NCBI RefSeq assembly: GCF_018063565.1
Contig: NZ_JAGPBB010000003.1
Span: 46,160 to 110,159 of the forward strand
Length of the DNA stretch: 64,000 nt
Source: Rhodoferax sp.
Lineage (GTDB): Bacteria > Pseudomonadota > Gammaproteobacteria > Burkholderiales > Burkholderiaceae_C
Direction: 5' to 3'
The notes below the pieces were generated by a model, which was not told where the DNA came from, made no database searches, and worked only from the letters and a program-made list of their open reading frames with translations. Below are positions 1 through 64,000 of this stretch, one piece after another; the stretch's first letter is position 1, and each line of letters begins with the position of its first letter. The position numbers and the translations under genes were made by a program.

Positions 1-2137
1 TCACCCGTGTCAGGTTTTCTGCGGTGAGGTTGGTACTCTCACGGACCTTGCCGAATATTCCGTCGTAGGCATGGGTGATGCGATAGCTCAGGTTGCCCCT
101 GGCAAAGGTGGCTAGCGCCTGCGCCACATCGCCGATCGCGTCTTCACTGGTGTCGAGCAGTTTGTTCATGCCCGCTGACAAGGTGGCAAAAAAACCACTC
201 TTGCCCTGCAAACTCAAGCGCGGACTGAGGTCGCCTTGCGCTGCCGCGTGCACCACCACACCAATCTCGTCTTCTGCCGCGAGCTGTTCAGTGACGTCCT
301 GCCATTGCCCAACCGTACCCAATCGTGCGCCTTCAGGCGTGATGACGGGAGTTGTGGTGACGTCGTAGATCCTTCCTCCGAGTTTCATGCGGGTATGCGC
401 TACAGCAGTGAGTTGGTGCAGCCTTGTCACCGCAGCCTGTGGATCGGCATAAAACATACCGATGCTCGCACCCACCACCCGTTCCGGGTCAAAACCAGGT
501 ATGGTGGCCCGAAAACCTGCTGCGTTCTGTCGTAGCACGGTTTGCAATGCGTAGTTGGCGTAGATGACAGTGCCCTCGTCATTGGCAATCCGGACGGGCA
601 AGCTGACGTTGTCCAGCGCTGCCTTGACACGGGCGTTGTACCGGGCGGCCGTACTGGCGTGCCGCAGCGTCTGCTGGACTTTGTCAACCGCTTCGCTGAT
701 ACGCGCCTTTTGACCGGGCAAACGTTCGATGGCAACATCGAGCTGGCCCTCCGCGTATCCGGTGACCACGTCGACAATGCGATTTTTCAGTTCAATGTGG
801 GAATGAACCAGTGCATTGATGCTCTGTGCCATGGTGCCATAGACGCCAGGCAACTGACTGGCAGGCATGCGATGGTCGATGGTGCCAGCATCGTGTGCCG
901 CTGCCATATCGGTCTGGGCTTGCTGGAATCGGCACAGCACATCCTGCATATTGCCCATGGCCATCGTCAGGTGCCCAATTTCATCCAGTTGTTTCGCTTG
1001 CAGTGCAGTGCTCAGATCACCCGCAGCGATCTTGTCGGCCGCCGCGCTCACCTGGCTCAACGGGCGCACGACCATGTTGCGGATCATCAGCAACCAGGCA
1101 CCGCTGATCAGCAGCACCGTGATCAGCGCCGCCATCGCAAAGGTGTTGCGCAATAACGGCACTTCGGTGGTGTATTCGTCCAGATAGGTCCCACCTGCGA
1201 GTACCCAATCCCAGGTTTTCAGGTGGGCAAACGCCAGCACCTTGTCGCGCGCGGTTCCTGGCGCGTTGCCGGGATCCACCCAGGGGTAGCGCAGACTGCC
1301 TTCCTTCTGCTGAAGCATGTCGCGTACAAACTCGCGTCCATTGGCGTCCTGGGTGGCCAGCAGATTGCTGCCCTCGGCAGTCGGATGCACCAGCAACTGT
1401 CCCAGTGTTTCACCGGGACGCGCGTCCACGATGTAGAAGAAACCGGTCTGGCCGACTTTCAATTGACGAAGTGTGGCTTTCAGCGCGCTCAGGTAATCAG
1501 AGAAATCCAGCCCAATGAAGCTCAGCCCCACCACATGGCCCAAGGTGTCACGGATGGGTTCATACTGGGTCATGTACTGTCGGCCAAAGAGGGTCGCCAG
1601 GCCGACAAAACCGTGTCCCGCCAGCGTTGCCTGATAGCCCGGATGGGTCCGCTCGAGCAGGGTTCCAATGGCACGTTCACCCTGATCGTTTTTCAGGGAG
1701 GTGGTGATGCGAACAAAGTCGTCTCCCGTCCTGGCAAACACCGTGGCAACCGCGCCCGTCATCGCCGTGAAACGATCAACCTGTGTGAAGTCGAGGTTCA
1801 AGGCTTTGCCATCCATTCGCAGTGTTGGCGTCGGGCGCCCTTTGATGTCGATCGGGGCGGGTAGCAGCTCAAACCTACCGTTCAGACTGGTGCGAAAGGC
1901 GTTTGACAAGTCCTGGCTGCGTTTGCGCAGGTCACGCTCGCTGCTGGCGATCATTTCCACCAGCATTTTGGTCTTGTCCGAGACCTCTTGTGTCGCGCGT
2001 AGTTGCATGGTCAGCGAGACTGCGTAGGTGATGGACAGAACGCCCAGCGTCATTACCGTCGCCACCAGCAAGAGGTTGCTGAGCGCCAGCTTGGCGCCCA
2101 ATCCCATGCGTTGCCAACGGTTCAAAGTCTTGGACAT
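1..2137 (-). CDS. Methyl-accepting chemotaxis protein, N-terminal part (truncated by window edge)
   Basis: Membrane chemoreceptor; about 712 codons are visible and the C-terminal signalling tip lies beyond the left edge. The N-terminus (LGAKLALSNLLLVATVM) is a membrane segment. It is followed by a periplasmic Cache-like sensor of about 270 residues (FARTGDDFVRI, GTLLERTHPGY, GLSFIGLDFSDYL, PWVDPG), a second membrane segment (ITVLLISGAWLLMI), a HAMP linker, a PAS-like domain (VRIANDEGTVIYANYALQ) and a further HAMP-like repeat (AQGDLSPRLSL). The Cache type suggests binding of a small organic ligand; the PAS suggests an additional cytosolic input. The ATG is preceded by a GAGGAAAT ribosome-binding sequence. 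A perfect FNR/ANR box lies 64-77 bases upstream, so oxygen-dependent expression is likely (inference). The ligand cannot be named. Confidence 0.93.
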   Translation of the reverse strand, partial: MSKTLNRWQRMGLGAKLALSNLLLVATVMTLGVLSITYAVSLTMQLRATQEVSDKTKMLVEMIASSERDLRKRSQDLSNAFRTSLNGRFELLPAPIDIKGRPTPTLRMDGKALNLDFTQVDRFTAMTGAVATVFARTGDDFVRITTSLKNDQGERAIGTLLERTHPGYQATLAGHGFVGLATLFGRQYMTQYEPIRDTLGHVVGLSFIGLDFSDYLSALKATLRQLKVGQTGFFYIVDARPGETLGQLLVHPTAEGSNLLATQDANGREFVRDMLQQKEGSLRYPWVDPGNAPGTARDKVLAFAHLKTWDWVLAGGTYLDEYTTEVPLLRNTFAMAALITVLLISGAWLLMIRNMVVRPLSQVSAAADKIAAGDLSTALQAKQLDEIGHLTMAMGNMQDVLCRFQQAQTDMAAAHDAGTIDHRMPASQLPGVYGTMAQSINALVHSHIELKNRIVDVVTGYAEGQLDVAIERLPGQKARISEAVDKVQQTLRHASTAARYNARVKAALDNVSLPVRIANDEGTVIYANYALQTVLRQNAAGFRATIPGFDPERVVGASIGMFYADPQAAVTRLHQLTAVAHTRMKLGGRIYDVTTTPVITPEGARLGTVGQWQDVTEQLAAEDEIGVVVHAAAQGDLSPRLSLQGKSGFFATLSAGMNKLLDTSEDAIGDVAQALATFARGNLSYRITHAYDGIFGKVRESTNLTAENLTRV

Positions 2138-2173
2138 GACGAAATTTCCTCAGTGCTTTGTACCAAAAGGTTC

Positions 2174-2214
2174 ATCGTAATCAAACCGTGGTCACTGGCT
2201 TTGATGTGCATCAA
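2174..2214 (-). promoter_or_regulatory. FNR/ANR box with class-II promoter geometry for the chemoreceptor gene
   Basis: TTGAT-GTGC-ATCAA at 2201-2214 is a perfect match to the FNR/ANR/CRP-type consensus TTGATNNNNATCAA. On the minus strand a -10-like TACGAT (2174-2179) is centred 31 bases downstream of the box centre, close to the 32 expected when FNR sits at -41.5. The implied start near 2167 gives a leader of about 30 bases. No comparably placed -10 is seen towards comEC. The geometry favours activation of the chemoreceptor under low oxygen. Confidence 0.65.
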
Positions 2215-2252
2215 AAAGGCGATGAGCCGTCACATGCCGTTAGCATCCACGT

Positions 2253-4682
2253 ATGCCCTGGCCCCATCACCCTCCGATGAACCGTTCGCAGTCGGCTGGG
2301 ATGACAGCGGCGCTGTGGGGTATTTTGCTGGGCAGTGCTGTCCAATTGCATCAGACGGCTTTGTGGTCGATTTGGATCTATGCGGCTTTCGCGGCATCAG
2401 CGCCTCTTTTGTTTGGTTTCAATGCTATTTACTTGAATAGCTTGGCGCACCACTCCGCGAGCCGTTGGTGTTGGCTGGCTGCGTTTGCCCTGTTGGCTTT
2501 TGCCACCACGGGCATGCGTGCCAGCCATTTCGAGAGCCGGACCCTGTCACCTGCCTTGGAGGGACTTGACCTGCGGTTGACCGGCACCGTGGCTGCGATG
2601 CCACAGGCGTTTGCGTTGGGTGAGCGCTTCAGATTTGCACCAGACAGCGCCATCAGGGCGGGCCAAGCCGTCACCTTGCCTGCCTTGATCGATTTGACCT
2701 GGTACGGTTCGCAGGCGCCTTCATCTGAGGAGTCTGGCGCGGGGGTGCTGGCAAGCCCGCGCCTGCCAGCGGCACCGCGGGCCGGTGAGCGATGGCAGTT
2801 CAGTGTGCGGCTCAAGGCGGTGCATGGCAGCGTCAACCCTTATGGTTTTGACTATGAGCTTTGGCAGTGGGAGCAAGGTGTGCAAGCCACTGGCTACGTG
2901 CGCAATGGTGCCAGCGACCCACTCCCTGTCCGGTTGGCGACCGGCGTTGGTTATCCGATGGCGCGCTGGCGTGAACAGGTGCGCCAGCGCATCATGGAAC
3001 GGTTGCCCGATCCGCAAAGCAGTGGTTTGATAGCGGCCTTGGTGGTAGGCGACCAGCGCGCCATCGATCGTGATGACTGGCTTGTGTTTCGTGCGACCGG
3101 GGTGGCTCACCTGGTCAGCATTTCAGGTTTGCACATCACCATGTTTGCCTGGCTGGCAGCACGTGTGGTGGGTTGGCTGTGGCGACGCTCAAGCTGGCTC
3201 TGCCTGCGCTTGCCGGCTGTGCACGCCGCGCTGCTGGGTGGCGTCGGGCTGGCCCTGTTCTATGCCCTGTTCAGTGGTTTTGGTGTGCCGGCACAGCGCA
3301 CCATTTTGATGCTGGCCTGCGTGGGTCTGTTGCGGCTCAGTGGGACGCGCTGGCCATGGCCTTCAGTTTGGCTGCTGGCGTGTGCTGCCGTGGTGGTGCT
3401 TGATCCGTGGGCGATGCTGCAAGCAGGTTTCTGGCTCAGTTTTGTCGCAGTTGGCATCCTGTTCGCTACTGATTACGAAGCTTTGAAACGTCATGAAAAT
3501 TGGGCTGGAGGTCATTTTTATACTTTTTTTATGGAGCAGTGGGTGATCACGCTGGCACTCACACCGTTGTCGCTGCTGTTGTTCGGGCAGGTGTCTTTGG
3601 TGGGTATACCCGCCAATGCTTTGGCCATCCCTTGGATCACACTGCTGGTGACGCCGGCCGCAATGCTGGGTGTGCTGCTGCCTGGCTTGTGGGAAATGAC
3701 GGCCATCGCCGTGTCTTGGATGATGCTGGTGCTGGCATGGTTGGCGGGTCTGCCATGGGCGGTGTGGTCGGTGGCACAAGCACCGCTGTGGGCTGCTGTG
3801 GTGGCATTGCTCGGTGGTTTTGTGATGGCCATGCGCTTGCCCTGGTCGCTGCGCGTGTTGGGTTTGCCCATGGTGTTGCCAGTGGTGTGGTGGCAGATGC
3901 CGGTGCCGGCATGGGGTGAATTCGATGTGTTGGCGGCAGACGTGGGGCAGGGCAGTGCCGTGTTGGTACGAACATCCGGGCACGCATTGATGTTTGATGC
4001 CGGACCGCGATACGGTGAGGGCAGCGATGCGGGCCAGCGGGTGCTGGCACCCATGCTGCGCGCGTTGGGTGTGCAACTCGATACGCTGCTCCTCAGCCAT
4101 CGCGACAGCGACCATGTGGGTGGCGCGCCAGCTGTACTCGCCATGCAATCCGGTACCACGTTGTTGAGCTCATTTGCCGATGCCGCAGAGTCCGGAGTTT
4201 TGTGCCGGGCAGGCCAGCATTGGCGTTGGGACGGTGTCGACTTTCGGGTGCTTCATCCGCCTCCCGAGATGCTCCAGCCGCAGCGCAATACCAACGCCGC
4301 GAGTTGTGTGCTGCATGTTTCAAATGGGGAGTCTGCGGCCTTGCTGACAGGCGATATTGAAGTAGCGCAGGAGGCTGGCCTGGCAGCCACCAACCTTGTC
4401 AAGGCCGATCTGCTGGTGGTTCCCCATCATGGCAGCAAGACATCGAGCAGTGCGCAGTTTCTGGATGCGGTCAGTCCGCGCGTGGCAGTTGTGCAGGCAG
4501 GGTATCGCAATCGCTTCGGGCATCCTGATCCGCTGGTGCTGGCCCGTTACCGTGAGCGGGGTATTTTGGTGCTCGATACGCCTCATTGCGGTGCGGTGAT
4601 GTGGCGCTCTGGGTCCGACCCCTTATCGACCTGTCAGCGTCAGCAGTCACCCCGGTACTGGCACCACCGTGTCCCGAATTAG
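2253..4682 (+). CDS. comEC: DNA internalization competence protein ComEC/Rec2
   Basis: Inner-membrane channel protein that passes single-stranded DNA into the cytoplasm during natural transformation. The 809 residues show the family order. An N-terminal membrane and DUF4131 region comes first (LLGSAVQLHQTALW, LTGTVAAMPQ). The polytopic Competence core follows (LVVGDQRAIDRDDW, GVAHLVSISGLHITM). A C-terminal metallo-beta-lactamase-like domain carries DVGQGSAVLV, the metal-binding SHRDSDHVGG, LLTGDIE and VVPHHGSKTSSS. Length is typical of proteobacterial ComEC. Around residues 404-427 an AT-rich stretch matching a dispersed repeat encodes an atypical segment (DYEALKRHENWAGGHFY). The start at 2253 is the first reasonable ATG; 2301 is an in-frame alternative. 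It is transcribed away from the chemoreceptor gene. Confidence 0.95.
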   Translation: MPWPHHPPMNRSQSAGMTAALWGILLGSAVQLHQTALWSIWIYAAFAASAPLLFGFNAIYLNSLAHHSASRWCWLAAFALLAFATTGMRASHFESRTLSPALEGLDLRLTGTVAAMPQAFALGERFRFAPDSAIRAGQAVTLPALIDLTWYGSQAPSSEESGAGVLASPRLPAAPRAGERWQFSVRLKAVHGSVNPYGFDYELWQWEQGVQATGYVRNGASDPLPVRLATGVGYPMARWREQVRQRIMERLPDPQSSGLIAALVVGDQRAIDRDDWLVFRATGVAHLVSISGLHITMFAWLAARVVGWLWRRSSWLCLRLPAVHAALLGGVGLALFYALFSGFGVPAQRTILMLACVGLLRLSGTRWPWPSVWLLACAAVVVLDPWAMLQAGFWLSFVAVGILFATDYEALKRHENWAGGHFYTFFMEQWVITLALTPLSLLLFGQVSLVGIPANALAIPWITLLVTPAAMLGVLLPGLWEMTAIAVSWMMLVLAWLAGLPWAVWSVAQAPLWAAVVALLGGFVMAMRLPWSLRVLGLPMVLPVVWWQMPVPAWGEFDVLAADVGQGSAVLVRTSGHALMFDAGPRYGEGSDAGQRVLAPMLRALGVQLDTLLLSHRDSDHVGGAPAVLAMQSGTTLLSSFADAAESGVLCRAGQHWRWDGVDFRVLHPPPEMLQPQRNTNAASCVLHVSNGESAALLTGDIEVAQEAGLAATNLVKADLLVVPHHGSKTSSSAQFLDAVSPRVAVVQAGYRNRFGHPDPLVLARYRERGILVLDTPHCGAVMWRSGSDPLSTCQRQQSPRYWHHRVPN
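3463..3530 (+). repeat. Dispersed AT-rich repeat copy inside comEC
   Basis: An AT-rich stretch in otherwise GC-rich comEC. It has the left part CGCTACTGATTACGAAGC and a right end GGGCTGGAGGTCATTTTTA, resembling the GCGCTAGAGGCC end of copies at 34268, 37482, 44472, 51699 and 58003. It keeps the comEC frame open and adds a polar segment between membrane helices. Assignment is by eye. Confidence 0.5.
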
Positions 4683-4740
4683 GGCATTGTTGATTGGCCT
4701 TGTGCTGGTAGTCCCTGCTAAGCGACAAACAGCCACGCCA

Positions 4741-4795
4741 TGCACCCACACGGTGCGACGACTCTCATGCCTTTTCGTTGCACCAAGTCGGTGCC
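4741..4795 (+). promoter_or_regulatory. Two tandem NtrC-type enhancer sites
   Basis: TGCACC-CACAC-GGTGCG at 4741-4757 and TGCACC-AAGTC-GGTGCC at 4779-4795 each match the NtrC consensus TGCACC-N5-GGTGCA at 11 of 12 arm positions. They are spaced 38 bases apart on the same face-like phasing seen at NtrC enhancers. Both lie between comEC and the ATP-grasp gene. Binding by NtrC is inference from the motif. Confidence 0.65.
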
Positions 4796-4826
4796 TCCGG
4801 ATGGCGCCAATGTGCGACGCGATCTG

Positions 4827-4842
4827 TGGCCATCGCGTTGCT
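4827..4842 (+). promoter_or_regulatory. Candidate sigma-54 promoter (TGGC-N7-TTGCT)
   Basis: TGGCCATCGCGTTGCT has the TGGC (-24) and TTGC (-12) blocks at the correct spacing for RpoN. It would start transcription near 4853, placing the two NtrC-type sites at about -66 and -104. The leader would be about 235 bases. The middle ACGR block does not match, so this is one of two candidates. Confidence 0.5.
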
Positions 4843-5046
4843 TGGGTCGCGTCGTGCGTCCCATCCGGTGGCAGGAGGCGCGCGAAGAAAATAGCGTACC
4901 AGCCCATTCGACTGGACGGATGCGCGTTTTCAGTCTGGTCCAAGGTTGGCCGCAGATCGGGCTGATCCAGGGTGGTCCATGCCGGATTGGGCGAAACACC
5001 CATTGTCATGAATTGTTGTCAAAGCCCGCATTAATGTTGTCGGGAT

Positions 5047-5062
5047 AGGCCTGAAACTTGCT
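5047..5062 (+). promoter_or_regulatory. Second candidate sigma-54 promoter next to the ATP-grasp start
   Basis: AGGCCTGAAACTTGCT matches the RpoN consensus in GGC, the GR pair and TTGCT with correct spacing. It would initiate near 5073, leaving only about 15 leader bases before the ATG at 5088 with AGGAGAA at the very 5' end. The NtrC-type sites would then sit about 280-330 bases upstream. It is an alternative to the site at 4827. Confidence 0.4.
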
Positions 5063-5087
5063 AAGCTTGGTGCAGGAGAAACGATTC

Positions 5088-6602
5088 ATGCAGAAATTTG
5101 ACGAGATGTACACCCGCCTGCCCTATGAGTTCTTCAGCAAGGGTGCGCAAATTCGCGATCATTACAAAATCTATGATGCGTGGTTGGCCCGACAGCCTGG
5201 CGACATGATGGCCAAACGACGCGAAGAAGCCGAGATGATCTTTCGGCGGGTGGGCATCACCTTTGCGGTTTATGGCGAAAAGGACGAAGAGGGTGCCGGA
5301 ACCGAGCGGCTGATTCCGTTTGATCTGATCCCGCGCATCATTCCAGCGCACGAATGGACCAGCATGGCGCGTGGACTGGAGCAGCGGGTGACGGCGCTGA
5401 ACCGCTTTATTTTTGACATCTACCATGAGCAGGAGATCATTCAGGCGGGCATCGTGCCGCGTGAACAGATCGAAAACAACGCGCAGTTCCGTCCCGAGAT
5501 GGTGGGGGTGGCAATTCCCAATCAGACCTACTCGAATATTTCAGGGATTGACATCGTGCGGGCACCCAATGCCGCTGGTGAGGGAGAGTATTACGTGCTG
5601 GAGGACAACCTGCGCGTGCCCAGCGGCGTGAGTTACATGCTGGAAGACCGCAAGATGATGATGCGGCTGTTTCCAGACCTGTTTTCGGCCCATCGGGTCG
5701 CGCCCATCGCCCATTACCCCGACTTGCTGCTGGAGACTTTGCGGGCCAGCAGCCCGGCCACCACCGCCGAACCGACGGTGGTGGTGCTGACACCCGGAAT
5801 GTACAACAGCGCCTATTTCGAGCATGCCTTTTTGGCGCAGCAAATGGGCGTGGAACTGGTGGAAGGCCAGGATTTGATGGTCAAGGACAACTTTGTCTAC
5901 ATGCGAACAACCCGCGGGCCGAAACGGGTGGACGTGATTTACCGGCGCGTGGATGACGATTTTCTCGACCCGACGGTGTTTCGACCCACTTCGACATTGG
6001 GTTGTGCCGGCCTGATGGACGCGTATCGGGCGGGTAATGTCACCATCAGCAACGCGGTTGGCACCGGCATTGCCGACGACAAGTCCATTTATCCCTATGT
6101 GCCGCAGATGATTGAGTTTTACCTTGGTGAGAAACCGATTCTCAACAATGTCCCCACCTTCATGTGCCGCAAGAAAGACGATTTGGCCTACACGCTGGCC
6201 AACCTGAAGGATCTGGTTGTCAAAGAGGTGCATGGTGCGGGGGGGTATGGCATGTTGGTTGGCCCCGCTGCCACAGCGGCCGAGATTGAAGATTTCCGCA
6301 AGGCACTGCTGGCCAATCCCAGCGGCTACATTGCGCAGCCGACCCTGAGTTTGTCAAGCTGTCCGACCTTTGTCGAAAGTGGTATTGCGCCACGCCATAT
6401 TGACCTGCGGCCTTATGTGTTGTCGGCCAAAACGGTGCAAATGGTGCCCGGAGGGCTGACCCGGGTCGCGCTCAAGGACGGCTCGCTGGTGGTCAACTCC
6501 TCACAGGGCGGTGGCACCAAAGATACCTGGATTCTCGAAGACGATGCCGCGCCAACTGAAGCTGCTGTACCGGCGCGCCAGGCGCAGCAGCAGTCCAGTT
6601 GA
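5088..6602 (+). CDS. Circularly permuted ATP-grasp family protein (DUF404/DUF407 type)
   Basis: 504-residue member of the circularly permuted ATP-grasp type 2 family, predicted to ligate a carboxylate to an amine using ATP; the substrate is unknown. Typical stretches are YEFFSKGAQIRDHYKIYDAW near the N-terminus, IPFDLIPRIIPAHEW, the ATP-grasp core (YYVLEDNLRVPSGVSYM, PYVPQMIEFYLGEKPIL, LVVKEVHGAGGYGMLVGP) and a C-terminal RPYVLSAKTVQMVPGGLTRV. The ATG at 5088 is chosen because AGGAGAA precedes it by 8 bases and family members begin near this point. It is followed immediately by an alpha-E gene, the usual partner. The upstream region carries NtrC and sigma-54-like elements, so nitrogen control is likely (inference). 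Confidence 0.9.
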   Translation: MQKFDEMYTRLPYEFFSKGAQIRDHYKIYDAWLARQPGDMMAKRREEAEMIFRRVGITFAVYGEKDEEGAGTERLIPFDLIPRIIPAHEWTSMARGLEQRVTALNRFIFDIYHEQEIIQAGIVPREQIENNAQFRPEMVGVAIPNQTYSNISGIDIVRAPNAAGEGEYYVLEDNLRVPSGVSYMLEDRKMMMRLFPDLFSAHRVAPIAHYPDLLLETLRASSPATTAEPTVVVLTPGMYNSAYFEHAFLAQQMGVELVEGQDLMVKDNFVYMRTTRGPKRVDVIYRRVDDDFLDPTVFRPTSTLGCAGLMDAYRAGNVTISNAVGTGIADDKSIYPYVPQMIEFYLGEKPILNNVPTFMCRKKDDLAYTLANLKDLVVKEVHGAGGYGMLVGPAATAAEIEDFRKALLANPSGYIAQPTLSLSSCPTFVESGIAPRHIDLRPYVLSAKTVQMVPGGLTRVALKDGSLVVNSSQGGGTKDTWILEDDAAPTEAAVPARQAQQQSS

Positions 6603-6646
6603 CTGAAACGACACCGGTTGCCCCATTTTGTTTTCTGAAAGCGCGT

Positions 6647-7606
6647 ATGTTGTCAAGAACCGCCGATCACCTTTTCTGGATGAACCGTTACACCGAGCGT
6701 GCCGAAAATACGGCCCGACTGCTCGATGTCAACTACCAGACCTCGCTTTTGCCACAGTCGGAGGCGGTGGCGCTTGCTGGCTGGCAGGGTCTGCTTTCCA
6801 TCAGCGAACTGTTGCTCAGTTACCGGGACAAACACGGTGACATCCGTGCCAAGGAGGTGATGGACTTCATGGTGAAGGACGAAAGCAATCCATCGTCCAT
6901 CCTGTCGTGTCTGGGTGCTGCCCGAGAAAATGCCCGAGCCGTGCGGGGCACGCTGACCACCGAAGTCTGGGAAACGCAGAACCAGACCTGGCTGGAGGTC
7001 AAGCGCATGATCAAAAACGGTGAGTTTGAGCAGGATCCCGCGCAGTTTTTTGAGTGGGTCAAGTTTCGCTCGCATCTGTCGCGCGGGGTAACCGTGGGCA
7101 CCATGTTGATGGATGAGGCCTTGCATTTCATGCGTTTGGGCACCTTTCTGGAGCGGGCAGACAACACCGCACGGCTGGTGGATGTCAAGTTCCACGCTGT
7201 TGAGAGTGACTTTTATGGCACGGCCAACGAAAAAGATCAGGAGTATGACTTTTACCACTGGAGCGCCATCTTGCGCAGCGTCAGTGGGTTTGAGGTGTAT
7301 CGCAAGGTTTATCGCGACGTGATTCGCCCGGAGCGGGTGGCTGAACTGCTGATATTGCGTTCAGACATGCCACGCAGCCTGCATGCCAGCCTCAATGAGG
7401 TGGTGAGCAACCTGCGCATGGTGGCCAATGACCAGTCGGTTGAGACCCACCGCCGGGCCGGCAAACTGCGTGCCGAATTGCAATACGGACGCATTGACGA
7501 GATTCTGGCGACCGGTTTGCACGCCTATCTGACCCAGTTTCTGGACCGGATCAATGACCTGGGTGCCTGTATCAGTCGGGACTTTCTGGTGCCCATGCCT
7601 GGCTGA
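6647..7606 (+). CDS. Alpha-E domain-containing protein (DUF403)
   Basis: 319-residue all-helical alpha-E protein, the standard partner of circularly permuted ATP-grasp proteins in predicted peptide-forming systems; its activity is unknown. The start MLSRTADHLFWMNRYTERAE is the characteristic family N-terminus, which decides for ATG 6647. An upstream TTG at 6599 overlapping the ATP-grasp stop would add 16 residues unlike the family. Other family stretches are LSRGVTVGTMLMDEALHF, LERADNTARLVDVKFH and SWRAVL-like YHWSAILRSVSGFE. It is co-directional with and 44 bases from the ATP-grasp gene, so they are probably one transcript. The transglutaminase gene often found third in such operons is not here. 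Confidence 0.9.
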   Translation: MLSRTADHLFWMNRYTERAENTARLLDVNYQTSLLPQSEAVALAGWQGLLSISELLLSYRDKHGDIRAKEVMDFMVKDESNPSSILSCLGAARENARAVRGTLTTEVWETQNQTWLEVKRMIKNGEFEQDPAQFFEWVKFRSHLSRGVTVGTMLMDEALHFMRLGTFLERADNTARLVDVKFHAVESDFYGTANEKDQEYDFYHWSAILRSVSGFEVYRKVYRDVIRPERVAELLILRSDMPRSLHASLNEVVSNLRMVANDQSVETHRRAGKLRAELQYGRIDEILATGLHAYLTQFLDRINDLGACISRDFLVPMPG

Positions 7607-7755
7607 TGCAAGGGCCACTGCACTTGGCTCTACGCCAGGTGTTTGCTGCTCAAGCTTGCCTTCCGGCCAGATCTCGCGCTGCTTCTGGGGCATACTCGTG
7701 CCTGCAAACCCGCAGGTCTTGCGGTGACCAGCGGACAGAACTGAAAGAGATTTGG

Positions 7756-8625
7756 ATGAAAACCCAACAGATCAATCGCGAGCTTGACGCCGCTCGCGAT
7801 TCCGGGCCGGTCAGGGACATTGTGATTCCACCCTGTCCGCAGCTGCTTGCGCAACTTCAGGTGGAATTGAATCAGGCCGACCCCGACCCTTTGGTGGTCG
7901 CCGCGATCGCCGGCAGTGATGTGGCGATGGCCGCGGCACTGATTCGGATTGGCAACAGCTCACTTTATGCGCGCCGCGAGCCGGTCAGTTCGGTCGGGCA
8001 GGCGGTTTCGATGTTGGGTGTGCGGCCAACCGCTGCGGTGTTGACCGGATTTTTGCTGCGCAATGCGATTGCGCTCGATCCTACCCTGATTGAGCACTTT
8101 TGGGAGTCGTCCAACCGCCGGTCGTTGGCGATGGCGCATATTGCGGCCCAGATGTATGGCGTGGACGTTGAGGTGGCCAGGACTTGTGGCCTGTTTCTGC
8201 ATGTGGGCATACCCGTCATGTTGCAAGGGGTCAAAGGTTATCGTGGCACGCTGGCTGAAGCCATGGCGCGGCAGGACCGTACCTTTACCCAGACTGAGAA
8301 CGCAGCCCATCGAACCGATCACGCGGTGGTTGGTGCGATCGTCGCCAGAACCTGGCGTTTGCCAGCGGTTGTTGGCCACGCGGTTCGCTTGCATCACGAT
8401 TTCGCCGTCCTGTCTGACACCACATTCGAACTGCCGGTGCGTCAACTGGTCGCCGTCGCCGCCATTGCCGACCACCTTGTGTCGCGCCATGAAGGTGTCG
8501 CAGATCAGCGCGAATGGCGCCATTTTGGTGCTGATTGCATGTCGTTTTTGCAAATTGATGCGGCTGAGGTCGAGTCCTGGAGCGACGTGTTGTACTCGGC
8601 GTTCGAACGCGTGGTGGTGTCCTGA
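7756..8625 (+). CDS. HDOD domain protein
   Basis: 289 residues with an HDOD domain, a degenerate HD-like helical signalling module found in bacterial regulatory proteins, starting near residue 20 (IPPCPQLLAQLQVELNQ). Typical features are SDVAMAAALIRIGNSSLYA, VSSVGQAVSMLGVRPTAAVLTG and WESSNRRSLAMAHIAAQMYGVDVEVARTCGLFLHVG. No attached GGDEF, EAL or receiver domain is seen. ATG 7756 is preferred because GAAAGAGA precedes it; the reading frame upstream (from 7606) lacks family character. It lies 149 bases downstream of the alpha-E gene on the same strand, so co-transcription is possible but not shown. Its partner and signal are unknown. Confidence 0.85.
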   Translation: MKTQQINRELDAARDSGPVRDIVIPPCPQLLAQLQVELNQADPDPLVVAAIAGSDVAMAAALIRIGNSSLYARREPVSSVGQAVSMLGVRPTAAVLTGFLLRNAIALDPTLIEHFWESSNRRSLAMAHIAAQMYGVDVEVARTCGLFLHVGIPVMLQGVKGYRGTLAEAMARQDRTFTQTENAAHRTDHAVVGAIVARTWRLPAVVGHAVRLHHDFAVLSDTTFELPVRQLVAVAAIADHLVSRHEGVADQREWRHFGADCMSFLQIDAAEVESWSDVLYSAFERVVVS

Positions 8626-8636
8626 GGCAGGGAGGC

Positions 8637-10286
8637 CTAGTCTCGGCGCTCGTAGAGGAGCAGTTTTTCCCTGGCGTCACCCCGATGCCGGACGGTGCCA
8701 CGCAATTCCCATGGTTCGGATGACGCTGCCAGGTAATTCAGTACCTCCGAATCACCCAGCAACCAACGGCACTCCGCTTGCTGGACGATCGGTTTGAGCG
8801 TCAGTCCACCATGATAGGTATACGCCGCCATCTGGCCGCGGCTCAAGCCCAGCGTGGACACACAGGCGGGTTTCTGCGGCATCAGAACGGTCGTTTGTGC
8901 CACCAGGGGCAGGTAGCTGCGTGCAAAGTCCAGCAGCGGCAACCACAAGGTCATGAGCAACAGCCAGCACAGGGCCGCCCCCCCGGCTGGCAAGACCACA
9001 CTTTTCCAGATCGCGGCACGGTGCCTGCCTGCACGCCAAAAAACCAGCCAAGCCCATACGGCAGTAGCCGTAAGTGCTATTAGAAATGAAGATAAAACAA
9101 AACTGTGGCTGAACCCCGGGGCCAGTCGAGCCACATTGAGCGCCGGCTTTGCCGGTATGCCAGTCTGCATGGACAACCAAACGACCCAGATGATGATGGC
9201 GCAACCACTGAAAAAGATCAGCGTGAACCAGTCAATCAGTGCCCCGACGCTGCGGCTCAGAGTGGGCAGGGCGAAGGCCGCCAGGGCAGCCAGCGCCGGC
9301 AAGGCCAGCAGCAGGGAGCGATCTGCAGCCGTGGTCAGCAATGTGGCCACACTGGCCACAACCACAAACCACAGGGGAATCCAAAGGTGTCGGCTGGTGA
9401 GCCGGGACCCACGCAATTGATGCCGCCAGCGCCACACCGTCCAGCACGCCAGTGGCCAGGCAGGCCACGTGAACCAGAGGAACAAGCGCCCCAAACGGGG
9501 CCAATCCAGCCACGTTGGCCAAGCCACGCTCCAATGCCACAGGTGCAGGTAAGTTGCCAGCAGGGCGCAGCCCAGTGTCATGGCAAGCACCCCGCTTGCC
9601 CGCAGCTGGCGATGTTGTCGCAAGGCGTCGTTGGGACCCAATTCCAGCCAGTAAATGCCCGCGCATCCCAAACCCAGCAACAAGGCCAGCGTGGGTGCGC
9701 CGGAGAGGGTCAGACCCATCAGACCCACGGCAGCTCCCAGGCCGGGAGCAATGGGCCGGTATGGCAGGGCTGCGGCCGCGTAGAACAACAGGGCGGCAAA
9801 ACAAAGCTGCGCCAGCGCGGGAGTGGTCTCGTGCGCCAGTTGCGCCAACCCCAAGCTGGCGATCATGGCCAGCACGCCACCATCCGCCAGTGCCCGGGCG
9901 TAGTCGGTGGGTTCCGCCTCGCCACCAAAAGCAAACGCAAGCGGTTGTGCCAAAGGGCTGCGCGCCAGGTAATAGGTGCCGTACCAGGTGGCCATCAAGG
10001 CCAGCATCAGCAACAGCATGAACGGTATCCGTGCCGCCAGGTCAGGCGCTATGCCAGCGGGTGCCAGCATGATGGCCCAGGCGCCCAGCCAATAGGGCAA
10101 AAGTGCCGAAACCTCGGGCAACAACCCACCCATCACTGGTTGCCACCAGTCGGTGGTACCCTGAGCCAGGGCCAGCATGTAGCCAAAACTGCTGATGTCG
10201 GCGTTCTTCCAGGGCCCCCGGCCGACAAAACCCGGCAGCACATAAGCCAGGCAAAACAGCCACAAGGCCAGCCTTGGCAAACGCAT
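8637..10286 (-). CDS. Polytopic membrane protein, glycosyltransferase family 39/ArnT-like
   Basis: 549 residues with about ten to twelve predicted membrane helices and a soluble C-terminal domain. After the first helix it has GRGPWKNADISSFGYML, resembling the acidic first periplasmic loop of GT-C transferases, which use polyprenyl-phosphate sugars on the periplasmic face. The C-terminal part (TLGLSRGQMAAYTYHGGLTLKP, ECRWLLGDSEVL, WELRGTVRHRGDAREKLLLYERR) resembles ArnT-type tails. The donor and acceptor cannot be told. ATG 10286 (MRLPRLALWLFCL) has AAGG eight bases upstream and starts directly before the first helix. GTG 10328 and TTG 10341-10343 are possible upstream starts without a good ribosome site. 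Confidence 0.7.
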   Translation of the reverse strand: MRLPRLALWLFCLAYVLPGFVGRGPWKNADISSFGYMLALAQGTTDWWQPVMGGLLPEVSALLPYWLGAWAIMLAPAGIAPDLAARIPFMLLLMLALMATWYGTYYLARSPLAQPLAFAFGGEAEPTDYARALADGGVLAMIASLGLAQLAHETTPALAQLCFAALLFYAAAALPYRPIAPGLGAAVGLMGLTLSGAPTLALLLGLGCAGIYWLELGPNDALRQHRQLRASGVLAMTLGCALLATYLHLWHWSVAWPTWLDWPRLGRLFLWFTWPAWPLACWTVWRWRHQLRGSRLTSRHLWIPLWFVVVASVATLLTTAADRSLLLALPALAALAAFALPTLSRSVGALIDWFTLIFFSGCAIIIWVVWLSMQTGIPAKPALNVARLAPGFSHSFVLSSFLIALTATAVWAWLVFWRAGRHRAAIWKSVVLPAGGAALCWLLLMTLWLPLLDFARSYLPLVAQTTVLMPQKPACVSTLGLSRGQMAAYTYHGGLTLKPIVQQAECRWLLGDSEVLNYLAASSEPWELRGTVRHRGDAREKLLLYERRD

Positions 10287-10357
10287 GACGGCGCCTTGGG
10301 CAACGATGGCAGGGGTGGGCTGGTTCACGATGGGGTGGGGCAACGCGCGTCGGTGAC

Positions 10358-10393
10358 AAAGAAAAAGGCAGCGCGGTATGACCCGGCTGCCTT
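10358..10393 (-). terminator. Rho-independent terminator after rpmE2
   Basis: On the minus strand AAGGCAGC and GCTGCCTT (10386-10393 and 10365-10372) form an 8-bp stem with a 13-base loop, followed by TTTTTCTTTG. It lies 25 bases past the rpmE2 stop and separates rpmE2 from the glycosyltransferase-like gene. Confidence 0.75.
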
Positions 10394-10418
10394 GTGCGGC
10401 GACGACTGGGGCCAGTGT

Positions 10419-10676
10419 TTACTTGGCAGCGGTCTTGCCGAAACGGTTGCGGAACTTCTCCACGCGCCCGCCCATGTTGTCGACCGATTTTTGGGTACCG
10501 GTGTAGAAGGGGTGCGATTCGCTGGAGGTGTCGAGCTTGTACAGCGGCAGATCGCGACCGTCTTCCATCTTGATCATCTCCTTGGTGGAGGCGCAGGAAC
10601 GCGTCACAAACTTGAAGCCATTGGACAAGTCCTGGAAACAGATTTCACGGTAGTTGGGATGGATGCCTTTTTTCAT
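10419..10676 (-). CDS. rpmE2: 50S ribosomal protein L31 type B
   Basis: 85-residue L31 of the zinc-independent type B, part of the large subunit at the central protuberance. [20 protein letters not shown] and the tail [19 protein letters not shown] are diagnostic. Only one region contains Cys (RSCAS) and the CxxC zinc site of type A is absent. The start at 10676 is the family start; the frame extends 15 codons upstream without family character. It follows rho by 100 bases, an order common in Betaproteobacteria. A TATAAT at 10769-10774 (minus), overlapping the rho 3' end, may give it its own promoter. Confidence 0.95.
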
Positions 10677-10768
10677 TTCGATTACTTTCAGTTGTGCCAG
10701 CCGCGTCGGCCCTTGCACCAACCCCGGTGCAATTCAAAGCCAGTCGTACTTAGCGCGAAAAACGCGAG

Positions 10769-10774
10769 ATTATA
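10769..10774 (-). promoter_or_regulatory. Possible -10 element for rpmE2
   Basis: A perfect TATAAT on the minus strand just after the rho stop codon. The -35 position 17 bases upstream reads CTGATG, a poor match. It is followed by a small CGCG-TTTTT-CGCG hairpin before rpmE2. Confidence 0.35.
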
Positions 10775-10776
10775 GA

Positions 10777-12039
10777 TTAACCGCCGCGACGCATCAGCTC
10801 GAAGAACTCGCTGTTGGTTTTGGTGGCTTTCATTTGTTTCAACACCATCTCCATGGATTCGATCTCGTCCATGTTGTAGAGGAACTGGCGCAGGATGCGG
10901 GTTTTCTGCAAGATTTCGGGCTGCAACAGCAGCTCTTCACGGCGGGTGCCGCTGCGGTTGAGCTGGATCGACGGGAACACGCGTTTCTCGTACAAACGTC
11001 GGTCCAGGTGAATCTCGGAGTTGCCGGTGCCTTTGAACTCTTCAAAAATCACTTCATCCATGCGACTGCCGGTGTCCACCAGGGCGGTGGCGATGATGGT
11101 GAGTGAGCCACCTTCCTCCACGTTGCGTGCCGCGCCAAGAAAGCGCTTGGGGCGTTGCAAGGCATTCGCGTCAACACCGCCGGTCAGCACCTTACCGCTG
11201 GATGGCACCACATTGTTGTAGGCGCGCGCCAGTCGGGTGATGGAGTCCAGCAGGATCACCACGTCTTTTTTCAGCTCCACCAGGCGCTTGGCACGCTCGA
11301 TCACCATTTCGGCCACATGCACGTGGCGTGCCGCTGGCTCGTCAAACGTCGAGGCAATGACTTCACCTTTGACGGTGCGCTGCATTTCAGTCACTTCTTC
11401 GGGTCGCTCATCCACCAGCAGCACCATCATGTGGCTGTTGGGATAGTTGGCTGAGATGGCGTGGGCAATATGTTGCATCATCACGGTTTTGCCGCTCTTG
11501 GGCGGAGCCACCAGCAATGCGCGCTGTCCCTTGCCAATGGGTGCAATGATGTCAATGATGCGCCCGGTGATGTTCTCCTCGCTCTTGATCTCCCGCTCCA
11601 GACGCATCTGCTCCTTGGGAAACAGCGGCGTCAAATTTTCGAACATCACCTTGTGCTTGTTCTCCTCAGGACCGCCACCGTTCACCTTTTCGAGCTTGTT
11701 GAGGGCAAAGTAACGCTCGCCATCCTTGGGCGTGCGCACTTCGCCTTCAATCATGTCGCCTGTATGCAGATTGAAACGGCGAACCTGGCTCGGGCTGATG
11801 TAGATGTCGTCGGTGGAGGCGGTGTAACTGGTGTCGGGGCTGCGCAAAAAACCAAAGCCGTCGGGCAGGATTTCGAGCACACCATCGGCAAAGATCTGCT
11901 CACCGGCGCGGGCGCGTTTCTTGATGATGGCAAACATCAGCTCCTGTTTGCGCATCCGACCAGTGTTTTCAATTTCGAGATCTTCGGCTTGCTTGAGCAC
12001 TTCCGACACGTGCAGTGCCTTGAGTTCGTTTAAATGCAT
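10777..12039 (-). CDS. rho: Transcription termination factor Rho
   Basis: Hexameric RNA-dependent ATPase that terminates transcription; 420 residues, the usual length. The N-terminal RNA-binding domain shows [19 protein letters not shown] and [20 protein letters not shown]. The ATPase domain has Walker [13 protein letters not shown]-like [10 protein letters not shown], Walker [17 protein letters not shown], the Q-loop region and the R-loop/C-terminal [25 protein letters not shown]. It is transcribed away from an upstream leader of about 190 bases containing two inverted repeats, between trxA and rho. Such leaders can serve autoregulation of rho, but that is not shown here. Confidence 0.98.
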
Positions 12040-12125
12040 GAAATGACGCAGTCTGAATGAGGAAACGGGGGAGTAGGGATGGCCAGACTTGTGGGGTAGA
12101 GTCTCTGGGGCCTTTGCCAGGGTCT

Positions 12126-12151
12126 CAGGCTAACCTGGATCAGGGTGCCTG
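12126..12151 (-). other. Hairpin in the rho leader
   Basis: CAGGC-AC-CCTG-ATC-CAGG-TTA-GCCTG can fold into a two-part stem in the trxA-rho intergenic region. It may be part of the rho 5' leader; a role is not established. Confidence 0.35.
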
Positions 12152-12175
12152 AGTGGCGATGATTATGACAGGAAA

Positions 12176-12200
12176 TTGCCCTGATCCGGGATCAGGGCAA
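12176..12200 (-). terminator. Perfect inverted repeat after trxA, possible terminator
   Basis: TTGCCCTGATCC and GGATCAGGGCAA are perfect 12-base arms around a single G, 28 bases past the trxA stop. On the minus strand the stem is followed by TTTCCTGT, only weakly T-rich. It could be a trxA terminator or a regulator site before rho. Confidence 0.45.
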
Positions 12201-12227
12201 ACCACCGGGTCATGTCCGGCAAAAAAA

Positions 12228-12560
12228 TTAGCCGAGTTGTTGGTCAATGAAGGCGGTGAGTTGCGCCTTGCTCATGGCACCAACCTTGGTTGCGGCAAGC
12301 TGGCCACTCTTGAACAACATCAGGGTTGGAATACCCCGAATACCAAACTTGCCGGGAATCTCACGATTTTCATCCACATTCATCTTCGCGATTTGCAGTT
12401 TGCCGGTATAGGCGCTGGCCACCTCATCGAGTATCGGTGCGATCATTTTGCAGGGGCCGCACCATTCGGCCCAATAATCCACCAGAACGGGTAATTCGGA
12501 GAGAAGGACGTCACCCTCAAACGAGGCATCGGACACATGTTTGATCAGTTCACTGGCCAT
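12228..12560 (-). CDS. trxA: Thioredoxin 1
   Basis: 110-residue cytosolic thioredoxin that reduces protein disulfides with electrons from thioredoxin reductase. The active site WCGPC sits in [19 protein letters not shown] at about residues 29-47. The cis-proline region reads [13 protein letters not shown]. Length and fold signatures are standard and no signal peptide is present. It precedes rho on the same strand, the arrangement seen in many Proteobacteria, separated by 188 bases with an inverted repeat. Confidence 0.97.
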
Positions 12561-12726
12561 GATTTTTCCTGTTGGATGTTTTTGAAAATTGTGGAACCCC
12601 GAAATTGTGACAGAAACCGCCGTCCGGCACTACCGACGCGGTGGATGCAGCACCAAGTTACATTCACGCTTCACGCTTCGGTGTGCGCAGCGCAACAGAT
12701 TGATCAACCAACGGGCAAAAACGCCG

Positions 12727-13983
12727 ATGCATAAAGTGATGGTGGTGGGTGCCGGTCCAGCCGGTTTGATGGCGGCAGAGACACTGGCGACGGCAGGTTT
12801 GGCGGTCGAGGTTTTTGACGCCATGCCCAGCGTCGGACGAAAGTTCCTGCTGGCCGGCAAAGGTGGACTCAACCTCACACATTCTGAACCGGCGGATGTT
12901 TTTGTCACGCGTTATGGCGAGCGTCAGGCCGAGGTGGGTGCCTGGCTCGCTGATTTTGATGCCCAGCGGGTACAGGACTGGGCGGCCGGTCTGGGTATCG
13001 GGTGTTTTGTCGGCAGTTCGGGGCGGGTGTTTCCGCAGGACATGAAGGCTGCACCTTTGTTGCGCGCCTGGCTGCAGCGGCTGCGTCACCCGGCAACTGG
13101 TCAGGCCGTGCGGTTTCACATGCGACACCGCTGGAACGGCGGGATGCAGGTGTGCCAGGACGGGCAGATACTGCTTGACTTCGAAACACCCCATGGAATG
13201 CAGCAGGGAAAAGCACATGCCGTCGTTCTGGCGCTTGGTGGTGGCAGTTGGGCACGGCTCGGTTCGGATGGGGCATGGGTGTCGTGGCTGGCGTCCAAGG
13301 GGGTTGCCGTTGGGCCATTGTTGCCAGCCAATTGCGGTTTTGACCGACTGGGTGGTTGGAGTGCGTTTTTCGCCAGTCGTTTCGCCGGCTTGCCGTTTAA
13401 GTCCGTGGCGATCCGGGTGCCCGCACCGGAAGGCGTGTGTTTCGAGCGCAAGGGCGAGTTTGTTGCCACGGCCACGGGTGTTGAGGGCAGTCTGATCTAC
13501 GCTGCCTCCAGATGGTTGCGCGACGATATTCTGGCGCATGGTCAGGCCATGTTCACACTGGATCTGTTGCCGGACATGGCGGCGTCGCGGGTATTGGCGG
13601 AGGTTTCTCACCCGCGTGGCAGTCGTTCGCTGAGCAGTCACCTGAAGAGCCGACTGCATCTTGATGGCATCAAGACAGCCATTCTGTATGAACTGCTGAG
13701 CAAGTCGCAGCTTCAGGATCCGGTACAACTGGCAGCAGCCATCAAAGCGTTGCCGATTGCATTGCACGCCACCCGTCCGCTGGATGAAGCCATCAGTTCG
13801 GCCGGCGGTGTGAGGTTTCAGAGCCTTGATACCACCCTGATGTTGTCGGCGATCCCGGCGGTATGGTGCGCCGGCGAGATGCTCGACTGGGAGGCTCCGA
13901 CAGGCGGATATTTGTTGACAGCGTGTCTGGCCAGCGGTGTGCGGGCCGGGCGTGGTGTTATACAGTTCTTGCAAGGAATATAG
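12727..13983 (+). CDS. BaiN/HI0933-like NAD(P)/FAD-dependent flavoprotein
   Basis: 418-residue flavoprotein of the HI0933/BaiN group; the substrate is unknown. The N-terminal dinucleotide-binding motif is VMVVGAGPAGLMAAETL, followed by VGRKFLLAGKGGLNLTHSE, the signature of this family. The C-terminus has the second FAD contact GEMLDWEAPTGGYLLTAC. I believe it belongs to the shorter PP_4765-like subfamily (length and RPLDEAISSAGGV), but could not check this. ATG 12727 is chosen as it begins six residues before the GxGxxG motif; the open frame upstream to 12589 has no family similarity. It is divergent from trxA. Confidence 0.88.
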   Translation: MHKVMVVGAGPAGLMAAETLATAGLAVEVFDAMPSVGRKFLLAGKGGLNLTHSEPADVFVTRYGERQAEVGAWLADFDAQRVQDWAAGLGIGCFVGSSGRVFPQDMKAAPLLRAWLQRLRHPATGQAVRFHMRHRWNGGMQVCQDGQILLDFETPHGMQQGKAHAVVLALGGGSWARLGSDGAWVSWLASKGVAVGPLLPANCGFDRLGGWSAFFASRFAGLPFKSVAIRVPAPEGVCFERKGEFVATATGVEGSLIYAASRWLRDDILAHGQAMFTLDLLPDMAASRVLAEVSHPRGSRSLSSHLKSRLHLDGIKTAILYELLSKSQLQDPVQLAAAIKALPIALHATRPLDEAISSAGGVRFQSLDTTLMLSAIPAVWCAGEMLDWEAPTGGYLLTACLASGVRAGRGVIQFLQGI

Positions 13984-14047
13984 CCGAATAGCCCATATAT
14001 ATTATGGTTTTATTGCTATAAATTAGATATTAATGGAGTCTGAAAGT

Positions 14048-15400
14048 ATGTCGATGCCAAAGTTCAAGCCTCCGATCCGTGGATCGCGCCAGTTGGGCCA
14101 GCGGAACGCGGCGCAGGCGTTGGAACTTGCCAGATCATCACTGGCGCAGGGTGACTTGGCTGCAGCCGAAAAAGTGCTATCGGCCTTGCTAAAGGCACTA
14201 CCCAAACAACCCAGCGCGCTGCATTTGATGGGAGCCTTGCACAACATGCGGGGTGACTCTGCAAACGCACTGACGCTGATGCAGCAGGCCGTTCAATTGC
14301 AGCCCCAGGATGCCAACATCTGGAACGATATTGGTCTGGTTTATGGCAGGTTGGAGCGGGTCGACGACGCCATCCTCGCCTATCAGCGATGTATTGCCCT
14401 GGCCGGCAAAACCATACTGGCGGCAAAGGCGCTGGACAATCTGGGGCGATTGCAACTCCAACACGATGCGTCTGCGGCTGAACAATCATCTCGTCAGGCC
14501 ACGGAGTTTGCGCCGGGTTTTGGGCTCGCCTGGTACGGACTGGCGCAGGCGCTGATCGTTCAGGACAAGCTGGAAAATGGTTTACAAGCGGCACTTCATG
14601 CGGTGCGCTTGATGCCCAAAAGTATGGCCAGGGAGGTGTTGGCTGACGTCTTGTCGAAGCGTGGTCATCAACAGGCCGCCATAGACTTTTACCAGCAAAT
14701 GCTGCAAGACGATCCTGATAACCCGCGGGTGTTGCATCACCTCAAGGCGTTGACGGACCCGCAGTCCCCTGAGCGTGCCAGCAACGCTTACATCGCCTCT
14801 ACGTTTGATGGTTTTGCGGCCAGTTTTGACACTAAGTTGGCGCGTTTGCACTATCACGCGCCGCAACTTGTGATCACGGCCTTGGCGTCCCGCTATGCAG
14901 ATGCGCGAAACGCGCTGGATGTGGCCGATGTCGGTTGTGGTACGGGTTTGTGCGGACCTTTGCTGTCACCTTGGGCGAAGAGTCTGGTTGGTGTTGATCT
15001 GTCTTCCGGAATGCTCGACAAGGCGCGCCAACGGGCCGTCTACACCGAACTGCATCATATGGAACTGTGTCAGTTTCTCGGTGGGCAGCCGCAGGCTTTT
15101 GACGTCGTGGTATCAGCCGACACGCTGGTTTACTTTGGCGATCTCACCGAGGTTCTGGCCGCTTGCCAGCATTCACTGCGGTGCGGTGGTCATGCATTTT
15201 TTACTGTGGAGGCATTGATGGATGACGCCCTGGCGCATCGGCTGGCACCACATGGCCGCTACGCACATAGCGGGAGCCATGTGCGTGACGCTGCGCAGGC
15301 GGCTGGGCTGGTGTTGTGTGCGATCGACCCGCACACCCTGCGTACCGAGCGTGGCGAGCCAGTCGCCGGGTGGGTAGTCAGTCTGCAAAAGCCAGCGTAG
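14048..15400 (+). CDS. TPR repeat protein with C-terminal SAM-dependent methyltransferase
   Basis: 450 residues. The first half has TPR-like helices (LALARSSLAQGDLAAAEKVL-like, ALHLMGALHNMRGDSANALTL, NIWNDIGLVYGRLERVDDAI). The second half, from about residue 255, is a class I methyltransferase with motif I VADVGCGTGLCGPLL, LVGVDLSSGMLDKA and DVVVSADTLVYFGDL. The nearest described architecture is a TPR-methyltransferase of unknown substrate. ATG 14048 has GGAG 11 bases upstream and is preferred over ATG 14033. The region before the gene (13984-14040) is strikingly AT-rich and includes a possible dispersed-repeat fragment. It is convergent with mltB with only 2 bases between stops. Confidence 0.85.
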   Translation: MSMPKFKPPIRGSRQLGQRNAAQALELARSSLAQGDLAAAEKVLSALLKALPKQPSALHLMGALHNMRGDSANALTLMQQAVQLQPQDANIWNDIGLVYGRLERVDDAILAYQRCIALAGKTILAAKALDNLGRLQLQHDASAAEQSSRQATEFAPGFGLAWYGLAQALIVQDKLENGLQAALHAVRLMPKSMAREVLADVLSKRGHQQAAIDFYQQMLQDDPDNPRVLHHLKALTDPQSPERASNAYIASTFDGFAASFDTKLARLHYHAPQLVITALASRYADARNALDVADVGCGTGLCGPLLSPWAKSLVGVDLSSGMLDKARQRAVYTELHHMELCQFLGGQPQAFDVVVSADTLVYFGDLTEVLAACQHSLRCGGHAFFTVEALMDDALAHRLAPHGRYAHSGSHVRDAAQAAGLVLCAIDPHTLRTERGEPVAGWVVSLQKPA

Positions 15401-15402
15401 CG

Positions 15403-16506
15403 CTATTTGCGGCTTTGCAGATAGGCCTGCATCACCGCCTGACCCAATTCGATCACGGCCATGGCGTAGTAACTGCTCCAGTTGTAGCGGGTGATGACGT
15501 AGAAATTCCCGGTGCCGGCGACGTAACTGGCTGGCTCGGTACCATTCTGCAACTCGATCAGCGCCAGTTTGCCAGGGTACAACTGCGCGTCGGCTTCCAG
15601 CAATGCCCCCTTGGCCTGAAATTCAGCCAGGCTAAAAGTTGGCAGGATGTCAGGCGCCATCAGAGCGGTCATGTTCAAGGCGTCAGCATCCAGCTGTACC
15701 GGAAAATGTGTCGGTAGGTCCTTGACCCAGCCATGCGATCTGAGATAGTTGGCGACCGAGCCAATGGCATCGACAGGACTGGCCTGCAGGTCAATGCGAC
15801 CATCAGCGTCAAAATCGAGCGCATACGCGGCGATGCTGCCGGGCATGAATTGTGGCAGCCCTATAGCACCGGCGTAACTTCCCAGCACACTGGTCGGTTC
15901 GGTCTGCGACGCATGCATGAGGCGCAGAAACTGACCCAACTCGCCTCGAAAATAGGCGCTTCGCTGCTCGGCACGCGGGTGACTGGCCGGAAAGTCCAGC
16001 GCCAGCGTTGCCAGTGCGTCGAGCACACGGTAGCTGCCCATATGCTGACCAAAAATGGTTTCAACGCCGATGATGCCGACGATGATCGCCTTCGGAACAC
16101 CGGTCTCGTCCTCGGCGCGCTGCAGGTCTGCGTCATGGTTTTGCCAGAAAGCCACTCCCGCCCGAATGCGGATGGGCTCGACAAAGCGGCTGCGATACAC
16201 CCGCCAGTTCTTGCGCACGCCCGCGGCCGGTGGTGTCACTGCTTTGGCCACACTTGGCAGGTAGTGCGCCTGCGCCAGTGCCTGACGCACCCAGTCAACG
16301 TCGATCCCCTGCTCTTGGGCGATCTGTTGCGCCAGTGTGATAGCGTCGCGGCGCTGTGCGTAGCTGGGGCCGGGTATCTCGTCGGTTTTTGAGGCCGTCC
16401 GGGTGGACTTGTTTTTGATGACTTTTGCAGCACTAGCGCTTGTGCAATATGAGATTGTTGCAATCATTAATATTGCGCTAAAGACTCTGGAAAAGATCGG
16501 TGGCAT
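15403..16506 (-). CDS. mltB: Lytic murein transglycosylase B
   Basis: Cleaves peptidoglycan glycan strands with formation of 1,6-anhydro ends, in the periplasm or at the outer membrane. 367 residues. A signal peptide (MPPIFSRVFSAILMIATISYC) ends near SASA; no clear lipobox is seen, so it is likely soluble. The catalytic Glu lies in IIGVETIFGQHMGSYRVLDALATL. Further signatures are AGAIGLPQFMPGSIAAYALDFDADGRIDL, SVANYLRSHGW and FYVITRYNWSSYYAMAVIELG. The signal-peptide region overlaps a dispersed AT-rich repeat fragment (16421-16480). It lies 23 bases downstream of the transglutaminase gene on the same strand, possibly one operon. Confidence 0.95.
   Translation of the reverse strand: MPPIFSRVFSAILMIATISYCTSASAAKVIKNKSTRTASKTDEIPGPSYAQRRDAITLAQQIAQEQGIDVDWVRQALAQAHYLPSVAKAVTPPAAGVRKNWRVYRSRFVEPIRIRAGVAFWQNHDADLQRAEDETGVPKAIIVGIIGVETIFGQHMGSYRVLDALATLALDFPASHPRAEQRSAYFRGELGQFLRLMHASQTEPTSVLGSYAGAIGLPQFMPGSIAAYALDFDADGRIDLQASPVDAIGSVANYLRSHGWVKDLPTHFPVQLDADALNMTALMAPDILPTFSLAEFQAKGALLEADAQLYPGKLALIELQNGTEPASYVAGTGNFYVITRYNWSSYYAMAVIELGQAVMQAYLQSRK
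16421..16480 (-). repeat. Dispersed repeat fragment within the mltB signal-peptide region
   Basis: On the minus strand the sequence runs AATATTAATGATTGCAAC ... TGCACAAGCGCTAGTGCTG. It shares the AAGCGCTAG core and the AT-rich left half with other copies. It encodes part of the mltB signal peptide (ILMIATISYCTSASA). Confidence 0.4.
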
Positions 16507-16529
16507 TGGAAATGGGCGGTGATGCGCTG

Positions 16530-18548
16530 TCAGCGAAACCGCTGAAAATCGCGACGGAGTGTAGCGAGCTGCTGCCGGTAACCGCCGATCGGGGGCGTCG
16601 GGTGCTTCGCGTAACGCAGGGTCTCCAGGCGTAGCAGCCAGTCTCCAAATGCTTGCCGCTCAGACTCAGGCATTGACACCAGAAGGTTCAACGAAGCGAT
16701 CAGTTGTCGCGGTGTGCTTTGGGCGGGCAGGCACACGCCATTTTTCAACAAGCATTGGCGCGCCTGTGTCAGCAGGCGCAACCATGGGTCTCGGCGCTGT
16801 TGTTGCCAGGCCGCCCACGTCGCGCCCACGACACTGGCACCGACCAGGATGGCGCACAGAAGGTAAATCAGGTCTTCCCAGCCAGGTGCCCGCAGTCCCA
16901 GATGCTTGAGCAAATTCAGTTGACTGGACTGAGTGTAGTTGAGTACCCATTGGTTCCAGCCGTTGTTCAGTGCCTCCCAGGTGGCACGCAGTGTCGCCAT
17001 CAATTGCGGGCTGACATTGCCCAACAGAGCGTTGGCCAGAATGCCGCGCGTCGCTGTCAGTCGGGTGAAGCTGCCGGTGCGTGCCGGTGCCACCGCACCG
17101 GTTGGGTCGACCCGAACCCAGCCCTGACCGCTGAGCCAGACTTCGGCCCAGGCATGGGCGTCGCTTTGGCGAACTGTCCAGAAATTGTCGACCGGGTTGA
17201 GTGCACCGCCCTGGTAACCGGTGACGATGCGCGCAGGCACGCCGGCGGCGCGCATCAGCAACACAAAGGCGGACGCAATGTGTTCGCAAAACCCGGCTTT
17301 ACGGTCAAACCAGAATTCGTCGGCGCTATCGCGGCCATAAATGCCAGGCTCCAACGTGTAGGCATAGCTGCCCGAACGCAACCGCGCCAGTGCCTGTTCC
17401 ACCAGATGTGACCCCAACCCGGGTCCGGCGGGCGCCTGCTGCAGCAGTTCATTGGCCAGCGCCTGAGTGCGTGGGTTGTAGCCGTCTGGCAGCGCCAGGT
17501 ACGGTGCCAGCAGCGGGCCGGCCTGACGCGGGCCGTGTGAGAACTGCGGGTAACTGGTGACCTGGTAGCGCAGCAGTTCGGTCACTCCATGAGGATGCAA
17601 CCACTGCAACTCGCTGGTCATGCGGGCTTGTCCCTGGGCCAAACGCGGTGCCTCGACTGCAGCGTCGAGCACCAGCAGCCAGGGCTGCTGGTTGGGTTCC
17701 AACGTGACTTCGTACCGTATGCCGGCTCCACTGACCTGCAGTCCGGCCCGCTCCGCTCCGAGCAGGGCCAGTATTTCAGCGTGTCGCCATCGACTTCCAT
17801 CAAAATGCGACAGCACCGGGCCACGGAAATACAGGCTGTCCTGTGGCGGTGGCTCACCCTCGAATCTCACGCGCATGGCCACACTGTCGTCCAGTGCCAG
17901 CGTGGCGATGGTGCCCACCGCCATCTGACCCGACAACCCACTGCGTCCGGTCATGGCGTCGCCAGGCATGCCCCATAGTGGGGAAAGTCGGGGAAACAGC
18001 AAGAACAGCAGTAGCATGATCGGCGCACCCAGCAACATCATGCCACCCGCCACCCGGGCCGATTGCAGCAGTGGTGGCCGCCCCAGCGGCATATGGGCGT
18101 TGACCAGTGCGGTCAGCAGCCCCAGCAAGGCCAGCAACATGGACGCCGCAGTCAACAGGGACTGTGAATAAAAGAAGTTGGTCAGCAGCAAAAAGAAGCT
18201 GAGGAAAAACACCACAAAGGCATCGCGGCGGGCACGCAGTTCCAGTGTTTTCAACGCCAGCAGCACCACCACCAGTGTGACCCCGGCGTCGCGGCCAAAC
18301 AGTGTTTTGTGACTGACCAGCGTCGCAGTGACCGCCAGCGCCAGCAACCCCAGTCGCCACCAGCCTGATGGCAGGGTTTGGCCGCGCCAGGCCAGCGTGG
18401 CACGCCACGTCATCACCAGCGCGGTCAGCGCCGACGCCCAGAGTGGCAAGGGATCCACCAGGGGCAGCAACACCCAGGCCATGACCAGCAGTAAAAACCA
18501 GGTGTCCCGGGTATCACGTGGCAGGTTCGACAGATCGGTGGTTTTCAT
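16530..18548 (-). CDS. TgpA-type membrane transglutaminase (DUF3488 plus transglutaminase-like)
   Basis: 672 residues. The N-terminal DUF3488 membrane region has about six helices (WFLLLVMAWVLLPLVDPLPLW and onward). A periplasmic transglutaminase-like domain follows, with Cys-His-Asp in RKAGFCEHIASAFVLLMRAAGVPARIVTGYQGG, SDAHAWAEVWL and GWVRVDPTGAV. A final helix (LIYLLCAILVGASVVGATW) and a DUF4129-like cytosolic tail end the protein. Related proteins (TgpA of Pseudomonas aeruginosa) have transglutaminase activity; the substrate here is unknown. ATG 18548 (MKTTDLSNLP) is preferred; the longer frame to 18635 overlaps the DUF58 gene. It is the third gene of the MoxR-DUF58-TgpA cluster. Confidence 0.9.
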   Translation of the reverse strand: MKTTDLSNLPRDTRDTWFLLLVMAWVLLPLVDPLPLWASALTALVMTWRATLAWRGQTLPSGWWRLGLLALAVTATLVSHKTLFGRDAGVTLVVVLLALKTLELRARRDAFVVFFLSFFLLLTNFFYSQSLLTAASMLLALLGLLTALVNAHMPLGRPPLLQSARVAGGMMLLGAPIMLLLFLLFPRLSPLWGMPGDAMTGRSGLSGQMAVGTIATLALDDSVAMRVRFEGEPPPQDSLYFRGPVLSHFDGSRWRHAEILALLGAERAGLQVSGAGIRYEVTLEPNQQPWLLVLDAAVEAPRLAQGQARMTSELQWLHPHGVTELLRYQVTSYPQFSHGPRQAGPLLAPYLALPDGYNPRTQALANELLQQAPAGPGLGSHLVEQALARLRSGSYAYTLEPGIYGRDSADEFWFDRKAGFCEHIASAFVLLMRAAGVPARIVTGYQGGALNPVDNFWTVRQSDAHAWAEVWLSGQGWVRVDPTGAVAPARTGSFTRLTATRGILANALLGNVSPQLMATLRATWEALNNGWNQWVLNYTQSSQLNLLKHLGLRAPGWEDLIYLLCAILVGASVVGATWAAWQQQRRDPWLRLLTQARQCLLKNGVCLPAQSTPRQLIASLNLLVSMPESERQAFGDWLLRLETLRYAKHPTPPIGGYRQQLATLRRDFQRFR

Positions 18549-18561
18549 CTCGGACCCGATC

Positions 18562-19581
18562 TCAGGCCAGTGCCAATGCGCGCAGGCAGCGTTGCAAGTG
18601 GGGAGCACCGCAGTCGGGCGCAATCTCTTGCGCACCGAGCTTCAGGCCGAATCGCCAGCCCTGCCGATCCGCCTGCAACACCCAGGCGCACAGGCGGCTG
18701 AGTTGTTGCTCCGGGTGACCCAGTCCGGTTTGGCTGCGCTCCAGCCACACGGCGCGTTGTTGCAGTTGCACCTGGTCTCGACTGATCAACTCCCCGGTTT
18801 TGGCAACTTTTTTCCACAGCAGGTACTTGAACGGGTCGCCACGCCGGTAGGCCCTGACACCGTCGGGCTCACCGGGTCGGGAAACCGCCTGTTGCGCTTG
18901 TGCGCCCGCTGCATTTGCAGGCAACATCGGCAGCGGTGGAGGCTTGGCCTCGGGTGTGGGGTAGACCAGTAGCTGCGCGGCCGGACGCCACAAGGCCCAG
19001 ACACGAAAGCTGCCCAGCGGAAACAGCGTTTGTGCGCTGAGCATGGGCAAGGGGTGCAAGCCGCGGCTCGAGGCGTGCCAGCCCAATTGCACATGCGCGG
19101 TACCCGTTGCCGTCACGTCGGTGAACACCCATTGCTGCGCCGCATGTACACACAGCGCGATGGCGGGTCTTGGCTGTCGGCGCGGGTTGTGCAGACTCAC
19201 GTCAATAATGGCCTTGGCGCCCATGAATACGGGCTCCGGTGCTATCAATGTCAAGGTAATTCCGCGCAGGTTGGCGTGGCTGACATGCATGGCAACGAGC
19301 GCACTGCCCCCCAGCAGAAAGGTCAGCAGGTAACCCAGATTGAGCTGGTAATTGATGGAGGCGATCAATAACACCAACAGGGTGACAGCAAGCATCCAGC
19401 CGGCACCCGTGGGCAAGATGTAGACATTGCGCTGGGTCAAGGTCAAACGGTCGGTCTGCGGCAAGCGGGCCTGCCACCATTGGGCCAAGGCGGCTCGTGC
19501 GGCGCGCATCAGGTGGTGAAACACGGACGGCGAAGCGGACGTTTTCAATGGGCTTGGCGCGTCAGGGAAGGGCAATGGCAT
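18562..19581 (-). CDS. DUF58 domain-containing membrane-anchored protein
   Basis: 339 residues. Two close N-terminal helices (VYILPTGAGWMLAVTLLVLLIASINYQ and LGYLLTFLLGGSALVAMHV) precede a soluble region with the DUF58 signature (GVRAYRRGDPFKYLLWKKVAKTGELISRD). DUF58 proteins are co-encoded with MoxR ATPases and are thought to be their clients; the biochemical role is unknown. The ATG at 19581 overlaps the MoxR gene by 20 bases, which suggests coupled translation. ATG 19509 is an alternative that starts closer to the first helix. The stop lies 13 bases before the transglutaminase start. Confidence 0.85.
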   Translation of the reverse strand: MPLPFPDAPSPLKTSASPSVFHHLMRAARAALAQWWQARLPQTDRLTLTQRNVYILPTGAGWMLAVTLLVLLIASINYQLNLGYLLTFLLGGSALVAMHVSHANLRGITLTLIAPEPVFMGAKAIIDVSLHNPRRQPRPAIALCVHAAQQWVFTDVTATGTAHVQLGWHASSRGLHPLPMLSAQTLFPLGSFRVWALWRPAAQLLVYPTPEAKPPPLPMLPANAAGAQAQQAVSRPGEPDGVRAYRRGDPFKYLLWKKVAKTGELISRDQVQLQQRAVWLERSQTGLGHPEQQLSRLCAWVLQADRQGWRFGLKLGAQEIAPDCGAPHLQRCLRALALA

Positions 19582-20482
19582 CCAGCATGGCACGCACCTG
19601 CTCGTGCGCGCCACGCCCGGCGTCACCGCTGGGGATCAGCCGGTGAGCAATGGTTTGAGGCAGGATCGCCCGTACGTCGTCGGGGGCCACATACGGGCGT
19701 CCGGCCAACAGTGCCCGCGCCTTGGCCGCCCGCAGCACCGCAATGCCGGCCCGCGGGCTCAGCCCCTGCACAAACCACTGTCCGGAGCGTGTCGCCGCCA
19801 TCAGGTCCTGCACATAGTCGAGCAAGGGTGCGCCTGCGTGGACCGCCTGGACCTGCTTTTGCAGGATCAGCAGTTCTTGCGCCGTCAATAGGCTGGGCAG
19901 GGCATCGACCAGTTCGCGCCGATCAACCCCCGCCAGCAGCGCCCGCTCGGCATCCCGGCTGGGGTAACCGAGCGAGATACACATCAGGAAGCGGTCAAGC
20001 TGTGATTCAGGCAGCGCGTAGGTGCCAATCTGATCCATCGGGTTTTGGGTGGCGATGACAAAAAACGGCACCGGCAGGGCGCGGGTCTGTCCTTCCACAC
20101 TGACCTGCTTTTCTTCCATCGCCTCCAGCAAAGCACTCTGGGTTTTCGGACTGGCACGGTTGATCTCGTCGGCCAGCAGCAGTTGGGCAAACAATGGCCC
20201 GGGATGGAAAACAAAACGGTCGCTGCCCCGTTCAAACACCGAAACCCCCAGCAAATCACTGGGCATCAGATCGGCAGTAAATTGCACGCGCGAAAACTGC
20301 AGGCCAAAGGTGCGTGCCAGGGCATGAGCGAGGGTGGTCTTGCCAACACCCGGTACATCTTCAATCAGAAGGTGGCCACCGGCCAGCAAGCAGGCGACAC
20401 AATCTTGTGTCTGGTCCGGTTTTCCGACAATCACCGTGTTAAGCTGATCGAGTAATGACTTGAGTTTTGCTTGAATGTCCAT
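19562..20482 (-). CDS. MoxR-family AAA ATPase
   Basis: 306-residue AAA+ ATPase of the MoxR group, acting as a chaperone-like factor for protein activation. Walker A is EDVPGVGKTTLAHALA, followed by RVQFTADLMPSDLLG, Walker B LLADEINRASPKTQSALLEAMEE and sensor region FFVIATQNPMDQIGTYALPESQLDRFL. The C-terminal lid has LSPRAGIAVLRAAKARALL and GRPYVAPDDV. It heads the minus-strand cluster with DUF58, TgpA and probably MltB. Its start is 42 bases from the divergent HDAC-family gene. Confidence 0.93.
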   Translation of the reverse strand: MDIQAKLKSLLDQLNTVIVGKPDQTQDCVACLLAGGHLLIEDVPGVGKTTLAHALARTFGLQFSRVQFTADLMPSDLLGVSVFERGSDRFVFHPGPLFAQLLLADEINRASPKTQSALLEAMEEKQVSVEGQTRALPVPFFVIATQNPMDQIGTYALPESQLDRFLMCISLGYPSRDAERALLAGVDRRELVDALPSLLTAQELLILQKQVQAVHAGAPLLDYVQDLMAATRSGQWFVQGLSPRAGIAVLRAAKARALLAGRPYVAPDDVRAILPQTIAHRLIPSGDAGRGAHEQVRAMLDAIALP

Positions 20483-20524
20483 GGGACGACCTTACCAAAA
20501 AATGCTTTGAGGAGAGCACAGCGT

Positions 20525-21478
20525 ATGACAATGACCGGATACTTTACCCACCCCAGCTGCCGCAAGCATGAAATGGGACCAGGCCACCCTGAATGCCCGG
20601 AGCGGCTCGATGCCATCGACGATCGATTGTTGATCTCCGGGCTCGATGTGGCGCTGGACCGGCGCGAGGCCACGGCCGCGGCCACCTCCGACATCGAACT
20701 GGCGCACGGGCGCATGTACGTGGCCGCCATTCGTGGTCTGAATGCCGAGCTGAAAGAAGAAATCACCGCGGGCGGCCCGACGCACTTGCAAATCGACCCA
20801 GACACCAGCGTCAACATCCATACCTGGACTGCCGCATTGAACGCGGCCGGTGCTGCCATCGACGCCACCGACGCGGTGATGGCAGGCGAAATGGAAAACG
20901 CCTTTTGCGCGGTGCGCCCGCCCGGACACCACGCCTGCCGCGAGAAGGCGGGCGGCTTTTGCTTTTTCAACAATGTCGCGATCGCTGCCAAGTACGCGCT
21001 GGAGCGGCACAACCTGCGCCGGGTGGCGATCATCGACTTTGACGTGCATCACGGCAACGGCACCGAAGACATCGTCAAGGGCGACGAGCGAATTTTGATG
21101 TGCAGTTTTTACCAGCATCCGTTTTATCCACTGAATTGGGACTTCTCGAATGCCCCTAACCTGTGCAATCTGCCGGTTCCTGCCTACACCAAAGGTGGCG
21201 ACATCCGCGAGATGATCGAGGCGGCCTGGATACCACGCCTTGAAGAGTTCAAGCCGGAGATGATCTTTATCAGCGCCGGTTTTGACGCCCATCGCGAAGA
21301 CGATATGGGTCAACTGGGTTTGGTCGAAAGCGACTATGCCTGGATGACCAGCCGCATCAAGGATGTGGCACGCCGCCATTCCAAAGGGCGCATTGTGAGT
21401 TGCCTGGAGGGTGGCTACGTGATGAGCGCTCTGTCGCGCAGTGTGGAGGCGCACATTCGGGTTCTGGCCGATGTCTAA
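20525..21478 (+). CDS. Histone deacetylase superfamily amidohydrolase
   Basis: 317-residue class II-like HDAC/acetoin-utilization/acetylpolyamine amidohydrolase-type enzyme, predicted zinc-dependent deacetylase of acetyl-lysine or acetylpolyamines. Motifs are HPSCRKHEMGPGHPECPERL at the N-terminus, VRPPGHHA, the zinc and catalytic IIDFDVHHGNGTED, ISAGFDAHREDDMG and CLEGGYVMSAL. ATG 20525 follows GAGGAG and matches the family start. The gene overlaps the following mscS-family gene by 8 bases, implying co-expression. Confidence 0.92.
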   Translation: MTMTGYFTHPSCRKHEMGPGHPECPERLDAIDDRLLISGLDVALDRREATAAATSDIELAHGRMYVAAIRGLNAELKEEITAGGPTHLQIDPDTSVNIHTWTAALNAAGAAIDATDAVMAGEMENAFCAVRPPGHHACREKAGGFCFFNNVAIAAKYALERHNLRRVAIIDFDVHHGNGTEDIVKGDERILMCSFYQHPFYPLNWDFSNAPNLCNLPVPAYTKGGDIREMIEAAWIPRLEEFKPEMIFISAGFDAHREDDMGQLGLVESDYAWMTSRIKDVARRHSKGRIVSCLEGGYVMSALSRSVEAHIRVLADV

Positions 21479-22730
21479 TGTGGCGACGGCGGATTTGTCC
21501 CAATGGTTTGAGGCACTGGTCCGTCCGTCGGCCCTGATCGAGTTGGGCGTTCTGGCGGCCTGCGCGCTGGTCGCCTGGTCTGTGACGCAACTGGTTGCCC
21601 GGGTGTTTGACGCTCACGATGGCAGGTCGATCATGTTTGGCCGGCGTGGCATCGACGGCGTGCTGTTCCCGCTGCTGCTGCTGTGTCTGGCATATTTTGC
21701 AGGCGTCTTTCTCAGTCATTGGGTTCCCAAGGCGGTGTTCAAGCTGGTGATCCCGGTGCTGATGTCTTTGCTGGTGATCCGTCTTGGCGTCAAGGTGTTG
21801 CAGGCGGCCTTCAGCGACACCCCGGCGGTGCGACTGCTGGAGCGCAGCATTTCCTGGGTTGCCTGGGTGGCGATGGTGTTGTGGGTGAGCGGATTGCTTC
21901 CGCTGCTGCTGGAGGAGATGGACCAAATCAGCTGGAAGGTTGGCACCAGCGTGCTGACGGTACGCAATATCGTGGAAGGCAGTCTGACTGCGGGGCTGGT
22001 ACTGATTCTGTCGCTCTGGATTTCCTCGTCGATTGAGTCCCGGTTGCTGCGCAATGCCACCGGTGGTGAGTTGAGTCTGCGCAAAGCCATCAGTAACGCG
22101 GCGCGTGCCCTGTTGATGTTTGTCGGTTTGTTGCTGGCCTTGTCGGCGGTGGGTATCGACCTCACCGCGCTGTCGGTTTTGGGTGGCGCGGTGGGTGTGG
22201 GCATCGGTCTGGGTTTACAAAAGCTGGCGGCCAACTATGTATCGGGCTTTGTCATCCTGGCTGAGCGCAGCATGCGAATTGGTGACACGGTTCAGGTGGA
22301 TACCTTCAACGGCGTGATTACCCAGATCAACGCGCGGTATACGGTGATTCGCTCACTATCAGGTCGTGAGTCCATTGTTCCCAACGAAATGCTGATTACC
22401 AGCCGGGTTGAGAATCACTCTCTGGCGGATACCAAGGTTTGGCAGTCGACCATCATTTCGGTGGGTTACGACAGCAACGTGGACCAGGTCATGGCCTTGC
22501 TGAAGCAGGCCGCATTGGGACAAGATCGCGTGTTGCGTGATCCGGAACCGTCGGTTGCACTTTCCAATTTTGGTGCGGATGGTCTGGAGTTCACCTTGGG
22601 TTTCTGGATTGGAGATCCCGAGAATGGCAGCATGAACATCCGATCATTGGTCAATCTGGAGATTCTGCGTTTACTTCGTGAAAATAGGGTCGAGATACCA
22701 TTCCCGCAGCGCGTCGTCCATCAACGCTAA
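21471..22730 (+). CDS. MscS-family mechanosensitive ion channel
   Basis: 419 residues with about five N-terminal membrane helices. The pore-lining region follows, with Gly/Ala-rich VLGGAVGVGIGLGLQKLAANYVSGFVILAERSMRIGD, and then the beta domain (VDTFNGVITQINARYTVIRSL, ESIVPNEMLITSRVENHS) and the C-terminal alpha/beta domain (LEFTLGFWIGDPENGSMNIRS). It is predicted to open on membrane tension during hypo-osmotic shock. The ATG at 21471 lies within the end of the HDAC gene. Length is intermediate between E. coli MscS and larger paralogues. Confidence 0.92.
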   Translation: MSNVATADLSQWFEALVRPSALIELGVLAACALVAWSVTQLVARVFDAHDGRSIMFGRRGIDGVLFPLLLLCLAYFAGVFLSHWVPKAVFKLVIPVLMSLLVIRLGVKVLQAAFSDTPAVRLLERSISWVAWVAMVLWVSGLLPLLLEEMDQISWKVGTSVLTVRNIVEGSLTAGLVLILSLWISSSIESRLLRNATGGELSLRKAISNAARALLMFVGLLLALSAVGIDLTALSVLGGAVGVGIGLGLQKLAANYVSGFVILAERSMRIGDTVQVDTFNGVITQINARYTVIRSLSGRESIVPNEMLITSRVENHSLADTKVWQSTIISVGYDSNVDQVMALLKQAALGQDRVLRDPEPSVALSNFGADGLEFTLGFWIGDPENGSMNIRSLVNLEILRLLRENRVEIPFPQRVVHQR

Positions 22731-22738
22731 AGCGTGCC

Positions 22739-22744
22739 TATAAT
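22739..22744 (+). promoter_or_regulatory. TATAAT -10-like element after the mscS-family gene
   Basis: Perfect TATAAT 9 bases past the channel gene stop. No good -35 is found 16-18 bases upstream. It could start a long leader for etfB, or be chance. Confidence 0.3.
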
Positions 22745-22829
22745 AAAAGCACGGTCGTTCTATTGTGCATTTTTTCGTTTTGCCAGCCTGGCCGGGCGTG
22801 GTGAGGTGCCAGACGCATAAAATACGCAG

Positions 22830-22847
22830 ATTGACGTGCACGTCAAT
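22830..22847 (+). promoter_or_regulatory. 18-bp perfect palindrome upstream of etfBA (candidate repressor operator)
   Basis: ATTGACGTGCACGTCAAT is fully self-complementary and lies 62-79 bases before the etfB ATG. A -10-like TAAAAT at 22819-22824 would place the transcription start at about 22831, inside the palindrome, as expected for a repressor site. The TTnACGT...ACGTnAA pattern resembles operators of proteobacterial fatty-acid and branched-chain amino-acid regulators (LiuR/FadP type). That assignment is from memory and not verified. Confidence 0.6.
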
Positions 22848-22909
22848 TGAAACAACGGTGGCACGGTGGGTGGGTCAGCAAATTCTTAACTTTTCTGGAG
22901 ATGAAAAAA

Positions 22910-23659
22910 ATGAAGGTCCTGGTCGCAGTCAAGCGCGTGGTGGACTACAACGTGAAGGTCCGGGTTAAATCGGACAACACCGGTGTGGACATTGCCAACG
23001 TCAAAATGAGCATGAACCCGTTTGACGAAATCGCCATCGAAGAAGCCGTGCGCCTGAAAGAAAAAGGGGTTGTCACCGAAATTGTGGCGGTCTCCTGCGG
23101 TGTCACCCAATGCCAGGAAACCCTGCGCACCGCCATGGCCATTGGTGCCGACCGCGCCATCCTGGTCGAATGCACCGAAGACCTGCAACCGCTGGCGGTG
23201 GCCAAACTGCTCAAGGCGCTGGTCGACAAAGAGCAGCCTGGTCTCATCATTCTGGGCAAACAAGCCATCGACGATGACTGCAACCAGACCGGCCAGATGC
23301 TCGCGGCACTGGCTGACCTGCCCCAAGTCACCTGCGCCAGCAAAATCGAAGTAGCCGACGGCAAAGCCAGCATCACTCGCGAAATTGACGGTGGCTCCGA
23401 AACCCTCAGCGTCACCCTGCCAGCCGTGATGACCGCCGACCTGCGCCTGAACGAACCGCGCTACGTGACGCTACCCAACATCATGAAGGCCAAGAAAAAG
23501 CCCTTGGAAACCCTCAAGCCCGCTGACTTGGGCGTTGATGTGGCGCCGCGCATCAAAACCCTCAAGGTCACTGAGCCGCCCAAGCGCAGCGCCGGCATCA
23601 AAGTGCCCGATGTCGCCACGCTGGTAGCCAAACTCAAAACGGAAGCCAAAGTCATCTAA
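22910..23659 (+). CDS. etfB: Electron transfer flavoprotein, beta subunit
   Basis: 249-residue small subunit of ETF, which carries electrons from acyl-CoA dehydrogenases to ETF-ubiquinone oxidoreductase. It starts [19 protein letters not shown] and shows [47 protein letters not shown] and the ETF-beta signature [31 protein letters not shown] 22910 is chosen because CTGGAG lies 9 bases upstream; the ATG at 22901 abuts that site. etfA follows 18 bases downstream with its own AAGGAG. A palindromic operator candidate is present in the leader. Confidence 0.97.
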
Positions 23660-23677
23660 CTTCCAAGGAGCAGATTC

Positions 23678-24613
23678 ATGACAACACTTGTAATTGCAGA
23701 ACACGACAACACGTCGCTCAAACCCGCCACCCTGAACACCGTTTCGGCCGCCGCTCAGTGCGGTGGCGAGGTTCACTTGTTGGTTGCTGGCCACAACGCC
23801 AGCACCGTAGCAAGTGCCGCCGCGCAGGTGGCCGGTGTTGCCAAGGTGCTCCACATCGACGCCGAGAGTCTGGCCCATGGCATTGCTGAAAACGTCACGG
23901 CGCAGGTTCAAGCGCTGGCGGCTGCCTACAGCCATATCCTGTTTGCTGCCACGGCTTCAGGTAAGAACATCGCCCCACGGGTGGCGGCGAAGCTCGATGT
24001 GGCGCAGATCTCCGACATTACCAAGGTGATCAGCTCTGATACCTTTGAGCGCCCCATTTACGCGGGCAACGCCATGGCCACGGTGCAAAGCGCAGACGCG
24101 ATCCGCGTGATCACCGTGCGTACAACGGCATTTGACCCTGCAGCCCAGTCTGGACAATCACCAGCAGCTATTGAAGTTATATCGTCTGTGCCCGCGTCGG
24201 CCAAAACGGTTTATTTGGGTAGCGAGATCGCCAAGAACGACCGCCCCGAGCTCACGGCAGCCAAGATCATTGTCAGCGGTGGACGGGCCCTGGGTTCGCA
24301 AGAGAAGTTCAACGAGGTCATGACACCGCTGGCTGACAAGCTGGGAGCTGCCATTGGCGCCAGCCGTGCAGCAGTCGATGCAGGCTACGCCGCCAATGAT
24401 TTGCAGGTGGGCCAGACCGGCAAGATTGTGGCGCCGCAGCTCTACATTGCGGCCGGTATCAGCGGGGCTATTCAGCACCTCGCCGGCATGAAGGATTCCA
24501 AGGTGATCGTGGCCATCAACAAAGACCCAGAGGCACCGATCTTCAGCGTGGCTGACTATGGGTTGGAGGCTGATCTGTTTGTCGCGGTGCCGGAGCTGGT
24601 AGCCGCCCTGTAA
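23678..24613 (+). CDS. etfA: Electron transfer flavoprotein, alpha subunit
   Basis: 311-residue large subunit holding the FAD of ETF. The FAD domain near the C-terminus is clear: IIVSGGRALGSQEKF, LADKLGAAIGASRAAVDAGY, QVGQTGKIVAPQLYIAAGISGAIQHLAGM, IVAINKDPEAPIFSVADYGL. CCAAGGAG precedes the ATG. A small segment near residue 165 (AAIEVISSVPAS) coincides with an AT-rich patch, CAGCAGCTATTGAAGTTAT, that resembles half of the dispersed repeat of this genome. A strong terminator follows 15 bases after the stop. Confidence 0.97.
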   Translation: MTTLVIAEHDNTSLKPATLNTVSAAAQCGGEVHLLVAGHNASTVASAAAQVAGVAKVLHIDAESLAHGIAENVTAQVQALAAAYSHILFAATASGKNIAPRVAAKLDVAQISDITKVISSDTFERPIYAGNAMATVQSADAIRVITVRTTAFDPAAQSGQSPAAIEVISSVPASAKTVYLGSEIAKNDRPELTAAKIIVSGGRALGSQEKFNEVMTPLADKLGAAIGASRAAVDAGYAANDLQVGQTGKIVAPQLYIAAGISGAIQHLAGMKDSKVIVAINKDPEAPIFSVADYGLEADLFVAVPELVAAL

Positions 24614-24627
24614 GGCAACCTCATCAC

Positions 24628-24656
24628 AGGGCATCCATCGCGATGCCCTTTTTTTT
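24628..24656 (+). terminator. Rho-independent terminator after etfA
   Basis: AGGGCATC (24628-24635) pairs with GATGCCCT (24642-24649) around a 6-base loop, followed by eight Ts. It implies partial separation of etfBA from the downstream acyl-CoA dehydrogenase gene. Confidence 0.9.
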
Positions 24657-24705
24657 CGCCCGGGCCGGGTGCCCGACTTGAACAAGAAACTACCGGAGAA
24701 GACTC

Positions 24706-26496
24706 ATGAGTTACATCGCCCCCCTGAAAGACATGCTGTTCAATATCAAGTACCTGGCCAATATCGATCAGGTTGCACAGTTGCCCGGCATGGAGGATGC
24801 TGGCTTTGACACTGCCCAGGCGGTGTTGGAGGAGGCCGCCAAATTCAATGAAGGTGTGCTCAGTCCACTCAACTGGATCGGTGACCAGCAGCCCACCTTC
24901 TGGAGCGATGGCGCAGTTACCGCCACGCCGGGGTTCAAAGATGCCTTCCGGCAATACACCGAAGCGGGCTGGCAGGGATTGCAACATCCGGTGGCGTTCG
25001 GTGGGCAGGGTTTGCCGAAGACCATTGGTTCTGCCGTGGGTGAAATGCAGAACTCTGCCAACATGAGTTTCGCTTTGTTGCCGCTGCTGACAGACGGGGC
25101 GATTGAGGCACTGCTGACGGCGGGGTCGACCGAACTCAATGCCGCCTACCTCGAAAAGTTGGTCAGTGGCCAGTGGACCGGCACCATGAACCTCACCGAG
25201 CCGCAAGCCGGCAGTGACCTGGCGGCCGTGCGCACGCGCGCCGAGCCGCAGGCTGACGGCACTTACAAAATAGCCGGCACCAAGATTTTCATCACTTGGG
25301 GCGAGCACGACATGGCCGAGAACATCGTGCATTTGGTGCTGGCCCGCGTGGTGGGTGCCCCTGAGGGAGTGAAAGGCATCAGCCTGTTTGTGGTGCCCAA
25401 ATTTATGGTCAACGCCGGCGGTGCCATAGGCGCGCGCAACGACGTGCACTGTGTCAGCATCGAGCACAAGATGGGTATCAAGGCGAGTCCCACCTGCGTG
25501 CTGCAATTTGGTGACCACGGTGGCGCGGTCGGCTACCTGGTCGGTCAGGAAAACCGTGGTCTCGAGTACATGTTCATCATGATGAACGCTGCACGCTATG
25601 GTGTCGGCGTTCAGGGTATCGCGATTGCCCAGATGGCCTATCAGAAAGCAGTGGCGTTTGCCAAAGATCGGGTGCAGAGCCGTCCCGTAGATGGATCTCT
25701 GAAGGTGGCCGGTCCGATCATTCACCATCCGGATGTCAAACGTATGCTGATGACGATGCGTGCCTACACCGAGGGTTGTCGTGCGCTGGCCAGCGTGGCG
25801 GCTGCGGCATACGATGCGGCGCATCACTGTTCAGACGCTGAAATCCGCAAAGAGAATGAAACCTTCTATGAGTTCATGGTGCCCCTGATCAAAGGCTACA
25901 GCACCGAGATGAGTCTGGAGGTCACCAGCCTGGGGGTGCAGGTGCATGGTGGTATGGGTTTTATCGAGGAAACCGGTTGCGCCCAGTATTACCGCGATGC
26001 CAAGATCCTGACCATCTATGAAGGCACGACGGCCATCCAGGCCAACGACCTGGTGGGTCGGAAGACCTCTCGCGATGGGGGGCAAACCGCCAAGGCACTG
26101 GCGGTGCAGATTGAAACTACCGAAGCCGCCCTGGTGGCCAGTGGCAACGCTGACGCTCTGGTGATGGCCAAGCGACTGGCCGCAGCGCGACTGGCGTTTG
26201 TCGACGTGGTGAATTTCGTTGCGGGCAATACCAAGGCCCTGCCCAACGAAGTGTTCGCTGGCAGTGTGCCCTACCTGATGCTGGCCGGCAACCTGATGGC
26301 GGGCTGGCAAATGGGGCGAGCCATGCTGGTGGCACAAGAGACTATGGCGCGTGGCGAAGACGTGGCGTTTATGCAAGCCAAGATCACCACGGCGCGCTTC
26401 TATGCGGACCATATCCTGACCAAGGTGCCAGGTTTGCGCGACAGCATTGTGGATGGCGCCAGCTGTGTGACCGCGTTGGCGCTTGAGTCGTTCTGA
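24706..26496 (+). CDS. Acyl-CoA dehydrogenase, long C-terminal-domain type
   Basis: 596-residue FAD acyl-CoA dehydrogenase of the about 600-residue class with an additional C-terminal domain, to which DmdC-like enzymes belong. It introduces the alpha-beta double bond into an acyl-CoA and passes electrons to ETF. Motifs are GTMNLTEPQAGSDLAAVRT, the FAD-binding YKIAGTKIFITWGEHDM, CVSIEHKMGIKASPTC, GYLVGQENRGLEYMFIMMN, and GFIEETGCAQYYRDAKILTIYEGTTAIQANDLVGRK-type C-terminus. The acyl substrate cannot be told. AACTACCGGAGAAG precedes the ATG. Its position directly after etfBA fits a shared fatty or branched-chain acid oxidation role. Confidence 0.93.
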   Translation: MSYIAPLKDMLFNIKYLANIDQVAQLPGMEDAGFDTAQAVLEEAAKFNEGVLSPLNWIGDQQPTFWSDGAVTATPGFKDAFRQYTEAGWQGLQHPVAFGGQGLPKTIGSAVGEMQNSANMSFALLPLLTDGAIEALLTAGSTELNAAYLEKLVSGQWTGTMNLTEPQAGSDLAAVRTRAEPQADGTYKIAGTKIFITWGEHDMAENIVHLVLARVVGAPEGVKGISLFVVPKFMVNAGGAIGARNDVHCVSIEHKMGIKASPTCVLQFGDHGGAVGYLVGQENRGLEYMFIMMNAARYGVGVQGIAIAQMAYQKAVAFAKDRVQSRPVDGSLKVAGPIIHHPDVKRMLMTMRAYTEGCRALASVAAAAYDAAHHCSDAEIRKENETFYEFMVPLIKGYSTEMSLEVTSLGVQVHGGMGFIEETGCAQYYRDAKILTIYEGTTAIQANDLVGRKTSRDGGQTAKALAVQIETTEAALVASGNADALVMAKRLAAARLAFVDVVNFVAGNTKALPNEVFAGSVPYLMLAGNLMAGWQMGRAMLVAQETMARGEDVAFMQAKITTARFYADHILTKVPGLRDSIVDGASCVTALALESF

Positions 26497-26507
26497 GTTC
26501 ACGCCGC

Positions 26508-27884
26508 TTGGGCAACACCCGGCCCAGCCTGAGCAAGGTGACCCTGCCGCTGGTCGGGGAATTTCTGCTGGGTATCAGCGTGGCGATGACGGGTCTATAC
26601 CTGGCATCGCATACCTCGGATGCAGCCGCCAGCACGTTTGGCCTGACCCAACAAGTGCTCGAAACCCTGTTTGTGGTGTTTCGTGTGTTGGCAATTGGCA
26701 CGGGTATCCTGGTCACACAGCGCCTGGGGGGCGGCCAGCCTGATCAAGCGCGTGAAATAGCCTTTGCCGCCGTGGGTGCCAGCACTTGGGCGGGTCTGGC
26801 GGTTGCTTCCTGGTTGCTGCTGGGTGACCAGTTGACGCTGGATATTCTCAATGCCCCGGTTGAGTTGAGGCCACAGGCGTCACTCTATATGGCTTTGCTG
26901 GCACCCAGCATGGTGCTCGAAGCCTGCAATCTGTGCATGGCCGCGGTGTTGCGGGCGCATTTGTATGTACGCGAGTCGTTGTGGATCATGCTGGCCATGC
27001 ATGGCAGTCACCTGTTGCTGGCATTTTTGTTCATGCGTGGCTGGGGTGCTTGGGCGGGCTGGGGGCTCAACGGTTATGCCGTCGCCTGGATGATCAGCCG
27101 TAGCATCGGCCTGAGTCTGCACATCTGGCTGTGGCGTTCACGAATGGGGTTTCGCCCCACCTGGCACCATGGCTGGCGTGTATCGGGCAGCAAACTGTGG
27201 CCAATTTTGCACATTGGTCTACCGGGAGCCGCACACGAGTTGATGTATCGGATGGCCTTTCTGGTGTCATTGTCGGCCACGGCTCGCCTTGGGGTATCCG
27301 CGCTGGCGACCCATTCGTACACGCTGCAAACGCTCAAGTACGTGGCCCTGATCAGCATCGCGCTGGGCTGGGCCTGTGAAATCATGGTCGGCCGTCTGGT
27401 GGGGGCCGGGCGTCTGCGTGAAGCCGACCGCATGGTCCGCAAGGCGGTGCGCAACGGCTTGCTGGCGTCGGGTGCACTGGTGATTTTCGCGGCATTGGTG
27501 GCTCCCTGGTGGATGCAGATCTTTACCCGTGATGTGGTGATCATCGAAACGGCGCAAACCCTGCTTTGGCTGTCGGTGATGCTGGAGCTGGGGCGGGTTT
27601 TCAACCTGGTGCTGGTGGGTGCGCTTCGGGCGACCGGTGACGTGCACTTTCCGGTGCTGGCAGGATCTGCGTCGATCGTGCTCTTTCTTGGCGTGGGTTC
27701 CTATTTGCTGGGGCGCACGTTTGGCCTGCCCGGAATCTGGATGGCATATGTGCTGGATGAGTGTGTGAGGGGTGCCTTGATGTGGTGGCGCTGGCGGCGT
27801 CAAGCCTGGCTGCCATATGCCAAACTGATCCTGCGGCGCATGCGCAAGAGCCAATCGTCGCACACGCCTGCGACCCAGACTTAA
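26508..27884 (+). CDS. MATE-family efflux transporter
   Basis: 458 residues with about twelve membrane helices and MATE features: PLVGEFLLGISVAMTGLYLAS, STFGLTQQVLETLFVVFRVLAIGTGILVTQRLGGGQ near the N-terminus, and in the second half PGAAHELMYRMAFLVSLSATARLGVSALATHSYTLQ and ALGWACEIMVGRLVGAGRL. It is predicted to export cationic compounds or metabolites using a Na+ or H+ gradient; the substrate is unknown. No ATG start is available: TTG 26508 is annotated and GTG 26538 is a plausible alternative. It begins 11 bases after the acyl-CoA dehydrogenase stop. Confidence 0.88.
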   Translation: MGNTRPSLSKVTLPLVGEFLLGISVAMTGLYLASHTSDAAASTFGLTQQVLETLFVVFRVLAIGTGILVTQRLGGGQPDQAREIAFAAVGASTWAGLAVASWLLLGDQLTLDILNAPVELRPQASLYMALLAPSMVLEACNLCMAAVLRAHLYVRESLWIMLAMHGSHLLLAFLFMRGWGAWAGWGLNGYAVAWMISRSIGLSLHIWLWRSRMGFRPTWHHGWRVSGSKLWPILHIGLPGAAHELMYRMAFLVSLSATARLGVSALATHSYTLQTLKYVALISIALGWACEIMVGRLVGAGRLREADRMVRKAVRNGLLASGALVIFAALVAPWWMQIFTRDVVIIETAQTLLWLSVMLELGRVFNLVLVGALRATGDVHFPVLAGSASIVLFLGVGSYLLGRTFGLPGIWMAYVLDECVRGALMWWRWRRQAWLPYAKLILRRMRKSQSSHTPATQT

Positions 27885-27953
27885 GTAGCTTTCGGTTCTT
27901 TTGCCTTTGCGTGCTTGATTGGCAAGGTTCTCAGCTATCAATCATGGAGTATC

Positions 27954-29318
27954 TTAGGTTGGCCAGGTCGATCCCTGTTCCGGCACCTGCGCACGCCAAC
28001 CGAGTTCGCGCAGGATACGGCTGCGCAGGGTATCGGCGGGACCTGCTTCTCCGTGCACCACATATACCTGACTGGGTGCCCCTGGCATGGTGCGCAACCA
28101 GGCCAGCAATTGATTAGCGTCCGCGTGGGCCGAGGCCGACTGCATTTGCACCACCTCGGCATTGACTTCGACATCGCGCCCATGGATACGCACGGTTTTG
28201 GCACCGCTGGCCAGCGTGCCACCTCGGGTGCCAGGTGCCTGGTATCCGGTGAGGATGATCATGTTTCGGTGGTTGCTGGCGTAATGGGCCAGGTGGTGCA
28301 GCACGCGACCACCGGTGGCCATGCCGCTGGCCGACAGGATGACCATCGGGCCGTGGCGGCTGGCCAATGCGCGCGATTCATCGGTGCTGTTGATCATGGT
28401 GGCATGGTGGGTCAAGGCTCGGGTGTCTTGCTTGCTCAGGCGGTGTTCGCCCGGATGGCTTTCAAACAGGTGGGTCGTGTGGACCGCCATCGGGCTGTCC
28501 AAAAAGACGGGCAGCGAATTTGGCAACTCGCCCTTGACTTTCAACAGATGGATGGCGTGTAGCAGCGCTTGCGCCCGCCCGACGGCAAAAACCGGTACCA
28601 CTGCTACACCACCGCGCTTGGCGACACGATGCAGGGCAGGTGCCAACTCTGCCAACATGTCTTCGTGCGGATGGGTGCGGTCACCATACGTCGACTCAAT
28701 CAGGACCGTATCCGCTTGTGGCGCGTCTTCGGGTGGGCTCATGATCAGGTCATCTGGTCGCCCCAGATCCCCGGAGAACAAAATGCGTCGACCTGCCAGT
28801 TCCAGCAGCACACTGGCGGCACCCAGAATGTGCCCTGCGGCCGAAAAGCTGAACTTCCAACCAGGAATGGGTGTGAAACTCTTGCCAAATGCCACTGTCT
28901 TGATCAATGGCAAGGCGTCCAACGCGTCTTGCTGGGTGTACAGGGGCAGTGCGGGTGCGTGCTTGCTGAACTGGTGGCGATTGGCAAACTCAGCGTCTTC
29001 TTCCTGGATGTGGCCACTGTCAGGCAGCAGGATGCGGCAAAGGTCGCGCGTACCGGGCGTGGCGTAGACGTGGCCGGCAAAACCTTCTTTGACCAGAAGC
29101 GGCAAATACCCACTGTGATCCAGGTGGGCGTGGGTCAGTACCACCGCATCCAACTGGCCGGGGGCAATGCTCAAGGGCGTCCAATTGCGCTGGCGCAACT
29201 GTTTGTAGCCCTGAAACAGGCCGCAATCCACCAGCACGCTACGGTCCAGGTGTTTGACCAGGTACTTGGATCCGGTCACCGTGCCGGCGCCGCCCAAAAA
29301 TGTGATGCTGACGCCCAT
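27954..29318 (-). CDS. MBL-fold beta-CASP exonuclease-like protein
   Basis: 454-residue metallo-beta-lactamase protein of the CPSF/Ysh1-like group, predicted RNA-processing nuclease. Metal motifs are VVLTHAHLDHSGYLP, KFSFSAAGHILGAASVLLE and LFSGDLGRPDD. The beta-CASP region has TVLIESTYGDRTHP, GGVAVVPVFAVGRAQALL and ASGMATGGRVLHHL. The C-terminal RMMBL motif is SASAHADANQLLAWL. ATG 29318 has a strong AGGAGGAA upstream. It sits downstream of the dnaJ terminator on the same strand and is convergent with the MATE gene. Bacterial members lack defined roles. Confidence 0.92.
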   Translation of the reverse strand: MGVSITFLGGAGTVTGSKYLVKHLDRSVLVDCGLFQGYKQLRQRNWTPLSIAPGQLDAVVLTHAHLDHSGYLPLLVKEGFAGHVYATPGTRDLCRILLPDSGHIQEEDAEFANRHQFSKHAPALPLYTQQDALDALPLIKTVAFGKSFTPIPGWKFSFSAAGHILGAASVLLELAGRRILFSGDLGRPDDLIMSPPEDAPQADTVLIESTYGDRTHPHEDMLAELAPALHRVAKRGGVAVVPVFAVGRAQALLHAIHLLKVKGELPNSLPVFLDSPMAVHTTHLFESHPGEHRLSKQDTRALTHHATMINSTDESRALASRHGPMVILSASGMATGGRVLHHLAHYASNHRNMIILTGYQAPGTRGGTLASGAKTVRIHGRDVEVNAEVVQMQSASAHADANQLLAWLRTMPGAPSQVYVVHGEAGPADTLRSRILRELGWRAQVPEQGSTWPT

Positions 29319-29338
29319 GGGTTTCCTCCTGAGTTGCA

Positions 29339-29375
29339 AAGAAAATGCCGCGCAATCCGAAGATTATTGCGCGGC
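29339..29375 (-). terminator. Terminator of the grpE-dnaK-dnaJ operon
   Basis: On the minus strand GCCGCGCAAT (29366-29375) and ATTGCGCGGC (29347-29356) form a perfect 10-bp stem with a 9-base loop, followed by ATTTTCTTT. It begins 41 bases past the dnaJ stop. Confidence 0.88.
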
Positions 29376-29415
29376 CCATGGGGCGCGACGCTGAGGCTCG
29401 CGCAGAAAAGTGAGG

Positions 29416-30552
29416 TTAACTGAAAAAACTCTTGAGTCGATCGGTCCAACTGTCACCGGTCGGAGAGTGTTTGGCACCGCCCTTTTTCAGCGATTCGTCA
29501 AGTTCACGCAACAGCTTGCGCTGGTGCTCCGTCAGCTTGACCGGCGTCTCAATCAGGATATGGCAGTACAAATCGCCGGGGTAACTGGAGCGAACACCCT
29601 TGATGCCCTTGCCACGCAGCCTGAACTGCTTGCCGGTTTGGGTACCTTCCGGGATATCGATGGCTGCTTTGCCGGCCAGCGTCGGCACATCGATCTCACC
29701 ACCGAGGGTCGCGGTAATGATGCTGATCGGCACCGAGCAATGCAGATCATCGCCATCGCGCTCAAAAATGTCGTGTTTTTTGAGGCGAATTTCAATGTAC
29801 AGGTCACCCGGTGGGCCGCCGTTGGTGCCCGGCTCGCCGTTGCCCGCGCTGCGAATGCGCATGCCGCCGTCGATGCCGGCCGGAATCTTGACTTCCAGTG
29901 TCTTTTGTTTCTTGATCTTGCCCTGACCGTGGCAGGCCGGGCAGGGCTCTGGTATGACCTTGCCTGTGCCACGGCAGGTGGGGCAAGTCTGCTGCACACT
30001 GAAAAATCCTTGGCGCATCTGCACCGACCCGCTGCCACCGCAGGTGCCGCACGACTTGACCTGGGTGCCCGGCTTGGCACCGCTGCCGTGACAGGTGTCG
30101 CAGTTGTCCCAGCTGGGGATGCGAATTTGCGCGTCCTTGCCTGCTGCGGCTTCTTCGAGGGTGACCTCCATGGCGTAGCTCAGGTCGCTCCCCCGGTAAA
30201 CCTGACGGCCACCACCGGCGCGCCCACGTTGCTGGCCAAACATGTCGCCAAAAATGTCGCCAAAGGCTTCAGCAAAACCACCGTAGGCTTCGGCACCACC
30301 GGGTCCACCGCGCATGTTCGGGTCAACGCCGGCAAAGCCATGCTGGTCGTAAGCCGCGCGTTTCTGCGGGTCGGAGAGCATCTCGTACGCCTCTTTGCAC
30401 TCCTTGAACTTTTCTTCGGCTGCCTTGGCCGCATCACCCTGATTGCGGTCGGGGTGATGCTTCATCGCATGTTTGCGATATGCCTTTTTGATTTCGTCTT
30501 CAGAGGCGTTTTTGGGTACGCCCAAAACCTCGTAGTAATCTCGTTTAGCCAT
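29416..30552 (-). CDS. dnaJ: Chaperone DnaJ (Hsp40)
   Basis: 378-residue co-chaperone that delivers substrates to DnaK and stimulates its ATPase. The J domain has the HPD motif ([14 protein letters not shown]), followed by the Gly-rich linker ([11 protein letters not shown]). Four CxxCxGxG zinc repeats follow ([42 protein letters not shown]). The C-terminal substrate domain includes [22 protein letters not shown]. It is the last gene of the operon, 103 bases after dnaK, with a GC-rich hairpin between them. Confidence 0.98.
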
Positions 30553-30581
30553 GGTCTATTCGTGCCTGGTTGCAATACAAA

Positions 30582-30616
30582 CGCCGCGTTGACGGCACAA
30601 GGCGATCAACGCGGCG
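30582..30616 (-). other. GC-rich inverted repeat between dnaK and dnaJ
   Basis: CGCCGCGTTGA (30582-30592) and TCAACGCGGCG (30606-30616) are perfect 11-base arms with a 13-base loop. On the minus strand the stem is followed by TTTGTATTG. It could be an attenuator or an mRNA-stabilising/processing hairpin that lowers dnaJ relative to dnaK (inference). Confidence 0.6.
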
Positions 30617-30655
30617 CAAGTTGTTTGGGTCAACAACAGAAATCAAGTCCGCAAA

Positions 30656-32614
30656 TCAGGACTTCTTCACTTCTTTGACTTCAGCGTCAACCACATTGTC
30701 GTCCTGCGCGGCGCTGGCGCCTTGCGTTGCGGAATCTCCGGTTGCCTGGCCGCCCGCCGATGAGGCTTGTGCCGCTGCGCCTTCCTTGGCCTGCATATCT
30801 GCGTACATCTTTTCGCCGAGTTTCTGGCTCACGGTCATCAGCGCATTACTCTTCTCTTCAATAGCCGTCTTGTCGCTGCCTTTGAGGGCTTCTTCGAGGT
30901 CTTTCATGGCCGCCTCGATCTTTTCTTTTTCGCTGGCATCAATCTTGTCGCCGTACTCGGTCAGACTCTTTTTGACGCTGTGCATGCTGGCTTCGGCCTG
31001 GTTGCGGGCTTGCACCAGTTCGAGTTTTTTCTTGTCGTCGGCAGCGTTCAGTTCGGCGTCTTTCACCATCTGCTGAATTTCGGCTTCGCTCAGACCCGAA
31101 TTGGCCTTGATGGTGATCTTGTTTTCTTTACCGGTGCCCTTGTCTTTGGCACCCACGTGCAAAATGCCATTCGCGTCGATGTCAAACGACACTTCAATCT
31201 GCGGCAAGCCACGCGGTGCTGGCGGAATGCCTTCGAGGTTGAACTCGCCCAGCAGCTTGTTACCCGTGGCGATTTCGCGCTCGCCCTGGTAGACCTTGAT
31301 GGTCACCGCAGGCTGGTTGTCATCGGCAGTCGAGAAAGTTTGCGCAAACTTGGTCGGGATGGTGGTGTTCTTGGTGATCATTTTGGTCATCACACCACCC
31401 AACGTCTCGATGCCCAGCGACAGCGGCGTGACGTCAAGCAGCAAAACGTCCTTGCGGTCGCCGCTGAGCACTTGACCTTGAATGGCAGCACCCACGGCCA
31501 CAGCTTCATCAGGATTCACGTCTTTGCGTGGCTCTTTGCCAAACAGCTCTTTGACCTTTTCCTGTACCTTGGGCATGCGGGTCATGCCACCGACCAGAAT
31601 CACGTCATGGATGTCGCCCACGCTCACGCCCGCGTCCTTGATCGCGGTACGGCAGGGCGCAATGGTGCGCTCAACCAGCTCTTCCACCAATGCCTCAAGC
31701 TTGGCACGACTGAGCTTGATGTTCAGGTGCTTCGGGCCGGACGCGTCAGCGGTCACATAGGGCAGATTGATGTCGGTTTGCGAACTGCTGGAGAGTTCAA
31801 TCTTGGCTTTTTCGGCGGCTTCTTTCAGGCGCTGCAAGGCCAGCACGTCTTTGCCCAGGTCAACGCCTTGCTCTTTCTTGAACTCGGCAATGATGAAGTC
31901 GATGATGCGCTGGTCAAAGTCCTCGCCACCCAAAAAGGTGTCGCCATTGGTGGAGAGCACCTCAAACTGCTTTTCGCCATCCACATCGGCAATTTCAATG
32001 ATCGAGATATCAAACGTGCCACCGCCGAGGTCGTACACCGCAATCTTGCGATCCCCTTTTTCGTTCTTGTCCAGGCCAAAGGCCAGCGCCGCAGCAGTTG
32101 GCTCATTGATGATGCGTTTGACGTCCAGCCCGGCGATGCGTCCGGCGTCTTTGGTGGCCTGGCGTTGCGCATCATTAAAGTAAGCGGGCACGGTGATCAC
32201 CGCCTCGGTCACCGCTTCGCCCAGGTAATCTTCCGCAGTTTTCTTCATCTTGCGCAGCACGTCGGCGCTGATCTGCTGTGGCGCCATGCGGTTGCCGCGC
32301 ACTTCCACCCAGGCGTCGCCGTTGTCGGCCGCGGCAATTTTGTAGGGCATCAGGTCGATGTCTTTTTGTACTTCTTTTTCAGTGAACTTGCGGCCAATCA
32401 GCCGCTTGACGGCGTACAAAGTGTTTTTCGGGTTGGTGACCGCCTGACGCTTGGCAGAAGCACCCACCAACACTTCGCCATCTTCTTGGTAGGCAATGAT
32501 GGACGGTGTGGTGCGTGCACCTTCAGCGTTTTCAATGACCTTGGGGGTGTTTCCTTCCATGATGGCCACGCAGCTGTTGGTGGTGCCCAGATCGATGCCA
32601 ATGATTCTTCCCAT
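30656..32614 (-). CDS. dnaK: Chaperone DnaK (Hsp70)
   Basis: 652-residue Hsp70. The ATPase domain starts [20 protein letters not shown] and has [53 protein letters not shown] and [19 protein letters not shown]. The substrate domain ([17 protein letters not shown]) and a C-terminal lid with a long Ala/Ser/Gly-rich linker ending [13 protein letters not shown] follow. It prevents aggregation and folds proteins with DnaJ and GrpE. TTAGGAG precedes the ATG. A separate sigma-32-like promoter lies just upstream. Confidence 0.99.
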
Positions 32615-32643
32615 GATGAACTCCTAAATTTCAGATGTGTATA

Positions 32644-32671
32644 ACGTGTGGATGACTTGCCGCATTTCAAG
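32644..32671 (-). promoter_or_regulatory. Sigma-32-like heat-shock promoter for dnaK
   Basis: On the minus strand a perfect CTTGAAA -35 (32665-32671) is followed after 13 bases by CCACACGT (32644-32651), a partial match to CCCCATNT. It lies in the 70-base grpE-dnaK gap, partly preceding the grpE stop-distal region, with an expected leader of about 25 bases. Confidence 0.6.
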
Positions 32672-32684
32672 CGGATTGCGGAAC

Positions 32685-33272
32685 TTACTTTGGCGCCGAG
32701 ACGGTCACCAACGCGGGCCGCAGCACGCGTTCGGAAATCAGGTAGCCTTTCTGCAAAACTGTCACCACGGTATTGCTTTCCTGGTCCGAGGGCACAACAC
32801 TGATCGCCTGATGCAGATGCGGATCGAACCGGGTTGCGGCTGTCGGGTTGATGGCAATCACCTTGTTGCGTTCCAGTGCTGACAGCAATTGGCGCAGGGT
32901 GGCCTGGGCACCTTCACGGATGGTATCCAGGCTGGCATCCTTGACGGTTAACCCAGCTTCCAGGCTGTCGATAACCGGTAGCAGGCTGTCAGCAAAACTC
33001 TCCAGCGCAAACTTGCGGGCTTTCGAGACGTCTTCTTCGGCACGGCGACGAACATTTTCGGTGTCCGCTTTGGCGCGCAAAAACTGATCCGCCAGATCTG
33101 CGCTCTTGGCCTGCAATTCAGCGAGTTCCGCCTGGCACTTCTCCAGAGCCTGGGTCTCATAGCTGGCCAGCGCATCAGCAATGTTCTGTGCGTCTTGCGG
33201 CGCAGGTGCGCCAGCTGGCACGGCGCTGGTACTGGCCTCGTTCTGGGAGGCGGGTGATTTCGGGTCGGTCAT
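32685..33272 (-). CDS. grpE: Nucleotide exchange factor GrpE
   Basis: 195 residues. A long N-terminal coiled coil ([44 protein letters not shown]) is followed by the beta domain ([51 protein letters not shown]). It releases ADP from DnaK. ATG 33272 starts the family-like [13 protein letters not shown]; an upstream in-frame start at 33320 would overlap the promoter. It is the first gene of the heat-shock operon. No CIRCE element for HrcA is visible upstream. Confidence 0.97.
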
Positions 33273-33303
33273 TCGGTGGGTATTTAAAGACAAAGATGAC
33301 TTG

Positions 33304-33331
33304 ACTTGGAGGCGCGACAAGCCATTTCAAG
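33304..33331 (-). promoter_or_regulatory. Sigma-32-like heat-shock promoter for the grpE operon
   Basis: On the minus strand a perfect CTTGAAA (33325-33331), a 13-base spacer and CTCCAAGT (33304-33311; consensus CCCCATNT). Start would be near 33297, about 25 bases before the grpE ATG. Same architecture as the dnaK site. Confidence 0.62.
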
Positions 33332-33413
33332 ACCCTTCGTCACATTTTTCACGACTGCGGCGGCGGCGTGCCCCCCCCGGCGAAACACCAGGGCCTGAGG
33401 CCAAAGTTCGCGG

Positions 33414-33764
33414 TCAGCGAACGGCAAGTAACTCGACGTCAAATTTCAGAGTGGCGTTGGGTGGTATGACCCCACCTGCACCGCGCGCACCGTAACCCAA
33501 AGCGGCGGGAATAATCAGCGTGCGAGCCCCACCCACACGCATACCCTCGACACCCTCATCCCAACCCTTGATCACCATGCCAGCACCTAAATGGAACACA
33601 AACGGGCTCTGGCGGTCCTTACTGGAGTCAAACTTGCTGCCCTGCACACCATCCTGGTACAGCCATCCGGTGTAATGCACCTTGACTTCCTTGCCATGGG
33701 TGGCCAGATCGCCCTCGCCAACAAGTGTGTCTTCGTAATTCAGTCCGGATTCAGTGGTCGTCAT
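33414..33764 (-). CDS. FKBP-type peptidyl-prolyl cis-trans isomerase
   Basis: 116-residue single-domain FKBP that isomerises Xaa-Pro bonds. Signatures are KEVKVHYTGWLYQDG, KFDSSKDRQSPFVFHLGAGMVIKGWDEGVEGMRVGG, RTLIIPAALGYG and VIPPNATLKFDVELL. No signal peptide is seen, so it is cytosolic. It lies upstream of grpE on the same strand, with the heat-shock promoter between; co-regulation is possible but not shown. Confidence 0.95.
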   Translation of the reverse strand: MTTTESGLNYEDTLVGEGDLATHGKEVKVHYTGWLYQDGVQGSKFDSSKDRQSPFVFHLGAGMVIKGWDEGVEGMRVGGARTLIIPAALGYGARGAGGVIPPNATLKFDVELLAVR

Positions 33765-33820
33765 GATTCAGGTATCGCTGGGTGATGAGATGGAATTCAA
33801 GTAGGTCGGTGAGTGCCGGT

Positions 33821-34132
33821 TCAGGCCGTTTTTTTGGCCTGATTGGCAACCCATTTGGTGGCAAAAGCAGAGAGGTCACCCATGCGCTTGAGCAGGTCGG
33901 CGCCACTGGGCGTCACCAGGTAACCCTTGTTGCCATGGGTAATCAGTTCCGCTTCGCGCAACTCCTTGATCCGGGTGTTGAGCGTATTGGGGGTTATGCC
34001 GCCCACACTGTCCTGCAAATGGCGAAAGGTCTGCGGGTGGCCATCACGTAAGGCCCACAAAACACGAATGGCATAACGTGATTCGAGCAAACTCAGCAAT
34101 TGACCAATGGCGGCATTTTCTTTTGAACTCAT
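33821..34132 (-). CDS. HxlR-family winged-helix transcriptional regulator
   Basis: 103-residue DNA-binding protein. The HxlR-type helix-turn-helix reads RYAIRVLWALRDGHPQTFRHLQDSVGGITPNTLNTRIKELREAELI, followed by the wing THGNKGYLVTPSGADLL. HxlR regulators act as dimers and often respond to reactive electrophiles or redox; no conserved sensing Cys is visible here. ATG 34132 follows AAGGAGAT. The target may be the FKBP gene downstream, its own promoter or the divergent comFB gene. Confidence 0.85.
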   Translation of the reverse strand: MSSKENAAIGQLLSLLESRYAIRVLWALRDGHPQTFRHLQDSVGGITPNTLNTRIKELREAELITHGNKGYLVTPSGADLLKRMGDLSAFATKWVANQAKKTA

Positions 34133-34229
34133 AGGGCAAATCTCCTTGGGGTGTGGGTGGTCAGGCATCAGGCAGCTGCTACGCGCCATGGACAGCAGAG
34201 TCAGCGCAACAACTTCAAATCAATTTTTG

Positions 34230-34302
34230 TGAACTATATCTCAAAATGATACTATGCTACATGTTTTGTAGCTATTTAGTCAACAATAAGCGCCAGAAAT
34301 TT
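34230..34302. promoter_or_regulatory. AT-rich divergent control region between hxlR-like gene and comFB, with a repeat copy
   Basis: The 253-base gap between the two genes is markedly AT-rich at 34211-34300. GCTACA (34256-34261) and TGTAGC (34267-34272) form an inverted repeat that could be a regulator site. The segment GTAGCTATTTAG...AATAAGCGCCAGAAATTT (34268-34302) resembles the dispersed repeat seen elsewhere in the window. Confidence 0.45.
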
Positions 34303-34385
34303 CGAAATGCAGGTCTTGCCACCGGGCTGATGAGCTGCTACCGTTGGCACCTCAATAACTCAGTACCGTGACCGACACGCCGGAT

Positions 34386-34673
34386 ATGAATATCAATTTT
34401 GAACAGGTCCACAACTATTTTGAACGCATCGTGTTTGAGGATGTGGCTTCGCAGGCCGTGCAGTACCCGAACTATAGCGCCGACATGCTCGCCGACGTCG
34501 CCTGTGTGGCGCTCAATCGTCTGCCAGCGCGTTATGTTCGCCATGATGTCGACATGATGTTCTATCTGACCGAAAAAGAGCGCCATGCGATCGACGAGTC
34601 GGTCCGAGAGGCGCTGGCATTCGCCTTTTCGTTTGTCGGCGAGCGCATGGCCCTGCTGGGTCGCAACACTTGA
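34386..34673 (+). CDS. ComFB-family protein (late competence development)
   Basis: 95 residues matching the ComFB domain throughout: VHNYFERIVFEDVA, DMLADVACVALNRLPARYVRHDVDMMFYLTEKERHAIDESVREALAFAF. Recent work on cyanobacterial relatives describes ComFB proteins as cyclic-dinucleotide receptors; whether this one binds c-di-GMP is inference. The Cys residues of Bacillus ComFB are not obvious. ATG 34386 is preferred; GTG 34368 would add six residues (MTDTPD). It is divergent from the HxlR-type gene and convergent with metY. The window also contains comEC, but 30 kb away. Confidence 0.82.
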   Translation: MNINFEQVHNYFERIVFEDVASQAVQYPNYSADMLADVACVALNRLPARYVRHDVDMMFYLTEKERHAIDESVREALAFAFSFVGERMALLGRNT

Positions 34674-34686
34674 ACGTCCGGTGTGC

Positions 34687-35964
34687 TCAAACCGCGCCCA
34701 GCGCCTGTTCCAGGTCTTCGAGCAAATCGTCGATGTGTTCGATGCCCAATGACAAGCGCACCATATCGGGTTTTACCCCGGCTTTGGCCAGTTCTTGCGG
34801 GTTGAGTTGGCGGTGCGTGGTTGACGCTGGGTGGCACGCCAGCGATTTGGCGTCACCAATGTTCACCAGGCGGGTGAACAGTTTAAGGGCGTCCTGAAAG
34901 CGTGCACCTGCCTGCAGACTGTCTTGCGCCTTGAGTCCAAAACTGATGATGCCGGAGGCCCGCCCCCCCAGGTATTTGCAGGCTTGTGCATGGTCTGGAT
35001 GGTCGGTCAGTCCTGCATAGTTGACCCAACCCACTTTGCTGTGAGCCTGCAAAAAACGGGCTGCTTTGAGTGCGTTGTCGCAAATCCTGTCCATGCGCAG
35101 CGGCAGCGTTTCGATGCCTTGCAGTAACTGAAATGCGGCGGTCGCGCTAAGAGCTGCGCCCATGTTGCGCAATGGCACCACGCGGGCACGTCCAATGTAG
35201 GCGGCTGCGCCCAACGCTTGGGTGTACACCACGCCGTGATAGCTGACATCTGGCTCATTCAGGCGTTTGAATCGTTTGGCGTGCTCAGCCCAGGGGAATT
35301 TGCCTGAATCCACAATGATGCCCCCCAGGGTGGTGCCATGGCCGCCCAGGTACTTGGTCATGGAGTGCACCACGATGTCCGCACCGTGTTCAAAGGGGCG
35401 GCACAGGTAAGGGCTTGGTACCGTGTTGTCGACGATCAACGGGACACCGTGAGCGTGGGCTACCGTTGCAAGCGCCGCCAGGTCTGTGACGTTGCCAAGC
35501 GGGTTGCCCACTGATTCGCAGTAGATCGCTTTTGTGCGCTCGTCGATCAGCGCCGCAAACGAGGCCGGATCCCGGTAATCGGCAAAGCGCACTTCGATGC
35601 CCATTTGCCCAAAGGTGTGTGCGAACAGGTTGTAGGTGCCACCATACAAGGTCGATGCCGAGACGATGTTGTCGCCCGCTTCGGTGATGGTCTGAATCGC
35701 GTAGGCGATGGCGGACATGCCGGAGGCCACGGCCAGAGCGCCAATGCCGCCTTCCAGCGCGGCCACACGTGCCTCCAATACACCGCAGGTCGGATTCATG
35801 ATGCGGCTGTAGATATTGCCGGCCACTTTCAGATCGAACAGGTCGGCACCGTGCTGAGTGTCGTCAAAAGCATACGCGACCGTCTGGTAGATCGGCACAG
35901 CCACTGCCTTGGTGGTCGGATCGGGGGTGTAGCCGGCGTGGACGGCCAAAGTCTCAATTTTCAT
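34687..35964 (-). CDS. metY: O-acetylhomoserine aminocarboxypropyltransferase (sulfhydrylase)
   Basis: 425-residue PLP enzyme of the Cys/Met metabolism family. It condenses O-acetylhomoserine with sulfide to give homocysteine (direct sulfhydrylation). It begins [37 protein letters not shown] contacts are [31 protein letters not shown] and [38 protein letters not shown], where the Lys of SMTKY binds PLP. The C-terminus [23 protein letters not shown] is typical. The length fits MetY rather than the shorter MetB/MetZ. Confidence 0.95.
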
Positions 35965-36033
35965 GAAAATTACCTTCAGGTTGGGAGTAAATGGGGGTTG
36001 CAGGGCGCATGCAGGGTGCTTGGGTCGAGGTGC

Positions 36034-36222
36034 TCAATCCTGGTTTGATTTGTCTGGGACGACAACGTCCACCACCGCCCCTACGGTTTTTGCCGCCACT
36101 TTGACCCCGGTGGCCACCACAGTGACCGCCGCATCGGCAACGGCTACGACGGCACAGGCTTGCAAGCTCAGGCTCAGTGCAAGGACAGTCAAAACTCGAA
36201 GCGAGACAGGGGCTAGGAACAT
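36034..36222 (-). CDS. Small lipoprotein of unknown function
   Basis: 62 residues. A signal peptide MFLAPVSLRVLTVLALSL leads to the lipobox LQAC, placing the lipid anchor at Cys23. The mature part is short and Ala/Val-rich (VVAVADAAVTVVATGVKVAAKTVG) with a charged end (PDKSNQD). It resembles small lipoproteins often found beside coaBC in Burkholderiales, which I believe are grouped as NF038104; that could not be checked. The frame extends upstream to 36339 but the lipobox decides for 36222. It is divergent from coaBC. Confidence 0.7.
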   Translation of the reverse strand: MFLAPVSLRVLTVLALSLSLQACAVVAVADAAVTVVATGVKVAAKTVGAVVDVVVPDKSNQD

Positions 36223-36313
36223 ATTCGGTGGCGGGCGCAGGCCCAAGTGCATTTGATACGGACGGACGGGTATTGTGCCGAAATTCCTGCACGCCGGTGT
36301 TACATTGCGGCGC

Positions 36314-37537
36314 ATGAAAGATTTAGCCGGAAAACACATCGTATTGGGCCTGACGGGCGGAATTGCCTGTTACAAATCGGCCGAGCTGTGCCGTTTGCTG
36401 GTGAAAGCCGGAGCCAGCGTGCAGGTGGTCATGACGGCAGCAGCCGAGCAGTTCATCACACCGGTGACCATGCAGGCACTGAGTCAGCAACCGGTTGTCC
36501 TGTCGCAATGGGATGCACGCGAGGCCAATAACATGGCGCACATCAACCTGACGCGGGCGGCCAGCGCATTATTGATTGCACCATGCAGTGCCGATTTTGC
36601 AGCCCGCCTGGCGCAGGGCCAAGCAGATGACTTGCTCAGTCTCATGTGTCTGGCGCGGCCAGCCTCCCGTGTGCCTTTGCTGCTGGCACCGGCCATGAAC
36701 CGTGAGATGTGGACCCATCCCGCCACCCGGCGTAATCTTCAGCAGGTGGCTGACGATGGTGCGGTGGTGCTGGATGTCGGCTCGGGAGAGCAGGCCTGCG
36801 GTGAAACCGGTGACGGACGTATGTTGGAGCCGCAGCAGTTGTTGGATGCGTTGATTTCCCTGTTTCAGCCCAAAGTTTTATGGGGGCAACATCTGTTGAT
36901 CACCGCGGGACCGACCTACGAGGCGATTGACCCGGTGCGCGGACTGACCAATCTGTCGAGTGGCAAGATGGGGTTTGCCATCGCGGCGGCGGCCGCTGAG
37001 GCCGGCGCGACGGTGACCCTGGTTGCCGGCCCGGTCAGTTTGGCGACACCGCCTGGCGTTGGGCGGGTGAATGTGCAATCAGCAGCGCAAATGTTTGCCG
37101 CGGTGTCTGAGCAGGTCGAACACGCCACGGTCTTTGTAGCGGCCGCTGCGGTGGCCGATTGGCGGCCAGATACGCTGGCCGACCAGAAGATCAAAAAAGA
37201 CGGCACCGGCGAAACGCCGCTGATCCGTTTTGTTGAGAACGTTGACATTCTGGCGACAGTGGCCCAATCCCGGCGTGCCAAAAGCGGTGCAATGTTCTGT
37301 GTCGGTTTCGCCGCCGAGAGCCACGACTTGCTGGCCAATGCACAGGCCAAACGACTGCGCAAGGGTGTGCCACTGTTGGTGGGCAACATTGGACCAGCGA
37401 CGTTTGGCCACGACGACAACAGCCTGTTGTTGGTGGATGCGCACGGCAGCACGGAATTGCCGCGTCAGAGCAAACGTGCACTAGCTAGATTATTGATAGC
37501 TGAAATCGCAACAAGGATAAGTGCTAAAGGTAAATAA
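36314..37537 (+). CDS. coaBC: Bifunctional phosphopantothenoylcysteine decarboxylase/synthetase
   Basis: 407 residues carrying two steps of coenzyme A synthesis. The N-terminal CoaC flavoprotein domain has [56 protein letters not shown] and the catalytic-region [20 protein letters not shown]. The C-terminal CoaB domain has [35 protein letters not shown] and KIKKDG. ATG 36314 begins the family N-terminus. The C-terminal tail ([18 protein letters not shown]) is encoded by a dispersed repeat copy. It overlaps dut by one base (TAATG). Confidence 0.96.
37482..37535 (+). repeat. Dispersed repeat copy forming the coaBC 3' end
   Basis: TAGCTAGATTATTGATAGC (37482-37500) is an imperfect AT-rich inverted repeat, followed by AAGGATAAGTGCTAAAGG (37513-37530). 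The order matches the copies at 34268, 44472 and 51699. Codons for the last CoaBC residues and its stop come from or abut this copy. Confidence 0.65.
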
Positions 37538-37986
37538 TGCTGGAAATTGATGTCAAAATTCTGGATCCTCGCATGGCCGGGCAGTTGCCGACCTACGCCA
37601 CCTCAGGCAGTGCCGGTCTGGACTTGCGGGCTTGCCTGCAAGAGCCACTCACGCTTGTCGCCAATGCATGGCAACTGGTTCCGACCGGTATTGCCATGTT
37701 TCTGAATGACCCAGCTTACGCGGCGCTCATCCTGCCACGCTCAGGGTTGGGTCACAAACATGGCATCGTGTTGGGAAATCTGGTAGGTTTGATCGATAGC
37801 GATTACCAGGGGCAGCTGATGGTCAGTGTCTGGAATCGCAGCGATGTGCCATTCACCGTGCAACCCATGGAGCGCATCGCGCAACTGGTCATCGTCCCAG
37901 TCATGCAGGCCAGGTTGAATGTGGTCACCGAGTTCCCGCCCAGCGCACGGGGTGAGGGCGGCTATGGATCAACCGGTAAACACTGA
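37537..37986 (+). CDS. dut: dUTP diphosphatase
   Basis: 149-residue trimeric dUTPase hydrolysing dUTP to dUMP and pyrophosphate. The five motifs are visible: [55 protein letters not shown] and the C-terminal P-loop-like [11 protein letters not shown]. It is translationally coupled to coaBC by a TAATG overlap. Confidence 0.97.
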
Positions 37987-37994
37987 GGCCTTCT

Positions 37995-38810
37995 TCACGC
38001 GGTCAAGCCGCGATAACCCATGTACAGCGCCAACAGGTAAAGAATCAACGCAAATACACGCTTGAGTTTCTTGACGGGCAGCCGGTGCGCCGCCGCGGCA
38101 CCAAACGGCGCGGTGATCACACTGCAGCTGGCGATCACCACCAGCGCAGGCAACCAGACGTAGCCTAGTGAAAACGCTGGCAAATCGGGAAGACTGTATC
38201 CGCTGACCACATAGCCCAGCACATTGGCCAGGGCGATTGGAAAACCCAATGCCGCGGATGTGGCCACCGCGTTATGAATGGCCACATTGCACCAGACCAT
38301 GAAAGGCACACTGACAAAACCACCGCCGGCACCAACCAAACCTGACAGGAAGCCGATCAAGGTGCCGGCACCGACCAAGCCGGTGGTGCCAGGCAGAGCC
38401 TGAGTTGGTGCAGGTTTGCGATCAAGGAACATCTGGGTGGCCGAGAAGCCCACAAATGCGGCAAACAGCAGCGCTAGCGACGACCCTTTGAGCACGGCAA
38501 AAACGCCCAGACTGGCGATGGCCGCTCCCAACACAATGCCCGGTGCCAGACCTTTGACGATGTCCCATCGCACGGCACCCCGGCGATGGTGTGCACGTAC
38601 GCTGGAAATGGAGGTGAACACAATGGTCGCCATCGATGTGGCAATGGCCATTTTGATCGCCAGCGGTGTCAGCACACCACGCCCAGTCAGAATGGCACTG
38701 ACGAAGGGAACCATGATCATGCCACCGCCGATACCCAGCAATCCAGCCAGAAACCCGGTGACCAGACCCAACAGGGCAAGCTCAATGACCAGGCTGACTT
38801 CAAAGGGCAT
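37995..38810 (-). CDS. TauE/SafE-family membrane transporter
   Basis: 271 residues with about eight helices and the TauE repeat motif twice: LLGLVTGFLAGLLGIGGGMIMVPFVSAIL near the N-terminus and GFLSGLVGAGGGFVSVPFMVWC in the second half. The family exports sulfite, sulfoacetate or related organic anions; the substrate here is unknown. ATG 38810 starts just before the first helix although no clear ribosome site precedes it. An inverted repeat at 38860-38879 lies 50 bases upstream. It is convergent with dut. Confidence 0.88.
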   Translation of the reverse strand: MPFEVSLVIELALLGLVTGFLAGLLGIGGGMIMVPFVSAILTGRGVLTPLAIKMAIATSMATIVFTSISSVRAHHRRGAVRWDIVKGLAPGIVLGAAIASLGVFAVLKGSSLALLFAAFVGFSATQMFLDRKPAPTQALPGTTGLVGAGTLIGFLSGLVGAGGGFVSVPFMVWCNVAIHNAVATSAALGFPIALANVLGYVVSGYSLPDLPAFSLGYVWLPALVVIASCSVITAPFGAAAAHRLPVKKLKRVFALILYLLALYMGYRGLTA

Positions 38811-38859
38811 AAGGGGAGGGAGAAGTAGATAAGGTGTCTGCCGTGCCACCGGACCCGCA

Positions 38860-38879
38860 ACCTGAACCGGGGTTCAGGT
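38860..38879 (-). promoter_or_regulatory. Inverted repeat upstream of the TauE-family gene
   Basis: ACCTGAACC-GG-GGTTCAGGT is a perfect 9-base-arm repeat, 50-69 bases before the transporter ATG and without a T-run. It is a candidate operator; alternatively it marks the end of the eno-ftsB transcript. Confidence 0.45.
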
Positions 38880-39056
38880 GGGCCAGGTCAGCGATGCCTT
38901 GGGTTCATCTAACGCGAGACGATCACGCCAGCTTCACGATGTTCCTAGCCCAAGCTCGCAGAGCATTGGTTCAAGGATATATAGAGCCCGGTGAAGCACT
39001 GCAGACAATTTAATTCTAGTCCTGCAAAAGCAGTTTGTGGCGCTGTTTCCGAATTT

Positions 39057-39332
39057 TCAACGAGAAATCTGCACATAGATCTCATTGGCTTTGACCATAT
39101 CGAGCTCCATGCGGGCCTTTTCTTCCACCATTTCAAGACCTTCTTTCAGGTCGCGCACTTCAGCTGCCAGCTGACCGTTGGCCATCTGGGCTTGCTGGTT
39201 GTGGCGTTGCTGCAGATTCAGTTCGTTTTGCAACTGCGCCACCTGGGGCAGGCTGCCACGGCCCAGCCAAAGCTGAGCGTGGATCAACACCAGCAGGCCG
39301 AGCAGCAAGGCGGGGACGAGGCGGCGGGCCAT
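39057..39332 (-). CDS. ftsB: Cell division protein FtsB
   Basis: 91-residue bitopic divisome protein forming a coiled coil with FtsL and FtsQ. One N-terminal membrane helix (LVPALLLGLLVLIHAQLWL) is followed by a periplasmic coiled coil (VAQLQNELNLQQRHNQQAQMANGQLAAEVRDLKEG) and the conserved end LEMVEEKARMELDMVKANEIYVQI. It follows eno by 12 bases, the order eno-ftsB common in Proteobacteria. Confidence 0.93.
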   Translation of the reverse strand: MARRLVPALLLGLLVLIHAQLWLGRGSLPQVAQLQNELNLQQRHNQQAQMANGQLAAEVRDLKEGLEMVEEKARMELDMVKANEIYVQISR

Positions 39333-39344
39333 GCTGGGTGCTAT

Positions 39345-40640
<1,296 letters not shown>

Positions 40641-40688
40641 TCAGTAGTTAAACAAAGGAAAAACAGGTTGGCCGAGGCTGGCATTGCA

Positions 40689-41545
40689 TCAGACAGAAAA
40701 GTCATTTTCAAGAAAACCGCACTTTTTTGTGACGGTATCGAGCGCCAGCAGGGTCTCCAGCAGCGCCTTCATGTGCTTGAGCGGCACGGCATTAGGTCCG
40801 TCACTCAAGGCTTGGTCGGGGCTCGGATGGGTTTCCATGAACAGGCCGGCCACGCCAACGGCAACTGCTGCACGCGCCAGCACCGGCACCATCTCGCGCT
40901 GGCCGCCACTGCTGCCGCCAAGACCGCCGGGCAACTGCACGCTGTGCGTGGCATCAAACACCACAGGCGCGCCGGTGGTGCGCATGATGGCGAGACTGCG
41001 CATGTCGCTGACCAGGTTGTTGTAGCCAAAGCTGGCACCGCGTTCACAGGCCATAAAGTTGTCTTCATTCAGGCCGGCTTCGCGGGCAGCGGCGCGCGCC
41101 TTGTCGATGACGTTTTTCATGTCACCGGGCGCCAAAAATTGACCTTTCTTGATGTTGACCGGCAGGCCGCTTTGTGCCACAGCGCGAATGAAGTCGGTCT
41201 GGCGGCACAAAAAAGCCGGTGTTTGCAGCACATCCACCACGGCGCTCACCTGCGCAATCTGGCTCTCAGAATGGATGTCGGTCAGTACCGGTAGACCAAG
41301 TTCACGTTTGACCTTGCCCAGTATCTCCAGCCCACGGTCGATGCCTGTGCCCCGAAAGGTGCTGCCGCTGGAGCGGTTGGCCTTGTCGAAACTGCTTTTA
41401 AAAATAAACGGAATACCCAGGCTCGTGGTGATCTCTTTCAGCGTGCCGGCGGTGTCGATCTGCAACTGCTCGGACTCGATCACGCACGGTCCGGCGATCA
41501 GAAAAAACGGTCGGTGCAAGCCGATGTCAAAGCCACACAGTTTCA

Positions 41546-41546
<1 letters not shown>
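40689..41546 (-). CDS. kdsA: 3-deoxy-8-phosphooctulonate synthase
   Basis: 285-residue enzyme making KDO-8-phosphate from phosphoenolpyruvate and arabinose-5-phosphate for lipopolysaccharide. Motifs are [72 protein letters not shown] and [13 protein letters not shown]. The ATG at 41546 overlaps the pyrG stop by one base (TGATG), so translation is coupled. The longer upstream frame lies within pyrG. Confidence 0.97.
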
Positions 41547-43315
<1,769 letters not shown>

Positions 43316-43330
43316 CTATCATTTGCGCGA

Positions 43331-43352
43331 GGGTCGCGCGGGCGCGCGACCC
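43331..43352 (+). promoter_or_regulatory. GC-only inverted repeat just upstream of the LhgO-like gene
   Basis: GGGTCGCGCG and CGCGCGACCC are perfect 10-base arms separated by GG, ending 18 bases before the TTG start. No T-run follows. It may be a regulator site or a leader hairpin that affects translation. Confidence 0.5.
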
Positions 43353-43370
43353 CGTCAACAGGGGTGCAAG

Positions 43371-44471
43371 TTGGATCAGCTCGATTGTGTGGTGGTGGGC
43401 GCCGGTGTGGTGGGGCTGGCGGTCGCGCGCGCATTGGCCTTGGGCGGCCGCGAGGTGCTGGTGCTGGAGTCGGCCGACCGCATCGGCACCGGTACCAGTT
43501 CACGCAATAGCGAGGTGATTCACGCCGGCATTTATTACCCGGCCGCTTCGCTCAAGGGCAGTTTGTGTGTGCGTGGCCGCGACATGCTCTACGCCTATTG
43601 CGCGGCGCGCGGTATCGGGCATCGGCGCTGCGGCAAGCTGATTGTCGCCACCGAGGTCACGCAGCTTGACGCACTGGCGCAACTGGGGCGCCAGGCGATT
43701 GCCAACGGCGCAGGCGAGCTTCAGCCACTGACCCGACAGCAAGCCCGGCAGTTGGAGCCACAACTGCGCTGTGAAGCGGCGTTGCTGTCGCCCCAGACCG
43801 GGATTGTTGACAGTCATGGGCTGATGCTGAGTTTGCAGGGTGATCTGCAGCACGCCCGTGGTGAAATTGCCTTCAATTCGCCCTTGGCGCATATGCAGTA
43901 TCGTCAGGGTGCTATTGTTTTGAAGATGACTGATGGTACCGTCGTGGCAAGCAAAAGCCTGGTCAATGCGGCCGGCCTTAACGCGCTGACCTTGGCTGCC
44001 AGCTGCCGCGCGCTTGATCCGCAGCAACTGCCCCAGGCGTTTTACGCCAAAGGCAGTTACTTCACACTGGCCGGGCGCTCGCCCTTCAGCCGCCTGGTGT
44101 ATCCGGTGCCGGAGCCGGGTGGGTTGGGTGTGCACCTGACGCTTGATCTGGGTGGTCAGGCCAAATTTGGTCCGGACGTGCAATGGGTCGATTCGCCTGA
44201 GGATCTGGCGGTGGATCCGGCACGCGGCCAGCGCTTTTATGCCGAAGTGCGCCGCTATTGGCCCGACCTGCAGGAGGGCACTTTGCAACCTGGCTACGCC
44301 GGAATACGGCCCAAAATCAGCGGCCCCGGTTCACCCGCTGCTGACTTTGTGATTGCCGGGCCAGCCAGTCATGGGGTACCCGGCCTGGTCAATCTGTTTG
44401 GCATCGAGTCGCCGGGCCTGACGGCGTCGCTGGCGATTGGTGAGCATGTGGCAGCGCTGCTTGCTCCCTAA
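43371..44471 (+). CDS. LhgO-like FAD-dependent oxidoreductase
   Basis: 366-residue DAO-fold flavoprotein, most like L-2-hydroxyglutarate oxidase. The FAD motif is [21 protein letters not shown], followed by [16 protein letters not shown], a signature of the LhgO group. Further features are [43 protein letters not shown] and the C-terminal [21 protein letters not shown] with [13 protein letters not shown]. Substrate assignment is by family resemblance. TTG 43371 is the likely start, six residues before the GxGxxG motif; the frame from 43269 is non-homologous. Confidence 0.87.
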
Positions 44472-44509
44472 AATAGTAGCATAAAAGTGAATTTGGATAA
44501 GCGCTAGAA
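44472..44509 (+). repeat. Dispersed repeat copy between the LhgO-like gene and pyrD
   Basis: AATAGTAGCATAAAAGTG followed by TTTGGATAAGCGCTAGAAC. The same GGATAAGCGCT block occurs at 51717-51728. The pyrD stop codon (TAG on the minus strand, 44504-44506) lies within the GCGCTAG of the repeat. Confidence 0.65.
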
Positions 44510-45601
44510 CGTGTTTCTTATCAGAATTGCGGCTTGGCGCACCAGCGCTGGCCCCTGGTAGATCAGCCCGGTATAAATCTGCACCACATCGGCACCGGCG
44601 CGGATTTTGCTCACCGCATCCGCGGCGCTCATGATGCCGCCTGCGCCGATGATCGGAAACTTCCGCCCGAGCGCTGCACGCAACTGCGTCACCACCTGGT
44701 TGCTCATACCCAGTACTGGCGCACCCGACAGGCCACCGGCCTCGTCGGCATGCGCCAGGCCCTTCACCGCATCGCGGTTCAGCGTGGTGTTGGTGGCGAC
44801 CACGCCCCAGGCGTTATTGACCTGGCCGGTGCTGTCGCTGCCGTAGCGCAACAGGGTTTGCGCGATGACGCCAATTTGCTCGGCGTCCAGGTCCGGGGCA
44901 ATCTTCAAAAAAATCGGAATGCGTCGGCCCTGCTGCTGTGCCAACCGTTCGCGCCGCTCCGAGATCGCGCCCAGCAAGGCGTCCAGCGCGGCGTCGTTTT
45001 GCAGGCTGCGCAGATTCTTGGTGTTGGGGCTGGAGATATTCACCGTCACATAGTCGGCATAGGGGTAGACGCCGTCCAGACAAGTCAGGTAATCGTCGGT
45101 GGCGCGCTCAATCGGCGTGGCGGCATTTTTGCCGATATTGAGCCCCAGCCGCATCGGCGTGCCACTGGCATTGCCGGCACCGGTGCGTTCGCGGTGCAAG
45201 CGCGACAGCTGAACATTGGCGACGAAAGCGGCCAGCCCTTCGTTATTGAAACCCAACCGGTTGATCAATGCACGTGCTTTTGGCAAGCGAAACATGCGGG
45301 GTTTGGGGTTGCCGCCCTGCGCCAGGGGGGTCACGGTACCCACCTCGACAAAACCAAACCCCATCGCGCCCAATCCGTCGATGCAGCGGGCGTTCTTGTC
45401 CAGCCCGGCGGCCAGTCCGACGCGGTTGGGAAAGTGGATGCCCGCCAGATCAACCGGATCGTTCACCCGCGTGCTGGCGTACGCCCAGCGCAGCGCGGAG
45501 CTCTGGGTGCGCGCTAGCGATTCCAGCGTCAGCTCGTGCGCGGCCTCGGGGTCCAGACCAAATAAAAACGGGCGCGTCAGCGCGTAGGGGATAAGAGCCA
45601 T
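44504..45601 (-). CDS. pyrD: Dihydroorotate dehydrogenase (quinone), class 2
   Basis: 365-residue membrane-associated FMN enzyme oxidising dihydroorotate to orotate with quinone. Features are [21 protein letters not shown] (N-terminal membrane-binding helix region), [45 protein letters not shown], the catalytic Ser region [34 protein letters not shown] and [37 protein letters not shown] 45601 is the family start. The gene ends in a dispersed repeat copy and is divergent from rpiA. Confidence 0.97.
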
Positions 45602-45649
45602 TGGATAATTCCTGCTGGTAAAACCGATCAACTACAAGGATTTTCCCCG

Positions 45650-46354
45650 ATGACGCAAGCGCCCAACCCCGCCGCAGCTGTTTTGTCGCAAGACGAGCTC
45701 AAAACCCTGGTGGGCCAAGCCGCCCTTAAGTTTGTGGTGCCGGGCGAGATCGTGGGTGTGGGCACGGGTTCGACGGTCAACAAATTCATCGACGCGCTGG
45801 CCACCATCAAAGACCAGATTGAGGGCGCGGTGTCAAGCTCGGTAGCCAGCACGGCGCGCCTGCAAGCGCTGGGCATTGCGGTGTTTGATTGCAACGAGGT
45901 GGCCGAGCTGTCGGTTTACATCGACGGCGCCGACGAAATTGACGCCAGCGGCTACATGGTCAAGGGCGGCGGCGCGGCACTCACGCGCGAGAAAATTGTG
46001 GCGGCCCAATCGCGCCGCTTTGTCTGCATCGCCGATGAGTCCAAGCTGGTGCCTGTACTGGGCAAGTTTCCGCTGCCGGTGGAAGTGATCCCGATGGCCA
46101 CGCAGCGTCTCAAGCGTCAGTTTGAGGGCATGGGCGCGCAGGTGACGCTGCGGCTCAAAGATGCTGCGCCACTGGTCACCGACAACGGTCAACATATTCT
46201 GGATATAACCGGCTTGCAGATCACCGACCCGCTGACCTTTGAGACTCAGGTCAGCCAGTGGCCGGGTGTGGTCACGGTCGGCGTGTTTGCGTTTCAAAAG
46301 GCGCAGGTCTGCCTGTTGGGCTCGGCCAGTGGCGTCAAGACACTGAATTTTTAA
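45650..46354 (+). CDS. rpiA: Ribose-5-phosphate isomerase A
   Basis: 234 residues. It interconverts ribose-5-phosphate and ribulose-5-phosphate. Motifs are [62 protein letters not shown] and [25 protein letters not shown]. The short extra N-terminus ([17 protein letters not shown]) is normal for Burkholderiales. An ACAAGGA box precedes the ATG. It may also serve ribose salvage from the nucleoside module about 2-9 kb downstream. Confidence 0.97.
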
Positions 46355-46387
46355 CCCGCCCTTTCATTCAAAATTCAAGGAGCCACG

Positions 46388-47758
46388 ATGAGCGACCAAA
46401 CCAAATACTTATTGTCCGAAGGCCAGATGCCCAAAGCCTGGTACAACCTGCAGGCCGACTTTCCCAAGCCACTACCCACGGTGCTGCACCCCGGCACGAT
46501 GCAACCGGTGGGGCCGGACGACCTGGCGCCGCTGTTTCCCATGGCGCTCATCATGCAAGAGGTGACGACCGAGCGCGAGGTCGAGATCCCAGAGCCGGTA
46601 CGCGATGTCTACCGCCTGTGGCGCCCGGCGCCCATGTACCGGGCGCATCGGCTGGAAAAAATCCTCGGTACCCCCGCCAAGATCTTTTACAAATACGAAG
46701 GTGTCAGCCCGGCCGGCAGCCACAAACCCAATACGGCGGTGGCGCAGGCGTTTTTTAACAAAGTGGCGGGTGTGAAACGCCTGGTGACCGAAACCGGCGC
46801 GGGCCAGTGGGGCACCTCGCTGGCGTTTGCGGGGCAGTTGTACGGCATGGAAGTCGAGGTGTTTCAAGTGCGCGTGTCGTACGACCAGAAGCCGTATCGG
46901 CGTGCCATGATGGAAACCTATGGCGCACGCTGTGTGGCGTCACCGTCGATGGAAACCGCCTACGGCCGCTCGGTGCTGGCCAAGCGGCCCGACCACCCGG
47001 GCAGCCTGGGCATTGCGATCTCTGAAGCCGTTGAATTGGCCGTGCAGCGCGAAGACACCAAATACGCGCTGGGCTCGGTGCTCAACCATGTACTGCTGCA
47101 TCAGACCATTATTGGCCTGGAGTCGATGCAGCAGATGGAAATGGCCGACACCTGGCCCGATGTGGTGGTGGGCTGCACCGGTGGTGGCTCCAACTTTGCC
47201 GGCATTGCCTTCCCGTTCATTGGCCATGGGCTGCGCGGTGGCCCCAAGCCACGCATCGTGGCGGTGGAGCCGGCGGCCTGCCCGTCGATGACCCGCGGCA
47301 AATACGCTTACGACTTTGGCGATACGGCCAAGATGACCCCGCTGACAAAAATGCACACGCTGGGCAGCCAGTTCACCCCGCCGGGATTTCACGCCGGTGG
47401 CTTGCGCTACCACGGCATGGCGCCGATGGTGTCGCACTGCAAGGAACTCGGCTTGCTTGAAGCCGTGTCGTACCACCAGGTGGAGTGTTTTGAGGCCGGT
47501 GTGATGTTTGCGCGCGCCGAAGGCATCGTGCCGGCGCCTGAAGCCAACCATGCGGTGAAGGGCGCGATTGCAGAGGCGCTGCGCTGCAAGGCCGAGGGCA
47601 AATCGGAGACGATTCTGTTCAACCTGTGCGGCCACGGCCACCTGGACATGGCAGCCTACCAGAAGTACTTTGCCGGTGAGTTGACGGACGAAAAGTACGA
47701 CGAGAGCGAACTGGCGATGGCACTGGCCGGGCTTCCCAGCGTGCCGGACGGTTTGTGA
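46388..47758 (+). CDS. TrpB2-type tryptophan synthase beta-like PLP enzyme
   Basis: 456 residues, longer than canonical TrpB (about 400) and of the TrpB2 class. It uses PLP to join indole and serine. Features are PAPMYRAHRLEKILGTPAKIFYKYEGVSPAGSHKPNTAVAQAFF (PLP Lys in SHKPNTA), VTETGAGQWGTSLAFAGQLYG, VVVGCTGGGSNFAGIAFPF, HAGGLRYHGMAPMVS and LFNLCGHGHLDMAAYQKYF. No trpA neighbours it, in keeping with TrpB2 acting alone for indole salvage. CAAGGAG precedes the ATG. It is convergent with the nucleoside hydrolase gene. Confidence 0.93.
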   Translation: MSDQTKYLLSEGQMPKAWYNLQADFPKPLPTVLHPGTMQPVGPDDLAPLFPMALIMQEVTTEREVEIPEPVRDVYRLWRPAPMYRAHRLEKILGTPAKIFYKYEGVSPAGSHKPNTAVAQAFFNKVAGVKRLVTETGAGQWGTSLAFAGQLYGMEVEVFQVRVSYDQKPYRRAMMETYGARCVASPSMETAYGRSVLAKRPDHPGSLGIAISEAVELAVQREDTKYALGSVLNHVLLHQTIIGLESMQQMEMADTWPDVVVGCTGGGSNFAGIAFPFIGHGLRGGPKPRIVAVEPAACPSMTRGKYAYDFGDTAKMTPLTKMHTLGSQFTPPGFHAGGLRYHGMAPMVSHCKELGLLEAVSYHQVECFEAGVMFARAEGIVPAPEANHAVKGAIAEALRCKAEGKSETILFNLCGHGHLDMAAYQKYFAGELTDEKYDESELAMALAGLPSVPDGL

Positions 47759-47774
47759 CCGCGCTTGAGCTGCG

Positions 47775-48782
47775 TCAGGCCGTGTCGCTTGACTGACGCA
47801 GCCAGTCGCTGCCTAGGGTGGCAGCAATTTCCGCGAGACAGGCTGGCGCCTGCACATCCATGCAGACCCGCGTGTGAGGAATCTCCTCATGCCAGCCGTG
47901 TTGCGGATAAGTCACCGCCTTGCGTTGCATCATGGTCTGACCCTGCGCCAGGCCGTCAACTGCTACGCGCACCCGGCCACGTTGCAGCGTAAACAGTTCC
48001 GGGTGGGTCAGCACCACAAATGCCAGTACATCGTGCCCATAGCAGCCGACCACCTGGCCGACCAGCGGGTCGTGCTGACCATAAAAGGCACTGTAGAACC
48101 GTACGGCGTGCAGCAAGGTGTCGGCAGCCGGATGCTTGTGCTGCGCCGCGATCTGCTCGAACAACTGTAGCGGCACGATCACCTGGTGCGTCACATCCAG
48201 CCCGACCATGGTCAGCTCCCAGCCGGCGGTGAAGACGATGTCGGCGGCGTGCGGGTCGTTCCAGATATTGGCTTCAGCCACCGGCGACACATTGCCTGAC
48301 TCGATCACCGTGCCGCCCATCAACACCACCTCGCGTACCAATCTGGGTAATTCGGGCTCCAGCTGTAGCGCAGCGGCCAGGTTGCCCAGCGGCCCCACCG
48401 CCACCAGCGTGATCTCGCCCGGCTGCTGGCGCGCCATGTCCACCATGAACTGCGCAGCACTGCGTCGGTCGACCTGCCTGTGACAAGGCTGGCGCTGTGG
48501 CAGATTGCCCAAGCCGTCAGCACCATGAATAAAGTCGGGTGGCGGCTCGGCCGTCTTGACCGAAGGTCGGTTTGCGCCTTGCGCCACCGGGATGTTCCGC
48601 CCCGCCAAGGCACAGAGGTACAACGCATTGATGCTGGCCTGCTCGACCCACACATTGCCAAACGTGGTGGTGATGCCGATCACATCGATGCCGGGGTGCG
48701 CCAGCGCGTAATACAGCGCCATGGCGTCGTCGACGCCGGGATCGGTGTCAAAAATGACTTTGCGTGGGTGTGGATTGGTCAT
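47775..48782 (-). CDS. Nucleoside hydrolase (inosine/uridine-preferring type)
   Basis: 335 residues. It splits ribonucleosides into base and ribose. The Ca2+-binding N-terminal motif is KVIFDTDPGVDDAMALYYAL, followed by GITTTFGNVWVEQASINALYLC, HGADGLGNLP, ITLVAVGPLGNLAAALQLEP, EVVLMGGTVIESGNVSPVAEANIWNDPHAADIVF and, near the C-terminus, GCYGHDVLAFVVL. ATG 48782 is the family start. On the same strand lie a methyltransferase and ribokinase; the divergent BMP importer could supply nucleosides. Confidence 0.93.
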   Translation of the reverse strand: MTNPHPRKVIFDTDPGVDDAMALYYALAHPGIDVIGITTTFGNVWVEQASINALYLCALAGRNIPVAQGANRPSVKTAEPPPDFIHGADGLGNLPQRQPCHRQVDRRSAAQFMVDMARQQPGEITLVAVGPLGNLAAALQLEPELPRLVREVVLMGGTVIESGNVSPVAEANIWNDPHAADIVFTAGWELTMVGLDVTHQVIVPLQLFEQIAAQHKHPAADTLLHAVRFYSAFYGQHDPLVGQVVGCYGHDVLAFVVLTHPELFTLQRGRVRVAVDGLAQGQTMMQRKAVTYPQHGWHEEIPHTRVCMDVQAPACLAEIAATLGSDWLRQSSDTA

Positions 48783-48930
48783 GGGTTTTTGATTTGAGCC
48801 GGCACAGGTCAAGCAAAAAAAGCGGTGCGGGCCGCTGGCAGACTCGCCGGCTGACAAATGTTAGCTGTTTTGGCCGTAACGCTTGTGACTTCGAGCCAGG
48901 CGCGTTGGCTGAGCAGGGTACGCCCCGACG

Positions 48931-49581
48931 TCAAATCTCGTACTCCAGCAGCCAGAAGTTTTGCAACTGTTGATAGCGAATGGTCTTGGCAACCGGCTCA
49001 AGCAGCGCACGCAGTTCGGTCTCGGTCGGAAAGTTTTTCAGCACGCGATGAACCGATCCGTCCTGCAAGCTGCGCTGCTGAAAGGTGTCGCCGTTGGTGT
49101 CAGTCTCGGCAATCGGAAAATCACGCAGTTGCACCTCGTTGTTGTCCAGCAGCAGCACCCGAGCACCGGGCTGCAGCAAGGCGTGCAGTCCGGCCAGAAA
49201 ACGGCCGCGCGCTTGAACCGGCACATGCGAGAACCATAGGCCGGCAAACGCTCCGCCAAAAGACCCCAGCCGGGCGGGCAGTGCATAGGCATCGATATGG
49301 TGAAACGCCACGCCTTCGGTGCCAGGGCGCAAGCGCGCGAAACCCAGCGGCTCGGCGCTCAGGTCGGTGGCGACCAACTGCTTCGCAGCCGGCGCGATGT
49401 GCTGGGTCCAGTAGCCGGTGCCGCAGGCGATTTCAAGCACGGTGCGTCCGCGCAACCGCTCAGGCAGGTGGGTTGTCAGGAAAGCAATGTCCTCGCGCCG
49501 CTCGGGTTTGCTGTAAACCGCATCGTAGTAGGGCGCTCTGGCAGCGTAGTACGCCAACATCTCCACTGAGTTGAGAGACAT
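48931..49581 (-). CDS. Class I SAM-dependent methyltransferase
   Basis: 216 residues with methyltransferase signatures: YYAARAPYYDAVYSKPERRED near the N-terminus, motif I GRTVLEIACGTGYWTQHIAPAAK, VATDLSAEPLGFAR, FAGLWFSHVPVQARGRFLAGL and ARVLLLDNNEV. The substrate is unknown. It lies between ribokinase and the nucleoside hydrolase on the same strand, 57 bases from rbsK and 148 from the hydrolase gene. A link to nucleoside metabolism is possible but not supported by sequence. Confidence 0.85.
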   Translation of the reverse strand: MSLNSVEMLAYYAARAPYYDAVYSKPERREDIAFLTTHLPERLRGRTVLEIACGTGYWTQHIAPAAKQLVATDLSAEPLGFARLRPGTEGVAFHHIDAYALPARLGSFGGAFAGLWFSHVPVQARGRFLAGLHALLQPGARVLLLDNNEVQLRDFPIAETDTNGDTFQQRSLQDGSVHRVLKNFPTETELRALLEPVAKTIRYQQLQNFWLLEYEI

Positions 49582-49638
49582 CACGGTGTGTTGAGCTGAG
49601 TTCGAGGCGCACCATGTGGATGCCGCCGAGACCGAGCT

Positions 49639-50571
49639 TTACCCAAGACCACAGTAGCCACGCAAAACATCGATTGCGTCCTCCGACGGCTCGGGCTGGC
49701 TGGCCAGAAACGCCGCCACTGCACTGGCTGACGGTATGCTGGACTGCGCACCTGCCAGGGTGCACGCCAGCGCACCAGCGGCGCTGGCCTGAAGCATGGC
49801 TTCGGTGATGGTGTCCCCGCGGGAAAGGGCGGCAGTCAACACGCCACAAAAGGTGTCACCCGCACCGGTGGTGTCCACAGCGTCAACCGGGAATGCCGGT
49901 TGCACAAAAAAATTGTTGCCCAGACGCGCGACACAGCCGCGCGCACCCAAAGTGACCACCACACAGGGCACCGCGACCTGTGCCAGATTGGTGATCAAGC
50001 TGACCGGGTAAGGCACCAGCGCGGCGAGCTCACCCTCGTTGACGATCAGAACGTCCACCGATGCCAGCAACTCGATCGGCAAGGCTTCGGCCGGGGCGGC
50101 ATTCAGTACCACCCGAACACCCTGCGCATGGGCCGACTGGGCGTAGGCGATGACCGTGGCCAGCGGAATCTCGAGCTGCATCAACAGGTGGCTGAAACCC
50201 GTCAGGATGGGCAAATGCTCAGCCTGCAGGCACAGATTGGCCCCCGGTGCGACTGTGATCGCGTTCTCGGCACTGTCTGCTACACAAATAAAAGCGCATC
50301 CGGTAGGCTGCTGTTGCGATGGAACCCGATATAGCCTAACACCCGCGGCACTGAGCGAATCCAGCAGCGGGGCGGCAAAGTGGTCATCACCCACGCACAG
50401 CAGCATATGGGTGGTGGCCTGACCGGCCCTGGCGCAGGCTACGGCCTGGTTGGCGCCTTTGCCGCCCGGGTAGGTTGTGAACGTCTGCCCGAGCACAGTC
50501 TCGCCGGGTGTGGGGATGTGGTGAGCGCGCACCACAAAGTCCAGATTGGCAGAGCCAGCAACCAGAATCAT
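49639..50571 (-). CDS. rbsK: Ribokinase
   Basis: 310-residue PfkB-family kinase phosphorylating ribose to ribose-5-phosphate. Motifs are MILVAGSANLDFVVRAHHIPTPGETVLG, TTYPGGKGANQAVACARAG and the C-terminal anion hole and catalytic Asp in VDAVDTTGAGDTFCGVL. VVVTLGARGCV is also typical. With the nucleoside hydrolase it would feed ribose from nucleosides into the pentose phosphate pathway. It is divergent from the BMP binding-protein gene. Confidence 0.93.
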   Translation of the reverse strand: MILVAGSANLDFVVRAHHIPTPGETVLGQTFTTYPGGKGANQAVACARAGQATTHMLLCVGDDHFAAPLLDSLSAAGVRLYRVPSQQQPTGCAFICVADSAENAITVAPGANLCLQAEHLPILTGFSHLLMQLEIPLATVIAYAQSAHAQGVRVVLNAAPAEALPIELLASVDVLIVNEGELAALVPYPVSLITNLAQVAVPCVVVTLGARGCVARLGNNFFVQPAFPVDAVDTTGAGDTFCGVLTAALSRGDTITEAMLQASAAGALACTLAGAQSSIPSASAVAAFLASQPEPSEDAIDVLRGYCGLG

Positions 50572-50666
50572 GTCCTGAGCCTCATTAAAAATGACAGACG
50601 GCCATTATGGCGCGCAGGTTTGGGGACCCTGATTCGTGGCATAGTTCACGCTTGAAATTCCATGCA

Positions 50667-50680
50667 GCTCCTGTTGGAGC
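50667..50680 (+). other. Small hairpin in the leader of the BMP operon
   Basis: GCTCC-TGTT-GGAGC followed by GTTTTCTC, 30 bases before the ATG. It is a weak attenuator-like element or chance. Confidence 0.3.
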
Positions 50681-50709
50681 GTTTTCTCAACTATTGAAAG
50701 AGTTTTGCC

Positions 50710-51690
50710 ATGACACTGAAATCCGCTTTCCGTTTGACTGCTTTGGCATTTGCCGTTTTGGGTAGCCAGGCGCTGCTGGCTGAGCCGGCGGTGGTGTTTG
50801 ATATGGGGGGCAAGTTTGACAAGTCGTTTAACGAGGCTGCCTACAACGGCATGGAAAAGTGGAAAAAAGAAACTGGCAAAAAGTACCTGGAGTTCGAGAT
50901 TTCCAATGAGTCACAGCGCGAACAAGCACTGCGTCGCATGGCGGAAAAGGGTGCCAGCCCCATCATCGGCATCGGTTTTGGCCAAGCCTCGGCGATTGAA
51001 AAACTCGCCAAAGAGTTTCCCAAGCTGCAATTTGCCATCATCGACATGGTCGTGAATCAGCCCAACGTGGAGTCGGTGGTGTTCAAGGAGCAGGAGGGCA
51101 GTTTCCTGGTGGGCGCCATGGCGGCCATGGCCAGCAAGACCGGCAAGGTCGGCTTCGTGGGCGGCATGGATATTCCGCTGATTCGCAAGTTTCAGTGCGG
51201 CTACGAGCAAGGCGCCAAGTACGCCAACCCCAAGGCAGAAGTGTTTGCCAACATGACCGGCACCACCGGTGCCGCGTGGAACGACCCGGCACGGGGAGGT
51301 GAACTGGCCAAGGCCCAGTTTGCCAAGGGAGCTGACGTGGTGTTTGCTGCTGCAGGTGGCACCGGCATTGGCGTGTACCAGGCAGCCAAGGACAGCAAGA
51401 AGCTGGCCATCGGTGTTGACAGCAACCAGAACCATCTGCAGAGCGGCACCATGTTGACTTCGATGGTCAAAGGGGTGGACGTGGCGGTGTACAACGCGGC
51501 CAAGGGTCACAAACCCGGTGTGACCGTGCTGGGTCTGAAGGAAAACGGCGTTGGCTACGCGCTCGATAGCCACAATGCTAGTCTGGTGAGTGCCGACATG
51601 AAGAAAAAGGTCGATGCCATGAAGGCTGACATCATCAGTGGCAAGATCAAGGTGGCTGACTATATGGCCGACAACGCCTGCAAGTATTGA
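50710..51690 (+). CDS. BMP/PnrA-like ABC transporter substrate-binding protein
   Basis: 326 residues. A signal peptide (FRLTALAFAVLGSQALLA) is cleaved before EPAVVFDMGG. The family motif is DMGGKFDKSFNEAAYNGMEKW, with GFGQASAIEKLAKEFP, VGGMDIPLIRKFQCGYEQGA and DVVFAAAGGTGIGVYQAAKD. Characterised relatives (PnrA, BmpA-type) bind purine nucleosides; nucleoside binding here is inference strengthened by the adjacent nucleoside hydrolase and ribokinase. No lipobox is present, so it is a free periplasmic protein. A dispersed repeat copy follows the stop. Confidence 0.93.
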   Translation: MTLKSAFRLTALAFAVLGSQALLAEPAVVFDMGGKFDKSFNEAAYNGMEKWKKETGKKYLEFEISNESQREQALRRMAEKGASPIIGIGFGQASAIEKLAKEFPKLQFAIIDMVVNQPNVESVVFKEQEGSFLVGAMAAMASKTGKVGFVGGMDIPLIRKFQCGYEQGAKYANPKAEVFANMTGTTGAAWNDPARGGELAKAQFAKGADVVFAAAGGTGIGVYQAAKDSKKLAIGVDSNQNHLQSGTMLTSMVKGVDVAVYNAAKGHKPGVTVLGLKENGVGYALDSHNASLVSADMKKKVDAMKADIISGKIKVADYMADNACKY

Positions 51691-51698
51691 CTAAATCT

Positions 51699-51742
51699 GT
51701 AGCTTGAAACATAAGCTGGATAAGCGCTGAAGGCCTAAAACA
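51699..51742 (+). repeat. Dispersed repeat copy between the BMP gene and its ATPase gene
   Basis: TGTAGCTTGAAACATAAGC followed by TGGATAAGCGCTGAAGGCCT. It is the best-preserved right end of the family in the window and sits inside the transporter operon. Confidence 0.65.
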
Positions 51743-51802
51743 TGCCTGAAGCGAAGGGAGTCAGTTTGAAGGGCTCATGGATCGTCTCCGTGCGCTGCGC
51801 CC

Positions 51803-53335
51803 ATGCCTGACCCCTCGACGATCGCCGTTCGCATGCGGGCGATTCAAAAGCGATTTGGCGCCGTGGCTGCCAACGCTGATGTCGAGCTGTCTGTGCAGGC
51901 CGGGACGGTGCATGGCATCGTGGGTGAAAACGGTGCTGGCAAAAGTACGCTGATGTCGATCCTGTACGGTTTTTACGAGGCTGACGCAGGGCAGATTGAC
52001 GTGTTTGGCAAACCTGCCCGCATCCGCAATGCGGATGATGCGATTGCCTTGGGCATTGGCATGGTGCACCAACACTTCATGCTGGTTGACACACTCACAG
52101 CGCTTGAGAACGTGATGCTGGGTGCCGAACCGCACTGGCTGTTGTTGCGTGCCGAAAGACAGGTGCGGGACCGGTTGAACACCCTGATGGCCTCCACCGG
52201 CCTGCAGATCGAGCTCGACAAGCGGGTGGCAGACCTGCCGGTGGGTGATCGCCAGCGCCTCGAGATCCTCAAGGCCCTGTACCGTGGTGCCAGGGTCCTG
52301 ATTCTCGATGAACCCACGGCGGTGCTGACCCCTCAGGAAACCACCCAGCTGTTTGGTGTGCTGCGTCGTCTGCGGGAGCAAGGCAGCACCTTGATCCTGA
52401 TCACTCACAAGCTCAAAGAGGTGATGGCTTTGTGTGATGTGGTGACGGTCATGCGTGCTGGTCGCGTGGTGGATGACGTGTCCATTGCGCAGGCCTCCGT
52501 CGAAAGCCTGGCGCAGGCCATGGTGGGTCGCAAGGTGAACATGGGGCGCCTGACCGACACACCGACCCAGGTCGGTGAGGTGTTGCTGCAGGCCAGTGGT
52601 CTGGCGGTTAGTGACAAGCTGGGGGTGCAGCGGCTCAAGGACGTCTCGCTGTGCCTGCGTGCCGGTGAGATAGTGGGGGTGGCGGGTGTGTCGGGCAATG
52701 GGCAAAGTGAGCTGATCGATGTGTTGTCGGGTTTGCTGGTGCCCGATGAGGGTCAGTTGCATCTGCTGGGTCAAGACTTTGCTGGCCTGCGATGGCTGGA
52801 TCCGACGCGGGCACGTCAGCTCGGGCTGGCCCATGTACCCGAAGACCGCCATGCGCGCGCCTTGGTGATGGCGTTTGCTGCCTGGGAATCCGCTGCACTG
52901 GGCTACGATGATTTGCCCAACTACGCCCGCCATGGCTGGATGAAGCACCGTGGCATGCGTGCAGCGACGCTGGCGATGATGCAGCGTTTTGATGTGCGCC
53001 CCGATGATCCGGAGTTGCTCAGCAGCAAGTTTTCCGGGGGGAATCAGCAAAAGTTGGTGCTGGCGCGTGAACTCGGCCGCGCGCCGAGAGTTTTGCTGGT
53101 CGGCCAACCCACCCGGGGCGTGGACATTGGTGCCATCGAGTTCATTTACAGTCAGCTGCGTGCGCTACGGCAGGCGGGCTGCGCCGTGCTGGTGGTGTCA
53201 AGCGAGCTCGATGAAATCCTGGCGCTGTCGGATCGGGTGGTGGTGATGAATCAGGGGCGGGTTGTCGGTGAGCTGCCTATTGCACAGTGCTCAGAATCAG
53301 CCCTGGGGCTGCTGATGACGGGGGGGCAGGCATGA
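51803..53335 (+). CDS. ABC transporter ATP-binding protein (two nucleotide-binding domains)
   Basis: 510 residues with duplicated ABC domains. The first has Walker A GIVGENGAGKSTLMSIL, a signature-like DLPVGDRQRLEILKAL and Walker B VLILDEPTAVLTPQE. The second has GVSGNGQSELIDVLSG in place of a canonical Walker A, signature FSGGNQQKLVLARELG and VLLVGQPTRGVDIGA. The non-canonical second Walker A is normal for sugar and nucleoside importers of this class. The stop overlaps the first permease start (ATGA). Confidence 0.95.
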   Translation: MPDPSTIAVRMRAIQKRFGAVAANADVELSVQAGTVHGIVGENGAGKSTLMSILYGFYEADAGQIDVFGKPARIRNADDAIALGIGMVHQHFMLVDTLTALENVMLGAEPHWLLLRAERQVRDRLNTLMASTGLQIELDKRVADLPVGDRQRLEILKALYRGARVLILDEPTAVLTPQETTQLFGVLRRLREQGSTLILITHKLKEVMALCDVVTVMRAGRVVDDVSIAQASVESLAQAMVGRKVNMGRLTDTPTQVGEVLLQASGLAVSDKLGVQRLKDVSLCLRAGEIVGVAGVSGNGQSELIDVLSGLLVPDEGQLHLLGQDFAGLRWLDPTRARQLGLAHVPEDRHARALVMAFAAWESAALGYDDLPNYARHGWMKHRGMRAATLAMMQRFDVRPDDPELLSSKFSGGNQQKLVLARELGRAPRVLLVGQPTRGVDIGAIEFIYSQLRALRQAGCAVLVVSSELDEILALSDRVVVMNQGRVVGELPIAQCSESALGLLMTGGQA

Positions 53336-54453
53336 ACCGTACGTTGCCACGATGGGCTGATTTGTTGTTGCTGCCGCTGGTCAGCCTGCTGGTGGCGCTG
53401 GCGGTGGCTGGTGGGGTGGTGGCGCTGGTCGGGCAGAACCCGCTGCAGGTGATCGATGTGCTGGTGCAGGGTGCCTTTGGAACGGCCCGGGGCTTGAGCT
53501 ACACCCTCTATTACGCCACCACTTTTGTGTTTACCGGGCTGGCGGTGGCGGTGGCCTTTCATGGTGGTTTGTTCAACATCGGCGGTGAAGGTCAGGCCAT
53601 CATGGGAGGGCTGGGTTCCGGCCTGGCGGCTTTGTGGTGGTCTGCGTTTTTGCCTGCCTGGCTGATGCTGCCATTGATGATGCTGTCGGGTGCCTTTTTT
53701 GGCCTGGCATGGGCCGCCGTGCCGGCCTATCTGCAAGCCTATCGGGGTAGTCATGTGGTGATCACCACCATCATGTTCAACTTCATTGCCAGCAGTGTGC
53801 TGGTGTATCTGTTGGTCAATCATCTGCGACCAGCGGGCAACATGTCGGTTGAAAGTGCCGAGTTTGCCGCGTCGGCCAAGTTGCCCGGAATCCATCACGC
53901 ACTGGCCTGGCTCGGGTTGGATTGGCCCGCGTCACCTCTGAACTTGAGTCTGGTCCTGGCCTTGCTGGCTGCGTTGCTTGTGTATTTCTTCTTGTGGCAT
54001 ACCCGCGCCGGCTATCGTTTGCGAGCGGTGGGTTCCAGTCCGAGTGCGGCCCAATACGCTGGCATTCGGGCACCCCGGCAGGTCCTGGTGGCCATGGCGA
54101 TCTCTGGGGCGCTGGCCGGACTGGTGGGCATGAACGAGATCGCCGGTGTGAGTCATAAGCTGCTGCTCGAGTTCGTCAGTGGCGCCGGCTTTACCGGTAT
54201 CGCGGTGGCCCTGATGGGACGTAACCACCCCTTGGGCATTGTGCTGGCCAGTCTGCTTTTTGGCGCGCTGTTTCAAGGCGGGGCTGAAGTAGCGTTTGAG
54301 GTGCAGGGGTTCAGTCGGGACATGGTGGTGATGCTGCAGGGTTTCATCGTGCTGTTTTCGGGTGCCATGACCTATGTGATTGCACCGCAGTTGGCACGGG
54401 TGCTGGGCTGGTTCAGTCGGGCACCCACTGACTCGGGAGCCCGTCATGGATGA
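53332..54453 (+). CDS. ABC transporter permease, first
   Basis: 373 residues of the BPD_transp_2 permease type with about nine helices. Typical parts are FVFTGLAVAVAFHGGLFNIGGEGQ, HVVITTIMFNFIASSVLVYLL, GYRLRAVGSSPSAAQYAGI and AGFTGIAVALMGRNHPLGIVLASLLFGALFQGG. The ATG at 53332 overlaps the ATPase stop by 4 bases. It pairs with the second permease in the membrane. Confidence 0.94.
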   Translation: MNRTLPRWADLLLLPLVSLLVALAVAGGVVALVGQNPLQVIDVLVQGAFGTARGLSYTLYYATTFVFTGLAVAVAFHGGLFNIGGEGQAIMGGLGSGLAALWWSAFLPAWLMLPLMMLSGAFFGLAWAAVPAYLQAYRGSHVVITTIMFNFIASSVLVYLLVNHLRPAGNMSVESAEFAASAKLPGIHHALAWLGLDWPASPLNLSLVLALLAALLVYFFLWHTRAGYRLRAVGSSPSAAQYAGIRAPRQVLVAMAISGALAGLVGMNEIAGVSHKLLLEFVSGAGFTGIAVALMGRNHPLGIVLASLLFGALFQGGAEVAFEVQGFSRDMVVMLQGFIVLFSGAMTYVIAPQLARVLGWFSRAPTDSGARHG

Positions 54454-55414
54454 GACCTTGCTTGGGGCCATGTTGGCGTCGACGTTGCGGGTGTCGACGC
54501 CGCTGATTTTTTGCGCGCTGGCGGGGATGTTGTCCGAGCGCTCTGGCGTGGTGGATATTGCGCTCGAAGGGAAAATGCTGTTGGCGGCCTTTGCCGCTGG
54601 TGCTTGCGGCGCTGCTTGTGGGTCGACCACCCTGGCGCTGTTGGCCGCCATGGTGGTGGCCGTCAGTATGTCATGGGTGCATGGCCTGGCCTGTGTCAGC
54701 CACCAGGGTGACCAGGTGGTGTCGGGTGTCGCCATCAACATCATTGCAGCGGGCTTGACGGCGGTGCTGGGTGCGGCCTGGTTTTCGCAAGGTGGGCAAA
54801 CCCCCCCAGTGAGTGATGCGGTGCGGATTTCGGCACTTTGGCCGGGTCTGGCCAGCGCCTTGAACAGTGTGCCCTGGATAGGCCGTATTCTGGGAGACGG
54901 CCTGCTGGGGCACAACGCTCTGGTGTACTTGGCACTGCTGCTGGTGCCGCTGCTGTGGTGGGGGGTGTTCAGAACGCGCATTGGCTTGCGCCTGCGCGCG
55001 GTGGGTGAGAACCCGCAGATGGTGGACGCCGCCGGGGTATCGGTGCAGCGGTTGCGCTACCTGGCGCTGACGCTCAACGGTGTTTTGTGTGGCTTGGCGG
55101 GCAGCTACCTGGTGCTGGCCCAAAGCGCCAGCTTTTCACCGAACATGACTGCGGGTCGTGGTTTCATGGCTTTGGCGGCGCTGATCTTTGGTCGCTGGCA
55201 TCCGGTGCGGGCCCTGTGGGCGTGTTTGCTGTTTGGTTTTCTCGATGCGGCGGCCATCCGCTTGCAAGGAGTGCAGTTGCCGGGCCTGGGTGAAGTCCCG
55301 GTGCAGGCGATTCAGGCACTGCCTTATGTGTTGACAGTGGTGTTGCTGGCCGGCTTTATGGGCAGATCGGTGGCACCCAAGGCGCTGGGCATTCCGTACA
55401 GCAAAGAACGCTGA
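54446..55414 (+). CDS. ABC transporter permease, second
   Basis: 322-residue BPD_transp_2 permease. Features are TPLIFCALAGMLSERSGVVDIALEGKMLLAAFAAG, QVVSGVAINIIAAGL, GLRLRAVGENPQMVDAAGVSVQRLRYLAL and GRGFMALAALIFGRWHPVRAL. It overlaps the first permease gene by 8 bases and completes the importer operon. It is convergent with mnmC. Confidence 0.94.
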   Translation: MDETLLGAMLASTLRVSTPLIFCALAGMLSERSGVVDIALEGKMLLAAFAAGACGAACGSTTLALLAAMVVAVSMSWVHGLACVSHQGDQVVSGVAINIIAAGLTAVLGAAWFSQGGQTPPVSDAVRISALWPGLASALNSVPWIGRILGDGLLGHNALVYLALLLVPLLWWGVFRTRIGLRLRAVGENPQMVDAAGVSVQRLRYLALTLNGVLCGLAGSYLVLAQSASFSPNMTAGRGFMALAALIFGRWHPVRALWACLLFGFLDAAAIRLQGVQLPGLGEVPVQAIQALPYVLTVVLLAGFMGRSVAPKALGIPYSKER

Positions 55415-55428
55415 TCGCTCTGGCAAGC

Positions 55429-57249
55429 TCAGGCGCGCAGCGCGTCTAGCGCCTTGGCGAGTTGGGCCTCCACCGGCAACGGTTCTGCACCCATCCGTGC
55501 GGCAAGCAGTTCGGCACACAGTACCGAGAAGCTCAAGCCGCGCGAGCCCAGACCAGCACAGATCCACAGGCTGGGCTCAGGCCCGCCGTCCAGCGCACCA
55601 ACCAGCGGCAGCCGATCGCGGGTGACACAGCGGGTGCCCTTCCAGCTTTGCACCTGCTGACGTGCAAAGTCTTGGCGCAAATCTTCTGCCAGCTCGGGCA
55701 ACAACTGCTGCAGGTGCGCAAAATTGCGGCCGTGGTTGTCGGCATCGGTGCGTTCTGGCTGTGTCTCGGGTTGATAGGATGAACCGATGTACCACGCTGT
55801 CCCCGATGCGAGCGGCACGTGGGCGATCACGCTGCCTGAGCCATTGACAGGAATGATCGGAAAAGCCCGTTGCTCGGCTGTGTCTTCACGATGTTTCCCC
55901 CAACTCATCAGGCCCCGCATTCCATGGCTGGCGGGTAGCCGCGCCAGGCGCAGGGCGAACTCGGGCTCCTGTAACGCCAGAGAGTGCAGCAGGGGTTTGG
56001 CGCCGCAGGCGTTGGCCAGCACCACCCGATCTGCATGACAGATCAAGGTGCCAGTCGCATCCAGCAGCGCCCAGCCCTGCGCGCCGCGGCGCAAACCAGT
56101 GACTTGCGTCTGCGGCTGAAAATCCACCCCCGGCTGCTTTAACCAGCCCCGTACCAGCGCCGCCGGTTTGATCCACGCGCCCTGCGGGTGCCAAAGTGAG
56201 TCCGTGATGACGTTGTGCTCGGGCCACCCCTGCGTTGTCGGATGACCAGGTCTGACCCAGTCGCACCCAGGCGCAGGCCATGCTTTTGGCAACTGCGGTG
56301 AACCACCGACCTGGCGCTCCAGAACGCCATGGGGCCCCCAATCTTGCCCGGTGACCAGGTGTTGCCGTGCCTGTTGCAGCATCAAACGCACGCCGGCGCG
56401 CGAAAGTCGCGAAAGCTGGCAATCGTCGCTGGAAACATGCGCGACCACCAGACCGGCTGGCAAGCCGGAGGCGCCAGCAGCGGCTGTGGCGGACTGATCA
56501 AACACCCGGACTTGCCAGCCACGTTGCGCCAGTGCGGCAGCCACTGCCGCGCCAGCGAGGCCAGCACCCACAATGGCACAGGTCTGGATTGGCAGGGCGG
56601 TGGTCAGATCGGTTTGTCGGCTGTGCCGAATGGGCCAGGGCGGGTCGAACACCACATTCGGGCCGTCCTCATCGCCGTTCGGTCCGGGCGATGCAGGCCG
56701 GAAAGCAAAACCGCAGGAGGCCAATGCCGATTGCCATGCCAGCCGGCCAGGTACGGGTGCCCCATTGAATCGCAGCGTCGTGCCGCGGCGACTGCAGCGG
56801 GCCAGCGCCTTGGCGAGCCTAAGGCGAATGTCATGGCTGGCGTGTGCCGCATCAACCAGCGTCGCAGACAGGTACAAAGCATCTGCGGCAAACTGCTGCT
56901 GGCGTAACAGCGCCAGGGTGTCGCCAATGCACAAGGTCAGAATCACCCGACCCTGATTCAGCAGGAAGCGATGGAAACCGGGCAGCAAACCCAGCCACTG
57001 CGGCACCAGCGTTTTGGTCAATGCAACGATGTCCGGGTCGGCCTCCGAGCCCAAAAACAACTGGTTGGCCGCAACCGGCTGTTGGCAGCAGGCCACGTAA
57101 TGCAGCAGGCGTGGCGCGTGGGCGTCCTGCTTCCAGGCCAGCCAGGTTCGAAGGAACGCCTCGCCGTCGCCGAATTCCGTGTCAAGAACGCGCCAGCATG
57201 GCAAACCGTGCCAGCCGTGCTCTAACCACCGAGAAGCCAGAAAACTCAG
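55429..57249 (-). CDS. mnmC: MnmC with intact oxidase and truncated, degenerate methyltransferase domain
   Basis: Full-length MnmC matures tRNA wobble uridine: the C-terminal FAD domain removes the carboxymethyl group and the N-terminal domain methylates. Here the oxidase is intact ([70 protein letters not shown]). The methyltransferase begins only at FLASRW...[18 protein letters not shown], lacking about 40 N-terminal residues. The SAM motif FGLGLNF is changed to FGDGEAF, and the conserved D-F-S-P-x-x-N-P catalytic stretch is replaced by [12 protein letters not shown]. No ATG is available. CTG 57249 overlaps the yggX TGA (CTGA); TTG 57204 is the alternative and gives 591 residues. It is probably an oxidase-only enzyme. 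Confidence 0.8.
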
Positions 57250-57518
57250 ACTTTGGGTGGGACGTAACCTTGCGCAGCGTCGGCACCGCTGCCAAAGAAA
57301 TGATTTTCCATCTGTCGCGCCAAGTATTGCCGTGCCCTGGCATCGGCCAGATTCAGCCGGTTCTCGTTGACCAGCATGGTCTGATGTTTGAGCCAGTCAG
57401 CCCATGCCTGTTTGCTCACACTTTGCCAGATGCGTTTTCCCAATTCGCCTGGATATGGCGGAAGGTCCAGTCCTTCAGCCTCGATACCCAGTTTGATGCA
57501 GTTCACCGTGCGCGCCAT
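57246..57518 (-). CDS. YggX-family Fe(II)-trafficking/oxidative damage protection protein
   Basis: 90 residues, the full family length, starting [31 protein letters not shown] with the conserved Cys7. [41 protein letters not shown] matches the family end. YggX protects iron-sulfur proteins against oxidation in enterobacteria. ATG 57518 is the family start although the frame is open to 57626. Its stop overlaps the probable CTG start of mnmC. Confidence 0.95.
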
Positions 57519-57600
57519 GCTGTGCCTTTTCAGTTTTGGAGAAGGGGCAACTTTAGCAAGCTTTTGGTGGACTGCGTGGTCTGCGGTAAAATGCGACCCT

Positions 57601-57831
57601 ATGGCAAAAGCAGATACCAAAACCAAAATTGTGGCCGATGGCCTGCGTTACAAATCCAAAGTCTCGGGGTCGCCTTTCACGGCGGCAACCTCGTTTGGTG
57701 CCGCAACCATGTCCTGCTTCCTGTGTGGCAAACATCGCGCACGCTCGCAGATGGTGTCCAAGAAGATCCTGGGCAAGTCGCAGGCGGTGTGTTCACCGTC
57801 TTGCAAGGCACTCGACGAAGCCAACAAATAG
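57601..57831 (+). CDS. Small Cys-rich (zinc-ribbon-like) protein
   Basis: 76 residues of unknown function. A basic N-terminus ([20 protein letters not shown]) is followed by [15 protein letters not shown] and [12 protein letters not shown], giving Cys39, Cys42, Cys64 and Cys68 in a CxxC...CxxxC pattern that could bind zinc. A TAAAAT -10-like element is present at 57587-57592. It ends five bases before the dsbB start, so the two are probably co-transcribed; the N-terminus is predicted cytosolic. The conserved-looking Cys pattern and gene order support a real gene. Confidence 0.7.
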
Positions 57832-57836
57832 TGGTG

Positions 57837-58364
57837 GTGAATTCCCTGTTGTTGTGGCTTGACCACTCGGTCAGGCGTGTCTCGATGCTGATCGGCATGG
57901 TCAGTTTTGCCATGCTTGCATTTGGTTTGTACTTGCAGCATAGCCAGGGTTTGGACCCTTGCCCGATGTGTATTGTGCAGCGCTATGCTCTGCTTTTTGT
58001 GGCAATTATCGCTGTTCTGATAAGCGCTAGCGGCAGACTAGTCATGCAAACTGTGGGCTGGGTTGCGCTCTTGCTGGGTGCCGGATTCGGCGCGTTTGTT
58101 GCCGCAAGACAAAGCTGGCTTCAGTGGTTTCCACCTGAGGTGGCCACGTGCGGCCGAGACTTCTACGGCATGATTGAAAGCTACCCGCTGAGCCGTGCCA
58201 TCCCGATGATCTTCAAAGGCAGTGGTGACTGCGCGGCGATAGACTGGACATTCTTGGGTGGCTCGATCGCCAATTGGTCCTTCCTCTGGTTCGGTGGTGT
58301 GTTGCTTGTGGCCCTGCTTGTATTGGGGCGCAAGGCGATGCACCGGCATCGCCCGTCCATCTAA
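57837..58364 (+). CDS. dsbB: Disulfide bond formation protein B
   Basis: 175-residue inner-membrane protein that reoxidises DsbA using quinone. Four helices and two periplasmic Cys pairs are visible: LDPCPMCIVQRYALL (CxxC) and TCGRDF with GDCAAIDWTFLG for the second pair. GTG 57837 (or 57834) keeps a family-like N-terminus (SLLLWLDHSVRRVSML); ATG 57885 would start inside the first helix. Codons around 58003-58036 (IIAVLISASG) coincide with a dispersed repeat copy in the second helix. It overlaps the ppk2 stop tail to tail. Confidence 0.93.
   Translation: MNSLLLWLDHSVRRVSMLIGMVSFAMLAFGLYLQHSQGLDPCPMCIVQRYALLFVAIIAVLISASGRLVMQTVGWVALLLGAGFGAFVAARQSWLQWFPPEVATCGRDFYGMIESYPLSRAIPMIFKGSGDCAAIDWTFLGGSIANWSFLWFGGVLLVALLVLGRKAMHRHRPSI
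58003..58036 (+). repeat. Dispersed repeat fragment inside dsbB
   Basis: CAATTATCGCTGTTCTGATAAGCGCTAGCGGC contains the GATAAGCGCTAG core of the family within a dsbB membrane helix, in frame. Confidence 0.5.
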
Positions 58365-59566
58365 ATCATGGCACCACCCGGGTGCTCACCCCGTTCATAC
58401 ACCACGTGGGCGCGACCCACCAGCAGGGTGTCGAGCGCACCAATGTTGCTGATTTCCTTGTTGGTGTAGGGGAGTTTGTGCAGCACATAGCGCATGGCGT
58501 TCAGGCGTGCGCGCTTCTTGCAGTCTGACTTGATCACGGTCCAGGGTGCATCGGCGGTGTCAGTTTCGAAAAACATGGCCTCTTTGGCTTTGGTGTATTC
58601 GTCCCATTTGTCGAGCGAGGCCAGGTCGATCGGACTGAGTTTCCATTGCTTGAGCGGGTGCAGTTCACGTTCCTTGAAGCGGCGGCGCTGCTCCTTGCGG
58701 CTGACCGAGAACCAGAACTTGATCAGATGGATGCCGCTTTGCACAAGTTGGCGTTCAAACATCGGCGCCTGGTGAATGAACTGCTGGTACTCGCTCTCGG
58801 AACAAAAGCCCATGACCCGCTCGACCCCGGCCCGGTTGTACCAGGAGCGGTCCAGCAGCACAATTTCGCCCGAAGTCGGCAGATGCTGCACATAACGCTG
58901 GAAATACCATTGACCGCGCTCCGACTCGGTGGGTTTCTCAAGGGCCACCACACGGGCACCGCGTGGATTCAGATGCTCCATGAAGCGGCGAATGGTGCCG
59001 CCTTTGCCGGCGGCGTCGCGCCCCTCAAACAGAATGACGACCCGCTGTCCGGTGTCTTTGGCCCAGCTTTGCAACTTGAGCAACTCAACCTGAAGTTTGT
59101 ACTTTTCAGCCTCATAACGTTTGCGCGACAACAGGTTCTTGTAGGGGTAACCACCGCTGCGCCAGTCGCTGGCCAGTTGCTCGTCAGGTGTGTCAGAGGC
59201 ACCATTGGGATTGAGTTGGCTGCCCAACAGGACCTGGCGCAAGGCTGCTATGTCATCCTCGGAACTGCCTGCCAGCAGCGTTCGCAGGGCGTCTGACTTG
59301 TCTGTCGCGTGGGAGAGAATGTCCAAAATCGCGCTTTGCTGGCTGACCTGCGCCGCATCCAGGCTCGCTTGCACCGCGCGTTTGCCAATGCCGGCGCTGG
59401 ATTTTGCACCCGTGGTGTCGCCGAGAACCGCGCGCCGCGTGACCATCGTCGGTGCGCTTCTCTTGCGCGTCTCTGTTCTGGCGGGAACCAGTTTTGCGGG
59501 GTTTGACGCCGGCGGGCTGGGCGTGATTTCGGCGTTGGGAGTGGGCGTTTTTTTCAGCTCTGGCAT
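58361..59566 (-). CDS. ppk2: Polyphosphate kinase 2
   Basis: 401 residues. The core has Walker A LFEGRDAAGKGGTIRRFMEHLNPRGARVVAL, the lid GQWYFQRYVQHLPTSGEIVLLDRSWYNRAGVERVMGF and LIKFWFSVSRKEQRRRFKERELHPLKQWKLSPIDL, matching class I PPK2, which makes nucleoside triphosphates from diphosphates and polyphosphate or the reverse. About 125 N-terminal residues are low-complexity, Ala/Ser/Thr-rich and poorly conserved. The downstream neighbour on the opposite strand is dsbB. The start at 59566 is the only reasonable one. Confidence 0.95.
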   Translation of the reverse strand: MPELKKTPTPNAEITPSPPASNPAKLVPARTETRKRSAPTMVTRRAVLGDTTGAKSSAGIGKRAVQASLDAAQVSQQSAILDILSHATDKSDALRTLLAGSSEDDIAALRQVLLGSQLNPNGASDTPDEQLASDWRSGGYPYKNLLSRKRYEAEKYKLQVELLKLQSWAKDTGQRVVILFEGRDAAGKGGTIRRFMEHLNPRGARVVALEKPTESERGQWYFQRYVQHLPTSGEIVLLDRSWYNRAGVERVMGFCSESEYQQFIHQAPMFERQLVQSGIHLIKFWFSVSRKEQRRRFKERELHPLKQWKLSPIDLASLDKWDEYTKAKEAMFFETDTADAPWTVIKSDCKKRARLNAMRYVLHKLPYTNKEISNIGALDTLLVGRAHVVYERGEHPGGAMI

Positions 59567-59676
59567 GACGGTCTCTTGAATTGGTTTTTTAGCTTGACCA
59601 GGGCAATTTTCGCTGCAAACTCGCCTTCATGTCAAACGCCTGTCCAATGGCAGGCTTGGCTTGGGTACACCGCCGG

Positions 59677-60381
59677 CTAAACAGGCAGCGTGTCAAAGGA
59701 TTCGTAGGCTTTTTTCAGCCACGAGCGAACCCGTTGACGCTCAAGCATTCCCAAGCTGTCGTCGCCTGAGCGGTTGTTCACGGCTGCCCAGAAACTGACG
59801 TTTTGCCGGTCAATCTTGCGCATACTCGCTTCATGGAGTTGGGCCAGATTGAGTACCCGGGCACCCAGAGACAGTGCGCGCGCTAGCGCCGCAGAGCCAT
59901 CCAGTTGAGAAAAATCTGTACCACGGCCGAGGTTGCGCACGATCAGGTAGTTGGGGCCGTTGCCATAGGTGTCGAGCAGTTTGTCCAGCAGGTCAACCGA
60001 GTCGTTGCCGGCATCCGCGACATGCCAGAAGTTAACGCTGACACCCAGATCAGCCAGAACACTCAGCAGCTCCGAGTCTTTGATCCAGCTCGCCAATGGC
60101 GCGGCGGTCTGGGCGGCCAGGTCCACAATGACCCGGGTCGCCTCGGCATCGCCGGGCTCAGCGTCAAACACGTTGACCACCTGGTCAAGCCCCTCGTAGC
60201 TGTCCACCAGCACCGGGCTGGCATAGTCAGCATAAAAGCGGGTAAACGAGGTGTGTGAGCGGTCGGTATCAAAACCCACAAAGGGTATGGACTGGTCGAT
60301 GAAGTACTGGGCCAGCAGCCGTGCCACGACCGATTTGCCGACGCCGCCTTTTTCTCCACCGATGAAATTGAGAGAGCTCAT
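59677..60381 (-). CDS. ParA/MinD-like ATPase (orphan)
   Basis: 234 residues. The N-terminus MSSLNFIGGEKGGVGKSVVARLLAQYF carries the deviant Walker A GEKGGVGKS of the ParA/MinD group. FVGFDTDRSHTSFTRFY and VIVDLAAQTAAPLASWIKDSELL correspond to switch and Walker B-like regions. No partner such as ParB is nearby. Similar stand-alone ATPases have sometimes been labelled mobilization proteins; the function is unknown. ATG 60381 is set by the motif; no membrane segment is visible. It lies between argA and ppk2 on the same strand. Confidence 0.82.
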   Translation of the reverse strand: MSSLNFIGGEKGGVGKSVVARLLAQYFIDQSIPFVGFDTDRSHTSFTRFYADYASPVLVDSYEGLDQVVNVFDAEPGDAEATRVIVDLAAQTAAPLASWIKDSELLSVLADLGVSVNFWHVADAGNDSVDLLDKLLDTYGNGPNYLIVRNLGRGTDFSQLDGSAALARALSLGARVLNLAQLHEASMRKIDRQNVSFWAAVNNRSGDDSLGMLERQRVRSWLKKAYESFDTLPV

Positions 60382-60408
60382 GAAAAAATTTCCTGAAGAT
60401 AGTGAGTT

Positions 60409-60431
60409 GACGGGCACCGTGCGCACCCGTC
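60409..60431 (-). terminator. Possible terminator hairpin after argA
   Basis: GACGGG (60409-60414) and CCCGTC (60426-60431) bracket the partly paired loop CACCGTGCGCA. No T-run follows on the minus strand, so it is a weak candidate. Confidence 0.35.
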
Positions 60432-60479
60432 GCAAAAACCAAGCAAGTGTCGTGCTCAAACCTGCACAAAACGGGGGCA

Positions 60480-61829
60480 TCAGCTGATATTTTTCACCAG
60501 CACCTGGCTTTTGCGGTCCCAGTTGTACTTGCGCTTGCGCGCCTCGGGTAGCCATTCGGGGTCGACCTGCACAAAACCGCGTTTGAGAAACCAGTGCATG
60601 GTGCGCGTGGTCAGCACAAAAATGCTCTCCAGCCCAGCCAACTTGGCACGTTGCTCGATACGCTTCAAGACCCGCTCGCCATCGCCCTGGCCTTGAACCT
60701 CGGGCGACACCGTCAACGCTGCCATCTCGGCGGTGCGTGCCTCCGGGTAGGTGTAGAGGGCAGCACAGGCAAAAATGACGCCATCGTGCTCGATCACGGT
60801 GTACAGGCCCACATCACGCTCAATTTCGGTGCGGCTGCGTTTGACCAGCGTGCCGTCTCTCTCGAACGGCTCGATGAGCTGCAAAATGCCGCCAACGTCA
60901 TCCACATCCGCCTCGCGCAGGCTCTCCAACTTCTCGTCGACCACCATGGTGCCGATGCCATCATGCACGTACACCTCAAGCAGGATTGAGCCGTCCACTG
61001 CGAACGGGATGATGTGACTGCGCTCCACACCACCCTTGCAGGCTTTGATGCAGTGCTGCAGATAAAACGCAGTGTCGGTGGGTTTGTCCGCCACCGGCAA
61101 GTCGGCCAGCAGTTTCTCGGCCGCCTCCAGCGGTAGCTCGGTGTCGATGGGGTTGTCGTCACTGACAGGCTGGTGGATGTTGGTGGCGATTCCCGGTACT
61201 TCAGTGACAAAAATCAGTTTGTCGGCCTGCAACGCGGTGGCAACCGAGGTGGCCACCTCTTCCATCCCCAGGTTGAAGGCTTCGCCAGTCGGTGAAAAGC
61301 CAAAGGGTGACATCAGGACCAGGGCGCCCATGTCCAGTGACCGCATGATGCCTGCGGTGTCGATCTTGCGCACCACGCCTGAATGCTGAAAATCAACCCC
61401 TTCGACGATCCCCACAGGGCGTGCTGTGAGGAAGTTGCCGGAAATCACCCGCACCGTGGCACCTGCCATCGGCGTGTTGGGCAAACCCTGGCTGAACGCC
61501 GCCTCGATTTCGTAGCGCAACTGGCCGGCGGCCTCTTGTGCACAATCCAGCGCCACCTCGTCTGTGATGCGAACACCTTTAAAGTAGCGTGCGACGTGTC
61601 CCTTGGCTTTGAGCTGCTCGTTGACTTGTGGACGAAAGCCATGCACCAGAACCAGCTTGACCCCCATGCTCTGGATGAGTGCCAGGTCCTGCGCCAGATT
61701 GGGCAGTTTGCCGGCAGCAATGGCCTCACCGCAGACACCGATCACAAAGGTCTGGTGGCGAAATTTGTGGATATAGGGTGCCACCGAGCGGAACCACGGG
61801 ACAAAGGTGAAGTTAAAAACAGAGCTCAT
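60480..61829 (-). CDS. argA: N-acetylglutamate synthase
   Basis: 449 residues; first step of arginine synthesis (glutamate plus acetyl-CoA). The N-terminal amino-acid-kinase-like domain has HKFRHQTFVIGVCGEAI, GVKLVLVHGFRPQVNEQL and AGIMRSLDMGALVLMSPFGFSPTGEAFNLGMEEVATSVA. The C-terminal GNAT domain has VIEHDGVIFACAALYTYP, AEMAALTVSPEVQGQGDGERVL and WFLKRGFVQVDPEWLP. ATG 61829 is chosen: it matches the family start and overlaps the upstream toxin stop in ATGA. The linkage to a toxin-antitoxin pair is unusual. Confidence 0.96.
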   Translation of the reverse strand: MSSVFNFTFVPWFRSVAPYIHKFRHQTFVIGVCGEAIAAGKLPNLAQDLALIQSMGVKLVLVHGFRPQVNEQLKAKGHVARYFKGVRITDEVALDCAQEAAGQLRYEIEAAFSQGLPNTPMAGATVRVISGNFLTARPVGIVEGVDFQHSGVVRKIDTAGIMRSLDMGALVLMSPFGFSPTGEAFNLGMEEVATSVATALQADKLIFVTEVPGIATNIHQPVSDDNPIDTELPLEAAEKLLADLPVADKPTDTAFYLQHCIKACKGGVERSHIIPFAVDGSILLEVYVHDGIGTMVVDEKLESLREADVDDVGGILQLIEPFERDGTLVKRSRTEIERDVGLYTVIEHDGVIFACAALYTYPEARTAEMAALTVSPEVQGQGDGERVLKRIEQRAKLAGLESIFVLTTRTMHWFLKRGFVQVDPEWLPEARKRKYNWDRKSQVLVKNIS

Positions 61830-62266
61830 ACGGTAGGCAATAAAAGTTGCAGACGCTTGGGGGGTAACAGGCCGACAAAATCGCGGTCGAATGTGACCAG
61901 CACGTCTTGTTGTTGCAGCACACAGGCGGCGATCCAGGCTTCGGGCAGCGCGTTGGCGTTCAGACTCTGATCCAGACACAAGCCGCGCAATTTCGGCCAT
62001 GCATCATGGGTGGGCAGCATGGCTGTCCCCGGGCTGGCCAGTATGCCATCGATGAATGCCACGGCCTGCGCGGTGGGTGTGGGCACCGAAAACACCTTGG
62101 GATGCGTCACCAGTCGCAGAAAGCTGGTGACCACTGCGCCCAGCAGCTTCAGGTCTGCATGGGCCTGAGCGTGGGTCATGGCTTGGGTCAACCATGTCAG
62201 CGCCGTTGCATGATGGGGGTGATCCGCGCGCGATGCGGCCACCAGCACGTTGACATCAGGGGTCAT
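61826..62266 (-). CDS. PIN-domain VapC-type toxin
   Basis: 146 residues of the PIN ribonuclease fold, toxin of a type II pair. It begins MTPDVNVLVAASRADHPHH with the first Asp at residue 4. VVTSFLRLVTHPKVFSVPTPTAQAVAFID and LPEAWIAACVLQQQDVLVTFDRDFVGLLP are characteristic. The second acidic residue, usually a Glu before this TSFLR block, is not evident, so catalytic strength is uncertain. Its ATG overlaps the antitoxin stop (ATGA at 62263-62266) and its stop overlaps the argA start (61826-61829). Confidence 0.85.
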   Translation of the reverse strand: MTPDVNVLVAASRADHPHHATALTWLTQAMTHAQAHADLKLLGAVVTSFLRLVTHPKVFSVPTPTAQAVAFIDGILASPGTAMLPTHDAWPKLRGLCLDQSLNANALPEAWIAACVLQQQDVLVTFDRDFVGLLPPKRLQLLLPTV

Positions 62267-62505
62267 TCTTCAGTTGCCTGCAACATGGACTTGTTGCTCA
62301 GCGGGTCAATCCCTTGCTGCAGGCCGCTGGCACCGTCAAAAATCGGCAAAGCGATGGTCACGGCCGCGGGGGCAGGGTCGGTACCGCGGGCGTATTGCGC
62401 CAGAAACTCGCGCACTTTGGCACTTACCGAGGTACCTTGCTCGATCGCTTTGATGCGGGCTTGCCGAATCAGCTCATCATCCACAGAAATGGTCAGATTG
62501 GACAT
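62263..62505 (-). CDS. Ribbon-helix-helix antitoxin (VapB-like)
   Basis: 80 residues. The N-terminal half is an RHH DNA-binding fold (NLTISVDDELIRQARIKAIEQGTSVSAKVREFLAQYARG); the C-terminal tail (IFDGASGLQQGIDPLSNKSML) would embrace the toxin. Such antitoxins repress their own operon. GGAAGGAAG precedes the ATG. A repeated CACGTG site lies 34-49 bases upstream. Confidence 0.82.
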   Translation of the reverse strand: MSNLTISVDDELIRQARIKAIEQGTSVSAKVREFLAQYARGTDPAPAAVTIALPIFDGASGLQQGIDPLSNKSMLQATEE

Positions 62506-62538
62506 GGCGGCACTTCCTTCCAGTTGAAATCAGTGTAG

Positions 62539-62554
62539 CACGTGTTCACGTGTT
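62539..62554 (-). promoter_or_regulatory. Direct repeat CACGTGTT x2 upstream of the antitoxin gene
   Basis: CACGTGTT-CACGTGTT flanked by AGCA and TGCT. Each unit contains the palindrome CACGTG, suiting binding by an RHH dimer pair. Position at the start of the toxin-antitoxin-argA run suggests the autoregulatory operator (inference). Confidence 0.5.
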
Positions 62555-62599
62555 GCTGTGAACCTGTTGACCAGTGGAAAACGCCCAGTCTGAAAACTC

Positions 62600-63424
62600 T
62601 TATTGTTCGCGCAAACGATCCAACTGAACCTGTAGGGCTGCTGCATTGAGCATGCCAAAGTGGGCATCGACGCGCTGACCTTTGGCATCGAAAAATAATG
62701 TGGTGGGCAAACCCCGGGAACCGACCGCCAGACCCAAGTGGCTGGCCGGGTCAAGCCACACCTGGCCCAGGTTAAGACCGGAGCGCTGTAGATACGCGTT
62801 CACCGGGGCCGGGGCCTCGCCTTGGTTCACGAACACAAACATCACTCCTGGCATGCGCTGCTGGGCAGCGACCAATGCGGGCATCTCGGCACGACAAGGC
62901 CCACACCAGGTGGCCCACAGATTGACCACCGCCGGCTTGCCTGCGACGAGTTGGGATAAAGGCAGCGTGCGCACGCCGTTCAGTTCGGTCAGTCGTACAT
63001 CCGGCACCTGTTGCTGCGACGGCTTGGCTTCAGCCATCCACAGCACCGCCAGGCCAGTTGCCCAGACGACGGTGCCGCCAAAGGCTGCCAGCCCCAATGC
63101 GCGCCGCATCGTCGCTTGCTGCCAGCCACACCATGCCAGCCAGAGACCGGCAACTGCCCAGCCTGCCGGCGCAAACCAACCCCCATCGCGCACATCCAGC
63201 ATGGCCCAGGGGGTAGCGAGGTAGGCGTCCGCATAGCGCATCAGATGGGCCAGACGCGCTGCCAAGAATCCTAGCGCTGCCGCCCCCCACAGGATGTTTT
63301 CGGCCTGTGGACCGACTGCCTTGGGTGCCAGGTGCCGTGCCAGGGTAACTGCAATCCACACCGACAACAGCAGCACCAAAGGCAGGACCGGCAGCGCCAG
63401 GGGGCCGATGGAGATGGAGAGCAT
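62600..63424 (-). CDS. TlpA-family thioredoxin with N-terminal Lgt-like membrane region
   Basis: 274 residues. About four N-terminal membrane helices (LPVLPLVLLLSVWIAVTLA, ILWGAAALGFLAARLAHLMRY, WFAPAGWAVAGLWLAW, GLAAFGGTVVWATGLAVLW) resemble a shortened Lgt fold (ARLAHLMRYADAYLATPWAMLDVRDGGW). They are followed by a periplasmic thioredoxin domain with VVNLWATWCGPCRAEMPALVAAQ and the cis-Pro loop SRGLPTTLFFDAKG. It is predicted to reduce periplasmic disulfides. Lgt catalytic residues are not evident, so lipoprotein modification is unlikely. Confidence 0.88.
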   Translation of the reverse strand: MLSISIGPLALPVLPLVLLLSVWIAVTLARHLAPKAVGPQAENILWGAAALGFLAARLAHLMRYADAYLATPWAMLDVRDGGWFAPAGWAVAGLWLAWCGWQQATMRRALGLAAFGGTVVWATGLAVLWMAEAKPSQQQVPDVRLTELNGVRTLPLSQLVAGKPAVVNLWATWCGPCRAEMPALVAAQQRMPGVMFVFVNQGEAPAPVNAYLQRSGLNLGQVWLDPASHLGLAVGSRGLPTTLFFDAKGQRVDAHFGMLNAAALQVQLDRLREQ

Positions 63425-63818
63425 GGTTGGCGGTTGTGGAAATGACGATGATTTGCTACTCTAAATATAGCTTATGGCGCCAATTTTCGGGGGTAGGATC
63501 GCAATTGACCATCTATCTTGTGACGGTGGGTTCGGTGTAACCGCTATTGGCTGACGGACATGTGCCGTCTTGCGTGTGCAAAGTTCAGATGCCGCACAGC
63601 AGCCCCACTGGGCGGCAACTCACACGGGAGAAGCAAAAGTCTGGGGCAACCGGTGGGTCTTTTGTGTATTTGTTGCTGCGGTTAACGCCTGCGCCGGAGT
63701 TTGAAAAGCGGTTTGTCGGGAAAACGGGCAAGGCGAGCCTGAAACGCCATTGACCGGGCAGCAGGCAGAGCCGACGTTTACCCGAGAGGCACGGGATTTG
63801 GATGTGATGTTCCACTGC
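63425..63818. other. 394-base stretch without a recognisable gene
   Basis: No open frame here shows family features. An AT-rich patch TTGCTACTCTAAATATAGC (63453-63471) resembles the left half of the dispersed repeat and probably lies in the TlpA-type gene promoter region. The remainder shows nothing I can support. Confidence 0.5.
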
Positions 63819-64000
63819 CTACGCGCGACTGCCCGGTGGCGCCACGCCCTGCACCTCGCCCATCGCGAACAAGGCCTCGCCAAAGTGAAATGCCAGATTG
63901 TTTACGTCGTCGGAGTTAAAGGGCGCTCCCTGCCCATGCGCTGGCCGCACGGTTCGCCCGCTACGAAACTGGCGTTCGAGCCATTGTTGCAGGCGCGCTG
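63819..64000 (-). CDS. C-terminal fragment of an unidentified protein (cut by window edge)
   Basis: The last 59 codons of a minus-strand gene running off the right edge, ending in TAG at 63819-63821. The peptide (LQQWLERQFRSGRTVRPAHG, PFNSDDVNNLAFHFGEALFA, MGEVQGVAPPGSRA) has a natural amphipathic pattern and a Pro/Gly tail. I do not recognise the family. A plus-strand frame over the same bases is also open but reads less like protein. Confidence 0.45.
   Translation of the reverse strand, partial: ARLQQWLERQFRSGRTVRPAHGQGAPFNSDDVNNLAFHFGEALFAMGEVQGVAPPGSRA

Follow-up and report, generated by a model that had tools for sequence, protein, structure and literature searches.

Predicted NtrC/sigma-54 control of a CP-ATP-grasp/alpha-E gene pair in a Rhodoferax genome

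A stretch of 64,000 nucleotides from a Rhodoferax sp. genome (hereafter the window) carries, in the 405-bp gap between the end of comEC at 4682 and the ATG of a circularly permuted ATP-grasp (CP-ATP-grasp) gene at 5088, what is most probably a control region of the NtrC/sigma-54 type, by which this gene and its alpha-E neighbour are turned on at nitrogen shortage. We put the probability of this reading at about 0.84. Under nitrogen shortage, phosphorylated NtrC would bind the two neighbouring sites (4741 and 4779), and looping of the DNA from there would allow the sigma-54 promoter to be opened. The core promoter would be the conserved element at 5047, and the element at 4827 would perhaps serve as an extra lineage-specific start. 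NtrC binding and activation in the host organism, as well as the choice of promoter, are what we infer from the sequence. The pair itself may act as an amide or peptide bond-forming enzyme under nitrogen stress.

The control region and its sites

A sequence-only reading had reported two copies of TGCACC-N5-GGTGC with starts 38 bp apart (4741-4756 and 4779-4794), a TGGC-N7-TTGCT at 4827 and an AGGC-N7-TTGCT at 5047; all of them are indeed present (Table 1). We observed no other perfect TGCACC-N5-GGTGC in the 64-kb window. Base composition predicts 0.0004 perfect sites for a gap of 405 bp, and two would occur by chance with P ~7e-8. A matrix built on 25 NtrC sites taken from genomes other than this one (the further set described below) gave scores of 18.3 and 17.0 for the two window sites.

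Taken alone, the -24/-12 patterns are weaker evidence than the NtrC pair. With at most one mismatch, the sigma-54 pattern was found 88 times in the window versus 64 expected; 1 of 100 shuffles gave as many as 88. When both window strands were ranked with a sigma-54 matrix, the element at 5047 came 9th and that at 4827 came 67th; the 5047 element is convincing because it is conserved in the orthologous upstream regions. From the usual distance, transcription from 5047 is expected to start at about 5073, and an AGGAG is found at 5074-5078, before the ATG at 5088.

Table 1. Features of the control region and of the genes after it, in window coordinates.
Feature	Position	Strand	Evidence
Weak NtrC-like site CGCCTCATTGCGGTGCG in the comEC 3' end	4579..4595	+	NtrC matrix rank 11, score 11.0
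NtrC-type site 1, TGCACC-CACAC-GGTGC	4741..4757	+	Perfect match; rank 2 in the window by NtrC matrix
NtrC-type site 2, TGCACC-AAGTC-GGTGC	4779..4795	+	Perfect match; rank 1 in the window by NtrC matrix
Long imperfect inverted repeat / stem-loop	4792..4873	.	Inverted repeats I1, I6, I7; RNA fold
Distal -24/-12 candidate TGGCCATCGCGTTGCT, TGGC-CATCGCG-TTGCT	4827..4842	+	Pattern match; doubtful
Proximal -24/-12 sigma-54 type promoter AGGCCTGAAACTTGCT, AGGC-CTGAAAC-TTGCT	5047..5062	+	Matrix, conservation
Circularly permuted type-2 ATP-grasp protein	5088..6602	+	Pfam CP_ATPgrasp_2 3e-163; 3n6x_A E 1.1e-208
Alpha-E protein	6647..7606	+	Pfam Alpha-E 4.2e-98, scored on the listed ORF
HDOD-domain protein (start by eye)	7756..8625	+	Pfam HDOD 5.9e-37

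The genes of the operon and a fused paralogue

The CP-ATP-grasp gene adjoins the alpha-E gene in the window. By sequence, a single solved structure, 3n6x, named a putative glutathionylspermidine synthase, is related to the ATP-grasp protein; for the alpha-E protein no related solved structure was found at E values up to 1. The alpha-E start was picked by eye at the methionine of MLSRTADHLFW, and the listed ORF starts with a TTG at 6599. The next gene, encoding an HDOD-domain protein, follows alpha-E after a gap of about 150 bp, and its membership of the operon is uncertain. Among the 65 relatives having at least 2 kb of sequence beyond alpha-E, 11 carry an HDOD gene less than 400 bp after it, as does one further relative having less than 2 kb.

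The window operon contains neither a transglutaminase nor an Anbu gene. The genome encodes an Anbu-like proteasome-family protein on another contig (C116), away from the operon. This protein is 78% identical to one at locus L079, which in turn has a 49% match in Klebsiella, annotated as a proteasome-type protease; no NtrC/sigma-54 sites of the window kind were found before the C116 gene. By eye, the minus strand of the window at 16530-20482 seems to encode a MoxR ATPase, a DUF58 protein and a membrane protein with a transglutaminase domain.

A fused CP-ATP-grasp/alpha-E paralogue lies, together with a transglutaminase, on another contig of the same genome (C161, locus L141). The 568 bp before it were searched for -24/-12 elements (up to one mismatch) and for NtrC sites (fewer than three mismatches), and neither was detected. 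The same contig also holds a DUF2126 putative amidoligase and, by eye, a GGDEF/EAL-like protein.

Nitrogen-control sites elsewhere in the host genome

The host genome measures 4.13 Mb and its nearest named relatives are Rhodoferax MAGs. Genome-wide, TGCACC-N5-GGTGC gives 17 strand matches, that is 14 distinct sites, versus 1 for the pattern written backwards as a control. One lies 256 bp upstream of the glnA ATG, with TGGCACAGAACCTGCA at -64; about 184 bp separate this NtrC site from the glnA promoter. Another is found upstream of glnK-amtB with TGGCACGAACTCTGCT, a promoter of the form TGGCACG-N4-CTGCT. These two promoters combine TGCACC-N5-GGTGC with a -24/-12 element, as the window operon does; they differ from it in that their -24 boxes read TGGCAC and that the genes they serve are those of ammonium assimilation.

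A further perfect site (L012, 2501-2517) stands 73 bp before a gene for a GAF/HisKA_3 histidine kinase, accompanied by a response-regulator-like gene, and no good sigma-54 element was found between this site and the kinase gene. We also noted a perfect NtrC-type site (L007, 2502-2516) 49 bp upstream of the start of a membrane sensor-like gene; 500 bp of sequence there contained no good sigma-54 element.

Both regulators are encoded by the host genome: ntrC on contig C153 (631 bits, above the cut-off) and rpoN on contig C46. We surveyed 51 genomes, the own genome and those of 50 of the 80 named loci, a choice weighted towards unusual promoters. Each of the two genes scored above the cut-off in 49 of the 51, and the genomes missing one of them may be incomplete MAGs. 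The survey offered no usable natural loss of rpoN that could have served as an experiment, rpoN being found in 49 of the 51.

Conservation before near orthologues

The comparison drew on 143 regions upstream of the orthologous gene (the window, 80 named loci, 29 more loci and 33 stretches), of which 120 differ from one another in their last 62 bases. Two divergent matches from the same genus, L157 and L158, did not enter the counts. In 103 of the 120 distinct regions a -24/-12 element, perfect in 82 and with one mismatch in 21, lies less than 80 bp from the start codon; shuffles gave rates of 0.03% for perfect elements and 1.3% when one mismatch was allowed. The other 17 regions have a weaker element or none (two mismatches in 15, three in one, four in one). 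The conserved element is the one found at 5047 in the window. In addition, although one mismatch was allowed, GG and GC at sigma-54 spacing are invariant in all 103 elements, with a T at the first place in 97 and a C at the fourth in 94.

We noticed that the proximal element reads (A/G)GGTA-N6-TTGCT, with GG and GC kept, at 15 loci in the range L057-L090, many of which bear the name Limnohabitans; the promoter may be weaker or changed in this form.

The distal part of the control region behaves differently. Two perfect NtrC sites were observed in the window only, among the 143 upstream regions (134 of them with the full 700 bp), and the single other perfect site belongs to locus L079, where a one-mismatch site lies beside it. 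Likewise, a second perfect -24/-12 element 120-320 bp further up was found in only 1 of the 103 regions, that of the window.

Conservation before distant orthologues

The orthologue was matched in 81 of 150 genomes of the order Burkholderiales, the own genome included. A further set of 57 regions was made up of 53 of the 80 other matching genomes, picked to span families (4 belong to the own family), and of four named loci on plasmids, from Caballeronia, Sinorhizobium, Rhizobium and Klebsiella. With one mismatch allowed, 40 of them hold a -24/-12 element within 260 bp, versus 1.6% in shuffles, and these elements read TGGCA(C/T)(A/G)-N4-TTGC. In 25 of these 40 regions an NtrC site with at most 2 mismatches of 12 lies 30-200 bp upstream, whereas the farther stretch gave 1 of 40 and 100 dinucleotide shuffles gave a mean of 1.45 and a maximum of 4. 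The distances from NtrC site to promoter at orthologues fall between 49 and 139 bp in 30 of 33 cases, with clusters at 59-74 and 101-117 bp.

The remaining 17 of the 57 regions have no sigma-54 element by the one-mismatch rule; they include all four genomes of family f7 and both Rhizobiaceae loci. Before a Burkholderia cenocepacia plasmid homologue, which is unannotated in its record and may not be BCAM1233, no good site was found in 500 bp. NtrC/sigma-54 control of this kind is thus common across the order, without being universal at this position. The expectation that the sites of the window would recur before orthologues was therefore borne out in part: the exact NtrC pair is confined to the window among the 143 near regions, but equivalent sites are present farther away, in 25 of the 40.

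Choice of promoter and alternative readings

The sequence-only reading had left two candidate promoters. That at 5047 stands, through its conservation in 103 of 120 regions; that at 4827 has lost ground, being found in 1 of 103 regions and lying within the stem-loop at 4792-4873, though the spacing of the NtrC sites suits it. Indeed, the centres of these sites are 40 and 78 bp from 4827, and 260 and 298 bp from the -24 box at 5047; a spacing of 78 bp is usual at orthologues, whereas 260 or 298 bp is unusual. Sequence and conservation favour 5047, and spacing favours 4827.

The NtrC pair could then drive 4827 as a compact lineage-specific module, 5047 being a relic or a second start. Besides the usual spacing of 78 bp, the shape of the gap speaks for this: it measures 405 bp in the window versus 152 bp in the nearest relative, L013, and the part that cannot be aligned to L013 holds both NtrC sites and 4827. 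However, 4827 ranks 67th by matrix, is located inside the stem-loop and has a counterpart in 0 of the 102 other regions, and the own genome retains the 5047 element. We consider this arrangement unlikely, though it is the strongest of the alternatives. We hold 5047 to be the main promoter, and 4827 may be an extra, lineage-specific start.

The RNA fold of 4785-4885, which covers the stem-loop, has an energy of -54.2 kcal/mol (z -3.3). No Rfam family was matched in 4200-5300 at E values up to 1. A repeat origin of the gap was rejected, since 4683-5060 has no second copy in the own genome.

It can also be asked whether the proximal element is an extended -10 promoter of the sigma-70 type (TTGCTAAGCT) instead of a sigma-54 promoter. 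By eye, TTGCTA followed by variable bases recurs, with a start at nearly the same base, and the corresponding P. putida genes remain inducible in an rpoN mutant according to table 2 of PMC7801951. Nevertheless, GG and GC are kept at sigma-54 spacing in 103 of 103 near elements, and the further set reads TGGCA(C/T)(A/G)-N4-TTGC. Moreover, a sigma-70 scan of 4600-5150 returned no promoter, and the B. cenocepacia cluster appears among common sigma-54 and NtrC targets in the available text of PMC5491218. We regard the sigma-70 assignment as improbable. Finally, that the sites arose by chance or serve something else is hardly credible: both the NtrC and the sigma-54 pattern are common in the window once mismatches are allowed, but two perfect NtrC sites in 405 bp are not (P ~7e-8), and sites of both kinds are found again upstream of distant orthologues.

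An NtrC-like dyad within the end of comEC

In near relatives, NtrC-like sites are found at another place. The weak site in the 3' end of the window comEC (Table 1) has in the relatives a common form, CGCCCCATTGTGGTGCA, which scores 18.0, between the two intergenic sites of the window. With a score threshold of 11, of our own choosing, a match 30-200 bp upstream of the -24 box was found in 56 of 97 near regions (6 of the 103 were too short and were dropped; the window counts as a miss), versus 6 of 97 in the farther stretch and 1% in shuffles. Many of these matches are CGCC(C/T)C-N5-GGTGC at the comEC codons for S-P-H-C-G-A. In L014-L056 these codons are strongly fixed as TCG CCC CAT TGT GGT, which forms the NtrC-like dyad. 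The choice runs counter to codon usage: the Gly codon at this motif is GGT in 51 of 73 comEC genes, although mean GGT usage is 0.22 (the count includes L013, in which the wrong motif was picked), and in 37 of 41 in the Rhodoferax group; after Cys elsewhere, GGT occurs in 5 of 46 cases. The distant orthologue L201 shows CGCCCCAAATTGGTGCA where its NtrC site lies.

It is possible, at somewhat less than even odds, that the operon has its NtrC enhancer, in the Rhodoferax group, within the coding end of comEC, whose codons would be held to keep CGCCCC-ATTGT-GGTGC, and that two perfect intergenic sites took the place of this enhancer later on in the lineage of the window. We present this as a lead and do not claim it, the control being not clean. 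Indeed, GGT is kept in 8 of 10 same-genus comEC genes with no operon found beside them, and in 2 of the 3 named loci where comEC is more than 1 kb from the operon (L023 and L025, not L080). As GGT is kept without an adjacent operon, the fixed comEC codons do not depend on this neighbour. The 10 control genes come from 18 loci: L174 and L175 have no motif, L176-L178 repeat genomes, and L170-L172 were left out because the operon is adjacent. By eye, two of the 10 (L163 and L165), whose genomes have no intact orthologue there, seem to carry CP-ATP-grasp or alpha-E remnants after comEC, which would fit a recent loss of the operon.

Comparison with known systems

Control of the pair by NtrC and sigma-54 at nitrogen starvation, as the sequence-only reading had proposed, is well supported by the calibration in the own genome, the conserved promoter, the distant NtrC sites and the B. 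cenocepacia data in the available text of PMC5491218. That the product stores, salvages or mobilises nitrogen, as the same reading suggested, is a conjecture. The control is real but mostly not new. Since control of such a cluster is published for B. cenocepacia, and induction for P. putida too, in the parts of these reports that treat the genes, the central inference is right in kind without being novel. The link being already published for two species, the gain is one of breadth and anatomy and not a new principle. Across many lineages of a single order the enzyme pair is now linked with nitrogen starvation, and the sequence signature tells which growth condition to use when seeking its product. 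It also sets the nitrogen-controlled pair apart from the fused paralogue of the own genome, which goes with a transglutaminase and lacks such sites.

In P. putida the CP-ATP-grasp gene of the run PP_2685-PP_2688 is induced by nitrogen limitation, as predicted for the window pair. Unlike the window run, the P. putida one also has PP_2686, a transglutaminase, and PP_2685, a proteasome subunit of the Anbu type. The relevant parts of PMC8050072 give for PP_2688 a log2 value of 3.99, nitrate versus ammonium, with a 3.7-fold induction of its promoter, and describe the own promoter of PP_2685 as unresponsive; induction of the P. putida genes under nitrogen limitation is likewise reported in the text available from PMC5666114. 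Table 2 of PMC7801951 shows PP_2686-2688 up 11-15-fold in the wild type, with PP_2685 barely moved (1.12), and still up 14-20-fold in an rpoN mutant (PP_2688 19.61 versus 14.66 in the wild type). As induction persists in the mutant, this data set lends no support to sigma-54 dependence there. In the same table urtA-D also stay induced in the mutant, so that either sigma-54 is not the only factor in this control in P. putida or the mutant is blind only in part; in the portion of the paper at hand, its authors assign PP_2686-2688 to NtrB/NtrC. We found no paper joining Anbu, nitrogen and NtrC, and the gene names are absent from PMC12316311 and PMC5748707.

The closest known system is the cluster I35_5080-5083 (BCAM1233-1236) of B. 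cenocepacia H111, which has the same families as the window (DUF404/407 corresponding to CP-ATP-grasp and DUF403 to alpha-E) and belongs to the same order. Judging from the available text of PMC5491218, this cluster includes two transglutaminase-like genes, whereas the window operon has none. It is listed there among common sigma-54 and NtrC targets, with values in an ntrC mutant of -8.2 for the DUF404/407 gene and -9.4 for the DUF403 gene. Dependence on NtrC and sigma-54, which we predict for the window, has thus been measured in B. cenocepacia, as far as that text goes.
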